DNA of 64,000 nt. Source: Chryseobacterium sp. BGARF1 (GTDB taxonomy: Bacteria > Bacteroidota > Bacteroidia > Flavobacteriales > Weeksellaceae). Positions 1 through 64,000 of this stretch are shown piece by piece. The notes under the pieces are model-generated. The model did no database searches, was not told where the DNA came from, and worked only from the letters and a program-made list of their open reading frames with translations. The first letter of the stretch is position 1. The number at the start of each line of letters is the position of its first letter. The stretch covers positions 62,001-126,000 of the forward strand of contig NZ_LELA01000042.1 in assembly GCF_001677955.1 (NCBI RefSeq), written 5' to 3'. Both the position numbers and the translations under genes were made by a program.

Positions 1-713
1 ACATACACATAAACCACAGGAACACCCAATCTGGAAGCAATAAGGAACGGACCTGCCGGAAATTTTGCACTTTTCCCAAGCAAATCTGCTTCAAGGAATT
101 TTGAACCTTCAAAATAACGATCGCCTGTAAAACATATCAATTCGTTTTTAGACAACGCTTCATTGATGTCGAAAATATGCGACATATCGTCTTTCACGTA
201 AATGAATTTGATGTTGCTTTGTTTTACAGAAATGCTTTCTAGATATTCTTTAATGACCGTAACTTCCTGGTCTGTAGTGACTAAATTAATCTGACATTCG
301 AAATCGATATCGGCAAAAAAATGCTCTGCAATTTCGAAATTTCCGATGTGTGCGCTGATGAGAACTCCACCTTTTTTTTCGGCCAAAAGATTTCTAAGAT
401 TTTCTATTCCGTCGAATTCGTAGGTATATTTGTTTCTTAATCCTGCAGAAATAGCAGTTTTATCAATCAGAATTGTTCCGAAAGTGAAATAGCTTTTAAA
501 TAATGAAATTTTTGTTTTCCAAAATCCGTAATTTAATCTTTTCTGGAAATAATATCTGTAGTATTTGTTGCTGTTTTTTTCGAACAAAAAGTAGTAACAG
601 GCAACAAAATAAAGTACAAAATAAGAACTTCGGATCCCGATATTTCTAATGCACCAGACGAAAATTTGGTAACCAAGAATAGTGCCTTTAGATTTACCTT
701 TCCACTTGTTCAT
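1..713 (-). CDS. LpxL/HtrB-like lysophospholipid/lipid acyltransferase, 3' end outside window
   Basis: Reading the complement from the ATG at 711-713, the frame is open for about 237 codons to the window edge, so the C-terminus is missing. Two hydrophobic stretches near residues 10-45 suggest membrane attachment. The motif SAHIGNFE places a histidine at residue 122 and a glutamate at 127, the HX4E/D catalytic signature of the LpxL/HtrB acyltransferase superfamily. It lies last in the minus-strand run after ketosynthase and ACP. Acyltransferases of this type are regular members of flexirubin and aryl-polyene loci, where they are thought to transfer the finished polyene from ACP to its lipid partner. 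That role is inferred from context; a lipid A acyltransferase is the alternative. Confidence 0.8.
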   Translation of the reverse strand, partial: MNKWKGKSKGTILGYQIFVWCIRNIGIRSSYFVLYFVACYYFLFEKNSNKYYRYYFQKRLNYGFWKTKISLFKSYFTFGTILIDKTAISAGLRNKYTYEFDGIENLRNLLAEKKGGVLISAHIGNFEIAEHFFADIDFECQINLVTTDQEVTVIKEYLESISVKQSNIKFIYVKDDMSHIFDINEALSKNELICFTGDRYFEGSKFLEADLLGKSAKFPAGPFLIASRLGVPVVYVY

Positions 714-822
714 AGTATTAATTTAACAATGTATCAGTCTAACAATGTAACAATATTTAAAACATTGGTAAACTGTTAAATTGTAGTATCGTTACATTTT
801 TTGAGTAAAGTTTAATCGATAG

Positions 823-1092
823 TTATGCGTTTTTATTGGCGATCTTGTTTTCAATTGTCGAGTAGAAATCATCAAATGTGATAATATCTTTAAAGTCTGC
901 TTCGCCTAATTTCACTCCAAAATTAGATTCGATAACTACCACCAAATCTATATAATCTAAACTGTCTAAGCCCAAAGTCTTCTTAAAATGAGCATCATGA
1001 GTGATTTCGTCACCATCTACCTCAAATTCATTGATTAAAAAATCATTAGCAATGGCAACAATTTTTTCTCTTTCCATGTTTTCTTTATTCAA
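823..1092 (-). CDS. acyl carrier protein of the flexirubin/aryl-polyene locus
   Basis: This 89-residue protein is acidic and helical, as acyl carrier proteins are. The motif GLDSLDYIDL places the phosphopantetheine-bearing serine at residue 44. It would carry the growing polyene chain for the ketosynthase next to it. Its start codon lies inside the last codons of the ketosynthase gene (8-bp overlap, 1085-1092), implying translational coupling and a dedicated pairing, so this is unlikely to be the housekeeping ACP. An internal methionine at residue 6 is a possible alternative start. The 109-nt gap to the acyltransferase holds AT-rich sequence with an imperfect inverted repeat (AATGTAAC and GTTACATT) and no gene. 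Confidence 0.93.
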   Translation of the reverse strand: MNKENMEREKIVAIANDFLINEFEVDGDEITHDAHFKKTLGLDSLDYIDLVVVIESNFGVKLGEADFKDIITFDDFYSTIENKIANKNA

Positions 1093-2305
1093 ATTTTTTA
1101 ACGATTAATGCGGAATTGGTTCCCCCAAATCCGAAAGAATTCGACAAAAATACGTCAATTTTTTGATTTTTAGTTTCGGAGATCAAATTTATCTTTTGAG
1201 CGTCTTCATCAGGATTTTCTAAATTGATATTTGGAGCGATAAAATCGTTCTGCATCATCAAAATCGAATAGATCACTTCACTTGCACCTGCCATCCAACA
1301 TTCGTGACCCGTCATTGACTTTGTAGAACTTACCGGGACTTCGCTTCCGAAGATTTCGTGAATCGCTTTTGCTTCGTTTGCATCACCAATTGGTGTGGAA
1401 GTCGCATGAGCATTAATATAATCGATATCTTTTACTTCTAAACCCGACTGTTTTAAAGCACGGTTCATCGCTAAAGCCGGACCGTCTACATTCGGTGTAG
1501 AAATATGTCCGCCGTTTGAAGAAAAGCCGTAACCAACGATCTCGCCTAAAATAGTGGCACCTCTTTTCTGTGCAGATTCAAGGCTTTCAACAATTAAAGT
1601 TGCTGCTCCACCGCTCGGTATTAAGCCATCTCTTTCAGAATCAAAAGGTCTTGATGCTTTTGCTGGTTCGTTTTCTCTTACCGAAAAAACACCCAAACCA
1701 TCAAAACTCGCCATTGAATATTTGTTGGTTTCCTGTGCTCCACCGCAAACAATCATCTCCTGAAAACCATTTTTAATCATCATGTAAGCCAATCCCAAAG
1801 AATGAGAACCGCTTGCACAAGCTGCACTGATGGTGAGATTGATTCCCCTCAATTTAAAAATAGTAGAAAGATTCATCGTTACCGTGGAGTTCATCGATTT
1901 AAAAATCGCTCCAGAACCCATCAACGTGGTATCTTTTTTTTCTCTAGCAATATCAATAGATTCTACAACCGCTTTTGAAACACTGTCATTTCCATATAAA
2001 ATCCCAACTTCGTTTTGGTCTAAAAAGTCTTGGTCGATTTTTGCCTGTTTTAGAGCATCCAATGTTGCAATGTAAGCGTATTCGCTTTCTTCGCCCATAC
2101 TTACGCGTTGACGTCTGCTGAGAAGATTCTTCAAATCCGGTTTTGGAACAACTCCCGTAAGACCCGACCTAAAGCCAAAGTCTTTTCTTTCATCGACTAA
2201 AACAATTCCCGATTTTCCTTGATACAGGGATTCTTTCACTTCTTCCAAAGAAGTGCCGATGCAAGAATAAATTCCCATTCCGGTAATGACTACCCTATTT
2301 TCCAT
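1085..2305 (-). CDS. beta-ketoacyl-ACP synthase (KAS II-like) of the flexirubin locus
   Basis: A 406-residue thiolase-fold condensing enzyme that would extend an ACP-bound acyl chain with malonyl-ACP. The Cys-His-His triad is complete: cysteine 163 in AACASGSHS, histidine 300 in NAHATSTP and histidine 334 in KSMTGHE. Length and motifs fit the FabF family. Overlap with the ACP start and its place between the ketoreductase and ACP point to specialised polyene synthesis rather than bulk fatty acid synthesis. No chain-length-factor partner lacking the cysteine is visible here; it may lie beyond the left edge. The 72-nt gap upstream contains a degenerate GGTTTTAGGTT-type direct repeat. Confidence 0.94.
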   Translation of the reverse strand: MENRVVITGMGIYSCIGTSLEEVKESLYQGKSGIVLVDERKDFGFRSGLTGVVPKPDLKNLLSRRQRVSMGEESEYAYIATLDALKQAKIDQDFLDQNEVGILYGNDSVSKAVVESIDIAREKKDTTLMGSGAIFKSMNSTVTMNLSTIFKLRGINLTISAACASGSHSLGLAYMMIKNGFQEMIVCGGAQETNKYSMASFDGLGVFSVRENEPAKASRPFDSERDGLIPSGGAATLIVESLESAQKRGATILGEIVGYGFSSNGGHISTPNVDGPALAMNRALKQSGLEVKDIDYINAHATSTPIGDANEAKAIHEIFGSEVPVSSTKSMTGHECWMAGASEVIYSILMMQNDFIAPNINLENPDEDAQKINLISETKNQKIDVFLSNSFGFGGTNSALIVKKFE

Positions 2306-2377
2306 CTAAATTTTAGGTTATAAGCTTCAGGTTTTAGGTTGCAGCTAATTACTGTCACCTATTATCTGTTACCTAAT

Positions 2378-3109
2378 TTATGAATAAATTCCTCCGTTAA
2401 TATTAATAATTTCTCCTGTGATGTAAGAAGATTTTTTTGATGCTAAAAATGCAACCAAATCTGCCACTTCTTCTGCTTCACCAAATCGATTGGCTGGAAT
2501 CATCGTTTTCAATTCATCTTCGTTAAAATCCTGAGTCATATCTGTTTTGATAAAACCCGGAGCAACTGCATTTACCGTGATATTTCTTTTTGCAACTTCC
2601 TGAGCCAAAGCTTTTGTCGCTCCCACCAAAGCTCCTTTCGCAGCAGAATAATTGGTTTGTCCAGCCGTTCCTTTTACTCCGGAAACAGAAACCATATTGA
2701 TAATTCTGCCATATTTGTTTCTCAATAATTTTTGAATGAAGAAATTCGTCACATTATAGAAACCATTTAAACTTGTATTGATCACAGAATTCCAGTCTTC
2801 AATTGGCATCCACATGAATAATCCGTCTCTTGTAATTCCTGCGTTGTTTACGATAATTTCGACTACAGAATTTGGATTATTTTCCTGCCATTCATTTAAA
2901 ACTTTTTGAGTTTCTTCGGCATTTCCTACATCAAATTTAAGAATTTCTCCTGTAGAACCTAACTCTTCCACTTTCGCTAAAGTTTCCTTTGCTGCAGCTT
3001 CATTAGAAGTATAATTAATTAAAATATGCTCAATTTTCTCTTCTGCCAGTTTTATACAGATGGCTCTTCCAATTCCTCGGGAACCGCCTGTTACAATTGC
3101 ACATTTCAT
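2378..3109 (-). CDS. 3-oxoacyl-ACP reductase (FabG-like SDR) of the flexirubin locus
   Basis: A 243-residue short-chain dehydrogenase. The NADP(H) loop TGGSRGIG begins at residue 7, NNAG is at 88-91, the active-site asparagine is near 115, the serine near 141-143, and the YxxxK pair is Tyr154/Lys158. C-terminal ITGEIININGG is the usual FabG ending. It would reduce the keto group left by the neighbouring condensing enzyme before dehydration to the polyene double bond. It is transcribed after the tyrosine ammonia-lyase gene, separated by about 70 nt that contains a two-hairpin repeat. A dehydratase is not in the window and may lie to the left. Confidence 0.93.
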   Translation of the reverse strand: MKCAIVTGGSRGIGRAICIKLAEEKIEHILINYTSNEAAAKETLAKVEELGSTGEILKFDVGNAEETQKVLNEWQENNPNSVVEIIVNNAGITRDGLFMWMPIEDWNSVINTSLNGFYNVTNFFIQKLLRNKYGRIINMVSVSGVKGTAGQTNYSAAKGALVGATKALAQEVAKRNITVNAVAPGFIKTDMTQDFNEDELKTMIPANRFGEAEEVADLVAFLASKKSSYITGEIININGGIYS

Positions 3110-3134
3110 CTATTCGTTTTTAATATTTTCTATT

Positions 3135-3180
3135 AATAGGATTTCATCCTATTCTTTGTTAAATCGTCCTTTCAGGACTT
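3135..3180. repeat. two-hairpin dispersed repeat, copy 1 (second copy at 50882-50927)
   Basis: The element holds two adjacent inverted repeats: AATAGGAT-TTC-ATCCTATT followed by GTCCT-TTC-AGGAC, joined by a linker ending in TTAAATCG. It fills most of the gap between the TAL and FabG genes, so it would be part of the operon transcript. The copy at 50882-50927 differs at seven of 46 positions, and four of those changes form two compensating base pairs, which argues that the folded form is conserved. The function is unknown. Confidence 0.8.
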
Positions 3181-4703
3181 TAGAAATGTTTTAAATATTT
3201 TTTCACTTCCTCCAAATAAGGATACATCACCATATCATTTGAAAATGCAGGAATAATTTTTCTGATCTCATCGTACAATTCTTTTGTTTTTGATGAAATT
3301 TGATCTTGGTAACCCAGGTATTCTATAGCCTGAACAACAGTAATCGCTTCAATAGCCAAAACTTCAAAAGCGTTTTCAATTACTTTTCTGCAAATCACCG
3401 CTGCATTGGTTCCCATACTTACAATATCCTGATTATCATTATTATTAGGAATACTGTGAACATACATTGGGTTCGACAACATCTGACTTTCTGCCGTTGT
3501 GGAAGTTGCCGTAAACTGAACACCCTGCATCCCGAAATTAAATCCTAATTTACCTAAATTAACAAATGGAGGTAAAATTTCGTTTATTTTTGAATTTAAA
3601 AGATAATTCAATTGTCTTTCAGCCAACATGGTCAACTTCGTTACAACAATCTTCAACTTATCCATTTCCAAAGAAATATAATCTCCGTGGAAATTTCCAC
3701 CATGATAAACATGTTGATCTTTTACATTGATAATTGGATTATCGTTCGCTGAATTGATCTCATTTTCCAACACTTTTTCAGTGTATTCTAAAGTATCTAA
3801 AACCGGACCTAAAATCTGAGGAACACATCTTAAAGAATAATATTCCTGTACTTTTTCTTTGAAAACCTTTTCCTGTTCTTCAAAGTGAGTATATAAATGG
3901 TCTGCTCTTTTTCTGATCAATTTACTGTCAGATAAATGATCACGCATTTTTTCTGCAATTTTCTGCTGACCTGCGTGAAGCTTTGTTCCATTCAATACTT
4001 CTGAAAAATGGTCATCATATGCCTGAACAATTTCGTTAATGGCACAAGATAGTTTTAATGAAATATCAGTTAATTGATTGGCTTTATACGCATTAACAAC
4101 ACCTATTCCAGTCATAACAGAAGTTCCGTTCATTAAGGCTAAACCTTCTCTTATTTCTACCTGAATTGGCTCTAAACCTTCAATTCCAAAAACTTCTTTG
4201 GTTGATCTTCTGTCACCTTTATAAAAAACTTCGCCTTCACCAATTAAAACTAAAGCCAAGTGCGCCAATTGCACCAAATCACCACTTGCTCCAACACCTC
4301 CGTGTTCAAAAATAAGCGGTGTAATGTTTCTGTTAATTAATTCTTTAAGTAAATTTACTACAGATTCATGAACTCCGGAATTCCCTAATGATAGTGTATT
4401 TAATCTTGCTAACATACAAGCTTTTACCTCATCAGCAGGAAGTGGATTTCCGATACCCGAAGAATGGCTTCTGATAAGATTATACTGAAGTTGGTGTGTA
4501 TCTTCATCACTGATCTTAAATTGCGCCATTGGCCCAAAACCCGTATTCACACCATAAATTACTTTATTTTTTGAAAATTCCTTTAGAAAAGAAAAGCTCT
4601 CATTCACCCTCTGGAGAAGTGTTAGATCTAATTCAATGCTTTCATTTTCAATAATAATTCTCTGAAAATCTCTCAGTTCTAAAAAGTTATTTATTTTCAT
4701 CAA
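3180..4703 (-). CDS. tyrosine ammonia-lyase (aromatic amino acid ammonia-lyase family)
   Basis: A 507-residue MIO-type lyase. ASG at residues 139-141, within GGVGASGDLVQLAHL, is the tripeptide that cyclises to the MIO electrophile, and Tyr50 in YGVNTGFG is the catalytic tyrosine. The sequence closely resembles the Flavobacterium johnsoniae tyrosine ammonia-lyase as I remember it, including LQYNLIRSHSSG around residues 72-83. The expected reaction is L-tyrosine to 4-coumarate plus ammonia, giving the aryl starter of flexirubin. Histidine ammonia-lyase is the alternative, but no hut genes are nearby and the neighbours are polyene genes. It is first in the minus-strand run and shares a divergent promoter region with the flavoenzyme gene. 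Residue 2 is also methionine, so the exact start is uncertain by one codon. Confidence 0.88.
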   Translation of the reverse strand: MMKINNFLELRDFQRIIIENESIELDLTLLQRVNESFSFLKEFSKNKVIYGVNTGFGPMAQFKISDEDTHQLQYNLIRSHSSGIGNPLPADEVKACMLARLNTLSLGNSGVHESVVNLLKELINRNITPLIFEHGGVGASGDLVQLAHLALVLIGEGEVFYKGDRRSTKEVFGIEGLEPIQVEIREGLALMNGTSVMTGIGVVNAYKANQLTDISLKLSCAINEIVQAYDDHFSEVLNGTKLHAGQQKIAEKMRDHLSDSKLIRKRADHLYTHFEEQEKVFKEKVQEYYSLRCVPQILGPVLDTLEYTEKVLENEINSANDNPIINVKDQHVYHGGNFHGDYISLEMDKLKIVVTKLTMLAERQLNYLLNSKINEILPPFVNLGKLGFNFGMQGVQFTATSTTAESQMLSNPMYVHSIPNNNDNQDIVSMGTNAAVICRKVIENAFEVLAIEAITVVQAIEYLGYQDQISSKTKELYDEIRKIIPAFSNDMVMYPYLEEVKKYLKHF

Positions 4704-4725
4704 TTAAAAGTAATAATATATAATT

Positions 4726-4758
4726 TTTGTAAAATGTAATTAATTGTCACTAATTTTG
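4726..4758 (+). promoter_or_regulatory. Bacteroidota-type promoter of the halogenase-like gene
   Basis: TTG at 4727-4729, a 21-nt spacer, then TAATTTTG at 4751-4758 match the flavobacterial consensus TTG-N17-23-TAnnTTTG. The start codon at 4787 lies 28 nt after the -7 box. The -7 box is only two bases from the oppositely oriented -7 box of the TAL promoter. Confidence 0.7.
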
Positions 4759-4760
4759 CG

Positions 4761-4794
4761 CAAAGATAAAAAGTTTTATTAAACAAATGGACAA
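4761..4794 (-). promoter_or_regulatory. Bacteroidota-type promoter of the TAL gene
   Basis: On the complement, TTG (4792-4794), a 23-nt spacer and TATCTTTG (4761-4768) fit the flavobacterial promoter. The upstream element lies inside the first codons of the divergent flavoenzyme gene, so the two promoters overlap and should compete for RNA polymerase. Confidence 0.6.
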
Positions 4795-6031
4795 AGAAAT
4801 TGTTGATGTTTTAGTAATTGGAGCCGGACCTTCTGGATGCGTATCTTCTGCTTATTTAAAGAAGAAGAACATCAATGTGAAAGTGGTTGAAAAAACTAAA
4901 TTCCCAAGACTTGTTGTTGGCGAAAGCCTTATTCCCAGAGTAATGGATCATTTTGATGAAGCCGGATTGTTTCCTGCTTTAGATAAAATGGGCTTTGAAA
5001 AGAAATTGGGAGCGCGCTTTATGCGAGGAAATGAAGTTTGTATTTTTGACTTCAGCAACAAATTCGGAGAAGGATGGGATTGGACCTGGCAAGTTCCAAG
5101 AGCCGATTTCGACAATACTCTGGCTCAGGAAGTCATCAACAAAGGCATTGACCTTGAATTTGAAACAGAAGTTATCGGCATTGAATTTAACGGAACCGAT
5201 TCTATTACGACCGTAAAAAACAAAGACGGAAAAACGAAAGAGATCCACGCCAAGTTTGTGATTGATTCCAGCGGTTACGGAAGGGTTTTACCAAGACTTT
5301 TAGATTTAGAAAAACCTTCAAAATTGTCTCCGCACTCTGCAATTTTTGCTCACGTTGAAGATATCAACAGAGAAGAAGGCGTAGAAGGAACTTTGATTTC
5401 TTTTGATATTATTGAAACAGAAGTCTGGCTTTGGGTAATTCCATTTTCCAATGGAAATACAAGCATAGGAATTGTTGGCCCTACTGATTATATTGAAAAA
5501 CTTTCTGAAAATGGAGACCCTACGGAAGCTTTGAGAAAAGCAATTTCACTTTCTGATTATTATGTAAAACGTTTTGGTGATGTAGAATTTCTTTTTGAAC
5601 CAAGACATTTGAAAGATTATTCTTGCTCGGTAAAAAGCTTATTCGGAGACGGATTTGCTTTAACGGGAAATGCTTCAGAATTCCTGGATCCAGTTTTCTC
5701 TTCGGGAATGGCTTTTGCAACCGAAGGCGGAATGACAGCGGCAAAACTGGCCATAAGACAATTAAACGGAGAAAAAGTCGATTGGCAAAAAGAATTTGCA
5801 GATTATATTCTGTACGGTGTAGATGTTTTTACAACGTATGTAAAAGAGTGGTACACCGGAAATCTTCAGGAATTATTTTTCCATCAGCCGGAAAACCCTG
5901 ATGTAAAAAGAAAAATTTGCGCAGTTTTGGCAGGGTATGTTTGGGACAAAAAAAATACGTTTGTGAGAATACATGATACTGCAATTGTGAATTTGGCAAA
6001 TTTCATTAAAGCAGAAAAGCAACAAGCATAA
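4787..6031 (+). CDS. FAD-dependent oxidoreductase of the flavin halogenase/geranylgeranyl reductase superfamily
   Basis: A 414-residue flavoprotein with the FAD dinucleotide motif GAGPSG at residues 12-17, GESLIPR at 45-51 and WLWVIP at 214-219. The last matches the WxWxIP signature of flavin-dependent halogenases, and Lys72/Lys73 sit in the region of the halogenase catalytic lysine. It diverges from the TAL gene across overlapping promoters and ends in a strong bidirectional terminator. Some flexirubins are chlorinated or otherwise substituted on the aromatic ring, so tailoring of the 4-hydroxyphenyl head group is a reasonable inference. Ring hydroxylation is the main alternative, since related flavoproteins in such loci do not all halogenate. 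Confidence 0.8.
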   Translation: MDKEIVDVLVIGAGPSGCVSSAYLKKKNINVKVVEKTKFPRLVVGESLIPRVMDHFDEAGLFPALDKMGFEKKLGARFMRGNEVCIFDFSNKFGEGWDWTWQVPRADFDNTLAQEVINKGIDLEFETEVIGIEFNGTDSITTVKNKDGKTKEIHAKFVIDSSGYGRVLPRLLDLEKPSKLSPHSAIFAHVEDINREEGVEGTLISFDIIETEVWLWVIPFSNGNTSIGIVGPTDYIEKLSENGDPTEALRKAISLSDYYVKRFGDVEFLFEPRHLKDYSCSVKSLFGDGFALTGNASEFLDPVFSSGMAFATEGGMTAAKLAIRQLNGEKVDWQKEFADYILYGVDVFTTYVKEWYTGNLQELFFHQPENPDVKRKICAVLAGYVWDKKNTFVRIHDTAIVNLANFIKAEKQQA

Positions 6032-6064
6032 AAAAGCGGTCTGAAAATTTTCAGACCGCTTTTT
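6031..6064. terminator. bidirectional intrinsic terminator between convergent genes
   Basis: A perfect inverted repeat with arms AAAAGCGGTCTGAAAA and TTTTCAGACCGCTTTT begins at the last base of the flavoenzyme stop codon. A- and T-rich flanks provide a U-tract in both directions, serving the plus-strand flavoenzyme gene and the minus-strand gene ending at 6068. Confidence 0.92.
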
Positions 6065-6067
6065 GTT

Positions 6068-6664
6068 TTATTTTAAAGCTTTTTTCAATTCTTTCCCAAA
6101 CTCTTTTCCTGTTTTTTCGTAAGCTGCAGCGATTCTTCCATATTCCATGCTGTAATCGACCTTACTTCCGACTCCTTCAATTTTATCGCCTATAAATTTT
6201 GCTAAAACTTTTGAAGGATTTTCAGTTTCCACGATTGTAATTTCTGCTGTTAATTTTCCGGGCTGCGTTACAAAACCGCTCCATCCTGCATACATCCATT
6301 TTGGCTGGATAATCAAAGTATATTTTGTTTCAAGATTTTGAGCAAACTTAATTTTCTTTGATCTATTTAAACCTTCAATGAACTTTTCCGTCCAAATGGT
6401 TTCTACATGTTGCTCCCAAATATCAATCCACTTTTTCCATGCCTCTTCTCCTTTTTTTGCGACAGTTTCCTTATGCCTTCTTTCAATATATTCAGTTTCC
6501 GTAAAATTATCTGCCTGAAAAAGCGGGCTTCCGTAATTCCGTTCAACATTAACTTCTGTTTGTCCTTTTAGAAAACTCAGATTTCCCGATTCGATGGTCA
6601 ATTTATTTTGAGCGAAAATTGTCGTGCTCATTGCAACGAACAGAAATAGAAATATTTTTTTCAT
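6068..6664 (-). CDS. exported protein of unknown function
   Basis: A 198-residue protein with a clear signal peptide (MKKIFLFLFVAMSTTIFAQ, cleavage expected after residue 18 or 19). The mature part is mixed alpha/beta, with a tryptophan-rich stretch around residues 75-95 and a beta-rich second half that includes QPKWMYAGWSGFVTQPG and a VLAKFIGDKIEG segment. It resembles Bacteroidota periplasmic proteins that bind or assemble at the outer membrane, but I do not recognise a named family. It lies 95 nt downstream of the CoA-ligase-like gene on the same strand and could be cotranscribed with it. No link to pigment synthesis can be shown from sequence. Confidence 0.8.
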   Translation of the reverse strand: MKKIFLFLFVAMSTTIFAQNKLTIESGNLSFLKGQTEVNVERNYGSPLFQADNFTETEYIERRHKETVAKKGEEAWKKWIDIWEQHVETIWTEKFIEGLNRSKKIKFAQNLETKYTLIIQPKWMYAGWSGFVTQPGKLTAEITIVETENPSKVLAKFIGDKIEGVGSKVDYSMEYGRIAAAYEKTGKEFGKELKKALK

Positions 6665-6759
6665 AGTATAAAATTAAGATTGCAAATATAATATCAGAAA
6701 AGCAAATTAGTTTTAACTGAACGATAATATTTCCAACTTATTTGAATAAAACTTAAAAT

Positions 6760-8073
6760 TTATCTTAAATCTATAAATGTAATCGGTTTTCTACTGTTTG
6801 GGTTGAAAACAGTTTTAGACAAAACATCAAAATCTACCATTTCAATTTTCGGGCTAACTCTTAATTTTGCTCTAAAATGGTCTCTCACCTCCGCTTCAAA
6901 ACTCTCATCTTCTCTTTCTGCGCTGAGTTTAATGATAATTTCATCTAAACCAATTTCATTAGACTGAATAACAATTTGATAGCATAAAATCCCTTCAAAA
7001 TCATTCAGAATATCGTTCATTGCAGGCGGATACAAAGTCGTTCCTTTATATTTAATCATCTGTTGCTTTCTTCCGACAACAGGACCAAGTCGCATTGTAT
7101 TTCTACCACATTGACAAGGTTCATAATGTGCTTTAACTAAATCTCCTGTTTTAAATCTCAACAAAGGAAGTGCTTCAACACCCAAAGTTGTAATGGTCAG
7201 TTCACCGCTTTCTTCATCTTTTACTGGATTTCCTTCATCATCAAGAATTTCGGTAATAATTAATTCCGGATGTTGATGCCCTCCAACTTGATGTTCACAC
7301 TCGGTAAACGCAGTGCTCATTTCAGTAGAAGCATAAGTGGAATACAATTGAATATTCCATTTCTCCTTAATTTTCTGCGAAAGAATATTGTCTGTAAAAT
7401 CCTGATTTTTGATGCTTTCACCAATACAAACTGCACCAAAAACACTGGAATTTTTATAATCAATTCCGTGTTTTTCGGCATAATCAATCATTTTTAATAG
7501 AAATGATGGAACGGTTATCAAATATTTTGGTTGGTATCTAAAAATAGAATCCCATTGAAGTTCTGGAATTCCCGGCCCCATTCTTACGACACTTGCACCC
7601 ATTTTTCTTAAACCTAAAAAATAAGCCAAACCAGCCATAAATCTTTTATCAATTGTCGTAATCATTTGTAGAACATCACCTTTTTGGATTCCTGCGCAAG
7701 CGAAAGAAATCGCTTCGTTGTAAGCCAATCTTTCAAGGTCGGCATCAGATAAACCGAAAGTTACGGGGTCACCAAGCGTTCCGGAAGTTGTACTGTAATC
7801 AACAATTTGATTCTGTGGAATACAGAAAAAATCATCATTATTTTGCTGAATATCGTTTTTGGAAGTTGTTGGAATTTTCTGCAAATCTTCCAAAGTCTGA
7901 ATATCAGAAATTTGAATTTTATTTTCTTTAAATAATTTCTGGTAAAAAGGTGAATTGGCTTCCAGATAAACCAAAAGCTCCTGAAGCTTTTCTTCCTGAA
8001 ATATTTTTATATCGTGACTGCTTGCTTTTTCAATGAATGGGAAAAGTTCCAATAGTGTAAATTTAGAAGACAA
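6760..8073 (-). CDS. phenylacetate-CoA ligase-like adenylate-forming enzyme
   Basis: A 437-residue AMP-binding enzyme of the PaaK type. The phosphate-binding loop YSTTSGTLGDPV lies at residues 93-104, an A5-like YSTYASTEM near 243-251, and a TGDLV motif in the C-terminal third. A PCQCGR segment follows, also typical of PaaK-like proteins. The family activates aryl acids to aryl-CoA or aryl-AMP. With TAL nearby, activation of 4-coumarate as the flexirubin starter is the simplest reading. Phenylacetate catabolism is unlikely because no paa genes are present. It is transcribed toward the exported protein gene at 6068. Confidence 0.85.
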   Translation of the reverse strand: MSSKFTLLELFPFIEKASSHDIKIFQEEKLQELLVYLEANSPFYQKLFKENKIQISDIQTLEDLQKIPTTSKNDIQQNNDDFFCIPQNQIVDYSTTSGTLGDPVTFGLSDADLERLAYNEAISFACAGIQKGDVLQMITTIDKRFMAGLAYFLGLRKMGASVVRMGPGIPELQWDSIFRYQPKYLITVPSFLLKMIDYAEKHGIDYKNSSVFGAVCIGESIKNQDFTDNILSQKIKEKWNIQLYSTYASTEMSTAFTECEHQVGGHQHPELIITEILDDEGNPVKDEESGELTITTLGVEALPLLRFKTGDLVKAHYEPCQCGRNTMRLGPVVGRKQQMIKYKGTTLYPPAMNDILNDFEGILCYQIVIQSNEIGLDEIIIKLSAEREDESFEAEVRDHFRAKLRVSPKIEMVDFDVLSKTVFNPNSRKPITFIDLR

Positions 8074-8111
8074 ATTTAATTAAAATGAAAAGAATGAAGC
8101 ATTGAACAATA

Positions 8112-8176
8112 AAAATCTGCGAAAATCTGTGTAATCAGCGGGAGATATAAATCCCACAGATTTTCACGGATGATTA
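8112..8176. repeat. palindromic dispersed repeat (AAATCTGTGTAATCAGCGG type), copy 1
   Basis: Arms AAAATCTGTG (8122-8131) and CACAGATTTT (8155-8164) are perfectly complementary and enclose a second small stem, GGGA...TCCC. Part of the same sequence recurs, reverse-complemented and diverged, at 55223-55254. It lies in the 393-nt gap between the CoA-ligase-like gene and ileS. Confidence 0.6.
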
Positions 8177-8212
8177 CTTTTAAGGTTAAATTAAAATGTG
8201 AGAGAAAAATAA

Positions 8213-8276
8213 GTTTTGGCTAAAGCCAATTTCGTCTGTCAAATTTGAAAGCGGGCTAAAGCCCGCTCCTATTGAT
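8213..8276. repeat. GCTAAAGC hairpin repeat, copy 1 (second copy at 48694-48724)
   Basis: Two small palindromes sit about 20 nt apart: TTGGCTAAAGCCAA at 8215-8228 and GCGGGCTAAAGCCCGC at 8251-8266, followed by TCCTATTGA. The second half recurs in reverse orientation at 48694-48724 with a variant stem and the same TCCTATTGA tail. The rest of the gap up to ileS (8277-8466) holds no gene; TAAATTTG at 8424-8431 is a possible -7 box for ileS, but I see no good upstream element. Confidence 0.7.
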
Positions 8277-8466
8277 AAAAGACAAATACATTATTATGTC
8301 ATAGGCTTTAAAAACTCACATTTCACTATTAACAATTCACAATTTAAAACACTCTTAATTTCTTCCAACTTTTCAATAGACGGAATCAAAATAAAACATA
8401 TATTATAAACCGACAAAATTCACTAAATTTGCCAACTTGATTAATCAACGAAATTGAGAAATTACA

Positions 8467-11400
8467 ATGAGCCAATTTAAAGAATATAAAAACCTCAACC
8501 TTATAGATGTAGCCGAGAATGTTTCGGAATTCTGGAAAGCAAATGATACGTTTGCAAAAAGTGTGGAAACACGTCAGGGAAATCCTGAGTTTGTGTTTTA
8601 CGAAGGTCCGCCTTCTGCAAACGGAATGCCCGGAATTCACCACGTTATGGCAAGAGCGTTGAAAGATATTTTCTGTCGTTACCAAACGCAGAACGGGAAA
8701 CAGGTTTTCCGTAAAGCAGGTTGGGACACACACGGACTTCCTGTGGAATTAGGAGTTGAAAAAGAACTCGGAATCACTAAAGAAGATATTGGCAAAAAAA
8801 TTTCGATTGAAGATTACAACAAAGCTTGTCGTGAAGCGGTAATGCGTTATACTGATGTTTGGAATCACCTTACCGAAAAAATCGGATATTGGGTAGATCT
8901 TGAAGATCCGTACATTACGTACAAGTCAAAATATATGGAGACGGTTTGGTGGTTGTTGAAGCAATTGTACAGCAAAGAATTATTATATAAAGGCTACACC
9001 ATTCAGCCATATTCTCCGAAAGCAGGAACCGGACTTTCTTCTCACGAGTTGAATCAGCCGGGAACTTACCGTGATGTTACCGACACAACAATTGTTGCTC
9101 AGTTTAAAGTTAAAAAAGATTCTTCAGAATTATTCAACGATGTTGATGGAGATGTAAGTGTTTTAGCTTGGACAACAACTCCCTGGACCTTGCCTTCAAA
9201 CACGGCTTTGGCGGTAGGAAGAGATATTGAATATGTTGTGGTAAAAACCTTCAACCAATATACTTTTGAGCCTATAACAGTTGTTTTAGCGAGAGTTTTA
9301 TTGGAAAAGAATTTCGGTAAAAAATTTGTTGATATTAGAACTGACACAAAACAGAATGAATATCTTTTTAAAAGCAATTCACTAGAAGAATATCATAATT
9401 TTTTAAATCTTGAAATTGATGATATAAAATCTAAATTATCCGGACTAGCAGAACCTAAATATGGAGAACAAAGAATAAAATTTTTAGAATCAGAAATTAA
9501 AAACATTCCATATAAAGTTTTAAAAGAATTTACTGGTGAACAACTTGCAGGAACTCAATATGAGCAATTAATCCCTTGGTTTACACCGGATGAAACTCCT
9601 GAAAAAGCGTTTAGAGTAATTATCGGAGATTTTGTAACCACAGAAGACGGTACAGGTATCGTACACATCGCTCCTACTTTTGGTGCAGATGATGCAAGAG
9701 TTGCGAAAGATGCAGGAATTCCGCCAATGTTGGTGAAAGACGAGAATGATAATTTAGTTCCGTTGGTTGATCTACAAGGTAAATTCATCAAAGGAAATGA
9801 TGTTCCGGAAACTTTCTCAGGAAAATATATTAAAAACGAATATTACGATGAAGGAACTGCACCTGAAAAATCTTGGGATGTAGAATTGGCAATTTTGTTG
9901 AAAACAGAAAACAAAGCCTTCAAAGTAGAAAAATATGTTCACAGTTATCCGCACTGTTGGAGAACCGATAAACCAGTTTTATACTATCCTTTGGATTCTT
10001 GGTTTGTAAAAATGACAGCTGTAAAAGACCGTTTGGTAGAATTGAACGAAACCATCAACTGGAAGCCAAAAGCTACCGGAGAAGGCCGTTTTGCAAATTG
10101 GTTGGAAAACGTGAACGACTGGAATCTTTCCCGCTCAAGATATTGGGGTATTCCATTGCCGATCTGGAGAACTGAAGATCAAAAAGAAGAGAAATTAATT
10201 GGTTCTGTTGAAGAATTATATAATGAGATCGAAAAGTCTATTTCAATAGGATTGATGACTGAAAACCCTTTCAAAGGTTTTGAGATTGGAAATATGTCTG
10301 AAGAAAACTATGACTTGATCGACTTGCACAAAAACATTGTTGATAAAGTTGTCTTGGTTTCAGATTCAGGAAAAGCAATGAACCGTGAAAGCGACCTTAT
10401 TGACGTTTGGTTTGATTCAGGTTCGATGCCTTATGCACAGTTGCATTATCCTTTCGAGAACAAAGAATTAATCGATAACAATAAAGCTTTCCCAGCAGAT
10501 TTCATCGCAGAAGGTGTTGACCAGACTCGTGGATGGTTCTACACACTTCACGCTATCGGAACAGCAGTTTTTGATTCGGTCGCTTATAAAAATGTAATGA
10601 GCAACGGACTTGTTTTGGACAAAAACGGTCAGAAAATGTCAAAACGTCTAGGAAATGCAGTTGATCCGTTTGAAATACTTTCAGATTACGGACCGGATGC
10701 AACGCGTTGGTATATGATCTCTAATGCAAATCCGTGGGAAAATTTGAAATTCGACAAAGATGGAATTGATGAAGTAAGAAGAAAATTCTTCGGAACGCTT
10801 TACAATACCTATTCATTCTTTAGTTTATATGCAAATGTTGATGGATTCAATTATTCTGAAAAAGAAGTTCAAAACAGACCAGAGATCGACCGTTGGATCT
10901 TATCTGAATTGAATCTTTTAATTAAAGAAGTAAAGGCATTTTACGAAGATTACGAGCCGACAAGAGTTGCAAGAGCGATCAGTAATTTTGTAAATGATAA
11001 TTTGAGTAACTGGTATGTAAGATTGTGCAGAAGACGTTTCTGGAAAGGAGATTATTCTGATGACAAGATCTCTGCTTACCAGACTTTATATACTTGTCTT
11101 GAAACGGTTGCCAAATTATCTGCACCAATTGCTCCGTTCTTTATGGATCAGCTGTATCAGGATCTAAACAAAGTAACAGGAAAAGACAGCGCAGGATCTG
11201 TGCATTTAACAGACTTCCCGGTTGCAGATGAAAGTTTGATCGATCAGGATCTGGTTGAAAAAACACATTTAGCACAAAATATCACAAGTCTAGTGCTATC
11301 AATCAGACGTGCAGAAAGCCTAAAAGTAAGACAACCACTTCAAAGGGTTTTAATTCCTGTTTTAAATAAGAAAACAGAGGAACAGATCTTAGCGGTAGCA

Positions 11401-11982
11401 GAATTAATTAAACAAGAAGTTAACGTTAAAGAATTACAATTGATCAATGCGGAAGAAGCTTCCCATTTAATTGTAAAACAGATCAAACCAAACTTCAAAA
11501 CTTTAGGTTCAAGACTTGGAAAAGACATGAAAGTCGTTGGTAATGAAATCACTAGCCTTTCCGGAGAGCAAATCTCATCTTTAGAAAAAGAAGGAAGCAT
11601 AGAAATTCAAGGCTATGAAATCACTACTGCAGATGTAGAAATTTCAACTAAAGATATTCCGGGATGGACGGTAACTTCAGATGGTAAAACAACTGTGGCA
11701 CTAGATTTGAAGATGACTGATGAATTGAGATCTGAAGGTATCGCAAGAGAATTTATCAACAGGATCCAAAATCTTAGAAAAGAGAAAGATTTTGATTTAA
11801 CAGACAGAATAAGCATCGTTTTGGAAGAAAACACTCCATTTTTGGAGCAGATCAAACAAAATGAAGAATATATTTCATCTGAGGTCTTGTCAAATAAAAT
11901 AGAAATTGTATCTTCACTTTCAAATTTTAACGAAATCGACATCGATGAGATTAAATTTAAAGTGAATGTTGAAAAAAATTAA
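8467..11982 (+). CDS. ileS: isoleucyl-tRNA synthetase, eukaryote-like IleRS2 type with GIHH in place of HxGH
   Basis: A 1171-residue class I synthetase that charges tRNA-Ile and edits valine in its CP1 domain. Its length exceeds the usual bacterial IleRS1 (about 930-950) and fits IleRS2. The signature motif region reads MPGIHHV, with GIHH at residues 56-59 where HxGH is canonical: the first and third residues are swapped. KMSKR is at 723-727. CP1 motifs TTPWTLPSNTA and GTGIVHIAP are present. About 55 Lys/Asn-rich residues (roughly 290-344) look like an insertion in the editing domain. Known IleRS2 enzymes resist mupirocin, and the GxHH variant has been reported as hyper-resistant. Resistance of this host is inferred. 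Confidence 0.97.
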   Translation: MSQFKEYKNLNLIDVAENVSEFWKANDTFAKSVETRQGNPEFVFYEGPPSANGMPGIHHVMARALKDIFCRYQTQNGKQVFRKAGWDTHGLPVELGVEKELGITKEDIGKKISIEDYNKACREAVMRYTDVWNHLTEKIGYWVDLEDPYITYKSKYMETVWWLLKQLYSKELLYKGYTIQPYSPKAGTGLSSHELNQPGTYRDVTDTTIVAQFKVKKDSSELFNDVDGDVSVLAWTTTPWTLPSNTALAVGRDIEYVVVKTFNQYTFEPITVVLARVLLEKNFGKKFVDIRTDTKQNEYLFKSNSLEEYHNFLNLEIDDIKSKLSGLAEPKYGEQRIKFLESEIKNIPYKVLKEFTGEQLAGTQYEQLIPWFTPDETPEKAFRVIIGDFVTTEDGTGIVHIAPTFGADDARVAKDAGIPPMLVKDENDNLVPLVDLQGKFIKGNDVPETFSGKYIKNEYYDEGTAPEKSWDVELAILLKTENKAFKVEKYVHSYPHCWRTDKPVLYYPLDSWFVKMTAVKDRLVELNETINWKPKATGEGRFANWLENVNDWNLSRSRYWGIPLPIWRTEDQKEEKLIGSVEELYNEIEKSISIGLMTENPFKGFEIGNMSEENYDLIDLHKNIVDKVVLVSDSGKAMNRESDLIDVWFDSGSMPYAQLHYPFENKELIDNNKAFPADFIAEGVDQTRGWFYTLHAIGTAVFDSVAYKNVMSNGLVLDKNGQKMSKRLGNAVDPFEILSDYGPDATRWYMISNANPWENLKFDKDGIDEVRRKFFGTLYNTYSFFSLYANVDGFNYSEKEVQNRPEIDRWILSELNLLIKEVKAFYEDYEPTRVARAISNFVNDNLSNWYVRLCRRRFWKGDYSDDKISAYQTLYTCLETVAKLSAPIAPFFMDQLYQDLNKVTGKDSAGSVHLTDFPVADESLIDQDLVEKTHLAQNITSLVLSIRRAESLKVRQPLQRVLIPVLNKKTEEQILAVAELIKQEVNVKELQLINAEEASHLIVKQIKPNFKTLGSRLGKDMKVVGNEITSLSGEQISSLEKEGSIEIQGYEITTADVEISTKDIPGWTVTSDGKTTVALDLKMTDELRSEGIAREFINRIQNLRKEKDFDLTDRISIVLEENTPFLEQIKQNEEYISSEVLSNKIEIVSSLSNFNEIDIDEIKFKVNVEKN

Positions 11983-12041
11983 TATTTAACTATTGTTTTT
12001 TCAATTTCCAAATCATAAATTTATTAAAAAAGAAAAAGACA

Positions 12042-12422
12042 ATGCAAGACGAAAGAGTAAAATACAACGACTCTGATTTACAAGAGTTTAAAAAGATAAT
12101 CAAAGAAAAAATTGAGAAAGCAGAGAAAGATTTACAGTTAATCAGAGAAAGCTTTATCAACGATCAAAATAACGGAACTGATGATACATCGCCTACTTTC
12201 AAAGCTTTTGAAGAAGGTGCAGAAACGCTAAGCAAAGAGCAAAACTCTATTTTGGCAGGAAGACAGGAAAAATTTGTAAGAGATTTGAAAAATGCTTTGA
12301 TAAGAATCGAAAACAAAACATATGGCGTTTGCCGAGTAACAGGGAAACTAATTCCGAAAGAAAGACTTTTGGCAGTTCCACATGCTACTTTGAGCATTGA
12401 AGCTAAAAATATGAAGAGATAA
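12042..12422 (+). CDS. TraR/DksA-family protein with degenerate zinc finger
   Basis: A 126-residue protein with an N-terminal coiled coil (about residues 10-85, including the acidic segment NGTDDTSPTFKAFEEGAE) and a C-terminal globular end YGVCRVTGKLIPKERLLAVPHATLS. DksA-like proteins bind the RNA polymerase secondary channel and alter transcription, often with ppGpp. The classical finger has four cysteines, whereas only one is visible here (about residue 107), so zinc binding by the standard CxxC pairs is impossible. This degenerate form appears to be typical of Bacteroidota homologues. It follows ileS by 59 nt and may share its transcript. Confidence 0.88.
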   Translation: MQDERVKYNDSDLQEFKKIIKEKIEKAEKDLQLIRESFINDQNNGTDDTSPTFKAFEEGAETLSKEQNSILAGRQEKFVRDLKNALIRIENKTYGVCRVTGKLIPKERLLAVPHATLSIEAKNMKR

Positions 12423-12456
12423 TTATTTTTATCTTATTTTTGTAAATAATTAATTG

Positions 12457-12490
12457 GGTTTATATAATGTTTTACAGCATTGTATAAACC
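12457..12490. terminator. hairpin between the DksA-like gene and the next ORF, possible terminator
   Basis: Arms GGTTTATATAATG (12457-12469) and CATTGTATAAACC (12478-12490) pair over 13 bp with one G-U, followed by TAATTTTT. TATTTTTG at 12435-12442 just upstream could also be a -7 promoter box, in which case the hairpin would form in a leader of the 12509 gene. Confidence 0.5.
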
Positions 12491-12508
12491 TAATTTTTAA
12501 TTATATCT

Positions 12509-12754
12509 ATGAGTGAATTTTTGATTTTAGGAATTATCCTTGTTATCGTTTTATGGTTTTTTAATAAAGATCGAATCAAAAACAGATTCTATCCAGATAA
12601 ACCTAAAAATCTGACAATAGACCAACAATTCAACTCAGACAAACGAGAAAGAGAAAAAGAAATCGACAGACTTCTCAGTAAAATGGGCAAGAACGGAATC
12701 AATGACCTTTCTGCAAAAGACAGAAAAAGACTAGACGAACTTTCTAAACATTAA
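12509..12754 (+). CDS. small single-pass membrane protein
   Basis: An 81-residue protein with one N-terminal transmembrane helix (about residues 4-18, FLILGIILVIVLWFF) followed by a basic, highly charged tail. The end, EIDRLLSKMGKNGINDLSAKDRKRLDELSK, resembles the short C-terminal module (DUF6576-like) found after rhomboid domains in Bacteroidota, here without any protease domain. The function is unknown. It sits upstream of the DUF2683-like gene and lspA on the same strand and may be expressed with them. Confidence 0.8.
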   Translation: MSEFLILGIILVIVLWFFNKDRIKNRFYPDKPKNLTIDQQFNSDKREREKEIDRLLSKMGKNGINDLSAKDRKRLDELSKH

Positions 12755-12806
12755 ATAAGGACTGTTAGAACTTACGTTTTAGCAAGACCACAAATAATAA
12801 ATTAAA

Positions 12807-13001
12807 ATGGAAGCATTAATTGTACACCCAAAAAATCAAATGGAGCTGAATGCGCTAAAAAGCGTGATGAAAGACATGGGAATTCGATATGAAAAATTTC
12901 ATACAAGAGGCGCAAAAACTCAAACTTTTGAGAAAAAAGCTCCTGTGAAGAAAGAAAATACTGGTAAGGATTTTAAAGACAAACCAAAGACGAATAGGTA
13001 A
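12807..13001 (+). CDS. DUF2683-like small basic protein
   Basis: A 64-residue protein. The first 30 residues (MEALIVHPKNQMELNALKSV and following) resemble the DUF2683 family of small Bacteroidota proteins, some of which are called antitoxin-like. The remainder is a lysine-rich, probably disordered tail. Its stop codon overlaps the start codon of lspA (TAATG at 12999-13003), implying translational coupling. No toxin partner is visible, so a toxin-antitoxin role is not supported here. Confidence 0.75.
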   Translation: MEALIVHPKNQMELNALKSVMKDMGIRYEKFHTRGAKTQTFEKKAPVKKENTGKDFKDKPKTNR

Positions 13002-13639
13002 TGAAGAAGATTGCACTCATCACTTTTCTTATTTTATTAATAGATCAGGCTTCAAAAATTTACATCAAAACAAATTTCAACCTGAACGACAGTATTCCTG
13101 TTTTTCCAGGTTTTAAATTGACATTTGTAGAAAATCCGGGCATGGCTTACGGTTTTCATTTTGGTGGAATGCTTGGCAAATATTTTTTAGTGATTGTTCG
13201 TATTTTTCTGATTGGCGGAATGATCTATCTTTTCAACAAGTGGCTTAAAAGAGGCGAATCTAATTATCTAATTATTCCAATGGCTATTATTTTTGCTGGA
13301 GCAATTGGAAACTTAATTGACGGAATGTTTTATGGATTAATTTTCGACAGTGGAATGATCTATGACGAAAACGTAAATCAATGGATTGGCTACGGTGGAG
13401 TTTCTAAACTGGTTCCTTTCGGTGAAGGATATTCTACATTTATGAAAGGCTGCGTTGTTGATATGCTTCATTTCCCTTTGGTAGATTGGTACGTTCCTGA
13501 AAGCTGGCCTTTAATCGGAGGAAAACATCTTGAGTTTTTTAAATACATCTTTAATGTTGCCGATTCTGCTATTACTATTGGAGCTGCATTGCTTTTAATT
13601 TTCAGAAAAAAAGCTTTTCCAAACGGACTTGAGTTCTAA
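13001..13639 (+). CDS. lspA: lipoprotein signal peptidase (signal peptidase II)
   Basis: A 212-residue integral membrane aspartic protease that cleaves signal peptides of lipidated prolipoproteins in the inner membrane. Family landmarks are LIDQASKIYIK near the N-terminus, ENPGMAYG near 45, GAIGNLIDGMFYG around 105, and the two catalytic aspartates in GCVVDMLHF and FNVADSAITIG. It is longer than the E. coli enzyme (164 residues) because of an insertion of about 40 residues between the third and fourth membrane segments, as is usual in Bacteroidota. Several lipoprotein substrates occur in this window (for example at 26597 and 28380). Confidence 0.97.
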   Translation: MKKIALITFLILLIDQASKIYIKTNFNLNDSIPVFPGFKLTFVENPGMAYGFHFGGMLGKYFLVIVRIFLIGGMIYLFNKWLKRGESNYLIIPMAIIFAGAIGNLIDGMFYGLIFDSGMIYDENVNQWIGYGGVSKLVPFGEGYSTFMKGCVVDMLHFPLVDWYVPESWPLIGGKHLEFFKYIFNVADSAITIGAALLLIFRKKAFPNGLEF

Positions 13640-13680
13640 AATATTTCATACTTTTATGAAACCTTCAAGGGTCTAAATGT

Positions 13681-14325
13681 ATGAGAAAATTTATAAAAAA
13701 TACAATCAAAATATTCCTGCTGCTTTTTGTGGCAGGAATTATTTTTATCATCTGGTCAAACTTTACGATTAAAAATCAGACGGAAGATTATGTGACTTCG
13801 AATATTTCGACTTTACCGAATGAAAAAACCGGACTTCTTTTAGGAACAAGTAAAACTTTATCCAATGGAGCACCGAATGCTTATTTTTTTAATCGAATTG
13901 AAGCGGCTGCAGAATTATTTAAATCAGGGAAAATTCAGAATATCATCGTGAGTGGCGATAATTCTAAGAAAGATTATAATGAGCCGGAAGAAATGAAAAA
14001 CGAACTCATCAAAGCCGGAGTTCCTGCTGATAAAATTTTCGAAGATTTTGCAGGTTTCAGAACTTTAGATTCTGTTCTTCGTGCAAAAGAGATTTTCGGA
14101 CAAAATTCATACATCATTATTTCACAAAGGTTTCACAACGAAAGAGCGGTTTATTTAGCAAGAAAAAACAATATTGAAGCTTGGGGTTACAATGCAGCAG
14201 ATGTTAATAAATATGCCGGTTTAAAAACCAATGCGAGAGAAAAACTGGCAAGAGCAAAAGTTTTTTGGGATTTTATGTTTGGGGTAGAACCGAAGTTTGG
14301 AGGGAAGAAGATTTTAATTAAATAG
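13681..14325 (+). CDS. SanA/YdcF-like DUF218 envelope protein
   Basis: A 214-residue protein with one N-terminal membrane anchor (about residues 8-26) and a DUF218 domain. Visible landmarks are LLLGTSKTLSNGAPN, IIVSGDN, the EPEEMKNELIKAGVP segment and IISQRFHNERAVYLARK. The SanA branch is associated with envelope barrier function and vancomycin exclusion at high temperature in enterobacteria; the biochemical activity is uncertain. It follows lspA by 41 nt and precedes the CrtA-like gene by 14 nt, so cotranscription is likely. Confidence 0.88.
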   Translation: MRKFIKNTIKIFLLLFVAGIIFIIWSNFTIKNQTEDYVTSNISTLPNEKTGLLLGTSKTLSNGAPNAYFFNRIEAAAELFKSGKIQNIIVSGDNSKKDYNEPEEMKNELIKAGVPADKIFEDFAGFRTLDSVLRAKEIFGQNSYIIISQRFHNERAVYLARKNNIEAWGYNAADVNKYAGLKTNAREKLARAKVFWDFMFGVEPKFGGKKILIK

Positions 14326-14339
14326 AAAAAACTAAAAAA

Positions 14340-15050
14340 ATGAGCGTCTTCACTTATCATTTAGTAAAAACAAATTTCTTTTCAGCGTTTAAAATTCTTT
14401 TGTTTCCACCGAAACCAAAAAATATTCCGGGTTTGATACATGCGGAAACGATGACAGTAATGACTCTTGGCTCAGCGATTTTTTCCCCATCCCGAATGCT
14501 GATCAGACAAATCGCTGTATTTGCTCAATGGGAAAACGAAAGTGATGTCAACCATTTTTTAGCTGAAAATAGTACTGGAAAAACCTTATCTAAGGGTTGG
14601 CATACGCGATTAACTTTCATGAGAAAATGGGGAAAATTCAACAAGTTTGAAATTCCCCATGAAACCACCGAATTTGAAAATCCAGATTCTCCAGTCGTTG
14701 CTGTTACTATTGCCCGAATGAAATTTACAGAAATTCCAAGATTTATCCATTGGGGAAGACCGGTTGAGAAATTGGTGCGCGACCATCCGGCAACTACTTT
14801 ATCATTAGCTTCTATAAAATTCCCAAATACGGTTTCTACATTTTCTATTTGGAAAACACAAAAAGAAATAACCGACATGGTTCACGGACATAGCAAAGTT
14901 CCAAAACCCAAAAGACATGCCGATGCAATGAAAGAAAGAGATCGAAAAGATTTTCACTTCGAATTTACAACCTTGCGCTTCAAAGCTATTTCTGAATTTG
15001 GTGAGTGGAACGGACGACGCAATATTATTCCCAATCTAAAAAACAATTAA
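14340..15050 (+). CDS. CrtA (spheroidene monooxygenase)-like protein
   Basis: A 236-residue protein that resembles the spheroidene monooxygenase CrtA family, with a ferredoxin-like dabb fold expected. Landmarks are WGRPVEKLVRDHPATTLSLASIKFPNTVSTFSIW around 140-173, a DMVHGHSK segment, and the C-terminal ERDRKDFHFEFTTLRFKAISEFGEW. CrtA adds keto groups to acyclic carotenoids, but no carotenoid gene is in the window, so the substrate here is unknown. The next gene starts two bases after this stop codon, suggesting the two proteins work together. I am moderately sure of the family and not of the function. Confidence 0.65.
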   Translation: MSVFTYHLVKTNFFSAFKILLFPPKPKNIPGLIHAETMTVMTLGSAIFSPSRMLIRQIAVFAQWENESDVNHFLAENSTGKTLSKGWHTRLTFMRKWGKFNKFEIPHETTEFENPDSPVVAVTIARMKFTEIPRFIHWGRPVEKLVRDHPATTLSLASIKFPNTVSTFSIWKTQKEITDMVHGHSKVPKPKRHADAMKERDRKDFHFEFTTLRFKAISEFGEWNGRRNIIPNLKNN

Positions 15051-15051
15051 A

Positions 15052-15912
15052 ATGCGGTTTGCTTATCCTATGCAGAAATTTCAGGATTGGGTGACTCAAC
15101 AGTGGGTGATTCTGCGTGGAAAAAAAATCAAACCTGAAGATTTTCCTTGGCTGATGGGACCGTTTGGAAATTTGGATGCGATAGGCAAAGATTTCATCTA
15201 TCAATTTGCGAAAAAAGAAAACTTAATTGTAGAAAAAGACTCAAAAGCAAAAGGTATTATTCCTTCTATGCAAAAGCTGAATTTATCCGAAACTGAATAC
15301 TCAAATTTATCAAAAAAGGTAATTAGGTTTTATGAAAATACAGCAAATCACAACTTAGATTTTTCAGTACACTGGAATCCATTATTTAAATTCTTTGGCA
15401 TTTTAATTAATAAATTATTCAGCAAAAGGATCAATCAATTGAATATTCCCACAAAAAATATTTCTGATCCGGAATCATTAAAAAGCGAAATTATCAACCT
15501 TGTTGATCCAGCGTCCAATGAAATAAAATACACATTTTGGTTTCGCTTCATTGAATCTAGTGGACAAGTTATTTATTCCGGGGTTTACGGAATCAGTAAT
15601 TTGCCTTCCGGAAAAACCTGTGTAAAAGCTGTTTTCCCTCTGCCTAATGGAAATGCAACTGTGTTGATGATTCCAAGTGTTGGAAAGAATGGCGAATTAA
15701 TTTTAGATTCTTCAGGGAAAGAATTTGGTGACGCCGGATTTTATTTTCTACTGAAAGATTCGAAGGGAGAATATTGGTCGCAATTTATCAATTCTTTTCG
15801 TGATCGATTGGTTGTTGGTGCAGAAAACGACTTCATCTCAGCGGAACAAACTCTAACTCTTTGGCATATAAAGGTTCTCACATTTTATTATAAAATTAAA
15901 TTGAAGAAATAA
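15052..15912 (+). CDS. uncharacterised protein paired with the CrtA-like protein
   Basis: A 286-residue protein I cannot assign to a family. It has no signal peptide; one moderately hydrophobic stretch lies around residues 103-115 (FKFFGILINKLFS). The N-terminal third is helical and charged, with LMGPFGNLDAIGKDFI; the C-terminal half is beta-rich, with repeated glycines and a WFRFIESSGQVIYSGVYG segment. The ATG follows the CrtA-like stop codon after a single base, so the pair should be translated together. Codon and base usage look like the neighbours. It could be an accessory protein or a lipid-handling enzyme, but nothing in the sequence decides this. Confidence 0.8.
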   Translation: MRFAYPMQKFQDWVTQQWVILRGKKIKPEDFPWLMGPFGNLDAIGKDFIYQFAKKENLIVEKDSKAKGIIPSMQKLNLSETEYSNLSKKVIRFYENTANHNLDFSVHWNPLFKFFGILINKLFSKRINQLNIPTKNISDPESLKSEIINLVDPASNEIKYTFWFRFIESSGQVIYSGVYGISNLPSGKTCVKAVFPLPNGNATVLMIPSVGKNGELILDSSGKEFGDAGFYFLLKDSKGEYWSQFINSFRDRLVVGAENDFISAEQTLTLWHIKVLTFYYKIKLKK

Positions 15913-15991
15913 TTTTATACAACTTTACAACAGTTTTTGAACAAGATAGATTCTAAATTTTCCTTATTTTTGTAGAAATAATTTTAAAAAA

Positions 15992-16960
15992 ATGTCAAGA
16001 ATTCTTACCGGCATTCAAGCCACCGGAACACCGCACCTTGGAAACCTTTTGGGTGCAATTATTCCTGCAGTAGAGCTTTCTAAGCAAGCAGGAAACGAAT
16101 CATTTTTATTCATTGCGAATCTTCATTCGTTAACGCAGATTAAAGATGCAAAAGAACTAAAAAACAACACCTACGAAATTGCTGCGGCTTGGCTTGCTTG
16201 TGGGCTTGATACTGAAAAAACATTTTTTTACAGACAGAGCGACATCCCTGAAACCTGTGAACTTTCTTGGCATTTATCATGTTTTTTTCCTTATCAGAGA
16301 TTGACGTTGGCGCATTCTTTTAAAGATAAAGCAGACCGTTTACAAGATGTAAATGCAGGGTTGTTTACCTATCCTATTTTGATGGCTGCAGATATTTTAT
16401 TATACGACGCAGAAATTGTTCCTGTAGGAAAAGATCAGCTTCAACATTTGGAAATTGCCCGTGATGTAGCGTCAAGATTTAATAATCAGATGGGTGAAGT
16501 TCTGGTTTTACCTCAAGCTGAATTGCAGGAAGATACCAAATATGTTCCCGGATTAGACGGACACAAAATGTCTAAATCTAGAGGAAACATCATCAATATT
16601 TTCTTACCTGAGAAACAATTGAAAAAACAACTAATGGGTATTGAAAGTGATTCTAAATCTTTAGAAGAGCCAAAAGATCCTTCAACAGACAAGACTTTTG
16701 CGATTTATGAATTAATTGCAACGCCGGAACAGACAGAAGAATTGAGAGCTAAATATCTAGCCGGAAATTTCGGTTACGGTCACGCTAAAATGGAACTTTT
16801 CCAATTAATTTTAACCAGATTTGAAAAAGAAAGAGAATTGTTTTCTTACTATATGAACAATCTTGAGGAGCTTGAAGCGAAGCTTCAGGAAGGAGCAGCA
16901 AAAACAAGAGTTATTGCTACGGAAACTATTAAAAGAGTAAGAGAAAGTTTGGGAATTTAA
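15992..16960 (+). CDS. trpS: tryptophanyl-tRNA synthetase
   Basis: A 322-residue class I synthetase with the compact bacterial TrpRS length. The HIGH-equivalent TGTPHLGN is at residues 10-17, and KMSKS lies in GHKMSKSRGN near residue 192. PVGKDQLQHLEIARD, the ATP/tRNA-side motif, is around 147-161. It charges tRNA-Trp in the cytoplasm. TATTTTTG at 15965-15972 is a possible -7 box; TTTTTG at 15934-15939 is 25 nt further upstream, slightly longer than the usual spacing. A hairpin terminator follows. Confidence 0.98.
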   Translation: MSRILTGIQATGTPHLGNLLGAIIPAVELSKQAGNESFLFIANLHSLTQIKDAKELKNNTYEIAAAWLACGLDTEKTFFYRQSDIPETCELSWHLSCFFPYQRLTLAHSFKDKADRLQDVNAGLFTYPILMAADILLYDAEIVPVGKDQLQHLEIARDVASRFNNQMGEVLVLPQAELQEDTKYVPGLDGHKMSKSRGNIINIFLPEKQLKKQLMGIESDSKSLEEPKDPSTDKTFAIYELIATPEQTEELRAKYLAGNFGYGHAKMELFQLILTRFEKERELFSYYMNNLEELEAKLQEGAAKTRVIATETIKRVRESLGI

Positions 16961-16984
16961 TCCTGAATTTTTATAAGTAATAAA

Positions 16985-17013
16985 TTTCGGCGGCACCTTT
17001 GGTACCGCCGAAA
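16985..17013. terminator. bidirectional terminator between trpS and the HAD nucleotidase gene
   Basis: Arms TTTCGGCGGCACC and GGTACCGCCGAAA pair over 13 positions with one mismatch around a TTT loop, between two convergent genes. Downstream sequence on the plus strand contains TATTTT. Confidence 0.8.
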
Positions 17014-17030
17014 CTATTTTCAATATATTA

Positions 17031-17726
17031 TTATAAATAATCCTTGATCTGCAAAAGATGTTTGATCACTTTCAAATTTTCAACGTCTTTATTTTCATTT
17101 AAAACATCAAAGAAAATTACATCCATTCCGAATTGCTGAGCACCGATGACATCTGCAATCCAATCATCACCAATCAGAATACTTTCTTCTTTTTTAGCAT
17201 TAGAAAGCCCTAAAGAATATTCAAAAATAGCAGGATTTGGTTTTCTTACCCCTACAGAATCTGCACTTGTAATAGTTTGAAAATAATGATCAATCTTAGA
17301 CAGAATACATTTTCTCTCCGTCACTTCCTGAAAACCGTTTGAAATGATATGAAGCGTATAATTTTTAGCTTTTAAATAATCTAAAATATACTGCGCTCCT
17401 TCAACCAAATGATTATAATTCAGGATTTTATCTAAAAAGTGTTCTTCAAAATACATTGATAATTCGAGATTATCAATTCCAAAACGCTTAAATGTATCAT
17501 AAAAACGGTGTTTTCTAAGATATTCTTTATCAATTTCACCGTCTCTAATCTGTTCCCAAAGTCTTTCGTTAATCTCATGATACACAGAATGAAATTCTTC
17601 AAAATCAAGGTTATATTTTAAAGCGATTTCTTCTTTATCGAAAAGATCTTTGATGGTTAGGTAAGCGTTTCTTCGGTGATCCCAAAGCGTATTGTCTAAG
17701 TCAAAAAAAATGTGCTGAATTTTCAT
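17031..17726 (-). CDS. YjjG-type noncanonical pyrimidine nucleotidase (HAD superfamily)
   Basis: A 231-residue HAD phosphatase. The nucleophile motif FFDLDNTLWDH is at the N-terminus, a motif II serine occurs in IISNGFQE, the motif III lysine in RKPNPAIFEYSL, and motif IV in ILIGDDWIADVIGAQ. The N-terminal DLDNTLWDHRRNA resembles YjjG, which dephosphorylates dUMP, dTMP and modified pyrimidine nucleotides and protects against mutagenic analogues. I use the ATG at 17724-17726; an upstream TTG would add three residues (including two cysteines) and is less likely. Other HAD phosphatases cannot be excluded on sequence alone. Confidence 0.88.
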   Translation of the reverse strand: MKIQHIFFDLDNTLWDHRRNAYLTIKDLFDKEEIALKYNLDFEEFHSVYHEINERLWEQIRDGEIDKEYLRKHRFYDTFKRFGIDNLELSMYFEEHFLDKILNYNHLVEGAQYILDYLKAKNYTLHIISNGFQEVTERKCILSKIDHYFQTITSADSVGVRKPNPAIFEYSLGLSNAKKEESILIGDDWIADVIGAQQFGMDVIFFDVLNENKDVENLKVIKHLLQIKDYL

Positions 17727-17744
17727 ACAGCACAAAATTAATGA

Positions 17745-17879
17745 TTAATTTTTTGAAAGATGAATATGATTATTTTTAATCTTCACCACTTCAAGATTTT
17801 TTGAGAAGCTAAGCAAGAAATCAATAGTTTGTTTTTTAGGTTTCAAACTTTTCATTTTTAAAGAATCGTTATTTTTCAT
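17745..17879 (-). CDS. conserved-looking small basic protein, 44 residues
   Basis: A short open frame fills the gap between the ECF sigma factor and the nucleotidase genes on the same strand. It reads MKNNDSLKMKSLKPKKQTID at the start and continues with FLLSFSKNLEVV, ending in LSKN. The pattern KPKKxTIDFLLxFSKxLxVVK looks like a real folded or peptide-binding module rather than chance, and I believe similar small proteins occur beside sigma factors in flavobacteria. It has no signal peptide, and its function is unknown. The distance from the sigma factor stop codon is 45 nt, so cotranscription is likely. Confidence 0.6.
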   Translation of the reverse strand: MKNNDSLKMKSLKPKKQTIDFLLSFSKNLEVVKIKNNHIHLSKN

Positions 17880-17924
17880 AGGCAAAAATTACTTTTTCTT
17901 TAAAACGTGAAAAATATTGAATTA

Positions 17925-18524
17925 TTATCTCGTCAAGACAATATTATTTTCTTCCATTATTTTTCTTAGGTTGATCAATGCATAGCGAACACGCCCCAAA
18001 GTCGTATTAATACTCATATCTGTATGGTCTGCGATTTCTTTAAAACTCAATCCATCGAAAAACCTGAGTTTTATCACCTCTTGTTGGTTTTCTGGTAAAA
18101 ACTGCAACATTTTCAGCAAATCTTCTTGAATCTGAAGACTTACCAATTGATCTTCAATATTTTCGGAAGGCTCTCTGATTAAATCGAAAATTGAAAACTC
18201 ATCATTCTCAAAAGTAGTTTCCGAAACTTTTATATTTTTTGCTTTGGCACGAAAATAATCGATAATAAGATTTTGCGCGATTCTCTTTGCCCAAAGAATA
18301 AACTTCCCTTCTTCATTGTAACGACCTTCTTTCAGCATTACGATGATTTTAATAAAGGTATCCTGGAAAATATCATTGGCCAAATCCTGATCATTTATTT
18401 TATATAAAATAAACGTAAACAATTCTCTTTGATGGCGATGTATTAGGGTTGACAATGCTTCTTCGTCTCCTTTTTGGTACAGAGAAATTAATAGACTATC
18501 TGTTGATTTCATAACTCTTCTCAT
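17925..18524 (-). CDS. ECF-type RNA polymerase sigma factor
   Basis: A 199-residue sigma-70-family protein of the ECF kind. Region 2 (about residues 15-95) includes DIFQDTFIKI and the -10-recognition stretch FILWAKRIAQNLIIDYFR; region 4 (about 135-190) includes the helix-turn-helix LSFKEIADHTDMSINTTLGRVRYAL. There is no region 3. ECF factors direct core polymerase to a specific promoter set. No anti-sigma factor with membrane segments follows, so its control is unclear. The start is either the ATG at 18524 or the one four codons later. The 174-nt upstream gap holds no gene. Confidence 0.93.
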   Translation of the reverse strand: MRRVMKSTDSLLISLYQKGDEEALSTLIHRHQRELFTFILYKINDQDLANDIFQDTFIKIIVMLKEGRYNEEGKFILWAKRIAQNLIIDYFRAKAKNIKVSETTFENDEFSIFDLIREPSENIEDQLVSLQIQEDLLKMLQFLPENQQEVIKLRFFDGLSFKEIADHTDMSINTTLGRVRYALINLRKIMEENNIVLTR

Positions 18525-18698
18525 TATTTTCCGCCGACAAACAATTTCCTGACTAGGATCAAGTTAATTTTTGGTTTGCCAAAACAGTATTAGAGTAGAG
18601 TATTATCTATAAGCATTACAATTATGCTGTAAATATAAATAAAATTTTAATAACTGTTAACCAATTATTAAATATTCTAAAGAATTATTTAAAAAAAA

Positions 18699-19187
18699 TC
18701 ACTTTAACATGTCATGTAAGAAGGCTGTTGGGATATTTAGTGTGAAGTTTACATTCAATCCTTTTAATTCTTTACCATTTAAACCAGAATTTCCAAGAGG
18801 AAAAGCGTAACCACCTGTTAAATCTAAAATTCCGAAAAGAGTAACCCCTATTTTGGGAGCCACATATTTATTCGTTCCTTCAACTCCGGCAAGAAAATAA
18901 TATGAATGATAGAAATCTACATTTCTTTCAAAATTCAGTAAAACATCTGCCTGTACTTTAGGCATGATTGCAAACTCAGAATTCGCAGAGCCCATTAAAG
19001 CCGAAGCTCCTAAACGATAAATCACATCATCATTTTTAAGAAACATCAACTTACCACCTACTTCACCGAAGCTTTGGTTTTGGTAAACATATCCCACATT
19101 AATCATTTTATGCACCGTGTACTGCGCTTTTACAAAAGTGCTTACAAAAAAAAGGAAAAGTATAGTGATTGCAAATCGCATATTCAT
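18699..19187 (-). CDS. small exported beta-rich protein, possibly an outer-membrane protein
   Basis: A 162-residue protein with a signal peptide ending near VKAQ (residues 1-22, with a methionine at 3 as alternative start). The mature part alternates short polar and aromatic stretches such as MINVGYVYQNQSFGEVGGKLMFL and YYFLAGVEGTNKYVAPKIGVTLFG. That pattern fits a small beta-barrel or a beta-sandwich at the outer membrane. No family is recognised. It lies downstream of metK on the same strand beyond a hairpin terminator, so it is probably a separate unit. Confidence 0.8.
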   Translation of the reverse strand: MNMRFAITILFLFFVSTFVKAQYTVHKMINVGYVYQNQSFGEVGGKLMFLKNDDVIYRLGASALMGSANSEFAIMPKVQADVLLNFERNVDFYHSYYFLAGVEGTNKYVAPKIGVTLFGILDLTGGYAFPLGNSGLNGKELKGLNVNFTLNIPTAFLHDMLK

Positions 19188-19209
19188 TGTAAAATATTTA
19201 AGTGTAAAA

Positions 19210-19250
19210 ATAAAAAAAACTGCTTTAGCATTTTAATGTTAAAGCAGTTT
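19210..19250 (-). terminator. intrinsic terminator of metK
   Basis: On the complement AAACTGCTTTA and TAAAGCAGTTT pair (19240-19250 and 19217-19227), followed by a run of T. It lies 19 nt after the metK stop codon. Confidence 0.88.
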
Positions 19251-19268
19251 CTATACCGAAAAGAAGAA

Positions 19269-20549
19269 TTAAATTCCGAAAGCGGATTTAATTTCTTCTA
19301 CTTTATCTAATTTTTCCCATGTGAAGAACTCAAGATCTGTAAGAGTCAACTCATTTTTATGACCTTTGTTAAAGGTTTTATCTGCAACGAAGTGCTCTCG
19401 TCCCATGTGACCGTAAGAAGCTGTTTCCTGGTAGATAGGATTTCTTAATTTTAAATTTTGTTCGATTGCATAAGGTCTCAAATCGAAAACGGTAGATACT
19501 TTTTTAGCGATTTCACCATCATTTATACCTACTTTTGAAGTTCCATACGTATTAATATATAAACCACAAGGTTCAGCAACACCAATTGCGTAAGAAACCT
19601 GTACCAAAACTTCGTCAGCAACACCTGCAGCAACTAGGTTTTTAGCAATATGTCTTGTAGCATAAGCCGCACTTCTATCTACTTTTGAAGGGTCTTTTCC
19701 AGAGAAAGCACCACCACCGTGAGCTCCTTTTCCACCGTAAGTATCAACGATGATTTTTCTTCCCGTAAGGCCTGTATCTCCGTGAGGACCTCCGATTACG
19801 AATTTCCCTGTAGGATTGATGTGATATTTGATCTGCTCATTAAATAAAGCTTTAATCTCTTCAGTCTGCAAAGCAACAACTCTAGGAATCAAAATGTTTT
19901 TAATGTCTTCTCTGATTTTGTTTAACATTTCTTCTTCAGCCGCGAAATCGTCATGCTGTGTAGAAACTACGATAGAATCAATTCTTACCGGTTTGTGATC
20001 GTCAGAATACTCAATAGTAACCTGCGATTTTGCATCCGGACGAAGATATTTAATTTCAGAATCTTCTCTTCTGATAGCAGAAAGTTCTTTAAGAATAGTA
20101 TGTGCCAAATCTAAAGCTAAAGGCATATAGTTTGCCGTTTCGTTGGTTGCATAGCCAAACATCATTCCCTGATCTCCCGCTCCTTGTGCGTTTGCTTTTG
20201 TTTCGAAAGTTTCATCAGCAACAACTCTGTCTACCCCTTGATTAATATCTGGTGACTGTTCGTGAATTGCAGAAATTACCCCACAAGAATCACCATTGAA
20301 CATATATTCTCCTTTTGTATAACCAATTCCGTTGATTACTTCTCTAGCAATAGTCTGCACATCTAAGTAAGCATCAGATTTTACCTCTCCTGCCAAAACT
20401 ACCTGTCCTGTAGTAACCAAAGTTTCACAAGCTACCTTTGAAGTTTTGTCGTATGCTAAAAAATTATCGATAAGTGCGTCGGAAATCTGATCGGCAATTT
20501 TATCCGGATGTCCTTCTGAAACAGATTCAGATGTAAATAAATAAGACAT
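19269..20549 (-). CDS. metK: S-adenosylmethionine synthetase
   Basis: A 426-residue enzyme that makes SAM from methionine and [19 protein letters not shown] near residue 14 carries the ATP/magnesium ligands, [12 protein letters not shown] near 122 is the PROSITE-type motif, and [19 protein letters not shown] near 275 is the glycine-rich loop. Length is slightly above the E. coli enzyme (384) because of short insertions. The leader of 140 nt contains a SAM-II-type riboswitch, so the gene should be repressed by its own product. A good Bacteroidota promoter lies just upstream of that aptamer, and a terminator follows the stop codon. Confidence 0.98.
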
Positions 20550-20624
20550 ATTATTCTTTGTATTTTTAAATTAAAAATGTGAAGAAAAAATGAATAATTG
20601 CCCGGAAATGCTAAAATAGAATTA

Positions 20625-20677
20625 CTGTTTTAGCATTTTTTTAGAGAGGTTGCAATCAGGTCAAATTTTTCCTCGTT
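20625..20677 (-). promoter_or_regulatory. SAM-II-type riboswitch aptamer in the metK leader
   Basis: On the complement, the stem GAGG/CCTC (20670-20673 and 20646-20649) encloses a loop whose ATTTGACCTGATTGCAA matches the SAM-II core TTTnACCnnATTGCAA. It is followed by an A-rich linker and GCTAAAACAG, the conserved GCTAAA strand of the SAM-II pseudoknot. I compared it with the metX env87 aptamer from memory. It begins about 13 nt after the promoter -7 box. Immediately downstream, TTTTAGCATTT (20608-20618) can pair with AAATGCTAAAA, giving a hairpin that would compete with the ligand-bound fold. Confidence 0.78.
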
Positions 20678-20689
20678 AATAAACGTCTG

Positions 20690-20722
20690 CAAAGTTAAGT
20701 ACTATTTTTTAATACTCAAAAA
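20690..20722 (-). promoter_or_regulatory. metK promoter
   Basis: On the complement TTTTTG (20717-20722), a 19-nt spacer and TAACTTTG (20690-20697) fit the Bacteroidota consensus. The predicted transcript would start just before the SAM-II aptamer. Confidence 0.8.
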
Positions 20723-20779
20723 CTTTTGTCGATTATTATATTTTTATTGAAACATGCTTCATATGGTCTCTCAATTTGA

Positions 20780-21730
20780 TTATTGAGGCTTAATGCTTAC
20801 AAAATCTTTTGGTGCATTGTTGAAATTAAGCTTCGTTTCTAAAGAAGATTTTATAAATGAACTCAACTCATCAATGATTTTTTGCTTGAAAGTCGGTTTA
20901 TAATAAATGATTTTAATTTCTCTGTATGGAAAAGGTTTTTTAAATCTATAAACCTTGCCTTTTTGTTCTTCCGAAAGTTGATTTAAAGCTAATTCAGGCA
21001 AAATACTGATTCCGCCCACTTTGTCAACCATATGTACTAAAGTCTGGATATTGGACGCTAAGAAATCTAAATTTTTAGGTTTTAATGTATTTTCCTTTAA
21101 GTGACAGATATTTTCAAACTGATTTCTCAGGCAGTTACCTTCTTCCAAAAGCCAAACTTTTTCTACATTTAATTCCTCGGGAACGATAAATGTATTTTTC
21201 TTGTTTGCTTCAGTATCCGAACTATAAATCATCAATTCTTCATTAAATAAGAAGTCCTGATAAAATTCGTTGGCATTATCATAAGGAGTAGAAATAATTC
21301 CGGCATCAAGTTCTCCAGCTTTCAGGGCTTTGATAATGTTATCGGTCGTCATCTCCTTTACATTCATCTGAACTTTAGGATTATCTTGTAGAAAATGGAA
21401 AATCTCTGTAGGTAAAATAAATGAAGAAACGGTAGGAATAATTCCTAGGTTAATCGTTCCACCCAAAATATTATTCAATAAATTAGCCTTGTTTTTAAGC
21501 TCATTTACAGCCTCTATGATTACTTTAGCTTGGTCTATTATTTGCAGTCCTACGTCAGTGGTTCTGATGGGGTGGGTCGTTCTGTCAAAAACCTTTACAT
21601 CCAGCTCATCTTCAAACTTCTGTATCATTGCACTTAATGTAGGCTGAGTAATAAAACACGCTTGAGCGGCTTTACCAAAATGCTTATACTTATCTACAGC
21701 GATAAGATATTCCAATTGCTGAATGTTCAT
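20780..21730 (-). CDS. oxyR: OxyR, hydrogen peroxide-sensing LysR-type regulator
   Basis: A 316-residue LysR-family protein: winged helix-turn-helix at residues 1-60 (MNIQQLEYLIAVDKYKHFGKA), then a two-lobed sensor domain. The segment EEGNCLRNQFENIC contains cysteines 200 and 209, with the same spacing as the redox pair Cys199/Cys208 of E. coli OxyR. This separates it from a generic LysR protein. Peroxide oxidation to a disulfide would switch it to an activator. It diverges from the catalase gene across a 108-nt region where it should bind. On the complement TATCTTTG (21751-21758) is a plausible -7 box, without a clear upstream element. Confidence 0.95.
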   Translation of the reverse strand: MNIQQLEYLIAVDKYKHFGKAAQACFITQPTLSAMIQKFEDELDVKVFDRTTHPIRTTDVGLQIIDQAKVIIEAVNELKNKANLLNNILGGTINLGIIPTVSSFILPTEIFHFLQDNPKVQMNVKEMTTDNIIKALKAGELDAGIISTPYDNANEFYQDFLFNEELMIYSSDTEANKKNTFIVPEELNVEKVWLLEEGNCLRNQFENICHLKENTLKPKNLDFLASNIQTLVHMVDKVGGISILPELALNQLSEEQKGKVYRFKKPFPYREIKIIYYKPTFKQKIIDELSSFIKSSLETKLNFNNAPKDFVSIKPQ

Positions 21731-21763
21731 TTGATTAATATTATCTATTACAAAGATATAACG

Positions 21764-21800
21764 TTTTTGGCAGAAGCCATTAAAAATTCAACTAAATTTG
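21764..21800 (+). promoter_or_regulatory. candidate katA promoter
   Basis: TTTTTG at 21764-21769 and TAAATTTG at 21793-21800 are separated by 23 nt, the long end of the flavobacterial spacing. An extended spacer would suit an activator-dependent promoter bound by OxyR, which is encoded divergently. Confidence 0.55.
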
Positions 21801-21838
21801 ATACTGAAAAATGGAAAACAATCTCAAATCATAACTAT

Positions 21839-23326
21839 ATGGATAATAAAAAATTAACGACAGGCAGTGGAGCACCTTATTATGAACATCAAGACTCTCA
21901 AACCGTCGGAGCCCGTGGCCCTGTATTGTTACAGGATTTTATTTTACAGGAAAATCTTGCTCATTTTGTAAGAGAAAGAATTCCGGAAAGGATTGTTCAC
22001 GCGAAAGGAAGTGGAGCTTACGGAAAATTTACAGTCACTCATGACATCTCAAAATACACAAAGGCTAAATTATTTTCTAAGGTAGGAAACTCGTGTAAAA
22101 TGTTTGCCCGCTTCTCTACCGTGGGTGGCGAAAAAGGAAGTGCAGATACCGCAAGAGACCCAAGAGGATTTGCTTTAAAATTCTACACTGAAGATGGAAA
22201 TTGGGATTTGGTAGGCAACAACACTCCTGTTTTCTTTATTAAAGATGCTAAAAAGTTTCCCGATTTTATACATACCCAAAAAAGAGTTCCAAAAACCAAT
22301 TTGAAAAGCGCTACCATGATGTGGGATTTCTGGAGCTTAAACCCCGAATCGCTGCACCAGGTACTTATTCTAATGTCAGATAGAGGAACTCCTTATGGTT
22401 TTAGACACATGCACGGATTTGGTTCTCATACTTTTTCGATGATTAATGATAAGAATGAAAGAGTTTGGGTGAAATTTCATTTCAAAACAAAACAGGGTAT
22501 CAAAAATTTCAATGATGCTGATGCTACAAAAATAGCGGGTGAAAATCCAGATTTTGCGCAGGAAGACCTTTGCAATGCAATCGACAACGGCGATTTCCCG
22601 AAATGGACGATGTACATTCAAGTAATGACCGAAGAGCAGGCTAATGAATTCAGATGGAATCCTTTCGACATCACTAAAGTATGGTTTCAGGGAGACTTCC
22701 CTTTGATTGAAGTGGGTGAAATGGAGCTGGATGAAGTCCCTGTAAATTATTTTGCTCACGTTGAACAATCTACATTCTCCCCAAGTAATTTAATAAACGG
22801 AATTAGTTTTTCACCCGACAAAATGCTTCAGGGAAGATTATTCTCTTACCCGGATGCTCACAGATATAGAGTGGGTGTAAACGCTCATCATCTGGAAGTT
22901 AACAGATGTCCTTTTGCCATCAACAATTACCAAAGAGACGGATTCATGGCTGATTCTAGCGGATACCAAGATAAACCAAACTATCATCCAAACAGTTTTG
23001 ACGGCATTCAGCCAGATTCATCTTACAAAAATTTCGAATACGAATTAGATAGCAATCATGTCGCTAATTTCAACCGAAATGAAAATGATGATGATCATTA
23101 TACTCAGCCTGGTCTTTTATATACAAAAGCGATGAACCAGGAAGCTAGAGAACATCTGGTAAACAACATTATAGGTAGTATGAGAGGAATTGATGGACCT
23201 AAAAAAGACGAGATAATCAATCGCCAATTATGCCATTTTTTCAGAGCAAATATTGAGCTTGGCATGAAAGTAGCATCAGGTTTAAGTGTCAATATAGACG
23301 CCAACATGATGAATCATTTAAAGTAA
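21839..23326 (+). CDS. katA: catalase (monofunctional haem catalase)
   Basis: A 495-residue haem catalase that dismutates hydrogen peroxide. The distal histidine is His54 in IVHAKGSGAYG, the distal asparagine is near 127 in DLVGNNTP, and the proximal haem ligand is Tyr337 in RLFSYPDAHRYR. RFSTVGGEKGSADTARDPRG is the family signature around 91-110. I start at the ATG at 21839 (protein MDNKKLTTGSGAPYY); the frame extends upstream to 21662, but that would run into the oxyR coding region and through the promoter. Length fits small-subunit clade 3 catalases. A strong terminator follows. Confidence 0.97.
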   Translation: MDNKKLTTGSGAPYYEHQDSQTVGARGPVLLQDFILQENLAHFVRERIPERIVHAKGSGAYGKFTVTHDISKYTKAKLFSKVGNSCKMFARFSTVGGEKGSADTARDPRGFALKFYTEDGNWDLVGNNTPVFFIKDAKKFPDFIHTQKRVPKTNLKSATMMWDFWSLNPESLHQVLILMSDRGTPYGFRHMHGFGSHTFSMINDKNERVWVKFHFKTKQGIKNFNDADATKIAGENPDFAQEDLCNAIDNGDFPKWTMYIQVMTEEQANEFRWNPFDITKVWFQGDFPLIEVGEMELDEVPVNYFAHVEQSTFSPSNLINGISFSPDKMLQGRLFSYPDAHRYRVGVNAHHLEVNRCPFAINNYQRDGFMADSSGYQDKPNYHPNSFDGIQPDSSYKNFEYELDSNHVANFNRNENDDDHYTQPGLLYTKAMNQEAREHLVNNIIGSMRGIDGPKKDEIINRQLCHFFRANIELGMKVASGLSVNIDANMMNHLK

Positions 23327-23347
23327 ACTATTAAATAATAAACACTT

Positions 23348-23379
23348 AAAAGGGAAAAAAGTCATTTTTTTCCCTTTTT
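23348..23379 (+). terminator. katA terminator
   Basis: AAAAGGGAAAAAA and TTTTTTTCCCTTTTT form a hairpin with a GTCAT loop region and a T-rich 3' side, 21 nt after the katA stop codon. Confidence 0.85.
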
Positions 23380-23427
23380 ATTTGTAAAAAATTTTTAATT
23401 TGCAAGTTCTTAAAGATTAAGGGAATA

Positions 23428-24195
23428 ATGACTTACGAAAATATACTGATAAAGAAAGACGAGAAAACTGCTGTAATTACAATCAACAGACCTGAAAGTT
23501 TAAATGCATTAAACGCAAAAACGATACAAGAAATCAGTGCTGTGTTAGACGAATTACAATCTGATAATGAGGTGAGAGTAATTATTTTAACTGGAAACGG
23601 AGAAAAATCATTCGTAGCCGGTGCAGATATAAAAGAATTTAGTAACTTTAATCAGGAAAAAGCAGAAGAATTAGCAAGAAACGGGCAAAATATTCTTTTT
23701 GACAAGATTGAAAATCTGTCTAAGCCAGTAATTGCTGCAGTAAACGGCTTTGCTTTAGGCGGAGGTTTAGAATTGGCAATGGCATGCCATATCAGATATG
23801 CATCTGAAAATGCTAGACTTGGTCTTCCCGAAGTAACTTTAGGACTTATTCCTGGGTATGGAGGAACTCAAAGACTTCCAAAATTAGTAGGAAAAGGAAT
23901 CGCTAATGAAATGATTTTCTCTGCAAAAATGATTCCTGCACAAAAGGCAAAAGAAATTGGTTTGGTAAATGAAGTTTTCCCTATTGGTGAGCTTCTTTCT
24001 AAAACAGAAGAATTGGCAAAAATAATTGCTAATAATTCTCCAATGGCAATCTCCCGCGCTATTAAAGCAACCAATCTATCTGATACTGATAAAGGTTTTG
24101 AAGCCGAAATTAAGTATTTTGGCGAGCTTTTTGATTTAGACGACAAGAAAGAAGGAGTTTCCGCTTTTATTGAAAAAAGAAAGCCTAACTTCTAA
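23428..24195 (+). CDS. enoyl-CoA hydratase/isomerase (crotonase family)
   Basis: A 255-residue crotonase-fold protein. The first oxyanion-hole segment is AGADIKEFSNF (around 67-75) and the second is NGFALGGGLELAMACH around 110-125. The two acidic catalytic residues are expected in the LELAMAC and LPEVTLGLIPGYGGTQRL segments, and both glutamates are present. It would hydrate trans-2-enoyl-CoA in beta-oxidation or butanoate-type metabolism in the cytoplasm. No other beta-oxidation genes adjoin it. It follows the katA terminator, and the dCMP deaminase gene starts 35 nt downstream. Confidence 0.93.
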   Translation: MTYENILIKKDEKTAVITINRPESLNALNAKTIQEISAVLDELQSDNEVRVIILTGNGEKSFVAGADIKEFSNFNQEKAEELARNGQNILFDKIENLSKPVIAAVNGFALGGGLELAMACHIRYASENARLGLPEVTLGLIPGYGGTQRLPKLVGKGIANEMIFSAKMIPAQKAKEIGLVNEVFPIGELLSKTEELAKIIANNSPMAISRAIKATNLSDTDKGFEAEIKYFGELFDLDDKKEGVSAFIEKRKPNF

Positions 24196-24230
24196 TATTC
24201 CTTATCACAAATTATTTCGAAAAATAAACG

Positions 24231-24662
24231 ATGCAGAAGTATAATAAGTTTGATAAAGCTTATCTAAAAATGGCTCAGGAGTGGGCAAAACTTTCCTACT
24301 GTGAAAGAAAACAAGTAGGAGCTCTTATCGTAAAAGATAGGATGATTATTTCTGATGGATACAACGGTACCCCATCTGGCTCTGAGAACTGCTGTGAGGA
24401 CGAAACAGGCAAAACGCATTGGTACGTCTTACACGCAGAAGCAAATGCTATTTTGAAATTGGCAGGCTCTACACAGTCTGCTCGAGGTGCAACATTGTAC
24501 CTTACTTTATCTCCCTGTAAAGAATGCAGTAAACTGATTTTACAGGCAGGAATTTCAAGATTAGTTTACATCAATGCTTACTCAGATGATGAGGGAATTG
24601 CCTTTTTAAAAGAACATCAAATTGAAATAATACAGGTTTCAGAAAATGAGTTAAAAATTTAA
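24231..24662 (+). CDS. deoxycytidylate (dCMP) deaminase family protein
   Basis: A 143-residue zinc-dependent deaminase. The catalytic HAE motif is at residues 68-70 (VLHAEANAIL), and the other zinc ligands are Cys96 and Cys99 in SPCKECSK. An upstream GYNGTPSGSENCCED segment matches the dCMP deaminase/ComEB group, in which an extra zinc site is common. The expected reaction is dCMP to dUMP, supplying thymidylate synthase. It sits 16 nt upstream of xerD; the three genes 24231-26108 probably form one operon. Confidence 0.92.
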   Translation: MQKYNKFDKAYLKMAQEWAKLSYCERKQVGALIVKDRMIISDGYNGTPSGSENCCEDETGKTHWYVLHAEANAILKLAGSTQSARGATLYLTLSPCKECSKLILQAGISRLVYINAYSDDEGIAFLKEHQIEIIQVSENELKI

Positions 24663-24678
24663 AAAAAAACACAACACA

Positions 24679-25590
24679 ATGACTTGGGATGAAAAAATTA
24701 AAGATTTCGAGATATTTCTTCGCTTTGAAAGAAATTTTTCTGAAAACACACTTGACGCGTATATCCGCGACATCAAAAAACTTAAAGACTACGCAATAGG
24801 CGACCTTGAAAACACTGGCCCTGAAAAGATTACCTATGATAATCTACAGGAATATATTTTCACATTGTCTAAACAAAAATTCAGCGAAAGGTCACAGGCA
24901 AGATGGATTTCTTCAATTAAAGCTTTTTTCAGGTATTTATTAGAAGACGAAATTCGTGACGACAACCCTTCAACATTACTGGAAGGGCCAAAATTGGGTT
25001 TATACTTACCCGATACTTTAAGCCTGGCTGATATTGAAAAAATTATTCAAGCTATCGAAATAAGTTCAGATTTAGGTAAAAGAAATCACTGTATTATTGA
25101 GGTTCTTTATGGTTGTGGACTAAGAGTTTCTGAATTGATTGATATTAAAATTTCTAATATCAATTTCAAGGAAAACTACATTAAAGTAATTGGAAAAGGA
25201 AACAAAACACGTTTTGTACCTTTAGCTCAATATACTGCTAAACTTTTAAAAGAATATATCAGTGACGTACGTTCTAAAAGTAAGGTCAACAAAAAGCACG
25301 AAGACACCCTTTTTCTTAACAGTAGAGGAACTTCTATGTCTCGGGTAATTGTATTTATCATTATTAAAGAACTTACCGATAAAGCAGGAGTGAGCAAGAA
25401 AATATCTCCACATACTTTCAGACATTCTTTTGCTACCCATTTGTTGCAAAACGGTGCCGATTTACGTTACATTCAGGAAATGTTGGGGCACTCAAGCATT
25501 ACAACAACCGGAATTTACACCCATTTAAAAACAGAAGAACTTCGAGATGTGATATTAAACTATCACCCGAGAAACTCTAATATTGCTTAA
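24679..25590 (+). CDS. xerD: tyrosine recombinase XerD-like
   Basis: A 303-residue tyrosine recombinase. It has an N-terminal SAM-like core-binding domain (about 5-90) and a catalytic domain with the full set Arg149 (CGLRVSEL), Lys173 (GKGNKTR), His245 and Arg248 (HTFRHSFATH), His271 (LGHSS) and Tyr280 (YTHL). Length and the LGHSSITTTGIYTHL ending match XerC/XerD, which resolve chromosome dimers at dif. No dif-like site or phage gene is adjacent, so it is read as the housekeeping enzyme. The stop codon overlaps the start of the NUDIX gene (TAATG). Confidence 0.9.
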   Translation: MTWDEKIKDFEIFLRFERNFSENTLDAYIRDIKKLKDYAIGDLENTGPEKITYDNLQEYIFTLSKQKFSERSQARWISSIKAFFRYLLEDEIRDDNPSTLLEGPKLGLYLPDTLSLADIEKIIQAIEISSDLGKRNHCIIEVLYGCGLRVSELIDIKISNINFKENYIKVIGKGNKTRFVPLAQYTAKLLKEYISDVRSKSKVNKKHEDTLFLNSRGTSMSRVIVFIIIKELTDKAGVSKKISPHTFRHSFATHLLQNGADLRYIQEMLGHSSITTTGIYTHLKTEELRDVILNYHPRNSNIA

Positions 25591-26108
25591 TGAAAATATT
25601 AAAATTTTGTCCGAATTGTGGAAACAAAACGCTCAATTGGGACGGAGAAAAAAAATGGAGCTGCCCAGAATGCAGCTTCACTTTGTATAATAATGTTGCG
25701 GGAGCTGTTGCTGTAGTAATTCGCTGTGGGGACGAAATTTATTTAACCCGCAGAAATCAGGAACCTAAAAAAGGAAAACTAGATCTGGCCGGAGGATTTG
25801 TAGACCCTAAAGAAAGTGCAGAAAACACCTGTAAAAGAGAACTTTTTGAAGAGATTCAACTCAAGATTGATGTTAAAAACTTAAAATATCTAACGAGTCT
25901 CCCGAATGTATATCAATATAAAGAAATTGATTACAATACAATTGATTTGTTTTATGAATATTGTGTTGATGAAAAATTTGAAGTCAATATAGAACTCTCA
26001 GAAATTTCAGAAACGCAATGGATCCATACCTCCGAAATTGATCTTGATCACATTGCTTTTGATTCTCAGAAAAAATTCTTTGAAGAGTATTTGAAAAATT
26101 TTAGTTAA
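25590..26108 (+). CDS. NUDIX hydrolase with N-terminal zinc ribbon
   Basis: A 172-residue protein. Residues 6-30 form a four-cysteine ribbon (CPNCGN and CPECSF). The NUDIX box GGFVDPKESAENTCKRELFEEI lies around residues 68-89 and matches GX5EX7REUXEE, so magnesium-dependent cleavage of a nucleoside diphosphate derivative is expected. The ribbon-plus-NUDIX arrangement recalls NudC-type NADH pyrophosphatase, but the protein is shorter and lacks the middle domain, so the substrate is open. It overlaps the xerD stop codon by one base and ends eight bases from the convergent haem-binding gene. Confidence 0.9.
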   Translation: MKILKFCPNCGNKTLNWDGEKKWSCPECSFTLYNNVAGAVAVVIRCGDEIYLTRRNQEPKKGKLDLAGGFVDPKESAENTCKRELFEEIQLKIDVKNLKYLTSLPNVYQYKEIDYNTIDLFYEYCVDEKFEVNIELSEISETQWIHTSEIDLDHIAFDSQKKFFEEYLKNFS

Positions 26109-26116
26109 TCATTTCT

Positions 26117-26575
26117 TTAGTACTTTTTAGAATCTAAGACTTCTTGAAAATAAACATTTAAAAGCCTCCTTTCATTGGTAGAAAGGTTGGCTTCTTCGTG
26201 GTAAATGATATATGCAGGCATTGGCATCATTTTATTATCAACCATCTCTATCGCCCGGGTAAGCATTTTGTGTTTCAAATCGTTATTATATGTTTCCCAA
26301 ACTGAGAAATTCAAATACTTCCTCCCATCGTTTACATGGCTTTTAATTGACCAGGAAAACGGAGCAATATATGCATATTTAGGATAAACAGTCTCATCTG
26401 AATGACAATCATAACAAGCATTTTTAAGTAAACCAACAACTTTCGGTGGAGTCTTTTTAACGTTCACAAAATTTTTGCTTTGATCTACTGGCTTATTCAC
26501 TTTATCAACTGGAATAAACTGAATAATGGCAAAACCTACCAAGCACCAAAAAGCTATTTTCTTAAACTTCTGCAT
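26117..26575 (-). CDS. haem-binding domain protein (c-type cytochrome-like)
   Basis: A 152-residue exported protein with an N-terminal membrane segment (about 7-22) and a single CxxCH haem site at residues 54-58 (NACYDCHSDE). The sequence around it, with YPKYAYIAPFSW and MPMPAYIIYH, fits the Haem_bd domain of Bacteroidota periplasmic proteins. Such proteins bind haem covalently at the inner-membrane surface; the electron-transfer partner is unknown. It follows the lipoprotein gene at 26597 by 21 nt on the same strand and is probably cotranscribed. Confidence 0.88.
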   Translation of the reverse strand: MQKFKKIAFWCLVGFAIIQFIPVDKVNKPVDQSKNFVNVKKTPPKVVGLLKNACYDCHSDETVYPKYAYIAPFSWSIKSHVNDGRKYLNFSVWETYNNDLKHKMLTRAIEMVDNKMMPMPAYIIYHEEANLSTNERRLLNVYFQEVLDSKKY

Positions 26576-26596
26576 TATCTTCTTAATTGTAAACCC

Positions 26597-28354
26597 TTAT
26601 CTATTCACAGTGCGTGTTCCAGAATTATTATTCTGAATAGAGTTTTTGTTCAATGGGTTTGTTGTTGATTTATTTTCGTTAGGCTGAGCTTTTGCAGCGC
26701 TTGGAGCGGTACCAAATTTACTGATATCAAGTACTTTTGTATCTTTCAAATCCCAAGTTTCTTTTGACGTCCATAACGGTCGGATAACTGCAGTCTTATA
26801 ATAAGTATAAGAGTCTTCTGCAAAAGTAGACGTTTCAAAATCTGCAGGATCCCAATAGCCGTTTTCGTTATTATCTACTAAAATACGGATAATATATTCT
26901 GCAGGCTTTAATACATCAAACATAACCGAATTTCCACTTGTATATACTTGATAAATTGGTTTTTCTGAAGAGTCTAAAAGCTGGAGCCAATACTTTTTAG
27001 TGGGAGCATTTTCCAATGTAATCGACAGATTTCCATAATTTTCAATCTTATCAACCTCAAAATCAAAACGTTTAGACTCAGAATTTTTTTCATAATAAGA
27101 TGAAATCGTCGTTTTCGGAATCGTTAACTGATATTTTTTCCCGGAAATAAAATCTGATGTTATTAAAATCTGATAAGGATTGGTCGGAGATATTTTTGCA
27201 GTAAACGGTTGTACCGTTGTACTATCAATCTTTAAAGTCCACTTCTCTGGATTAATTTTATCGATAAGATAAGTAGACGAGATTTTGAAATCAGTTTTTG
27301 GTGGCAATAGAGCACCACCATTTTCACTAATAACATCCATCACATTCTTCTTATTATATTTATAAAAAGTTGCCACAGTATCTTGCTTTGTTCCGGTATC
27401 GTAGCTGAATTCTAATTTTTCGTTCACCGTTTGTCCAACATCACTTTTTACAGCATCAAACCATATCTTTACAGAATCTGATTTTGGTTTGTGAGTCACT
27501 TTAATATCTTTCAGCTTTTCATTTATAGAAAGTACTTTTACTTCTTCCGGATTCCCTTCAAAAGTCATTAAAATTCCTCCCGGCATTTCCTTTAATTCAG
27601 GGTTTTTAAATGGCTTTTTAGATGGAAACAATTTTAAATTTAAACCGGAAATAGATTTCTCAACAACGACCGTATCTTTCTGAAATGCTATTTTCTCTTT
27701 TCCAGGATTGAAAATAGAATTTTCGTTCTCATCATCAAAAGCGATAATCTTATATTTTCCTTTAGCAAGATAATTGAGCTCATAATATCCGTCATCGTCC
27801 ACTTTTGTGATGTAATATGGCTTCTGCTTATAATCCATACTGTCTTTCAATTGATAAAGACCTACCACCATTTTGTTATCAGAACTGCTTTTCTTTTTTA
27901 AAGCTAAAGCATCTGTAACCACTCCACTGATGTATAAATCGTCTATTTTTTCTCCTGTAGAAAAAGCAAAATTATAATATCTCAATACGTTGCCTTCACT
28001 GTTATCAACGATTGCGTTTCCAAAATTGAAATTATACGTAGTATTTGCCTGTAAAGTATCTGTCCATTGAATCACCATATATTTATTGGCAATATTCGAA
28101 GGAAGAATTCTTTTGATATTCTTTATTGGCGGCGAAATATTAAGATTTTTACTAATGTCCTTTAAGGTAATATATTCATTAAAATCAATACGTAATTCTT
28201 TGATATCTCTTCTTACATTAACCCTCGAAGAATCTATATTTGAACCTATCGCTTGAGGAGCCAACGTATCTTTAAGACCTCCAATTGGTGAGCCTACTCT
28301 TGCACAAGACTGTACCAGAATTCCGATAATGAATAAAAGAAGAAATCTTTTCAT
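26597..28354 (-). CDS. large lipoprotein with bacterial Ig-like domain
   Basis: A 585-residue protein from the ATG at 28352-28354, which gives a lipoprotein signal peptide, MKRFLLLFIIGILVQSC, with the lipobox cysteine at residue 17. An upstream in-frame start would remove the signal sequence from the N-terminus and overlap the preceding gene. The Ig-like region (about residues 25-130) includes APQAIGSNID and FSTGEKIDDLYISG; the rest is beta-rich with repeated DDDGYYELNYL-type carboxypeptidase-regulatory motifs. This family (Big_5-like) is widespread in Bacteroidota, and its function is unknown. The C-terminal 40 residues are asparagine-rich and low complexity. Confidence 0.85.
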   Translation of the reverse strand: MKRFLLLFIIGILVQSCARVGSPIGGLKDTLAPQAIGSNIDSSRVNVRRDIKELRIDFNEYITLKDISKNLNISPPIKNIKRILPSNIANKYMVIQWTDTLQANTTYNFNFGNAIVDNSEGNVLRYYNFAFSTGEKIDDLYISGVVTDALALKKKSSSDNKMVVGLYQLKDSMDYKQKPYYITKVDDDGYYELNYLAKGKYKIIAFDDENENSIFNPGKEKIAFQKDTVVVEKSISGLNLKLFPSKKPFKNPELKEMPGGILMTFEGNPEEVKVLSINEKLKDIKVTHKPKSDSVKIWFDAVKSDVGQTVNEKLEFSYDTGTKQDTVATFYKYNKKNVMDVISENGGALLPPKTDFKISSTYLIDKINPEKWTLKIDSTTVQPFTAKISPTNPYQILITSDFISGKKYQLTIPKTTISSYYEKNSESKRFDFEVDKIENYGNLSITLENAPTKKYWLQLLDSSEKPIYQVYTSGNSVMFDVLKPAEYIIRILVDNNENGYWDPADFETSTFAEDSYTYYKTAVIRPLWTSKETWDLKDTKVLDISKFGTAPSAAKAQPNENKSTTNPLNKNSIQNNNSGTRTVNR

Positions 28355-28379
28355 GAAATTATTTGAGCAAAAATAAACA

Positions 28380-29642
28380 TTATTCTCCAAAAACCTCTGT
28401 TCCCGTTTTCAAAGTGTCCTGATTATCATTCATAATGCTGTGAAGCTTATCTTTTTGAGGTGGAAAATCTTCAAAAAGACCAGACAAAGCCAAAGCTGAG
28501 TAAACTCTACCCGAATATTTGTTACCAATCGCAATAATGGTAACTTTTGATTTTAAAAGATGGGCAAAAACAGAATTTGTACCGTGCCACCAACCGTTGT
28601 GATAAGTTAGCTTTTCTCCGTTATCAAAAATTTTCATTCTAAAACCTAATCCGTAATTATTTTGACCTGCTTTTTCATTACTGTAAGGCGCAAAAACCAT
28701 TTGCATCAATTCCGGCTTTAAAAAATCTTTCGAAAACATTGCTTTTGAAAAATTAAAAAGATCTCTTGGTGTAGTATAAACATTTTTATCACCATAAATA
28801 AGGTCTAATCGGTCTAAAGGATAAAGCTTATTTCCACCAAAATAAAATGACTGCGATGCCGTAGGAATATCTTTTTCCTGAAAAATATAAGTATTCGTCA
28901 TTTTCAGTGGTGCAAAAACCATTTCTTTCATCGCCTGTGGAAAAGGAGTTTTCGTCACTTTTTCAATCAACAAGGCCAAAAGCGCAAAATTGGTATTGCA
29001 ATACATAAATCCTGTATCGGTATTTCTCGCCAATTCAGGTTTGTATTTGATGATCATATTTAAAACATCCTGATTTGTAATGTACGTTTTTGAAAGTTCT
29101 GCAGGAGCAGGTTGAATTTTAGTAATGAAATATTCGTATTTCGGCAGTCCGCTTCTTTGGTCTAATAAGGTCTGAACCGTAACATTCGGATAAGGAAATC
29201 CTGGGAAAAATTGCGTCAAATGATCTGTAAGCTTTATTTTCCCCGCTTCAATCAACTTCATCATTGCCATTGCTGTCAATGTTTTTGAAACTGAAGCAAC
29301 ATGCAATGCCGTATTTTGATTTATCGGATTCTGATCTCCTTCCCGAGCGAAACCTCTGTAATTTTCATATAAAATCTGATCTCCCTGTGCAACCAAGAAA
29401 CTTCCACTTAAATTACCTCTTTCCCATACCTTTTTATAGTACTGGTCAATATAATTTACTGCATAGTCTTTATCAACAAGATTGAAATCTCCTGAAGCAA
29501 AAACCTTCGTTAAATCTACATTTCCATAATTAGGAAGGTTGCTGGTATATCCTGCCGATGCAGTATTATTTTCAGATTTATTTTTACAGGAAAATAAGAA
29601 TAAAAATACGGTGGTAACAAGTACAAGATTAAGCTTCTTCAT
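28380..29642 (-). CDS. serine hydrolase of the beta-lactamase/penicillin-binding class C fold, lipoprotein
   Basis: A 420-residue lipoprotein (signal peptide to cysteine 19 in FLFSCKN). The catalytic SxxK is Ser117-Val-Ser-Lys120 (HVASVSKTLTAMA), YCNTN around residue 215 is the YxN motif, and YHNGWWHGT near 355 stands in for the KTG-like third motif. This fold covers peptidoglycan DD-peptidases, esterases and class C beta-lactamases; membrane anchoring at the periplasmic face favours a cell wall or peptide role over antibiotic resistance. It precedes the lipoprotein gene at 26597 by 25 nt in the same orientation. Confidence 0.9.
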   Translation of the reverse strand: MKKLNLVLVTTVFLFLFSCKNKSENNTASAGYTSNLPNYGNVDLTKVFASGDFNLVDKDYAVNYIDQYYKKVWERGNLSGSFLVAQGDQILYENYRGFAREGDQNPINQNTALHVASVSKTLTAMAMMKLIEAGKIKLTDHLTQFFPGFPYPNVTVQTLLDQRSGLPKYEYFITKIQPAPAELSKTYITNQDVLNMIIKYKPELARNTDTGFMYCNTNFALLALLIEKVTKTPFPQAMKEMVFAPLKMTNTYIFQEKDIPTASQSFYFGGNKLYPLDRLDLIYGDKNVYTTPRDLFNFSKAMFSKDFLKPELMQMVFAPYSNEKAGQNNYGLGFRMKIFDNGEKLTYHNGWWHGTNSVFAHLLKSKVTIIAIGNKYSGRVYSALALSGLFEDFPPQKDKLHSIMNDNQDTLKTGTEVFGE

Positions 29643-29768
29643 GGATTCAAAAAATGAACGGCAATTTAATAAAACTCAGTTCAAATATGAAAAGGCGATT
29701 GTCAATTATGAATTATTTAACATAAAATTTCACACCCTAAATGAGTAATCTAATTCGTTTATTTTAAA

Positions 29769-30698
29769 CTAGCAAAACGATGCAATAATTTTATCGACAA
29801 TTACTTGGGCTAGCTTTTCTTTGCTTTGATGCGTCCAGCCTGCAATATGTGGCGTTACGATTACTTTTTCTGAGTCTAAAAGATATTGCAAATCTTCATT
29901 TTCCGATTCTAAATTTTCAAAAGAAGCTTTTTCGTATTCTAAAACATCCAGACATGCACCTTTTACTTTTCCGGATTTTAGAGCTTCAACTAAATATTTC
30001 GTCTCTACATTCTTTCCTCTTGCGGTATTCACGAAATAAAAATCATTTTGCATTTCAGAAATAAACGTTGAGTCAATTAAATAATGAGTCTCTTCCGTCA
30101 TAGGAATATGCAAGCTTAAAACCTCAGCTTTTTCTTTTAATTCTTCCAAAGAAACCTGCGTTCCAAACTCGTCTGAAAGATTAGGAAGAATGTCATGAAA
30201 AATCACCTTACATCCAAAACCTGAAAGTCTTTTTGCGGTAGCTTTTCCCATGTTTCCATAACCGATAAGACCAACTGTTTTCCCAAGCAATTCATCACCA
30301 CGGTTTTCCTCACGCAGCCAAATTCCATTTTTCACTTCATTTGAGGCAATGAAAAGACGATTCATTAAAATCAACAACATTCCTACAACATGTTCGGCAA
30401 CAGAATCTCTGTTCCCTTCAGGAGAATTAATTAATTGAATCCCTAATTTCTCAGCAACAGGAATATCAATATTTTCCATTCCGGCTCCTACTCTAGCGAT
30501 GAATTTCAGATGAATTGCTTTTTCTAAGAAATTTTTATCTAAAGGAATTCTGCTTCTGATAATTACTCCATCATAGTTTTGAATTTTACTACAAACCTCA
30601 TCATACGAAGACGTAAAATCTTCTTCCAAAATAAAATTCTTCGCTAAAAGCTGTTCGGTAATAAGAGGGTGATTTTTATCTAATAATAAGATTCTCAT
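29769..30698 (-). CDS. D-2-hydroxyacid dehydrogenase (phosphoglycerate dehydrogenase-like)
   Basis: A 309-residue NAD-dependent dehydrogenase. The Rossmann motif GLIGYGNMGKATAKRLS is around 145-160. The catalytic arginine falls in VNTARGKNVETK, with the glutamate expected near DVLEYE and the histidine in VTPHIAGWTHQS. There is no C-terminal ACT domain, unlike full-length SerA, so it may act on phosphoglycerate, hydroxypyruvate or another 2-hydroxyacid. The 51-nt gap upstream contains the terminator of the thioesterase gene, so it is probably transcribed on its own. Confidence 0.88.
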   Translation of the reverse strand: MRILLLDKNHPLITEQLLAKNFILEEDFTSSYDEVCSKIQNYDGVIIRSRIPLDKNFLEKAIHLKFIARVGAGMENIDIPVAEKLGIQLINSPEGNRDSVAEHVVGMLLILMNRLFIASNEVKNGIWLREENRGDELLGKTVGLIGYGNMGKATAKRLSGFGCKVIFHDILPNLSDEFGTQVSLEELKEKAEVLSLHIPMTEETHYLIDSTFISEMQNDFYFVNTARGKNVETKYLVEALKSGKVKGACLDVLEYEKASFENLESENEDLQYLLDSEKVIVTPHIAGWTHQSKEKLAQVIVDKIIASFC

Positions 30699-30714
30699 TT
30701 TTGTAACTTACATT

Positions 30715-30745
30715 TAAAAATAAACGGAAGAAAAATTCTTCCGTT
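30715..30745 (-). terminator. terminator of the acyl-CoA thioesterase gene
   Basis: On the complement AACGGAAGAA and TTCTTCCGTT form a 10-bp hairpin (30723-30745), followed by TTTATTTTT, six bases after the thioesterase stop codon. Confidence 0.85.
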
Positions 30746-30750
30746 GTAAA

Positions 30751-31278
30751 TTATTGTTCAATTTCTCCTGCAAAAAGCTTCTTCAACTCTACAGAATCTG
30801 TTGGCTTCATTCTTCCCGAAAGAATCAACGATAATTCTTTTCTTCTTAATGCTGCATCAAATCTTTCTATTTCAAGTTCTGTTTCCGGCTCCATTTGCGG
30901 AATTGGAATCGGTCTGTTGAATTCATCAACTGCCACAAAGGTATAAATTCCTTTATTGGTCTGAATTTTTTTATGATTAATTGGGTCATCCAACCAAACA
31001 TCCACGTAAATTTCCATAGAAGTTCCGAATGCGCGAGAAACTTTAGATTCCATCACTACAATTCCTCCTTCCGGAATTGGATGATCAAAAGAAACATGGT
31101 TTACAGAAGCTGTTACCACTCTTCTTTCGCAATGTCTTGTTGCTGAGATTGAAGCACAACGATCCATTCTTGCCAACAACTCACCCCCAAAAAGGTTTCT
31201 CAGTTGATTGGTATCATTGGGAAGTACGATATTGGTCATTACCGTCAGAGATTCTGACGCTTTTTTTATTTTTGCCAT
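30751..31278 (-). CDS. hotdog-fold acyl-CoA thioesterase
   Basis: A 175-residue single-hotdog thioesterase. NDTNQLRNLFGGELLARMDRCASISATRH (around 20-48) and NHVSFDHPIPEGGIV match the YciA/BACH family, including the conserved aspartate. It hydrolyses acyl-CoA to free acid and CoA in the cytoplasm; chain-length preference cannot be read. The HU-like membrane protein gene ends six bases upstream on the same strand, suggesting one transcription unit ending at the hairpin at 30715. Confidence 0.9.
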   Translation of the reverse strand: MAKIKKASESLTVMTNIVLPNDTNQLRNLFGGELLARMDRCASISATRHCERRVVTASVNHVSFDHPIPEGGIVVMESKVSRAFGTSMEIYVDVWLDDPINHKKIQTNKGIYTFVAVDEFNRPIPIPQMEPETELEIERFDAALRRKELSLILSGRMKPTDSVELKKLFAGEIEQ

Positions 31279-31284
31279 TTTGAT

Positions 31285-32028
31285 TTACTTTTTATTGGAA
31301 TTTGGTTTCCAAGTTTTTGCAGCCTGCTTTATTGAATCTTTTTTAAGAGAATCCGCTTTAAAAGCTTTTACAGAATCTGCTCTTTTTATCTGTGCCGAAT
31401 CTATTTTTACCGGCATTTTCTTTTCAATTCTTTTCGTTTTGGTTTGTACCGAAACATCATCAAAAGATTTTTTTCCGAAGAGAAGTTCCTGTTGAGTATA
31501 TCCTAAATATAATATTCCTAAAACCGGAATAATAAAAAGGAAGATCCAAAGAATTGATTTATTAAATTTATAATCTTTCTCAGTATTTATAGGGCTTTCG
31601 AAAGAATCACCTTCGTTGATATCCGAAAATCTAATTTCTTCTAAACCATAAAAATCCGGATGATCAGATTCTAAACGCTCTCCTTTGAAATGAAGTTCTC
31701 CGTCTTCAAGAAAAATAGTCCCTAAATTCTGGATTTCCAAAGTATGCTCAGCCTGAAGTTTTTTCTTCCAAAAATCAGTCTGAATCTGCAATTCGCTTTC
31801 AGCAGCTTCTTTTGAAATTTCTTTTTTATTGCTGACAAAACCTATCAAATCTTCAGATAAAGCCTGATAATCAGAATGGAACGCAATTTTTGTAGAAGGA
31901 GGAAGAATACTTCCGTTTTCAGAATTGATGACCGCTTTAGAATTTTCCAGAGAAAATACACCAAATTTCGGAACAGTAACGGTTCCAAATTGTTTCAAAT
32001 AGTCTAAAATGTAAGCTGAAATATTCAT
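31285..32028 (-). CDS. HU-like (CCDC81-type) domain membrane protein
   Basis: A 247-residue protein. The N-terminal 130 residues (MNISAYILDYLKQFGTVTVP and following, with FHSDYQALSEDLIGFVSN) resemble the two tandem CCDC81-like HU folds of Bacteroidota, which in related proteins precede a SPOR domain. One transmembrane helix is near residues 165-183 (SILWIFLFIIPVLGILYLG), followed by a lysine-rich tail with repeated K-x-D-S-x-K patterns. No SPOR domain is present. A role at the division site or nucleoid-envelope interface is a guess. TAAATTTG on the complement at 32036-32043 is a possible -7 box. Confidence 0.8.
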   Translation of the reverse strand: MNISAYILDYLKQFGTVTVPKFGVFSLENSKAVINSENGSILPPSTKIAFHSDYQALSEDLIGFVSNKKEISKEAAESELQIQTDFWKKKLQAEHTLEIQNLGTIFLEDGELHFKGERLESDHPDFYGLEEIRFSDINEGDSFESPINTEKDYKFNKSILWIFLFIIPVLGILYLGYTQQELLFGKKSFDDVSVQTKTKRIEKKMPVKIDSAQIKRADSVKAFKADSLKKDSIKQAAKTWKPNSNKK

Positions 32029-32220
32029 TTGGTGGCAAATTTATGACTTTTTCGGGACTTTTTGAGAGATTTATTTGTACTCATCCTAAGGATTTTTTGT
32101 CCTGCAGACCATACAGTTCAGCATCGTTTTTTTGATTTAAAACAAAAGTCGTACGTGTCTCAGCCTTTTTCAAAGCTTTCTGCGAGACCTTTTAGAGTTT
32201 ACTCGTTGATTCTATTTTCA

Positions 32221-32252
32221 AAAAAAATTAAAGACTGCTGAAGCAGCCTTTA
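32221..32252 (-). terminator. terminator of the TPP-controlled TonB receptor gene
   Basis: On the complement AAAGGCTGC-TTCA-GCAGTCTTT forms a hairpin, followed by AATTTTTTTT. It lies 53 nt after the receptor stop codon. The rest of the 276-nt gap to 32029 contains no recognisable gene. Confidence 0.82.
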
Positions 32253-32304
32253 AAAAATTTAATCTGAACTTTACTTGAAATATAATGATAGAAATGGTGT
32301 TTAA

Positions 32305-34437
32305 TTACTGAATTTTCCAGCTAATCCCAAACATAAAATTAGTTCCTGCCTGAGAAAAATAAACCGGACCATTGTAAACATATCCGTTGTTTACATATTT
32401 CTGATTAAAAATATTATTCACCAAAAGCTTTAAAGCAACTTCATGTTTTGCAATTTTAAAGTCATACTGCGCATTAAAATCCGTAAGTAAATAATCATCA
32501 AGTTGCAAACTCTGAGTTTCTGTATTATCAAGATATTGCTTTCCGACATATTGATTCATCAAAGCAAAGTGGAAATTCTTAGTTGGATTGTATTTCAGGC
32601 TAAGATTGGCAATTAAATTAGGTGAAAATGAAATTTCAGTGTTCCCTAGCTCGGTAATCTCTTTTTTATTTTTAATTCTGAAATCAAGGTTTCTATTTTG
32701 GCTTATACTTACGTTTCCTGAAACCTCCCATTGTTTTGAAAGCCTTGCTAACGCTCCAATTTCAATTCCTCTTCTGTAACTTTTACCTGAATTGGTACGG
32801 ATAAATTCACCGATATTACTGATCTGACCGTTCAGAACTAGCTGATTCAAATAATACATATAATAAAGATTAGCTGTAAAAGCTACTTTTCCAAACTGTT
32901 TTTCGAATCCGGCTTCAAAATCATGAAGTTTTTCTGATTTTACGTCATTGTTTGATATTAAATCATCACGATTCGGTTCACGTTGCGCATGAGCATAAGA
33001 GAAAAATACTTTTCCGTTGCCTAATTTATAATTAACTCCCGCTTTTGGATTAAAAAACAGCCAGTTTTTATCAAGATTAGCGCCTTCTCCATCACCTTCC
33101 ATTAATATCTTTGTATCGTAATCAATATTTCTCAACTGAAGATCTCCGAAGAATTCAAAATCATTTACTTTAATTAAAGCTTTAGCAAAAGCAGCAGCCT
33201 CAGTTTTTACCGAACGGTTACGATAATATTCAAATTCATCAATATTTGGAAAATATACTCCGGTAACATTTCCATAATGCCTTCCGTAATATTGATTTCC
33301 TACTACACCAAAATTTAAATCTACATTTTCAAATTTCCCGTACAAGGTAGAAACCAAGCCATAGAAATCATTATTCAACCATTTTTTTCTGATAAAATCA
33401 GTTTGATTTACCGGAGAACCGTTTAATTCAAACACCGGAAGATTGTAATTGGAGTAATGCGTTGCATCTTCATCTTCTTCGTTTACTCTTACATAGTTTT
33501 CATAAAATCCTCTTCCTTTTGTGTAATGCAAAGTTGTTTCAAGATTCCAACGCTCATTGATATTTTGTTCCCATAAAAACTGATAATGATTTTGTCTGTA
33601 ATTATCGGTTTCGTTATCATAGAATTTTTCCTCTCCTGTAAAAAGGTCAGTATATTGACCAGAATAATTAAGCTTAGGATTGGTCTCCCAGGTTTGTCTA
33701 TCAATTCCATTCCAGGCTTGATACGTTTTTTCTTTTCCTCCAAAAGCCATGAAACGAAGTTTTGTTTTCCCTTCTTCAAATAAAGCCGTGAAATTGTAAG
33801 AATTTAGATTTGAAAACGCCCTGTCTATATACCCATCAGAATGAATATATGAATATCTTCCCATCACAGAAAGTCGGTCTTTCCAGAATTTACCAGAACC
33901 TACCTCAGCTGAATATTTATAGGTATTGAATGATCCGTAGCTGTCATCTGTTTTAAAATAAAATTTTTCTTCAGGCTCTTTAGAAATCACATTAATACTT
34001 GCTCCAAAGGCAGAAACTCCATTATTGGAAGTCCCGACTCCTCTTTGAATCACAATTTGTGAAGCTGAACTCGTAAGATCCGGAACATTCACAAAGAAAG
34101 TTCCCTGACTTTCAGAATCGTTGAAGGGAACGCCATTCATCATCACATTAATTCCTCTTCCTGCAACTCCACGAATTCTAAATCCAGTGTAACCAACACC
34201 ATTTCCGGCATCGGAAGTTGAGATAATTGACGTTTGATTTTTTAAGAGAATAGGTAGATCTTGTCCCAGGTTTCTACCGTCAAGATCTTTCTGAACATTG
34301 ATGATCTCTTTGGCAACAGGAAGTCTTTTGGTAAAGTTGACAGCTTCAATTTCTCTGATCTTCAGAGAATCATTATTTAGAGTTTGTGCAAAACTCAGGG
34401 AACTTGCGGTAAGTCCTAAAAAAAACAATCCTTTCAT
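32305..34437 (-). CDS. TonB-dependent receptor under TPP control, probable thiamine importer
   Basis: A 710-residue outer-membrane receptor. A signal peptide (residues 1-17) is followed by a plug domain beginning near PVAKEIINVQKDLDGRNLGQDLPILLKNQTSI, then a 22-strand barrel ending in an aromatic-rich C-terminus (NFMFGISWKIQ). No N-terminal carboxypeptidase-like domain is seen, so it is not a SusC-type receptor. A TPP riboswitch in the leader predicts repression by thiamine pyrophosphate, so thiamine or a precursor is the likely substrate. No SusD-like partner or inner-membrane transporter is adjacent. Confidence 0.93.
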   Translation of the reverse strand: MKGLFFLGLTASSLSFAQTLNNDSLKIREIEAVNFTKRLPVAKEIINVQKDLDGRNLGQDLPILLKNQTSIISTSDAGNGVGYTGFRIRGVAGRGINVMMNGVPFNDSESQGTFFVNVPDLTSSASQIVIQRGVGTSNNGVSAFGASINVISKEPEEKFYFKTDDSYGSFNTYKYSAEVGSGKFWKDRLSVMGRYSYIHSDGYIDRAFSNLNSYNFTALFEEGKTKLRFMAFGGKEKTYQAWNGIDRQTWETNPKLNYSGQYTDLFTGEEKFYDNETDNYRQNHYQFLWEQNINERWNLETTLHYTKGRGFYENYVRVNEEDEDATHYSNYNLPVFELNGSPVNQTDFIRKKWLNNDFYGLVSTLYGKFENVDLNFGVVGNQYYGRHYGNVTGVYFPNIDEFEYYRNRSVKTEAAAFAKALIKVNDFEFFGDLQLRNIDYDTKILMEGDGEGANLDKNWLFFNPKAGVNYKLGNGKVFFSYAHAQREPNRDDLISNNDVKSEKLHDFEAGFEKQFGKVAFTANLYYMYYLNQLVLNGQISNIGEFIRTNSGKSYRRGIEIGALARLSKQWEVSGNVSISQNRNLDFRIKNKKEITELGNTEISFSPNLIANLSLKYNPTKNFHFALMNQYVGKQYLDNTETQSLQLDDYLLTDFNAQYDFKIAKHEVALKLLVNNIFNQKYVNNGYVYNGPVYFSQAGTNFMFGISWKIQ

Positions 34438-34557
34438 TCTTATAAATTTAAAAATTTAATGGAATAAAAGGGGCGACTATATTTATAATCGATAAATTAT
34501 GATTGATAAGTGATTTAATTTATAGTTTATCATTTATCATTCATCAATTATAATGAA

Positions 34558-34630
34558 TGTTTCCCTAAACAGCATTACCCGTTCCAGGTTCATTGGGTAT
34601 AATCTCAGCCCCTATTGGAGCACCCCTTTA
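34558..34630 (-). promoter_or_regulatory. TPP riboswitch upstream of the TonB receptor
   Basis: On the complement, in order: AGGGGTGC, GGGGCTGAGATTATACCC and GAACCTGGAACGGGTAATGC, the THI-box core. It ends about 120 nt before the receptor start codon. The intervening sequence is AT-rich with degenerate GATAAATGATAA repeats and no obvious terminator, so control of translation is more likely. TAATTTCG (34641-34648, complement) is a possible -7 box. Confidence 0.95.
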
Positions 34631-34705
34631 TTTCAGCCGCGAAATTACTAAAAATATTTGAATTGAAATATTTTGAAATTATGATTGAAAATTCAACCAT
34701 AAAAT

Positions 34706-35473
34706 TTAGTAAGATCGGTTGTAAGAATCAATATAATAATAGTTTTTATCATCTTTTGTAACTTCAAACATTTTACCCAATTTCCAACTGTAATTCCTTT
34801 TTATATCGGCGTATTCAAACGGAATAATAATTTTATTATTAACATCAATTACTCCAAACTTATCATTGTAAGTCGCAACAATCATAGGATTAGAAACATC
34901 ATCACCTTCTAAAATGTAGAGGTATTGATATTTAGGATAAATAGTAAACTCGCTCTGATTTGAAGGATTTTTAAACTTTGAATCTTCGATAATACCATAC
35001 TTTCCCTTTAAAATATAAGCATGAAATAGTGCTTTTTTTAATTCTAGTATACATTTCCCTAAATCTGCATCTTTATATTGGTAAACTTTCTTACCAACTT
35101 TACTAATACGATACGCTATTTTATTTTTTTCCACAGTGGCAAAATCTGCGGCTCCAAACTTTCGAACTTTCTCATTAGGTGAGTTTAAAAGGTTGCAATC
35201 TTCACCAAAAAACATCACCAAATCATACTCTGGCTGAATTACAAATTTTCCTTTTTGATTAACGAAGCCCGATTTTCCATTCTTTTTTTGCGGAATCAGC
35301 AATGGCACTTCTTCATTAACCACGGGAAGTTTCGACACATCATTTTTTACAATATTTGACTTTACTCTATTTTTAGATTTATTTAAATCATTCTTTTTAA
35401 GAGTTTTAGATTGAGAAAAAGCAAAAACGGAAAACGCTATTAAAAAACCCAACTTCAATTTCCTTAGAATCAT
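34706..35473 (-). CDS. exported WG-repeat protein
   Basis: A 255-residue protein from the ATG at 35471-35473, giving a signal peptide MILRKLKLGFLIAFSVFAFS; an upstream TTG would add seven charged residues and is less likely. Three WG-type repeats are visible: KNGKSGFVNQKGKFVIQPEYD, KGKYGIIED...IYPKYQYL and NDKFGVIDVNNKIIIPFEYAD. WG repeats form beta-rich modules of unclear function in many Bacteroidota. It ends 75 nt before the leader of the receptor gene, on the same strand. Confidence 0.88.
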   Translation of the reverse strand: MILRKLKLGFLIAFSVFAFSQSKTLKKNDLNKSKNRVKSNIVKNDVSKLPVVNEEVPLLIPQKKNGKSGFVNQKGKFVIQPEYDLVMFFGEDCNLLNSPNEKVRKFGAADFATVEKNKIAYRISKVGKKVYQYKDADLGKCILELKKALFHAYILKGKYGIIEDSKFKNPSNQSEFTIYPKYQYLYILEGDDVSNPMIVATYNDKFGVIDVNNKIIIPFEYADIKRNYSWKLGKMFEVTKDDKNYYYIDSYNRSY

Positions 35474-35825
35474 CTTATGTTTATTTTGTACCAAAAATAG
35501 AAAATATAAAATTCATATTTATAAAGAATCTAAATAATTTCAACCTTACAAAATAGTAAAATTTCGTAAATTTGGGAACATTTTCAAAGGTTTAACAATA
35601 GAAAACAAAATTTTGAAGATTTTTTTTGATAAAATCAAAAAATTTACAGCAGTTCTTATCTGTTTAGTTTTTATCTCAAGAAAAGATTTTCAGATAACAT
35701 CAAAGGTTTAATCCATGATGTTAAAAGTTTTTTGAAAAAATTCCGGACAACTTGAAAGCATTACAGGTTTTTAGAATTTTAAAATTTTTGAAAATGAAAT
35801 TAAAAATGAAAAGACGTACATTATT
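35474..35825. other. intergenic region before acnB, probable long leader
   Basis: No gene is seen in this 352-nt gap. TAAATTTG at 35567-35574 (plus) is a candidate -7 box without a clear upstream element; it would give a leader of about 245 nt. The sequence CAAAGGTTTAA occurs twice, at about 35585 and 35699. A T8GAT/ATCA6 hairpin occurs near 35615-35640. A structured leader or an RNA-binding target is possible; I cannot name one. Confidence 0.4.
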
Positions 35826-38606
35826 ATGAATATTTATCAGGATTACATCCAAGAGATTGAAGAAAGAAAAGCACAAGGGCTTCACCCAAAACCAATTGAC
35901 GGCGCAGAATTATCAAGCGCGATAATTGCACAAATCAAAGATACAGCAAACGAATACAGAGCTGATTCTCTTAAATTTTTTATTTATAACACTTTACCGG
36001 GTACAACAAGTGCTGCAGGCGTAAAGGCTCAGTTTTTAAAGGAAATTATTCTTGGTGAATCTGTGGTTGAAGAAATTACTCCAGCTTACGCTTTCGAATT
36101 ATTATCTCATATGAAAGGTGGACCTTCTATCGAAGTTCTTCTTGATTTAGCTTTAGGAAATGATGAGACGACTGCAAAACCGGCTGCTGAAGTTCTTAAA
36201 ACTCAGGTTTACTTATATGATGCTGATACAGCACGTTTAAAAGAAGCTTTCGAATCTGGTAATGTAATCGCTAAAAATATTTTGGAAAGCTATGCAAAAG
36301 CAGAATTTTTCACTAAACTTCCTGAAGTTGCAGAAGAAATTAAAGTAGTTACTTTCATCGCAGGTGAAGGTGATATTTCTACAGATTTATTGTCTCCTGG
36401 AAATCAGGCGCACTCTCGTTCAGACAGAGAACTTCATGGTAAATGTATGATTACACCTGAAGCTCAGGACGAAATCAAAATGCTTCAAGCTCAACATCCT
36501 GATGCAAGTGTAATGCTTATCGCAGAAAAAGGAACAATGGGAGTTGGTTCTTCTCGTATGTCGGGTGTAAACAACGTTGCACTTTGGACAGGGAAACAAG
36601 CAAGCCCTTACGTACCTTTCGTAAACATCGCTCCGATTGTAGCGGGAACAAACGGTATTTCTCCAATCTTCTTAACGACTGTTGATGTAACAGGAGGTAT
36701 CGGAATTGACCTACAAAACTGGGTAAAGAAAACTGACGAAAACGGAAACCCTGTTCGTAACGAAAATGGTGATATTGTGTTAGAAGAAAAATATTCTATT
36801 GCTACAGGAACTGTTTTGACAATCAATACCAAAGAAAAGAAATTATATAATGGAGAAACTGAATTGAAAGATATTTCAAAATCATTTACTCCTCAAAAAT
36901 TAGAGTTTATCAAAGCAGGCGGTTCTTACGCTATCGTTTTTGGTAAAAAAATTCAAACTTTTGCAGCTAAAACCTTAGGAATTACAGCTCCTGCAGTTTT
37001 CGCACCTTCTAAAGAAATTTCTATTGAAGGACAAGGTTTAACTGCTGTTGAAAAAATCTTCAACAGAAATGCTGTAGGTGTTACTGACGGTAAATTATTA
37101 CACGCAGGTTCAGACGTTCGTGTAGAAGTAAACATTGTTGGTTCTCAGGATACGACAGGTTTGATGACTTCTCAGGAATTAGAATCTATGGCAGCAACCG
37201 TGATTTCTCCAATCGTTGACGGAGCTTACCAATCAGGTTGTCACACCGCTTCAGTTTGGGATAAAAAAGCACAGGCTAACATTCCTAAATTAATGAAATT
37301 TATGAACGATTTCGGAGTAATCACAGCTCGTGACCCGAAAGGTGAATACCACGCAATGACGGACGTTATTCACAAAGTTCTTAATGATATTACGGTTGAC
37401 GAATGGGCAATCATCATCGGAGGTGACTCTCACACAAGAATGTCTAAAGGTGTTGCTTTCGGAGCTGACTCTGGAACGGTAGCTCTTGCTTTAGCAACAG
37501 GTGAAGCTTCAATGCCGATTCCTGAATCTGTGAAAGTAACTTTCAAAGGTGACATGAAGGAGCATATGGATTTCCGTGATGTAGTTCACGCAACTCAGGC
37601 TCAGATGTTGAAGCAATTTGACGGAGAAAATGTTTTCCAAGGTAGAATTATCGAAGTTCACATCGGAACTCTTCCTGCTGACCAAGCCTTTACATTTACA
37701 GACTGGACTGCAGAAATGAAAGCTAAAGCTTCTATCTGTATTTCTGAAGACGATACTTTGATTGAATCATTGGAAATTGCGAAAAGCAGAATCCAGATTA
37801 TGATTAACAAAGGAATGGATAATCATAACCACGTTCTTCAAGGTCTAATTAACAAAGCAAACAAGAGAATCGAGGAAATCAGAACTGGTGACAAACCTGC
37901 TTTGACTCCGGATGCTAATGCAAAATATTACGCTGAAGTAGTGGTTGACCTAGACATTATCGTTGAACCAATGATTGCTGACCCGGATGTAAACAACGAT
38001 GACGTTTCTAAAAGATATACGCACGACACCATCAGAGACCTTACCTTTTACGGGGGTGAGAAAAAAGTTGACCTTGGTTTCGTAGGTTCTTGTATGGTTC
38101 ACAAAGGTGACCTTAAGATTGTTTCTCAGATGTTGAAAAACATTGAAAAACAAAATGGTAAAGTAGAATTTAAAGCACCATTAGTGGTTGCCGCTCCTAC
38201 TTATAATATCATTGATGAATTAAAAGCTGAAGGTGACTGGGAATTATTAGAAAAATATTCAGGTTTTGAATTTAATGATAATGCTCCGAAAGGTGAAGCT
38301 CGTACTCAGTATGAAAACATGATGTATCTTGAGCGTCCAGGTTGTAACCTTTGTATGGGTAACCAGGAAAAAGCTGAAAAAGGAGATACTGTTTTGGCTA
38401 CTTCTACAAGACTTTTCCAAGGAAGAGTGGTTGAAGATTCAGAACGTAAAAAAGGTGAATCTTTATTAGCATCGACTCCGGTTGTTGTATTGTCTGCAAT
38501 TATTGGTAGAATTCCAAATATCGAAGAATACAAAGCTGCGGTTGAAGGTATCGATTTAACGACTTTCGTTCCATCTATCAAAGAATTGGTTACCGTTGGT
38601 CATTAA
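35826..38606 (+). CDS. acnB: aconitate hydratase B (2-methylisocitrate dehydratase)
   Basis: A 926-residue AcnB-type aconitase. The N-terminal HEAT-like domain (about residues 1-160), the swivel domain and the catalytic domain follow in AcnB order. Iron-sulfur ligands are expected in the segments QSGCHTASVWD (around 470), GSCMVH (around 755) and RPGCNLCMGNQ (around 835). It isomerises citrate to isocitrate and, in other bacteria, also dehydrates 2-methylisocitrate. A second aconitase follows on the same strand; two hairpins in between suggest separate units. Confidence 0.97.
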   Translation: MNIYQDYIQEIEERKAQGLHPKPIDGAELSSAIIAQIKDTANEYRADSLKFFIYNTLPGTTSAAGVKAQFLKEIILGESVVEEITPAYAFELLSHMKGGPSIEVLLDLALGNDETTAKPAAEVLKTQVYLYDADTARLKEAFESGNVIAKNILESYAKAEFFTKLPEVAEEIKVVTFIAGEGDISTDLLSPGNQAHSRSDRELHGKCMITPEAQDEIKMLQAQHPDASVMLIAEKGTMGVGSSRMSGVNNVALWTGKQASPYVPFVNIAPIVAGTNGISPIFLTTVDVTGGIGIDLQNWVKKTDENGNPVRNENGDIVLEEKYSIATGTVLTINTKEKKLYNGETELKDISKSFTPQKLEFIKAGGSYAIVFGKKIQTFAAKTLGITAPAVFAPSKEISIEGQGLTAVEKIFNRNAVGVTDGKLLHAGSDVRVEVNIVGSQDTTGLMTSQELESMAATVISPIVDGAYQSGCHTASVWDKKAQANIPKLMKFMNDFGVITARDPKGEYHAMTDVIHKVLNDITVDEWAIIIGGDSHTRMSKGVAFGADSGTVALALATGEASMPIPESVKVTFKGDMKEHMDFRDVVHATQAQMLKQFDGENVFQGRIIEVHIGTLPADQAFTFTDWTAEMKAKASICISEDDTLIESLEIAKSRIQIMINKGMDNHNHVLQGLINKANKRIEEIRTGDKPALTPDANAKYYAEVVVDLDIIVEPMIADPDVNNDDVSKRYTHDTIRDLTFYGGEKKVDLGFVGSCMVHKGDLKIVSQMLKNIEKQNGKVEFKAPLVVAAPTYNIIDELKAEGDWELLEKYSGFEFNDNAPKGEARTQYENMMYLERPGCNLCMGNQEKAEKGDTVLATSTRLFQGRVVEDSERKKGESLLASTPVVVLSAIIGRIPNIEEYKAAVEGIDLTTFVPSIKELVTVGH

Positions 38607-38633
38607 TTGATTTTAAATTTTTAGAATAAAAAA

Positions 38634-38666
38634 AGCCTTGTCAAGGTTTAGAACCTTGACAAGGCT
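38634..38666. terminator. 15-bp hairpin after acnB
   Basis: AGCCTTGTCAAGGTT-TAG-AACCTTGACAAGGCT is a perfect 15-bp inverted repeat just after the acnB stop codon, within an A-rich context but with no T-run after it (GATGAT). It may act together with the next hairpin. Confidence 0.7.
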
Positions 38667-38672
38667 GATGAT

Positions 38673-38713
38673 AAAAAATGGAAGATTTCGAGAGAAGTCT
38701 TCCATTTTTTTGT
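38673..38713 (+). terminator. second hairpin after acnB, intrinsic terminator
   Basis: AAAAAATGGAAGATTT and AAGTCTTCCATTTTTT pair with one G-U, followed by TTTTG. This is a standard terminator for acnB. The remaining gap to 38945 holds no gene; it presumably contains the promoter of the next gene, but I see no good match. Confidence 0.85.
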
Positions 38714-38944
38714 TTAGAATCTTTCCATTTAAGAGCGGCAAGAATTATTTTAACCTATGTCAATGATTCAAAATTTATTTTTCCTTAACTTCATAGATAT
38801 AAAAAATAATAGTTATTCATCTAATTAGTCCTATTTTATGAATGGTAGGAATAGTATTTGATGAACCTTTATTGAAAAAATTTCTGGCTTTAAGTTTTAA
38901 TTAAAATACCGGAAAAATATTAGAAAAGAAAAATTAAAATAGAT

Positions 38945-41212
38945 ATGACTTTCGACATTGACATGATTAAAAAAGTGTACGAACGTTATCCTGAAAGAAT
39001 TGCTGCGGCAAGACAAATTACAGGAAAACCACTCACGCTTTCAGAAAAAATCCTTTACACCCACTTATGGGAAGGAAACGCAACACAAGAATATGAAAGA
39101 GGAAACTCTTATGTAGATTTCGCTCCGGATAGAGTTGCAATGCAGGATGCCACTGCGCAAATGGCACTTTTACAATTTATGCAGGCTGGAAAAGCCAAAG
39201 TAGCCGTTCCTTCAACAGCTCACGCCGATCACTTGATACAGGCAAGAGTGGGTGCAGAAGCAGATTTGCAGGAAGGAATTAATAAAAATTCTGAAGTTTT
39301 CAATTTCTTAAGCTCGGTTTGTGATAAATACGGAATTGGTTTCTGGAAACCGGGAGCCGGAATCATTCACCAAGTTGTATTAGAAAATTATGCATTTCCA
39401 GGAGGAATGATGATTGGAACCGACTCTCATACAGTGAATGCAGGAGGTTTAGGAATGGTTGCCATCGGAGTTGGTGGAGCTGATGCGGTAGATGTAATGG
39501 CAGGAATGGCTTGGGAATTAAAAATGCCGAAATTAATCGGTGTTAAATTAACAGGAAAAATGTCTGGCTGGACTTCAGCAAAAGACGTTATTCTAAAAGT
39601 GGCAGGAATTCTTACCGTAAAAGGAGGAACGGGATGTATCGTAGAATATTTCGGAGAAGGAGCAGAATCGCTTTCAGCGACAGGTAAAGGTACGATTTGT
39701 AATATGGGTGCTGAAATCGGAGCTACGACCTCTACTTTCGGTTATGATGATTCGATGAGAAGATATTTGGCTGCAACTGGAAGACAAGATGTTGTAGATG
39801 CGGCTGATAAAATCGCTGAACATTTAACAGGTGATGCTGAAGTGTACGCAAACCCTGAACAATATTTCGATCAATTAATAGAAATTAATCTTTCTGAATT
39901 AACTCCTCATTTGAACGGACCTTTCACTCCAGATTTAGCGACTCCAGTTTCTGAATTCAGAGCGAAAGCTGAAGCCAACGGATGGCCTCTTGAAGTAGAA
40001 TGGGCATTGATCGGTTCTTGTACCAACTCTTCTTATGAAGATCTATCGAGAGCGGCTTCAATTGTAGAAGATGCAGTGGCAAAAGGGGTAAAACCTAAAG
40101 CTATTTTAGGAATCAATCCGGGTTCTGAGCAGGTGAAATTTACTGCAGAAAGAGACGGCTTCTTAGATTCTTTCAGAAAATTTGAAAATGCAAGGATCTT
40201 TACCAATGCGTGCGGACCTTGTATTGGCCAATGGGACAGAGAAGGTGCTGAAAAAGGAGAGAAAAACTCGATTATTCACTCTTTCAACAGAAACTTTGCA
40301 AAAAGAGCCGATGGAAATCCAAATACACATGCTTTCGTAGCTTCTCCGGAAATGGTGGCTGCCGTTGCAATCTCCGGAAGGTTAGATTTCAATCCAATTA
40401 CCGATACTTTAACCAACGAAGCTGGTGAACAAATCAAACTAGATGAACCAAAAGGATTTGAATTGCCGGCAAAAGGATTTGCTGTAGATGATAATGGTTA
40501 TCAAGCCCCTTCTGCAGACGGATCTGGTATTCAGGTGAATGTAAGCCCAACTTCAGACAGACTTCAGTTATTGGAAGAATTTCCGGCTTGGGATGGCAAA
40601 AATATTACCGGCGCAAAAGTTTTAATTAAAGCTTTCGGAAAATGTACGACCGACCACATTTCTATGGCAGGACCATGGTTGAAATACAGAGGTCACCTTG
40701 ATAATATTTCAAACAACATGTTGATTGGAGCCGTCAATGCTTACAATATGGAAACTAACCACGTTAAAAATGAATTAACTGGTGAATACGGTGAAGTTCC
40801 GGCGGTACAAAGAGCTTACAAAGCAGCAGGAGTTCCGACGATTGTTGTAGGAGATCAAAACTACGGTGAAGGTTCTTCAAGAGAGCACGCAGCAATGGAA
40901 CCTAGACATCTTGGTGTAAAAGCTGTTTTGGTAAAATCATTTGCAAGAATTCATGAAACCAACCTTAAAAAACAAGGAATGTTGGGAATTACTTTTGCCA
41001 ATGAGTCTGATTATGATAAAATTTTAGAAGACGACACCGTTAACTTCTTAAATCTTGATCAGTTTGCTCCAGGAAAGCAGTTGACTTTAGAATTTGTACA
41101 TGCTGATGGCACAAAAGATATTATTGTGGCAAATCACACGTATAACGAACAACAAATTGATTGGTTTAAAGCAGGTTCTGCGTTGAATTTAATTAAACAA
41201 CAGGAAAACTAA
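38945..41212 (+). CDS. aconitate hydratase, mitochondrial/AcnA-like type
   Basis: A 755-residue aconitase with the AcnA-side domain order. [4Fe-4S] ligands lie in [11 protein letters not shown] (cysteine near 358) and [12 protein letters not shown] (cysteines near 422 and 425). The C-terminal swivel domain contains [16 protein letters not shown] and [12 protein letters not shown]. Sequence type resembles mitochondrial aconitase more than E. coli AcnA. It catalyses citrate/isocitrate interconversion and may be the main TCA enzyme, with AcnB serving other conditions or 2-methylisocitrate; that split is inference. Confidence 0.95.
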
Positions 41213-41233
41213 AATTTAGTTTTTATCATATAG

Positions 41234-41263
41234 AAAAGCAACTTCCATTGAAGTTGCTTTTTT
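41234..41263. terminator. bidirectional terminator after the second aconitase
   Basis: AAAAGCAACTT-CCATTG-AAGTTGCTTTT with T-rich and A-rich flanks lies between the aconitase and the convergent LytTR regulator gene, overlapping the last two bases of the latter. Confidence 0.88.
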
Positions 41264-41945
41264 ATTTCAGCTTTTCTAAAAGATTAGATTTATACATTTC
41301 TCCCACCGAAATTTCATGTTCCGAAATTAAAGTTACTTTTTTTGAACTTAAGCTTTTCACTTTATTTAAATTTAAAATAAAAGATTTATGAATTCTTATA
41401 AAATTTTCAGGAAGCTGATTTTCCAGAGACTTCAGTGTATCTAAAACAATATATTCCTGAGTTTTGGTTTTAATATTCACGTAATCTTTAATGCTTTCCA
41501 CATAAAGAATTTCATCAAAATTAATGCGATGTTGCTGACCGGAAGATTTCACGAAAAAATGTCCAGTTTCAGTAGCTTCAACTACAGGAAAACGTTCCTG
41601 AGCTTTCATAGCACTTCGATTAAAGCGGTCAAAAGAAATTGGTTTTAAAAGATAATCGACCACATTGTGCTCATATCCTTCTAAAGCATATTCTGAATAA
41701 GCCGTAGTTAAAATATATTTCATTTTATCGCCGACAATTTTCATAAAATTAATCCCAGTTAATTCTGGCATTTGAATATCTAAAAAGACAAGATCTGCAT
41801 CATTCTTCTGAATAAATTCTAAAGCTTCAATAGGGTTTTCAGTAGAAAAAACAAGCTCAAGAAAAGGAATTTTCTCTACATAACTTCCGAGGAGTGATAC
41901 AGCGAGCGGTTCGTCATCAACAATAATGCATTTAATTTTCTTCAT
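41262..41945 (-). CDS. LytTR-family response regulator
   Basis: A 227-residue regulator with an N-terminal receiver domain (phosphoacceptor Asp56 in LVFLDIQMPELTG; acidic pocket at 10-12) and a C-terminal LytTR DNA-binding domain (about 125-227, with ILYVESIKDYVNIKT and FIRIHKSFILNLNKV). The gene overlaps the end of the kinase gene by 14 bp, so the two are translationally coupled and form a two-component pair. The target genes are unknown. Confidence 0.95.
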   Translation of the reverse strand: MKKIKCIIVDDEPLAVSLLGSYVEKIPFLELVFSTENPIEALEFIQKNDADLVFLDIQMPELTGINFMKIVGDKMKYILTTAYSEYALEGYEHNVVDYLLKPISFDRFNRSAMKAQERFPVVEATETGHFFVKSSGQQHRINFDEILYVESIKDYVNIKTKTQEYIVLDTLKSLENQLPENFIRIHKSFILNLNKVKSLSSKKVTLISEHEISVGEMYKSNLLEKLK

Positions 41946-42948
41946 TTTTTAAATCAATCTTTAAGTCTACGGTAAAATTGGTTTCCGTTTCAATCATATT
42001 CAACTCGTATTTTTTAGGATATAAAATTTCGAGTCGTTTCCTTACATTTTCAATCCCTATTCCAGAAACAGAGTCTTTCATTTTCTCTTTTTTAAAGTTT
42101 AAAAGATAAAAATGCAGAACTTTATTGTTATCTGAAATTTTCATATCAAAACCTTTGTTTCTGAAATCCCCATGTTTAAAAGCATTTTCAACGAAAGGAA
42201 CTAAAAGCATCGGCGAAATATTCAGTTTTGGATGCGACAGCTTTTTTTCAACATTTAATAATTCAGGGTTTTTAATTCTCAATTTTTCTAAAGCAATTAG
42301 ACTGTCTAGATAACCAATTTCTTTATCTAAAGTAATAAAATCTTTCTCAAGATCTTTTGTGCTATATCTTAATAATTGCCCTAATTCTTCAATTGCTGGC
42401 AAAGCTTTATCTGAATTTTGATAGACCAAAGAATAAATATTATTTAGTGTATTAAAAATAAAATGTGGATTGATTTGGGTTTTTAAAGCTTTGAGTTCTG
42501 CAGATTTTTTTTCCTGAATCAATTGTTGTCGTTCTTCTTCTCTTTTAAAAAATATATTGAACAAAGCCAATGCAGTACTGATGAACAATGTATTAGAACT
42601 ATAAAAAACATTATCAAAATAATAAAACCAAAGCGAAGTACCTTCAGCATAATTACCATGTCCAATAAACATCGGCATAATCAACTCTTCTGACAAATAT
42701 CGAAAAATCACAAAACAGCCGACACTGATAAAAAAGCCAAAAATCGTTAAATACAGCTTTTTGATATTAAAGAAAAACGGAACTATAAAAAAATAATTAA
42801 TATAAAAAACGATAAAACTAACTATAAAAAATGTGGCATTCAGTACAGCATGATCGGTTTTCCATATTAATATCGGTATCAAAATGGAAAAAGTAATATT
42901 AAGAATCCAATAAAATAGGTGTAAAAATAAGATCTGTTTTGTTTTCAT
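41932..42948 (-). CDS. LytS-type sensor histidine kinase
   Basis: A 338-residue membrane kinase. Four transmembrane helices fall in residues 8-28, 37-57, 67-83 and about 112-132, without a large periplasmic domain. The His_kinase domain has the phosphoacceptor His162 in INPHFIFNTLNNIY, and ATP-binding motifs are in VPFVENAFKHG and GIGIENVRKRLE. The signal is not evident. It overlaps the small exported protein gene by four bases (ATGA) and the response regulator gene by 14, making a tight three-gene unit. Confidence 0.93.
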   Translation of the reverse strand: MKTKQILFLHLFYWILNITFSILIPILIWKTDHAVLNATFFIVSFIVFYINYFFIVPFFFNIKKLYLTIFGFFISVGCFVIFRYLSEELIMPMFIGHGNYAEGTSLWFYYFDNVFYSSNTLFISTALALFNIFFKREEERQQLIQEKKSAELKALKTQINPHFIFNTLNNIYSLVYQNSDKALPAIEELGQLLRYSTKDLEKDFITLDKEIGYLDSLIALEKLRIKNPELLNVEKKLSHPKLNISPMLLVPFVENAFKHGDFRNKGFDMKISDNNKVLHFYLLNFKKEKMKDSVSGIGIENVRKRLEILYPKKYELNMIETETNFTVDLKIDLKNEEN

Positions 42949-43292
42949 CGTAATTCTTTGTTGTTAACTATAATTGGTTGAGAAGAGTAATAATGCAAAT
43001 ATATTGAAACAGGCTTTGTATTTCTGTTCTCCAGCTTTAAACTGCTTTTTTTAGGTAATCTATATTTAAATTCAGATTTACTCAAAATTTCAGAAGGTAT
43101 TTTCAGCTCAGAAACTAAAGCTATTTTTTCATCTGAAAGATTTTCTATTTCTAAAGTTACTGGCGCTTTTACTTTATTAATAGTAATGCTTTCGTTCGGA
43201 GCTATTGTCATTGTTTTCCAAACATCTACCCTGTGATCGCCTACATTGGGTTGCATAAAAGCTAAGCTTAAAAAGAGTATTATATTTTTCAT
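42945..43292 (-). CDS. small exported beta-rich protein coupled to the LytTR/kinase pair
   Basis: A 115-residue protein with a short signal-like hydrophobic N-terminus (MKNIILFLSLAFMQ). The mature part is beta-rich (APNESITINKVKAPVTLEIENLS, then SSLKLENRNTKPVSIYLHYY), as in small Ig-like or cupredoxin-like sandwiches, without any metal-ligand pattern I can identify. It is the first gene of the three-gene unit and ends within the kinase start codon. It may act as an envelope partner or signal sensor for the kinase; this is inferred from coupling only. Confidence 0.75.
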   Translation of the reverse strand: MKNIILFLSLAFMQPNVGDHRVDVWKTMTIAPNESITINKVKAPVTLEIENLSDEKIALVSELKIPSEILSKSEFKYRLPKKSSLKLENRNTKPVSIYLHYYSSQPIIVNNKELR

Positions 43293-43461
43293 TCATCAAA
43301 AATAAATACTATAGCATAACCAAATCTTCCAAAATCTATAAACACCCCTTTTTTTCCGATGAAAATATTTTAAACCGGCATATTCCTTACTTGGTCGAAA
43401 CGCTGTTTTATCAAATCGATGTGAGATATAAATTTGTCAAAAATATTTAAAACAAATTATT

Positions 43462-44310
43462 ATGAAAACATCAATATTAATCACGTTAATGACAATGTCA
43501 ACATTCTTATTCGGGCAGAAAAAACCTTCAGAATATTTTCCTGATTCTAAAACCAAAGTTTTGGTTGTTGGTTCATTTCATTTTGATTATCCCAATCAAG
43601 ATGCTCATAAAACAGAAAAAAATGACCAAGTAGATGTTTTGGAACCGAAGACAGCAGCCGAAGTAACAGAATTAATCAATTACATTAAAAAGTTTAAGCC
43701 TACAAAAATTGCAATTGAAGCTTGGCCAGATTGGAAAGCTAACGAAAAATTGCAAGAATATAAGGAAGGAAAACACAGAGACCAAAGAGATGAGCGTTAT
43801 CAGCTCGCAATGCGTATCGCAACAGAACTTAAGATTAATGAATTACACAGCATTGATGCGAATTCAGTATTAGATGATCTTACAGAAAAATTTGGTAAGA
43901 CAGACTCAGTATATTTTAAAAATATGCTTAAAGATTATGATTTCTTAAATGACGATCGTATTTCTCAACAGTATACTACTTTCATTAAGAATACTGAGCG
44001 CAAAAACTTCAAATCTATTCTTAATATGTTTAAATATATGAACAGTAAAGAATATCATCAATATGAATACGGAGCGTATTTAACAGGAGATTTTAAATTG
44101 AGAGAACACGACGGCGCAGATCTGCTTGCTTTATACTGGTACAACAGGAATCTTAGAATGTTCAGAAAAATACAGGAGATCCCTAAAAATACAGAAGACA
44201 GAATTTTAGTGATTGCAGGAAACGGTCATGCTACAGTTTTCAGACAGCTTTTTACTATGTCTCCGGAATATGATTACGTAGAATTTTCATCTTTAGACTC
44301 AAAAAAATAA
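43462..44310 (+). CDS. DUF5694-like exported protein (EreA/ChaN-like fold)
   Basis: A 282-residue protein with a signal peptide (residues 1-18, MKTSILITLMTMSTFLFG). VLVVGSFHFDYPNQDA near 35 and VIAGNGHATVFRQLF near 255 resemble the DUF5694 family, which shares a fold with EreA/ChaN-like proteins that use conserved histidine and acidic residues. Its activity is unknown. TAAATTTG at 43429-43436 is a possible -7 box. The first barrel gene starts 36 nt downstream. Confidence 0.8.
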   Translation: MKTSILITLMTMSTFLFGQKKPSEYFPDSKTKVLVVGSFHFDYPNQDAHKTEKNDQVDVLEPKTAAEVTELINYIKKFKPTKIAIEAWPDWKANEKLQEYKEGKHRDQRDERYQLAMRIATELKINELHSIDANSVLDDLTEKFGKTDSVYFKNMLKDYDFLNDDRISQQYTTFIKNTERKNFKSILNMFKYMNSKEYHQYEYGAYLTGDFKLREHDGADLLALYWYNRNLRMFRKIQEIPKNTEDRILVIAGNGHATVFRQLFTMSPEYDYVEFSSLDSKK

Positions 44311-44346
44311 TTTTCTTACCTCATCAATCTAAACCATCCATTCCTT

Positions 44347-46473
44347 ATGAAAAAGACATTCATTATTGCAGCTTCTTTCTTATATATCTCTTCATTTGCC
44401 CAAAAACAGGATACTCTACAACTTAAAAATATAGAATCTGTTACCATTAATGGAAAGAAAAAACTTCTTCTCGAAAGAAAAGCTGATCGATTTATCTTTA
44501 ATGTGGAAGCTTCTGTAGCTTCACAGGGAATGGATGGTGCCGAAACTTTAGCCAATGTTCCGATGTTGAAAGTAGACGATAATTTGGGAAGTATTTCTAT
44601 TGCAGGAAAGAGCAGTGTCAATGTAATGGTCAATGGAAGAATGCTGAATCTTTCTGGAACGAATCTTATCAATTATCTGAAAACGATACGCTCGGAAAAT
44701 ATTGCCAAAATAGAAGTAATCACTACTCCACCTGCAAAATATGAAGCTCAGGGAAACAGTGGATTGATCAATATTATTCTTAAAAAAAATCCAAACCTAG
44801 GATGGAGCGGATCTGTGAATACCGGATTGAACCAAAGAACCTATTCGGGTGGAAATTCAACAGGGTCATTGAATTATCAAACTGAAAAGTTAAGTTTGTC
44901 ATTTAAAACAAGTTATATTGACGGAGCAAAACGTTCAGAAGAAAACTACAGTATTTTAGGAGCTTCTCAAAACTACAGCCGGTCTGTAAGAAAAGATATG
45001 TGGAAAGAATTGACGCCTAATCTAAATCTTTCGTACAAGCTCAATAAAAACTCCGAAATTGGAATGGAATACATCTATGCTCATCAGAAATCTGGGATGG
45101 ATATTGTAAACGAAACACGAAATGTAGACACCGATTTATCCGCAGAAAACCTTTTAACAAAGACTTTTCACCGCGAAAAAACACCAACTCATACATTGAG
45201 CGCTTATTATGACCTCAAATTAGATTCATTGGGAAAAAAATTGAGCTTTGCAGGAAACTTTTTTAAAAACAATTCTGATACAGACGTTAACTTTTCAACA
45301 TTGAAATTGAGTGATAATTCAGTTCAGAATGTTAATACAAGATCAATTGTTGAGCCACAGGTTTTTTCTTTGCAGGGAGACCTTGAGCTTCCGTTTTCTT
45401 TTGGTACCATTGAAACCGGACTTAAATTTAATCAATTTAAAAACGCTACAGATTTACAATATTTTAATATCATCAACAATCAATATGTTCCGGATTTTCA
45501 AAGAGCCAATTTATTTGAATATAAGGAAGAAAATTATGCTGCTTATTTTAGTTATGCCAAAAGCTTTGGAGAGCATTGGGAAACAAAAGCAGGGCTTCGT
45601 TATGAAAACACTCAGGCGCAAAGCTTCACTCCATCAACAAACACAAGTAATACATACAATTACGGACAGTGGTTCCCATCTGCTTTTGTGTCTTATAAAA
45701 AAGAGAAAAATGTTTTCAGTTTTTCTTATTCAAGAAGAATCAACCGCCCGAGTATGAGCAATCTTAATCCTTTCAGATGGTATGAAAATCCTTATTCTTA
45801 TTCTTCAGGAAACCCTTTGCTTAAACCCTCTTACATCAATAATCTGGAATTGGGATATACTTACAACAGCAAATTTTCAGCGAGCATTTATTATTTAAAG
45901 CTTAAAAATGGTTTCGGACAAGTCTCTTACTTAGATGGTCTTACACAAATTGGGACTTACCTTAATCATTATGACAACAATTTTTATGGTGCTAACGCTT
46001 CTTACACCGACAAATTGTTCAAATTTTGGGAAACAAGTCTTTCAATAAATGGGTCACTTACAGATTCTAAAATATTTAATGTTGAAGCTGAAGCTAAAAA
46101 TGGGTATTCAGTCAGTTATTCGATCAATAATACCTTTACAGTCAATAAAAACAAAACGGTTTTCTTTTTTCTAAATTACAGTCAGGATTTACCTTATAAA
46201 AATGTAAACTCTTATTTTCATAATTTTTCTAATCTTACTTCAGGAATAAAAGTTTCATTAATGGAAAAACAGTTACAAATCAATGCTACTGTAACCAATA
46301 TTTTTGCTCAGAAATATCGTGGTGATATGTATTTCAAAGATAACAGTCAACATTTCAATAATTATTGGGATGGGAGAAGTTTCCGTTTAAATGTCAATTA
46401 CACATTAGGAAACAACAAAAAGAAAAGAAGTACAAAAAGCATCAGTTTTGAAGAAAAAGACAGAGCGCAATAA
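44347..46473 (+). CDS. outer-membrane beta-barrel receptor (OMP_b-brl_3 type), copy 1
   Basis: A 708-residue outer-membrane protein with a signal peptide (residues 1-18) and a TonB-plug-like domain (about 25-140, with GKSSVNVMVNGRMLNLSG and AKIEVITTPPAKYEAQGNSGLINIIL), then a large barrel of alternating strands. It lacks an obvious carboxypeptidase-like N-terminal extension. The C-terminus is basic and does not end in an aromatic residue. The gene downstream (46529) encodes a protein of the same architecture. Substrate unknown. Confidence 0.9.
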   Translation: MKKTFIIAASFLYISSFAQKQDTLQLKNIESVTINGKKKLLLERKADRFIFNVEASVASQGMDGAETLANVPMLKVDDNLGSISIAGKSSVNVMVNGRMLNLSGTNLINYLKTIRSENIAKIEVITTPPAKYEAQGNSGLINIILKKNPNLGWSGSVNTGLNQRTYSGGNSTGSLNYQTEKLSLSFKTSYIDGAKRSEENYSILGASQNYSRSVRKDMWKELTPNLNLSYKLNKNSEIGMEYIYAHQKSGMDIVNETRNVDTDLSAENLLTKTFHREKTPTHTLSAYYDLKLDSLGKKLSFAGNFFKNNSDTDVNFSTLKLSDNSVQNVNTRSIVEPQVFSLQGDLELPFSFGTIETGLKFNQFKNATDLQYFNIINNQYVPDFQRANLFEYKEENYAAYFSYAKSFGEHWETKAGLRYENTQAQSFTPSTNTSNTYNYGQWFPSAFVSYKKEKNVFSFSYSRRINRPSMSNLNPFRWYENPYSYSSGNPLLKPSYINNLELGYTYNSKFSASIYYLKLKNGFGQVSYLDGLTQIGTYLNHYDNNFYGANASYTDKLFKFWETSLSINGSLTDSKIFNVEAEAKNGYSVSYSINNTFTVNKNKTVFFFLNYSQDLPYKNVNSYFHNFSNLTSGIKVSLMEKQLQINATVTNIFAQKYRGDMYFKDNSQHFNNYWDGRSFRLNVNYTLGNNKKKRSTKSISFEEKDRAQ

Positions 46474-46528
46474 AATTTTGTAACAAATAAGATTTTCTAT
46501 CGTCTAACTGATTAGATTTACTCACATC

Positions 46529-48664
46529 ATGAAGAAAACTTTATTTACTCTTTCAATTTTAGGTTCAGTTTTAGGTTTTGCCCAGGAAACCAAAGATAAT
46601 AATGACAGCAAACTAAAAGAAAAGGAAATAGAAAGCGTTGTTATTACCAAAACTAAAAAAGCCGTTGAGCAAAAAGCTGACCGTACAATCTTTGATTTTT
46701 CTGAGCAACCAAGTCTAAATTCAGGCTCTTTGATGGAAGGCGTAAAAAAACTTCCGGGTTTGGTAGTTTCTGATATGGTAGGAATGATGTATCAGGGGAA
46801 GCCTTTGGATGTTTATATGGATGGAAGACCTTTAAACATTTCAAGCAACGAACTGAATGCTTTCTTGGTAGGAATGCCTGCAAACTCCGTAGAAAGAATC
46901 GAAATAATTACACAACCTGGTGCCGAATTTCCTGCAACTTCTGGAGGTGCTATTTTAAATATTATTACAAGCAAATCAGCAAAAAATTATCTGACTGCAG
47001 TTTACAATGGAGGTTACCGTTTTTCAAGCTACGACAAATACAGAAGCAGATTCAATAATTCAATCGCTTTAAACTCAAGAAACAAATGGTTTGGATGGCA
47101 GGTCAATTTAGGTCAATACTACCGTGAAAGCTTATCGCTTTCTGAATTGGATGGACTTACCAGAAACCACTCAAATTCCTTGGGAAGAACCTATTATATG
47201 AATTCTGCTTTCACTTTCGAGCTTGGGAAAGACAGATTATTGTTAAATTATGACATCAATCACAATAATGGAGGTGCAGATGTTGTTGCTGACCAATTTA
47301 TAGGTGGAGTTACCACATCCAATTATTCCAGTGATACTAAAGGTTTAAGACAGGAAGTTGCGGCAACGTATCAGAAAAAGTTTGAGGATAAAAATAAGAA
47401 GCTTGATTTTAAAGCAGTTTACACCAACAGCGATTCAGAATTTAATCAATATGGAAACCAATCATTAAATAACTCTTCTTTATTTAATCTATATAATTTC
47501 AGAGTTGATTATTCTCAACCACTGAAAATTTTAGATGATGGCAAGGTAAGTTTTGGAGGTTTATACGACCAGCAAGATTTTGAAACAAAAGATAAAAGTC
47601 TTATTAATCTCGATTACACAAGACAAACGACTTCTGCTTACGTAGAATTCCAGGCAACTTTGAAAAAGTTTGATTTCATCGCGGGAGCAAGAGCCGAAAA
47701 TTATGACATTACAGGAATTACACGATTCTATGATGAAAACAATAATTTAAAAGAAAGCAATTTAAATCCATTCAAAAAGTTTAAAATCTTTCCAAACGCA
47801 AGTGTGCAGTATAATTTAATGAAACAGCTTTTCGTTAATGTCAACTACAACAAAAAAATCAGTCTGCCGAGTGTTTCGCTACTAAACCCGAATAACAATA
47901 TACTTAGCACAGAAACAGTTACATCAACCGGTAACCCCAATTTACAACCAACCATTTATGATAATGCTGAAATCAAAATCAGCGCATTTGATTATGCTTA
48001 CATCGGCTACAACACCAGTTGGGTAAAAAATCAGATTGTACAGCGAGTTTCAAGAAAAGATAATTTTATTACAAACGAACAAGTACAGGTAAATAGCATC
48101 AGAACGCATAACTTTAACTTTGGAATGCCTATTCCGTTTATGTTGTTTACAACGCCTTTCAGTGAACTGATGAAATTCAATGTGAATCCTGATAAAATGA
48201 ATTTACTATACGTTTATACGGGTTATCAGCTTCAGGAAATGCCCGATGTAAAAACGAAAGGTTTTTGGGTTTTCAGCGTAATGGGACAATTTATTCTTCC
48301 TAAAGATATCAGACTTCAGGCAAATTATAACGTAATACCAAAAGGTGGAAATTTCTATTATTTTGAAATTGAAAAACCATTAAACAACGCATTTGACCTT
48401 ACGGTATCTAAAAAATTCATGAGTGACCGTCTTAACCTTTCCTTGTATGCAAGAGATATTTTTAATCAAAATAAAAGCGTCATCAAGGCCATATCTACAG
48501 AAGGAAATGTATTTACATCCAATAAATACGACAGCAGAAGTTTCGGAATCACCGTAAATTATAAAATCCCAACCAAAAACAAACTGGCAAAAGAAGATCC
48601 GAATATGATTAAATCAACCAATCAAAGCGACAGCAGCGGTGGAATTTTACAACAAGGACAATAA
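46529..48664 (+). CDS. outer-membrane beta-barrel receptor (OMP_b-brl_3 type), copy 2
   Basis: A 711-residue protein with a signal peptide (residues 1-18), a plug-like domain (GSLMEGVKKLPGLVVSDMVGMMYQGK and VERIEIITQPGAEFPATSGGAILNII) and a barrel. It matches the upstream protein in order, in the shared ExxAxRxIFxF-like N-terminal region and in length, but the sequences have diverged widely, so this is an old tandem duplication. It may recognise a different ligand. The C-terminal tail is glutamine/serine-rich. A hairpin with a T-run (48702-48724) follows. Confidence 0.9.
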   Translation: MKKTLFTLSILGSVLGFAQETKDNNDSKLKEKEIESVVITKTKKAVEQKADRTIFDFSEQPSLNSGSLMEGVKKLPGLVVSDMVGMMYQGKPLDVYMDGRPLNISSNELNAFLVGMPANSVERIEIITQPGAEFPATSGGAILNIITSKSAKNYLTAVYNGGYRFSSYDKYRSRFNNSIALNSRNKWFGWQVNLGQYYRESLSLSELDGLTRNHSNSLGRTYYMNSAFTFELGKDRLLLNYDINHNNGGADVVADQFIGGVTTSNYSSDTKGLRQEVAATYQKKFEDKNKKLDFKAVYTNSDSEFNQYGNQSLNNSSLFNLYNFRVDYSQPLKILDDGKVSFGGLYDQQDFETKDKSLINLDYTRQTTSAYVEFQATLKKFDFIAGARAENYDITGITRFYDENNNLKESNLNPFKKFKIFPNASVQYNLMKQLFVNVNYNKKISLPSVSLLNPNNNILSTETVTSTGNPNLQPTIYDNAEIKISAFDYAYIGYNTSWVKNQIVQRVSRKDNFITNEQVQVNSIRTHNFNFGMPIPFMLFTTPFSELMKFNVNPDKMNLLYVYTGYQLQEMPDVKTKGFWVFSVMGQFILPKDIRLQANYNVIPKGGNFYYFEIEKPLNNAFDLTVSKKFMSDRLNLSLYARDIFNQNKSVIKAISTEGNVFTSNKYDSRSFGITVNYKIPTKNKLAKEDPNMIKSTNQSDSSGGILQQGQ

Positions 48665-48693
48665 TTTATCCAAAATCTCAACCATTATATATT

Positions 48694-48724
48694 TCAATAG
48701 GAACGGGCTTTAGTCCGTTTTTTT
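48694..48724 (+). repeat. GCTAAAGC hairpin repeat, copy 2, doubling as terminator
   Basis: TCAATAGGAACGGGCTTTAG followed by TCCGTTTTTTT is the reverse complement of the 8251-8275 type (tail TCCTATTGA shared). The stem ACGGGC/GTCCGT here runs straight into a T-run, so the copy probably terminates transcription of the second barrel gene. Confidence 0.75.
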
Positions 48725-48796
48725 GATGTCTAATTTTCCATCAACATTAAAAATCATTCTTTCAAAAAGAGGAAAATTATAACAATTAGGATTTTT

Positions 48797-49507
48797 TTAG
48801 AAATCAACCGTTTGAAATCTCCATTCCAAAGTATCAATCAATGTGATTTGATTTAAATTGAATGACAGATTGGTTATTATTTTTAAAGCTAAAATCGCCA
48901 TCATACTTCCTACAATTCCCGGCAATGCGCCCAAAACTCCGAGACTATCACAATCCGGAAGACCTTCCTTAAAAGGAGGTTCAGGAAAAATATCTCTTAA
49001 ATTCTTACTTCCTTTATAATTAAAAACAGCAACCTGTCCGGAAAAACCTAGAATACTTCCGTAAACTAAAGGTTTTCCAATCTTTACACAAGTATCATTA
49101 ACTAAATACCTCGTTTTAAAATTATCGGAACCGTCAATAACAATATCAAACTGAGAAATAATTTCTTCAGCATTAGAATCATCAATCTTATTTTCAATTC
49201 CGATAAAATTGACTTGACGATTAAGGTTTTTTACAAAGTCTTCTGCACTTTTAACTTTTGATTTTCCTACAGAATTTTCATTATGAATAATTTGTCGGTT
49301 TAAATTATGCAATTCAACCTCATCAAAATCCGCAACTCCCAAAAATCCAATTCCGGCCGCAGCTAAATATTGAATGACCGGACTACCTAAACCTCCTGCT
49401 CCAATCACGAGAATTTTGGCACTCATTATTTTTTTTTGACCTTCCAAACCAATTTCTTCAATAAAGATCTGGCGGCTGTATCTTGAGAAAATATCTTCCT
49501 TTTTCAT
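48797..49507 (-). CDS. thiF: ThiF/MoeB-family adenylyltransferase for ThiS
   Basis: A 236-residue E1-like enzyme from the ATG at 49505-49507 (protein MKKEDIFSRYSRQI); an upstream in-frame start would run through a palindromic repeat and is rejected. The ATP-binding GAGGLGSP is near residue 31, the catalytic FDEVELHNLNRQ segment near 55, and LPDCDSLGVLGALPG in the last third. It would adenylate the C-terminal glycine of ThiS before sulfur transfer. Zinc-binding CxxC pairs of E. coli ThiF/MoeB are not visible. It is last in the thi operon; MoeB function is an alternative, but context favours thiamine. Confidence 0.9.
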   Translation of the reverse strand: MKKEDIFSRYSRQIFIEEIGLEGQKKIMSAKILVIGAGGLGSPVIQYLAAAGIGFLGVADFDEVELHNLNRQIIHNENSVGKSKVKSAEDFVKNLNRQVNFIGIENKIDDSNAEEIISQFDIVIDGSDNFKTRYLVNDTCVKIGKPLVYGSILGFSGQVAVFNYKGSKNLRDIFPEPPFKEGLPDCDSLGVLGALPGIVGSMMAILALKIITNLSFNLNQITLIDTLEWRFQTVDF

Positions 49508-49557
49508 TTTTTTGATTTTATTTGAATCAGGTTGTTCGAGATTTATTTTTAACCTCA

Positions 49558-49665
49558 CGTCAGTTCGACTGTTTTTCATAATAGAATGGAGAAAAATGTA
49601 TCGAGAACTTTCATTAAGCAAAACTTCTCGATACGATTTTTTGCAAAAATCTACTCGAAGTGACG
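49558..49665. repeat. nested palindromic repeat between thiH and thiF
   Basis: Outer arms CGTCAGTTCGA (49558-49568) and TCGAAGTGACG (49655-49665) pair with one mismatch. Inside them GTATCGAGAA (49598-49607) and TTCTCGATAC (49625-49634) pair perfectly. It resembles a repeat type I believe is common in Chryseobacterium intergenic DNA. Being within the thi operon transcript, it could affect thiF expression or mRNA stability. Confidence 0.75.
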
Positions 49666-49719
49666 TTCGTTATATTTCTAATAGAGTTTTTATTTTTAAT
49701 TTGTTTAAAATTTCAACCT

Positions 49720-50838
49720 TTAAACTCCGCTATACACAGAATCCCAATCTTTCATTATTGGGTCGTAGCCTGCATTTTTAATAATATTTTTAATTTCCGC
49801 CATACTTCTTTCATCACTGGTTTCAAATTGTTCCAAAGATTCTTTGTCCACCGCATAACCACCTGGATTGGTTTTCGAAGCTGCACTCATTGCTGTTGCG
49901 CCTAAAGAAATAATATGATTTCTAAAATTTTCGTTTTCTCTTGTTGAAATAGAAATTTCCAAATCTTCATTCCAGATTCTGTACGCACAGATTAATTGGA
50001 GTAAATCTTTATCAGACATGATAAAATTGGGTTCAATAATTCCTTCTGCAGGTCTTAATCTAGGAAATGAAACTGAATACCTACTTTTCCAATATTGTTT
50101 TTGAAGATAATCGATGTGAAGTGCGTTGAAGAAGCTGTCTATACGCCAATCTTCCAAACCAAGCAAAACCCCCAATCCCATTTTATGAATTCCGGCTTTA
50201 CCAATTCTGTCGGGAGTTTCCAGACGAAAATTGAAATTTGACTTTTTTCCTTTTGGATGATACTCTTTATAAACTTCCTGATGATAAGTTTCCTGATAGA
50301 CCAAAACCGCATTCACGCCTGCTTCATGAAGTTCTCGATATTCTTCTTCCGACAAAGGCTGAACTTCAATAGAAATATTAGCAAAATATGGCTTTAACAA
50401 ACGAACAGCGTTCAGAAAATAATCAATTCCAACTATTTTATTTGCTTCTCCGCTCACCAACAAAACGTGATTTACCCCCATTGATTTCAAAACGGTAGCT
50501 TCGATCATCAATTCAGTATCAGAAAGTGTTTTCCTTTTAATCGAATTATCTAAACTGAAACCGCAGTACGTACAAATATTCTGACATTCATTACTCAGGT
50601 ACAACGGCGCATACAACTGAATGGTTTTCCCGAATCGTTTCTGAGTAAGTTGCTGCGTCATTTTCGCCATTAATTCTAACTTTTGAGCAGCAACAGGCGA
50701 AAGAAAGTTCAGAAAATCTTCTATTGTTTTATTCTTTTTCTGAAGGCTATTTTCCACATCAGACAATGTCACTTTTTCAAGCTTTGCTTTTACCTCATCC
50801 CATTGATATTGTTCAAAAAAATCTTTAAAACTTTTCAT
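49720..50838 (-). CDS. thiH: 2-iminoacetate synthase (tyrosine lyase)
   Basis: A 372-residue radical SAM enzyme. The [4Fe-4S] cysteines are in CQNICTYCGFS (CX3CX2C) around residues 83-93. It cleaves tyrosine to p-cresol and dehydroglycine, which feeds thiazole formation by ThiG. Use of ThiH rather than the oxidase ThiO means the thiazole route does not need oxygen. It follows thiG by about 100 nt that contains copy 2 of the two-hairpin repeat. The C-terminus NAGYDPIMKDWDSVYSGV closes the family's usual length. Confidence 0.95.
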   Translation of the reverse strand: MKSFKDFFEQYQWDEVKAKLEKVTLSDVENSLQKKNKTIEDFLNFLSPVAAQKLELMAKMTQQLTQKRFGKTIQLYAPLYLSNECQNICTYCGFSLDNSIKRKTLSDTELMIEATVLKSMGVNHVLLVSGEANKIVGIDYFLNAVRLLKPYFANISIEVQPLSEEEYRELHEAGVNAVLVYQETYHQEVYKEYHPKGKKSNFNFRLETPDRIGKAGIHKMGLGVLLGLEDWRIDSFFNALHIDYLQKQYWKSRYSVSFPRLRPAEGIIEPNFIMSDKDLLQLICAYRIWNEDLEISISTRENENFRNHIISLGATAMSAASKTNPGGYAVDKESLEQFETSDERSMAEIKNIIKNAGYDPIMKDWDSVYSGV

Positions 50839-50881
50839 AATATTCGGTTTAATCCAAATGACCCGTTGTCTATTATTTATT

Positions 50882-50927
50882 GATAGGATTTTATCCTATC
50901 CTTTATTAAATCGTCCCTTCGGGACTC
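50882..50927. repeat. two-hairpin dispersed repeat, copy 2
   Basis: GATAGGAT-TTT-ATCCTATC, a linker, then GTCCC-TTC-GGGAC. Compared with 3135-3180, an A-T pair became G-C in the first stem and a T-A pair became C-G in the second, so both stems are kept. It lies in the thiG-thiH gap and would be in the operon transcript. Confidence 0.8.
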
Positions 50928-50940
50928 TTTTCTCTTTATT

Positions 50941-51717
50941 TTAATCAAACAAAAAAGAAGTCAGCGGACTTGATGCTTGTGCATGATTTCCAATAGCTCC
51001 CAAACCAGATTCAAAAGCTCTTCTTCCTGCAATTACGCCTTCTTTAAAAGCCAATGCCATATTTACAGGATTTCTTGCAACGGCAATTGCCGTATTTACC
51101 AAAACTGCATCAGCTCCCATTTCCATGGCTTTTGCGGCATCAGAAGGTGCACCAATTCCAGCATCAACAACAACGGGAACATTACTTTGGGCAATAATAA
51201 TTTCTAAAAAATCTAAAGTTCTTAACCCTTTATTCGTCCCAATCGGCGCTCCCAAAGGCATAACAACGGCTGTTCCTACATCTTCGAGACGTTTACACAA
51301 AACTGGGTCTGCATGGATGTAAGGCATTACGATAAATCCTAATTTTGCCAATTCTTCTGTTGCATACAACGTTTCAATTGGATCAGGTAACAAATATTTT
51401 GGATCCGGATGAATTTCAAGTTTTACCCAATTGGTTTCCAAGGCTTCTCTTGCCAATTGTGCTGCTAAAACCGCTTCTTTGGCAGTTCTTGCTCCTGAAG
51501 TATTGGGTAAAAGGTGAGATTTTGTAGGTTTTAAAGCATTTAACAAATCATCTTCTGAAGATTGAGAATCGATTCTTTTTAAAGCCATTGTCACCAGTTC
51601 ACTTCCAGAAGCGATGATGGAGTCGGTCATTTCTGAAAGATCTCCAAATTTCCCGGTTCCTAAAAACAGTCTCGATTCGAAAGTTCTGTCTGCTATAATT
51701 AATGGTTGATTGTTCAT
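50941..51717 (-). CDS. thiG: thiazole synthase
   Basis: A 258-residue TIM barrel that assembles the thiazole phosphate from 1-deoxyxylulose 5-phosphate, dehydroglycine and ThiS thiocarboxylate. The Schiff-base lysine is expected in [15 protein letters not shown] around residues 98-112. [13 protein letters not shown] (around 178-190) and [28 protein letters not shown] (around 207-234) are conserved phosphate-binding loops. The gene starts inside the thiE stop (four-base overlap), typical of coupled genes. Confidence 0.97.
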
Positions 51718-52328
51718 TGCATTGCTATTTTAAATTCGTTGATAATAGATGGTTGATTGGTGATTTGACCAGAAACGGCAACTCCATAAATTCCGATTTG
51801 TTGTAAGAGATCGATGTCTTTCAAAACCACTCCGCCAATTGCGAATATTTTTGGGATTTCTAATCCTTTTTCTTTTAAATCCTGAATGATTTTTTCATAA
51901 CCTTCAAAGTCTAAAATCGGACTTAGCTGTTCTTTAGTTGAAGTAAATCGAAGTGGTCCTAAACCGATGTAATCGCAGTTTTCGTTAATTCTTTGAATAA
52001 TATCTTCTAAAGTATTTGCCGTACCTCCGATGATTTTATGCTTCCCTAAAATTTGTCGTGCCGATTCTATCTTTTCATCTTTTAAGCCTAAATGAACTCC
52101 GTCTGCATCGACCATTTTAGCAATATGTATATAATCATTAATGATACAAACTGTTTGATTATCTGAGCATATTTTTTTTGAAACCTCGCTAAGCTTGATT
52201 AGTTCATTTTCAGAAGCGTTTTTCCAACGAACCTGTATCCATTTTACACCATTATCGATTGCTTTTCTAATATTTAGCTCTTGATCTTCTATCGTAAATC
52301 CTTGTGATATGTATTGTAATTTTTCCAT
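51714..52328 (-). CDS. thiE: thiamine-phosphate synthase
   Basis: A 204-residue TIM barrel from the ATG at 52326-52328; an upstream in-frame ATG would overlap the previous gene and is rejected. Catalytic landmarks are VQVRWKN (QxRxK-like) near 33-39, [12 protein letters not shown] near 77-88, GGTANTLED near 99-107, and [11 protein letters not shown] near 122-132, including the pyrophosphate-binding arginine/threonine. It joins HMP-PP and thiazole phosphate to thiamine phosphate. It lies between the TenI-like gene and thiG. Confidence 0.92.
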
Positions 52329-52347
52329 TTTATAATTTGAATAAACT

Positions 52348-54964
<2,617 letters not shown>

Positions 54965-55037
54965 TCCTAAATTTTAAAATACACTTTAGGAATGCCCATC
55001 ATTGTACAATAGAATGTACAGCAAAGTCATCTCACTT

Positions 55038-55114
55038 TTTCCTACGCTAGTATGATCTAGAAATCAGGTTCAAAGGGTAAAGTCTCAGCCTGTTTTGTCA
55101 ACAGACACCCCTAA
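55038..55114 (-). promoter_or_regulatory. TPP riboswitch of the thi operon
   Basis: On the complement, in order: AGGGGTGTC, GGCTGAGACTTTACCC, TTGAACCTGATTTCTAGATC and ACTAGCGTAGG, the complete THI-box. Downstream, TGTACATTCTATTGTACA (54999-55016 on the plus strand as its complement) can form a small hairpin, and thiS starts at 54964. Regulation at translation or at that hairpin is possible. Confidence 0.97.
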
Positions 55115-55122
55115 AGTTGCGA

Positions 55123-55154
55123 CGAAGGTAACTATTTTTTTGAAATATGCAAAA
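55123..55154 (-). promoter_or_regulatory. thi operon promoter
   Basis: On the complement TTTTG (55150-55154), 19 nt, then TACCTTCG (55123-55130), a variant of TAnnTTTG with C in the third-last... position 7 of the box. The start would fall just before the TPP aptamer. Confidence 0.55.
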
Positions 55155-55222
55155 TTTTTTGAAAGAGATGGAAGTCGGGTTTTGGAGATTGGAAGTTTTA
55201 AATGCTTGAAAATATTGTTTTT

Positions 55223-55254
55223 TATATCTCGCTGATTTTGCAGATTACACAGAT
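55223..55254. repeat. AAATCTGTGTAATCAGCGG type repeat, copy 2 (partial)
   Basis: ATATCTCGCTGATTTTGCAG followed by ATTACACAGATG is the reverse complement of the central part of the 8112-8176 element, with several differences. It lies between the thi promoter and the structured element at 55351. Confidence 0.5.
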
Positions 55255-55350
55255 GTTCTTTTAATTTTTACTGGAAAAATTCGAGTTGAAATTCTTATAA
55301 GATGACAATCTTTATATTTGATTATCATACATTTAAATAATTGAATTCAA

Positions 55351-55450
55351 ACCTAGCCCCGATTGTAACGGCATCCTTTTGAGTTGCGGCGGAGCGAAGC
55401 GGAGCCGTAACCCAAAAGATATAGTGGAAAGCGGGAAAAAGCTCCTAAAA
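55351..55450. ncRNA. structured 100-nt intergenic element, possible Flavo-1-like RNA or dispersed repeat
   Basis: This GC-richer stretch stands out from AT-rich flanks. It begins AGCCCCG and ends CGGGAAAAAGCTCC, with a central long hairpin: CCTTTTGAGTTGCGGC and GCCGTAACCCAAAAG pair around GGAGCGAAGCGGA. I recall many near-identical copies in flavobacterial genomes and a Flavobacteria-specific RNA motif of this general kind; the equivalence is unverified. Nothing in it codes. No promoter is evident. Confidence 0.5.
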
Positions 55451-55478
55451 AAGAGAAAATTTGCATTCATAAGAAAAT

Positions 55479-55515
55479 AAAAATGGAAACAAGATGATCT
55501 CCAGTTTCCATTTTT
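55479..55515 (-). terminator. terminator of the RluA-family gene
   Basis: AAAAATGGAAAC and GTTTCCATTTTT form a hairpin downstream of the minus-strand gene ending at 55539, and on the complement a TTTTTATTTTCTT run follows. Confidence 0.8.
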
Positions 55516-55538
55516 TTACTTATTTCTATATTTAATAT

Positions 55539-56216
55539 TTATTCTTCACATGCTCTCCAAATTGCGTCATTCTGTGGAACGGGAGCAACAATTGTCACCT
55601 CCTCTTTTGTAACAGGATGTATAAACTGAAGTTTTCTGGCGTGAAGATTTATTCCGCCATCGGGATTTGAACGAGGCGCACCGTATTTTAAATCACCTTT
55701 AATAGGAACTCCGGTTTTTGATAACTGTGCCCTGATTTGATGATGCCTACCGGTTTCCAAATCAATTTCCAAAAGCAGATAATTATCTAACGCTTTAATG
55801 ATATTATAAGTAAGAATTGCTTCTTTTGCCCCTTCGGTAACCTTAGGAAAAACAATTGCTTTATTATTTTTTTCGTTCTTCTGTAAATAATGAACCAATC
55901 TTTGGCTCTGTGGAATCATTTCTTTAGCAACAACCGCCCAATACGTTTTCTTGATTTCACGGTTTTTCACCATTTGAGTTAATCTTGAAAGCGCTTTTGA
56001 AGTTTTAGCATAAATCACCAAACCAGAAGTTGGGCGATCGATACGATGTACCAAACCCAGAAAAACATTTCCGGGTTTATTATCTCTTTTTTTGATGAAA
56101 TCTTTAATGGAATCGAGTAAAGGTTCGTCACCGGTTTTATCGCCCTGAACGAGCTGCCCTACTTTTTTATTGATAACTAAAAGGTGATTATCCTCAAAAA
56201 CAATCTGCTCTTCCAT
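55539..56216 (-). CDS. RluA-family pseudouridine synthase
   Basis: A 225-residue protein with the catalytic aspartate at residue 60 (LVHRIDRPTSGLVIYAKTSKAL). The GRHHQIRAQL segment near 157 and the C-terminal LHARKLQFIHP are family hallmarks. There is no S4 domain, as in RluA/TruC-like enzymes. It converts uridine to pseudouridine in rRNA or tRNA; the exact site is not readable. The panB-side gene starts only six bases upstream (56223), so this is the last gene of a panB operon. Confidence 0.93.
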   Translation of the reverse strand: MEEQIVFEDNHLLVINKKVGQLVQGDKTGDEPLLDSIKDFIKKRDNKPGNVFLGLVHRIDRPTSGLVIYAKTSKALSRLTQMVKNREIKKTYWAVVAKEMIPQSQRLVHYLQKNEKNNKAIVFPKVTEGAKEAILTYNIIKALDNYLLLEIDLETGRHHQIRAQLSKTGVPIKGDLKYGAPRSNPDGGINLHARKLQFIHPVTKEEVTIVAPVPQNDAIWRACEE

Positions 56217-56222
56217 ACTACC

Positions 56223-56546
56223 TTAACGATTCTGCGATCTGCTCACAAAAGAAATAACTACTCCACCTAAAAGACCAATCGTTTTTATGATGTTAAGACT
56301 TGAATCCATCGGTAAAAATGCTCCGATGATACACAAACCTGCAGCTGCATACATAGGATACATAAATTTAGTATGCATCAACATTCTTCCCTGAACGATA
56401 AAGCTGATTCCAATTAAAATATAAAATAATCTTGCCGAAAGAAGATAGTTAATATTATCCGGGAAAATTTTAAACCAACCCGCTGCTAAACAAACGATTG
56501 CTAAAATTGATAAAATTCCTTGTGTTGCCTGTAAATTACTTTTCAT
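56223..56546 (-). CDS. small integral membrane protein
   Basis: A 107-residue protein with about four hydrophobic helices (roughly residues 8-26, 34-52, 60-80 and 86-102) joined by short loops, with an FPDNINYLL loop after the first helix. No catalytic motif is seen, and the family is not recognised. It begins on the last base of panB and is followed by the pseudouridine synthase gene. Confidence 0.8.
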   Translation of the reverse strand: MKSNLQATQGILSILAIVCLAAGWFKIFPDNINYLLSARLFYILIGISFIVQGRMLMHTKFMYPMYAAAGLCIIGAFLPMDSSLNIIKTIGLLGGVVISFVSRSQNR

Positions 56547-57361
56547 TAATAGCTTTCATTTTGGTTAGGGAAATCAGCATTTTTCACGTCTTTCACGTAT
56601 TGAGAAACTGCTCCCGTAATTTCTGTATATAAATCTAGGTATCTTCTTAAGAATTTTGGAGAGAAACCTTTGTTCATTCCCACCATATCATGATATACCA
56701 AAACCTGTCCGTCACAATGAGGTCCGGCTCCAATTCCGATTGTTGGAATTGAGATACTTTCCGTTACTCTTTTCGCCAGATCTGCAGGAATTTTTTCAAG
56801 AACAACTCCAAAACAACCTAATTCTTCAAGCAATTTTGCATCATTGATTAGTTTTTCAGCTTCAGCTTCTTCTTTAGCTCTTACTTTATAGGTTCCAAAT
56901 TGATAAATAGACTGCGGCGTTAATCCCAAATGTCCCATAATAGGAATTCCGGCATTGATGATCTTTTTAATTGATTTCGAAATTTCTTTTCCACCTTCAA
57001 TTTTAATCGCATGAGCGCCACCTTCTTTCATCATTCTTACCGCAGATTCTAATGCAATATCAGGATTACTTTGGTAGGTTCCGAAAGGAAGATCTGCAAT
57101 TACCAATGCTCTTTCTACCCCTCTCACCACACTTTGAGTATGATAAATCATCTGATCTAAAGTAATAGGAAGTGTTGTTTCAAAACCCGCCATTACATTC
57201 GCCGCAGAATCGCCAATAAGAATGGTATCGACACCTCCGGCGTCAACCATCTTTGCCGTCGTAAAATCGTAAGCGGTAAGCATTGTTATTTTCTCCTTAT
57301 CGAATTTCATTTTTCGCAAGGTTTCTGTAGTAACTCTTTTAATTTCGGAATGAACAGACAT
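56546..57361 (-). CDS. panB: 3-methyl-2-oxobutanoate hydroxymethyltransferase
   Basis: A 271-residue TIM barrel. [18 protein letters not shown] (near 38-55) carries metal ligands, [10 protein letters not shown] and [12 protein letters not shown] follow, and the catalytic region includes [12 protein letters not shown] and [18 protein letters not shown]. It makes ketopantoate for pantothenate and CoA. First gene of a three-gene unit ending in the RluA-like gene. Confidence 0.96.
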
Positions 57362-57383
57362 AATGTATATGATTGTTTTAAGT

Positions 57384-57407
57384 TAAAAAGTCGGCTTTCG
57401 CCGACTT
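57384..57407 (-). terminator. terminator of the Crp/Fnr gene
   Basis: On the complement AAGTCGGC-GAAA-GCCGACTT forms an 8-bp stem with a GAAA tetraloop, followed by TTTTAA. It begins 14 nt after the stop codon. Confidence 0.88.
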
Positions 57408-57420
57408 AGATATTTTGATT

Positions 57421-58134
57421 TTACAAAACTACGTGTCCTAGTTTCATTAATTTATCGTGGTTGAGAATTTTGATATTTCTGCCGTCTACTTCGATGAGAC
57501 TATCACCTTTGAATTCTGAAATCAATCGGATGGCACTTTCAGTAGCCGTTCCGATAATGTTTGCAATTTCTTCTCTCGTTAAAGAAATTTTAATAAAACC
57601 TTCAGGATCTGTTCCTAATTTTTGTTCTAAAAGAATTAGAATTTCCGCCAGTCTTTCTCTTACTGTTTTTTGAGCCAAGAAAGTAATCGTATTGGAAGAT
57701 TCTCCCAATTCGTATGCTATTTTTTGAAGCATTACAAAAGATAATTGTGAATCTACTTCAAGCAAATACATAAAAACTTCTGCAGGTAAAAAAGTAGCTT
57801 CAATATCAGTCATCGCTTCAGCTTTAGCCTGAAAATTTTCCCCACACAGCAAAGATCTGTATCCAATGATATCTCCTTCTTTAATAAATCTCAAGATCTG
57901 ATCTTTACCAAAAGCTCCTGATTTTGATAGCTTTGCAGCACCTTTTTCTAAAAAATAAACTCCTCTTGGCGTTTCTCCATCCTCAAAAATAATATCGTTC
58001 TTCTGAAATTTCAAGCTTTTTTGAGCTTTAAAATACTTTTCAAAATCTGCGCTATTCAGCCTTTCTTTAAACGATTTATCATTAAAAACTCTTGCAAATC
58101 TATCCTCAATAGCAATTTGTTGTTCCTGCGACAT
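57421..58134 (-). CDS. Crp/Fnr-family transcriptional regulator
   Basis: A 237-residue protein from the ATG at 58132-58134 (MSQEQQIAIEDRF); an upstream start would place 16 extra residues over a candidate operator. It has a cyclic-nucleotide-binding-type beta-roll (about 35-140) and a helix-turn-helix, LTREEIANIIGTATESAIRLISEF, around 185-208. The four cysteines of iron-sulfur FNR are absent, so direct oxygen sensing by that route is unlikely. It diverges from the copper ATPase and cbb3 genes, the usual position of FixK/FNR-like regulators. Confidence 0.9.
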   Translation of the reverse strand: MSQEQQIAIEDRFARVFNDKSFKERLNSADFEKYFKAQKSLKFQKNDIIFEDGETPRGVYFLEKGAAKLSKSGAFGKDQILRFIKEGDIIGYRSLLCGENFQAKAEAMTDIEATFLPAEVFMYLLEVDSQLSFVMLQKIAYELGESSNTITFLAQKTVRERLAEILILLEQKLGTDPEGFIKISLTREEIANIIGTATESAIRLISEFKGDSLIEVDGRNIKILNHDKLMKLGHVVL

Positions 58135-58139
58135 TTTTA

Positions 58140-58151
58140 TGACATTTGTCA
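58140..58151. promoter_or_regulatory. candidate Crp/Fnr operator
   Basis: TGACATTTGTCA is a TGAC-N4-GTCA palindrome, the half-site spacing of Crp/Fnr operators, placed between the regulator gene and the P-type ATPase gene. A ten-of-twelve match occurs at 60647-60658 before ccoS. Confidence 0.55.
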
Positions 58152-58217
58152 CAAAAATAGAACATTTTAAATCGATAAACAAAAAAAAAATGTTATAATT
58201 TTGTAAGTCAATAATTT

Positions 58218-60599
58218 ATGAAGGTGAGCGAGAACTGTTTTCATTGCGGACAAGGGATAGAAAAGGAAAGAATTTCTTTTGACGAAAAAATTTTCTGCTG
58301 TACGGGCTGCAAATCTGTTTATGAAATTCTGAATACTAATAATCTTAGTAATTTTTACGAATTAAATAAAAAAGCGGGCATAAGACCTGAAGAAAACTCT
58401 TCACAATTTGACTATCTCGACACCAAAGAAATTTTTGACAGAGTTACAGATTTTTCTGAAGGCAATACAAGTCTTGTAACGTTCAGGATTCCGGTAATCC
58501 ACTGCTCTTCTTGTATTTGGTTATTAGAAAGCCTTCATACTTTACATAAAGATATTCATTATTCTCAGGTAAACTTTACAAGGAAGACCTTACAGGTTTC
58601 TTTCAATCATAACGAATTAAAATTAAGCGAATTAGCTAAATTCTTAACCAATCTTGGATACAAACCCGCGATTAGCCTTGAGACGGTTGATAAGAACGAA
58701 GACAATCTAGACAAATCTTTATTGATAAAGCTTGCGATTGCAGGATTCGCTTTTGGAAACGGAATGTTTTTAGCCTTCCCAGAATATATCGGCGGTGAAG
58801 ATTATTGGATGGAACATTATAAAGGACTTTTCAGAGTTTTAATGTTCTTACTTTCAGTTCCTGTTGTTTTTTATTCTGCATCAGACTATTATAAATCAGC
58901 TTGGTATGGTTTAAAAAACAAAATCGTCAACATTGACGTTCCTATTGTTTTAGGAATTTTTGTTTTGTTCGGAAGAAGTATTTATGAAATCGCTACTGAT
59001 TACGGTCCCGGATATTTTGATACTTTGTGCGGACTTCTGTTTTTCATGCTTTTAGGGAAAATTTTCCAGAAAAGAACGTACAGCTCGCTTTCTTATGACC
59101 GAGATTACAAATCATTCTATCCGATTGCAGTAACCAAAGTTGATTTTAACGGAAAGCAGGAAAACATTCTACTTTCAGAGATTAAAATCGGCGATAGAAT
59201 TTTAGTAAGAAATCACGAGATCATTCCCGTCGATGCTATTTTGATTAGCGGAAACGGAAATATTGACAATAGCTTCATCACAGGCGAAAGTGAAAGTATT
59301 TCTAAAAATCCGGGGGATAAAATCTTTGCAGGAGGAAAACAGATTGGTTCATCTTTGGAGCTTGAAGTTATTAAAAACGTCGACCAAAGTTACCTTACCC
59401 AACTTTGGAACAAAGAAGCTTTCAAAAAACACGAGACTGGACTTGACACTTTAATCAACGACATCAGTAAATATTTCACCTTTATTATTTTGGGAATTGC
59501 GCTTGTAGCAGGAATTTACTGGTATTTTATTGATCTTGAAACCATGTTCCAGGTTATTTCTGCCGTTTTAATCATTGCCTGCCCATGCGCTTTGGCATTG
59601 TCTTCTCCATTTACTTTCGGTCACATTATGAGAATTTTAGGCCGAAATAAATTTTACGTAAAAGATACTATAACGATTGAGAAAATTGCAAAAGTTGACG
59701 CTTTAGTTTTCGATAAAACCGGAACAATTACCCACAGAAAAAAATCAAACATCAGATATGAAGGTTCTGAGATTTCAGAATTTGATTTATTAAACATTAA
59801 AAGTTTAGTTAAAAACTCCAATCACCCGCTTTCAAAATCACTTTATGAATTTTTGGAAGTACAAGACGACTATTTCCCTGTTGACAACTTTGAAGAAATC
59901 TCAGGAAAGGGTTACGAAGCAAGTGTACGAGGGAATATCTATAAAATTGGTTCTGCAAAATACAACAATCAAGAATCTAAAAATCTTGAAACCGCAGTTT
60001 ACATCAGTAAAAACAATGAGTTTATCGGAAAATTCATATTTAAAAATGAGTACCGAGAAAATCTTAAAAACCTTTTTGCAAAACTGACCCATTATAAAAT
60101 TTTCATTTTGAGCGGCGACAATGCCTCTGAAGAAAACCAACTTAAGGAGATTATCCCAAACTACAGCGCGATGGCATTTAACCAAAACCCTGAAGACAAA
60201 CTGAATTACATCAAAGAGCTTCAGGATAAAGGTTTAAAAGTAATCATGCTTGGTGACGGTTTAAATGATGCTGGAGCTTTAAAACAAAGTAACGTAGGAA
60301 TCGCAATTTCTGACGACAGTAACAGCTTTACACCATCTTCGGATGTCATTATGAATGGAGAAAAAGTATCGCAACTAGACAACTATCTGAACGTTTGCAA
60401 AGGCTCGATTACAATCGTAAAACTCACCTTCCTGATTAGCTTTCTGTACAATGTTGTTGGTTTAACGTTTGCTGTCACCGGAAATATGAGTCCCTTATTT
60501 GCAGCTTTAATTATGCCTGCAAGTTCGATTACCGTTATTTCATTCACAACGATTTCCACCTGGATTCTTGGGAGGAAATATTTCAAAAAACAGCTTTAA
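58218..60599 (+). CDS. ccoI: copper-type P1B ATPase of cbb3 oxidase assembly (CcoI/FixI)
   Basis: A 793-residue P-type ATPase. An N-terminal cysteine cluster (C7, C10, C27, C28, C31) precedes a heavy-metal domain with CSSC (C96/C99), then eight membrane helices. The CPC motif is at 455-457, the phosphorylation motif DKTGT begins at Asp499, and GDGLNDAGAL is near 677. The N-terminal cluster and neighbours ccoS and ccoNO identify CcoI/FixI, which delivers copper to the periplasmic side for oxidase maturation. Confidence 0.93.
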   Translation: MKVSENCFHCGQGIEKERISFDEKIFCCTGCKSVYEILNTNNLSNFYELNKKAGIRPEENSSQFDYLDTKEIFDRVTDFSEGNTSLVTFRIPVIHCSSCIWLLESLHTLHKDIHYSQVNFTRKTLQVSFNHNELKLSELAKFLTNLGYKPAISLETVDKNEDNLDKSLLIKLAIAGFAFGNGMFLAFPEYIGGEDYWMEHYKGLFRVLMFLLSVPVVFYSASDYYKSAWYGLKNKIVNIDVPIVLGIFVLFGRSIYEIATDYGPGYFDTLCGLLFFMLLGKIFQKRTYSSLSYDRDYKSFYPIAVTKVDFNGKQENILLSEIKIGDRILVRNHEIIPVDAILISGNGNIDNSFITGESESISKNPGDKIFAGGKQIGSSLELEVIKNVDQSYLTQLWNKEAFKKHETGLDTLINDISKYFTFIILGIALVAGIYWYFIDLETMFQVISAVLIIACPCALALSSPFTFGHIMRILGRNKFYVKDTITIEKIAKVDALVFDKTGTITHRKKSNIRYEGSEISEFDLLNIKSLVKNSNHPLSKSLYEFLEVQDDYFPVDNFEEISGKGYEASVRGNIYKIGSAKYNNQESKNLETAVYISKNNEFIGKFIFKNEYRENLKNLFAKLTHYKIFILSGDNASEENQLKEIIPNYSAMAFNQNPEDKLNYIKELQDKGLKVIMLGDGLNDAGALKQSNVGIAISDDSNSFTPSSDVIMNGEKVSQLDNYLNVCKGSITIVKLTFLISFLYNVVGLTFAVTGNMSPLFAALIMPASSITVISFTTISTWILGRKYFKKQL

Positions 60600-60646
60600 A
60601 AGCTCTTATTTAGACTGATTTTAAATTAGCCAAACCTAGTATTTCG

Positions 60647-60677
60647 TGATAATTGTCATTATTTTTCACTAATTTTG
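60647..60677 (+). promoter_or_regulatory. candidate Crp/Fnr box and -7 element before ccoS
   Basis: TGATAATTGTCA (60647-60658) resembles the box at 58140, and TAATTTTG follows at 60670-60677, giving a predicted start about 25 nt before ccoS. A second TAATTTTG at 60694-60701 is also possible. The box would lie over the upstream promoter element. Confidence 0.5.
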
Positions 60678-60708
60678 AACCCCGAAAATAGGTTAATTTT
60701 GTTGTCAA

Positions 60709-60930
60709 ATGGATATTCTATATTTAATGATCTTATGCAGCGTTTCTTTGGCTGTAGTTTTTCTGGTCGTATTTATAGTTTTCGCCAGAAAAGGGCAGTT
60801 TGAGGACGACGAGTCTCCAGCTGTAAGAATACTTTTTGATTCCGGTGAAATAAAGGAAAAAGAAGGCACTGGCAACAACAACGATAAGAAAAAAGGAGAT
60901 AATAATAAATTTGAAGAAAAAAGTGAATAG
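60709..60930 (+). CDS. ccoS: cbb3 oxidase assembly protein CcoS
   Basis: A 73-residue protein with one N-terminal transmembrane helix (about 2-25) and an acidic-to-basic tail with FDSGEIKEKEG, as in CcoS, which is needed for cofactor insertion into the cbb3 oxidase. It lies between the copper ATPase and oxidase genes. Confidence 0.85.
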   Translation: MDILYLMILCSVSLAVVFLVVFIVFARKGQFEDDESPAVRILFDSGEIKEKEGTGNNNDKKKGDNNKFEEKSE

Positions 60931-60935
60931 TTAAT

Positions 60936-63194
60936 ATGGAGACACAAAAGTTTAGTTATGACAACAGTATTGTTCGTGCATTCCTATACGCGACCATAGT
61001 TTTTGGAATTATAGGTTTCGTGTTTGGACTTACGGCAGCATTGATGCTTTTCTATCCTGAGCTTCCTGAGTTTTTGTTTGGAACTGACGATACAACAATC
61101 AACAGTCTTGCATCAGGAAACATACAAGGGTTAATTAATACCAACGGTGCGTTAGGGTTTGGTAGAATAAGAATGCTACACACCAACACGGTAATCTTTG
61201 CATTCGTATGTAATATCGTTTATGTAGGGGTTTATTACTCTACTCAAAGATTATTAAAAACAAGAATGTACAGCGATACTTTATCGTGGATTCATTTCTG
61301 GACATGGCAATTTATGATTGTTGCTACGTTTATCACATTCTTTATGGGGATCAACACCTCAAAAGAATATGCTGAGCATGAGTGGCCAATCGATATATTA
61401 ATCGCAGTTTCGTGGATCATTTTCGGAGCGAACATGATTTTAACGATTGCAAAAAGAAGAGTAAGACATCTTTACGTAGCCATTTGGTTCTATCTTGGAA
61501 CTTGGGTTGCTGTAGCGATGCTTCACATATTCAACAACTTAGAGGTACCTTTAACGTTCTCTGGTTGGAAATCTTATTCTGCTTATGCAGGAGCAAAAGA
61601 TGCCATCGTACAATGGTGGTATGGTCACAATGCGGTAGCATTCGTATTGACAACACCTGTTTTAGGTTTAATGTATTATTTCTTACCTAAAGCGGCTGAC
61701 AGACCTGTATTCTCATACAAACTATCAATCATTCACTTTTGGTCATTGATTTTCGTATATATCTGGGCTGGTCCTCACCACCTTCAGTATACAGCATTAC
61801 CGGCATGGGCACAAGCAGTGGGAACAGGTTTCTCAATTATGCTTATCGCACCATCTTGGGGAGGTATGCTGAATGGTCTACTTACCTTAAGAGGAGCTTG
61901 GGATAAAGTAAGAGAAAATCCTATTTTGAAATTCTTCGTAGTTGCAGTTACTTGTTATGGTATGGCAACATTTGAAGGACCTCTTTTGGCTACAAAAAAC
62001 ATCAATAAAATTGGTCACTTTACAGACTGGGTTATCGGTCACGTACATTTAGGAGCATTAGGATGGAATGGTTTCATGGCATTCGGTGTAATCTATTATT
62101 TGGTACCAATCATGTGGAGAACCAAAATGTGGTCTGTGAAATTAGCAAACTGGCATTTCTGGTTAGGTACTTTAGGGATTATTTTCTACGCAGTACCAAT
62201 GTATATCGCTGGATTTACTCAAGGTTTGATGTGGAAACAATTTAACCCGGACGGAACATTATTGTGGAAAAACTGGTTAGATACCGTTACTGCAATTATT
62301 CCTTACTTTAAAATGAGATTCGTAGGTGGATTATTCTACCTTTCAGGAGGTCTTTTGATGGTGGTGAATGTTTACATGACAATCAAAAAAGGATCATTCC
62401 AAAAAGAAGTTCCAGCAGAAGCACCTGCTTTAGCTAATATCAGCAACAGACGTAAAGAAGGAGAAGGTCTTCACCTTTGGTTAGAAAGAACGCCAATCTT
62501 GATGACTGTTTTATCATTGCTTACAATTTCTGTAGGTAGTATGGTAGAAATTATTCCTACTTTATCATTAAAGAAAAGTGTACCTACAATTTCTGCGGTG
62601 AAACCTTATTCACCATTAGAATTAGAAGGTAGAGATTTATATATCCGTGAAGGTTGTAACGCTTGTCACTCACAAATGGTAAGACCATTCAGAGACGAGA
62701 TTGTAAGATTTAACGGTAAAAACGGACAGTACTCTAAAGCTGGAGAATTTGTTTACGACAGACCATTCCTTTGGGGATCTAAGAGAACAGGACCAGATTT
62801 ACATAGAGAAGGTGGTAAAAACCCAAGTTCTTGGCACTACAAGCATATGTATAACCCAAGACAAACGTCTGCAGGTTCTATTATGCCACGTTACCCTTGG
62901 TTGATTTCAAATAATCTTGATCGTTCTCAAATGGTAGACAAAATCAAGTTTATGAAAAACACCTACGATGTACCTTATACAAAAGCTCAGATCGATACTG
63001 CAGATAAATGGGCAGACAATCAGGCAGCGAAAATTGTAAAAGATATCTTCGTAGAAGCGGCTGACGTGAAAAAAGTGTACGAAAACAAACCTAAAGGAGA
63101 ATTAGAGAAAAAAGAGATTATCGCTCTTATCGCTTACCTTCAGAGATTGGGTACTGATATTAAAACGACAGAAATAAAAACAGCTAGTAACTAA
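60936..63194 (+). CDS. ccoNO: fused cbb3 cytochrome oxidase subunits I and II (CcoN-CcoO)
   Basis: A 752-residue fusion. Residues about 1-480 are the multi-helix CcoN subunit that binds haem b and the haem b3/CuB site, with the histidine-rich segments WWYGHNAVAF and GPHHLQY. Residues about 500-752 are CcoO, with a membrane anchor (TVLSLLTISVGSMVE) and one CxxCH haem c site at 574-578 (CNACHSQMVRPF). CcoN and CcoO are separate in most Proteobacteria; the fusion is known from Bacteroidota. The protein is the core of the high-affinity terminal oxidase. Confidence 0.95.
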   Translation: METQKFSYDNSIVRAFLYATIVFGIIGFVFGLTAALMLFYPELPEFLFGTDDTTINSLASGNIQGLINTNGALGFGRIRMLHTNTVIFAFVCNIVYVGVYYSTQRLLKTRMYSDTLSWIHFWTWQFMIVATFITFFMGINTSKEYAEHEWPIDILIAVSWIIFGANMILTIAKRRVRHLYVAIWFYLGTWVAVAMLHIFNNLEVPLTFSGWKSYSAYAGAKDAIVQWWYGHNAVAFVLTTPVLGLMYYFLPKAADRPVFSYKLSIIHFWSLIFVYIWAGPHHLQYTALPAWAQAVGTGFSIMLIAPSWGGMLNGLLTLRGAWDKVRENPILKFFVVAVTCYGMATFEGPLLATKNINKIGHFTDWVIGHVHLGALGWNGFMAFGVIYYLVPIMWRTKMWSVKLANWHFWLGTLGIIFYAVPMYIAGFTQGLMWKQFNPDGTLLWKNWLDTVTAIIPYFKMRFVGGLFYLSGGLLMVVNVYMTIKKGSFQKEVPAEAPALANISNRRKEGEGLHLWLERTPILMTVLSLLTISVGSMVEIIPTLSLKKSVPTISAVKPYSPLELEGRDLYIREGCNACHSQMVRPFRDEIVRFNGKNGQYSKAGEFVYDRPFLWGSKRTGPDLHREGGKNPSSWHYKHMYNPRQTSAGSIMPRYPWLISNNLDRSQMVDKIKFMKNTYDVPYTKAQIDTADKWADNQAAKIVKDIFVEAADVKKVYENKPKGELEKKEIIALIAYLQRLGTDIKTTEIKTASN

Positions 63195-63212
63195 TAAAAT
63201 TAAAAGCTTACT

Positions 63213-63410
63213 ATGATTCCTCAAAACTTTAAAGATATATTATCCAATACTGAAAATGCAGGTTTGTATCAAACATTGGCTCTGATTTTCTTTATGTTGT
63301 TTTTCGTAGCTTTGATAATCTATGTTTTTAGCAGGCCTAAAAAATATTACAAAGAAGAAGAGCACGCTCCACTTGGGGATGACGAAGATGATTTTAATTT
63401 AAAAAATTAA
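63213..63410 (+). CDS. ccoQ: CcoQ-like small cbb3 subunit
   Basis: A 65-residue protein with one transmembrane helix (about residues 20-39, LALIFFMLFFVALIIYVFS) followed by RPKKYYKEEEHAPLGDDEDDF. The position between ccoNO and ccoP, size and topology fit CcoQ, which stabilises the oxidase. The sequence alone is weak evidence. Confidence 0.8.
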   Translation: MIPQNFKDILSNTENAGLYQTLALIFFMLFFVALIIYVFSRPKKYYKEEEHAPLGDDEDDFNLKN

Positions 63411-63420
63411 ACTATTTATT

Positions 63421-64000
63421 ATGAGACAAAGAACACCGGTTGTTGTAAACATTTTAATAATAACAGTATTATTAGTAATATTTTATTATTTATTTGTTCA
63501 GAGCTACTCGTTTTTAGCTTCACCATATTTCTGGGGAACTGTTGTAATCAGTGCTATTTTAGCATATATTCACGGTGCCATCGGAGATTTGATTGAGAAC
63601 AATAAATTTAAAAAATTAACTGCTGAAGAAAAAGCGGCTTACTTAGCTGAAAAGAAAATTCCTTTTCTTAGAAGACAGTATGATGCAGCTTTCAAGAAAC
63701 AGTCAGACTCTCACGAGAAAGATATTCTTATTGACCACGGTTTCGATGGGATTATGGAATTAGATAATCAGTTACCAAAATGGTGGTTAGGTTTATTCTA
63801 TTTCGGAACTGTATTCTGTATCGTTTATATTTGTGCATATGCTTTTACAGATTTTGCTCACCCATTAAGCGAATATGATCAAGAATATAAAGAACAGCAG
63901 GCAAGTATTGCAAAATATCTTGAAGATCAACCACCAGTAACAATAGAATCAGCAGTTTTCTCTGAAGATAATATTGCAGCAGGTGAAGAAGTTTTCAAAA
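63421..64000 (+). CDS. ccoP: cbb3 oxidase dihaem subunit CcoP, 3' end outside window
   Basis: From the ATG at 63421, 193 codons are present. Two hydrophobic segments lie near residues 8-27 and 36-52, a third near 123-142 (WWLGLFYFGTVFCIVYICAYAF), and DHGFDGIMELDNQLPKWW is a CcoP hallmark. The last visible residues AAGEEVFK lead toward the first CxxCH haem site, which is outside the window. Confidence 0.93.
   Translation, partial: MRQRTPVVVNILIITVLLVIFYYLFVQSYSFLASPYFWGTVVISAILAYIHGAIGDLIENNKFKKLTAEEKAAYLAEKKIPFLRRQYDAAFKKQSDSHEKDILIDHGFDGIMELDNQLPKWWLGLFYFGTVFCIVYICAYAFTDFAHPLSEYDQEYKEQQASIAKYLEDQPPVTIESAVFSEDNIAAGEEVFK

Follow-up and report, generated by a model that had tools for sequence, protein, structure and literature searches.

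RAYT (TnpA-REP) transposases and their REP sequences (REPtrons, REPINs) combine a vertically kept HUH/Y1 gene with inverted hairpin repeats on both sides and with hairpin repeats scattered between genes. E. coli TnpA-REP and IS608 TnpA recognise a folded single strand (PMC8266576); in the accessible parts of that source we found no mention of Bacteroidetes. Among the Y1 enzymes, a survey assigns the signature Y...Q..HH to subclass 1.2, for which its available sections give NH/DH[IV]H and WQ motifs, about 150 aa, low copy number and occurrence in Bacteroidetes, with no REP and generally no typical terminal structures (PMC6006769). CGTC-tagged REPs are short dispersed palindromes with an unpaired tag before a stem of 8-9 bp and a CCA-like tail (PMC3733652, excerpted text). 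RayT genes have been named in Chryseobacterium, where the accessible passages discuss them by their position near another gene and not by flanking repeats (PMC11194056). The Rfam family Acido-Lenti-1 (RF01687), typed there as an sRNA gene, was attributed to Acidobacteria and Lentisphaerae (PMC2864571), was still little known and guessed to be regulatory in 2026 (PMC13298647), and has several reported copies in a Vibrio, a genus that lies outside the groups examined in this work (PMC10059132), as far as the available portions of these three sources go. A literature search that covered few subscription journals, mostly as partial texts, returned no paper tying Acido-Lenti-1 to a transposase and no repeat given to subclass 1.2.

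Here we describe a two-hairpin repeat of Chryseobacterium sp. BGARF1 that we consider likely to be a REP-like, transposase-linked dispersed DNA element, RAYT-like in its working and distinct from the canonical RAYT systems. The window, which is the whole 64,000-nucleotide stretch of DNA that was analysed, holds two copies, with the following parts and neighbours:

3135..3180, + strand: element copy 1; own covariance model 79.4 bits; RF01687 31.7 bits, cut-off 37
3135-3153: hairpin 1 of copy 1 (8 bp, loop 3143-3145), followed by the linker at 3154-3165
3166-3178: hairpin 2 of copy 1 (5 bp, loop 3171-3173), then a trailing T
50882..50927, + strand: element copy 2; own covariance model 81.7 bits; RF01687 32.0 bits, cut-off 37
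50882-50900, 50901-50912 and 50913-50925: hairpin 1, linker and hairpin 2 of copy 2, then a trailing T
2378..3109, - strand: FlxB, flexirubin SDR reductase, downstream of copy 1; NF053542 413.7 bits, cut-off 340
3180..4703, - strand: FlxA, flexirubin tyrosine ammonia-lyase, upstream of copy 1; NF053541 896.3, cut-off 700
49720..50838, - strand: thiH, downstream of copy 2; TIGR02351 530.1 bits, cut-off 380
50941..51717, - strand: thiG, upstream of copy 2; PF05690 351.5 bits, cut-off 23

The sequence-only reading had described two 46-nt copies with seven differences, four of them in two compensating pairs, and re-reading both copies gave exactly this. The mismatches lie at positions 1, 11, 19, 24, 36, 40 and 46; A-T is replaced by G-C at 1/19 and T-A by C-G at 36/40, and the remaining differences fall in a loop (11), in the linker (24) and past the second stem (46). 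The placement of both copies between minus-strand genes also holds, the genes then called FabG and TAL being FlxB and FlxA by NCBIfam; thiG matched no NCBIfam model and takes its name from Pfam. Both strands of both copies fold into 8 bp with a loop of 3, a 12-nt linker, and 5 bp with a loop of 3, with z of -3.8 to -4.7 (0/200 shuffles equal, DNA parameters), and the hairpin 2 half has 2 matches within the window against a shuffle mean of 0.00. No tRNA was found within the window. The window also carries SAM-II and TPP riboswitches above the Rfam cut-offs (20620-20680 and 55022-55122, both on the - strand), a TPP-like match at 34544-34637 (-) that scores 45.9, under the cut-off of 54.3, precedes the ORF 32305-34437 and is possibly a divergent TPP riboswitch, and a Flavo-1 RNA (55351-55442, +) whose apical loop contains a GC-rich insertion.

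The unit belongs to a family. A pattern search returned 26 copies in the genome, with none for the reversed pattern, and a covariance model built from these 26 found 29 at E<=0.01 and 31 at E<=0.1; the search that the earlier reading had proposed thus yields about 29 copies. The pattern fixed part of hairpin 1 and the 5' arm of hairpin 2 up to its fourth base and left free the two pairs singled out in that reading, 1/19 and 36/40, which are doubly changed in 8 and 9 of the 26 copies. Genome-wide stems without covariation had been named as the outcome that would speak against conserved folding; the 26 copies instead score 0.216 against 0.093 in shuffles, the pair-type count alone not being above shuffles (213/500 reach it). 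Each unit consists of two unlike hairpins in fixed order, hairpin 1 of about 8 bp, a linker of about 8-14 nt, hairpin 2 of about 5 bp and a T, and the copies are dispersed, non-coding and nearly all intergenic. This general intergenic placing of the 26 copies accounts for the operon setting of the two window copies, which was correctly observed but does not point to a role shared by the flx and thi operons. Fifteen of the 26 are common to a sister genome (of the sister's copies, 27 were compared and 17 matched, one of them off-centre; L357, which had been misread at the transposase, was handled by hand), so movement is slow, and no transposition event came to light.

One unit stands on each side of a Y1 transposase gene, inverted and with hairpin 2 outermost. 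The gene, one of five Y1 genes in the genome, encodes 150 aa. On contig C224 its neighbours are trpF on one side and, on the other, an OsmC-like gene and then trpB; the contig holds five copies of the unit in all. On the trpF side the unit (L032 6332-6380, contig C224; L015) overlaps the predicted end of trpF and appears to supply its last codons. The protein retains both the HUH motif and the catalytic Tyr, and its YIKNQREHH, WQ and length fit subclass 1.2; all five Y1 proteins carry Y..NQ..HH. Against the NCBIfam IS200 model it scores 68.8 and passes the cut-off of 55, whereas against the RAYT model NF047646 it reaches 21.5 bits and fails the cut-off of 80. Among 31 relatives, the IS200 model matched 31 and NF047646 matched 14 (E<=0.001). 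The predicted fold of a 91%-identical relative, L206, has a pLDDT of 87.8, and its PDB matches are led by the IS608 and ISDra2 transposases; 4er8, TnpA-REP bound to a REP hairpin, is the last of the 30 matches at E<=0.001 (rmsd 3.3).

Like RAYT/REP systems, this one has a vertically kept Y1 gene between inverted hairpin repeats, scattered intergenic units and 4er8 among the fold matches, but its unit is made of two unlike hairpins and its protein fits IS200 and not the RAYT model. The GT[AG]G foot is absent from the consensus of sets A1, A5 and A6, and GTGG occurs within the stem of hairpin 2 in some variants from the phylum; on the foot and the family model together, we do not file the system as canonical RAYT. 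It shares the transposase fold and NCBIfam model of IS200/IS605 insertion sequences, although its dispersed units contain no gene and are much shorter than one. It matches subclass 1.2 in all the features listed above except that a repeat is present; with the Chryseobacterium RayT genes it has the genus in common. An identity with CGTC-tagged REPs was considered and rejected: CGTC does stand beside a stem, but GTC is paired within the 5-bp stem, and the tag is not conserved elsewhere, where GTC reads GCC.

Inverted palindromes adjoin each of the five Y1 genes. At the Y1 gene on contig C44 they again take the two-hairpin form, but the inverted pair lies downstream and does not bracket the gene. 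The present unit brackets a single own Y1 gene, and the genome holds about 29 units. Two other repeat families matched their patterns 39 times (C41 family; reversed control 1) and 11 times (C34 family; control 0) genome-wide. Inverted copies of the C41-type repeat, CGGGCTAAAGCCCG followed by CTATTGA, flank the Y1 gene on contig C41, and two lie in the window (8252-8275, +; 48694-48717, -). That gene (L034 1785-2072) encodes 95 aa from its ATG, yet its open frame spans 155 aa, so the start codon may be a different one or the 5' end may have changed. A third kind of repeat, with palindromes built around CCGTAGGA or CCTACGGA, brackets the Y1 genes on contigs C34 and C81 (L035, L036) in inverted arrangement.

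The arrangement at the trp operon is retained across the genus. Among the matches listed, the nearest named relatives of the trp transposase are from Chryseobacterium, and the 30 best-matching loci all occupy the same trp site (trpF and trpC adjoin in 30, trpB in 29), so the count measures retention and not 30 independent events. Inverted copies lie within 200 nt on both sides in 29/30 loci, two weak overlapping opposite-strand matches having been dropped by hand; at E<=0.02 only, the count is 28/30, and L092 rests on 13.7 bits. L085 and L074 have extra copies in other orientations, and the closest copy downstream of the L085 gene points in the opposite direction. Twenty-seven of the 30 transposase genes are free of stops; the Tyr is intact in all 27 and H-x-H in 26, L096 having Y-x-H instead. 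Median dN/dS is 0.068 (64/351 pairs with usable dS), so purifying selection acts on the gene. In 29 units 5' of the transposase gene (A6), pairing persists as the sequence changes (93.6% paired), and the covariation score is 0.216 against 0.095; doubly changed pairs are not above shuffles (149/500 reach it), and the other three covariation measures exceed shuffles or nearly so.

Copy number follows the transposase. In a genus sample of 98 genomes, 4 with 51-59% relatives being left out, all 34 with a relative of at least 69% identity hold at least 7 copies (median 16), against 16/60 genomes without a close transposase (median 2), 12 of which hold at least 10; these per-genome tests ignore relatedness. 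G038 and G083 were counted as having a close transposase on partial matches, and G090, with broken pieces at 63-71% identity, as lacking one.

Beyond the genus, a scan of named genomes gave at least 573 relatives of the transposase, of which 80 were kept for study, mostly from Bacteroidota. Inverted repeats in the flanks exceed the 99% shuffle level at 53/78 loci and are not above shuffle level at 25/78; pairing flanks from different loci gives a harsher control, because units are shared among flanks, and only 26/78 loci exceed its 95% level. A mechanical scan for the layout in the expected sense succeeded in 33/79 upstream and 37/79 downstream flanks, against 16 and 18 of 79 in the opposite sense and 0.1-0.3% of shuffles, and 15/78 loci have it on both sides. 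When segments were anchored on hairpin 2, hairpin 1 of at least 6 bp was present in 68/111 (3.2% in shuffles), and in 43/86 outside L206-L218; there are 49 distinct arm sequences at 49/80 loci, and no such segment at 31/80. The 65 units picked by eye from these 111 segments (A5, which leaves out 46) score 0.474 against 0.166, with 11/13 pairs doubly changed. At 29 further loci, whose genomes may overlap the A5 training species, the A5 model found units no more than 200 nt from the gene at 14 and on both sides at 8 (20 bits); under the same limits, the expected orientation was matched in 11 upstream and 11 downstream flanks, the opposite one in 1 and 4. The two-hairpin layout adjoins roughly half of the more distant transposase relatives sampled in the phylum, and it also occurs next to transposases of other families that share 50-60% identity.

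The same structure is already represented in Rfam. RF01687 aligns with both window copies end to end, over positions 1-46, on the + strand and with both helices; it differs in being typed as an sRNA gene and in scoring both copies (31.7 and 32.0) below its cut-off, while the trp flank unit exceeds it at 37.6. In the own genome there are 21 matches at E<=0.001, 3 of those listed above the cut-off. Across 198 genomes of the phylum, 42 have matches at E<=0.001 and 21 above the cut-off, with 0/14 in controls. The transposase (E<=1e-20) is present in 31/42 genomes with RF01687, and absent from the other 11, against 62/156 without (p 1e-4, computed ignoring relatedness). At its own cut-off, RF01687 finds the unit in 8/60 transposase loci tested, a count in which L246 and L253 look like one locus twice.

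Of 30 genomes compared at the thi spacer, 9 have it filled, 20 have a spacer of 9-12 nt and 1 has a long spacer without a unit; filled sites have about 70-100 extra nt with divergent edges and yielded no precise insertion boundary. Filling is patchy, some genomes at 88-89% identity being empty and some at 82-85% filled. Counted by hand, one-sided changes at the 9 orthologous filled sites number about 8 and compensating ones 2, so the structure seems to be only weakly maintained at individual host sites. Inspection by eye showed no FlxB-FlxA copy in the spacers of 29 other genomes, L133 and L141 carrying a different two-hairpin unit there; no clean empty site was obtained among these, the nearest relatives having an unlike 49-nt spacer.

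The orientation of the units is strongly biased. With a simple custom ORF caller, the 26 own copies fall into 18 codirectional antisense, 1 codirectional sense, 7 convergent and 0 divergent (16 antisense to 1 after merging pairs, p 0.0003). In codirectional spacers of other genomes the + strand is antisense to both genes in 21/21 (28 usable of 29 loci; the L124 unit was not located and the L107 strand was corrected by eye), giving 39/40 in one orientation, some sites being orthologous, and 0/54 in divergent spacers. Outside the genus the bias is weaker, 9 to 3, with 10/30 loci dropped, 5 for lying at a contig edge and 5 for falling within a called ORF. It is also weaker in the C41 family, whose 24 copies at 22 loci comprise 11 antisense, 3 sense, 7 convergent and 3 divergent, with inverted neighbours counted twice.

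This bias, together with the Rfam label and the suggestion in the sequence-only reading, invites an interpretation as an RNA element of operon mRNAs (processing, stability, attenuation) that has spread since hosts keep useful copies. A-C mismatches on the + strand, moreover, outnumber G-T by 7:3 (A1), 21:7 (A6) and 47:19 (A5), and were counted for an RNA reading since A-C on the + strand is G-U in mRNA; the excess fits selection or strand-biased C-to-T mutation alike. We regard this interpretation as improbable, given that pairs of units bracket a DNA transposase, that copy number tracks its presence, that one-sided changes dominate the thi site and that the bias fades outside the genus. Conserved folding, as first proposed, stands; on the choice between RNA and DNA left open there, the evidence favours a mobile-type DNA element with a single-strand-DNA transposase. 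To this DNA element may be added, without replacing it, the reading that the + strand is a terminator-like hairpin with a T run, such that orientation and survival reflect only the purging of polar insertions. On the + strand, copy 2 has both of its hairpins called as terminator-like, T makes up 57% of the 8 nt after hairpin 2 in the own copies, and the sense orientation is almost absent from codirectional spacers; however, copy 1 received no such call, T is richer before hairpin 1 (75%) and falls to 51% after hairpin 2 elsewhere in the phylum, and T-rich target strands would explain the pattern equally well. We find this addition plausible, though we would not yet adopt it.

It is very unlikely, in our judgement, that the transposase gene just happens to lie in a trp region rich in repeats while another enzyme spreads them. 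The five copies on the trp contig and the many-copy genomes without a close transposase speak for such a situation, but it fits poorly with bracketing kept in 29 of 30 genomes, with the same layout at 50-60% identical transposases of other families and with inverted palindromes beside each of the five own Y1 genes.

Taken together, we favor a transposase-linked DNA element. Like IS608 TnpA and E. coli TnpA-REP, the transposase would recognise its target as a folded single strand, and it would have cut and spread the units; recognition would select pairing over sequence and so produce compensating changes. The gene would have been inherited vertically and domesticated as RAYTs are, and dispersed copies would later change slowly. 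The fixed orientation probably results from removal of insertions that terminate or disturb operon mRNA, or from strand-specific insertion into T-rich strands; given its strength, there may also be a secondary RNA-level or polarity effect.

We advance a broader hypothesis only tentatively, considering it doubtful as it stands: Acido-Lenti-1 may be both the substrate and the footprint of a phylum-wide RAYT-like subclass 1.2 system, whose enzyme was tamed in the Chryseobacterium trp operon and whose oriented copies were adopted as operon-mRNA elements. The link would give a testable identity to a little-known Rfam family, would assign a cognate repeat to a transposase class that has none in the available sections of the survey (PMC6006769), and would add an example, beyond the GTAG-tagged RAYTs, of a tamed HUH transposase that has been retained together with hairpin repeats.
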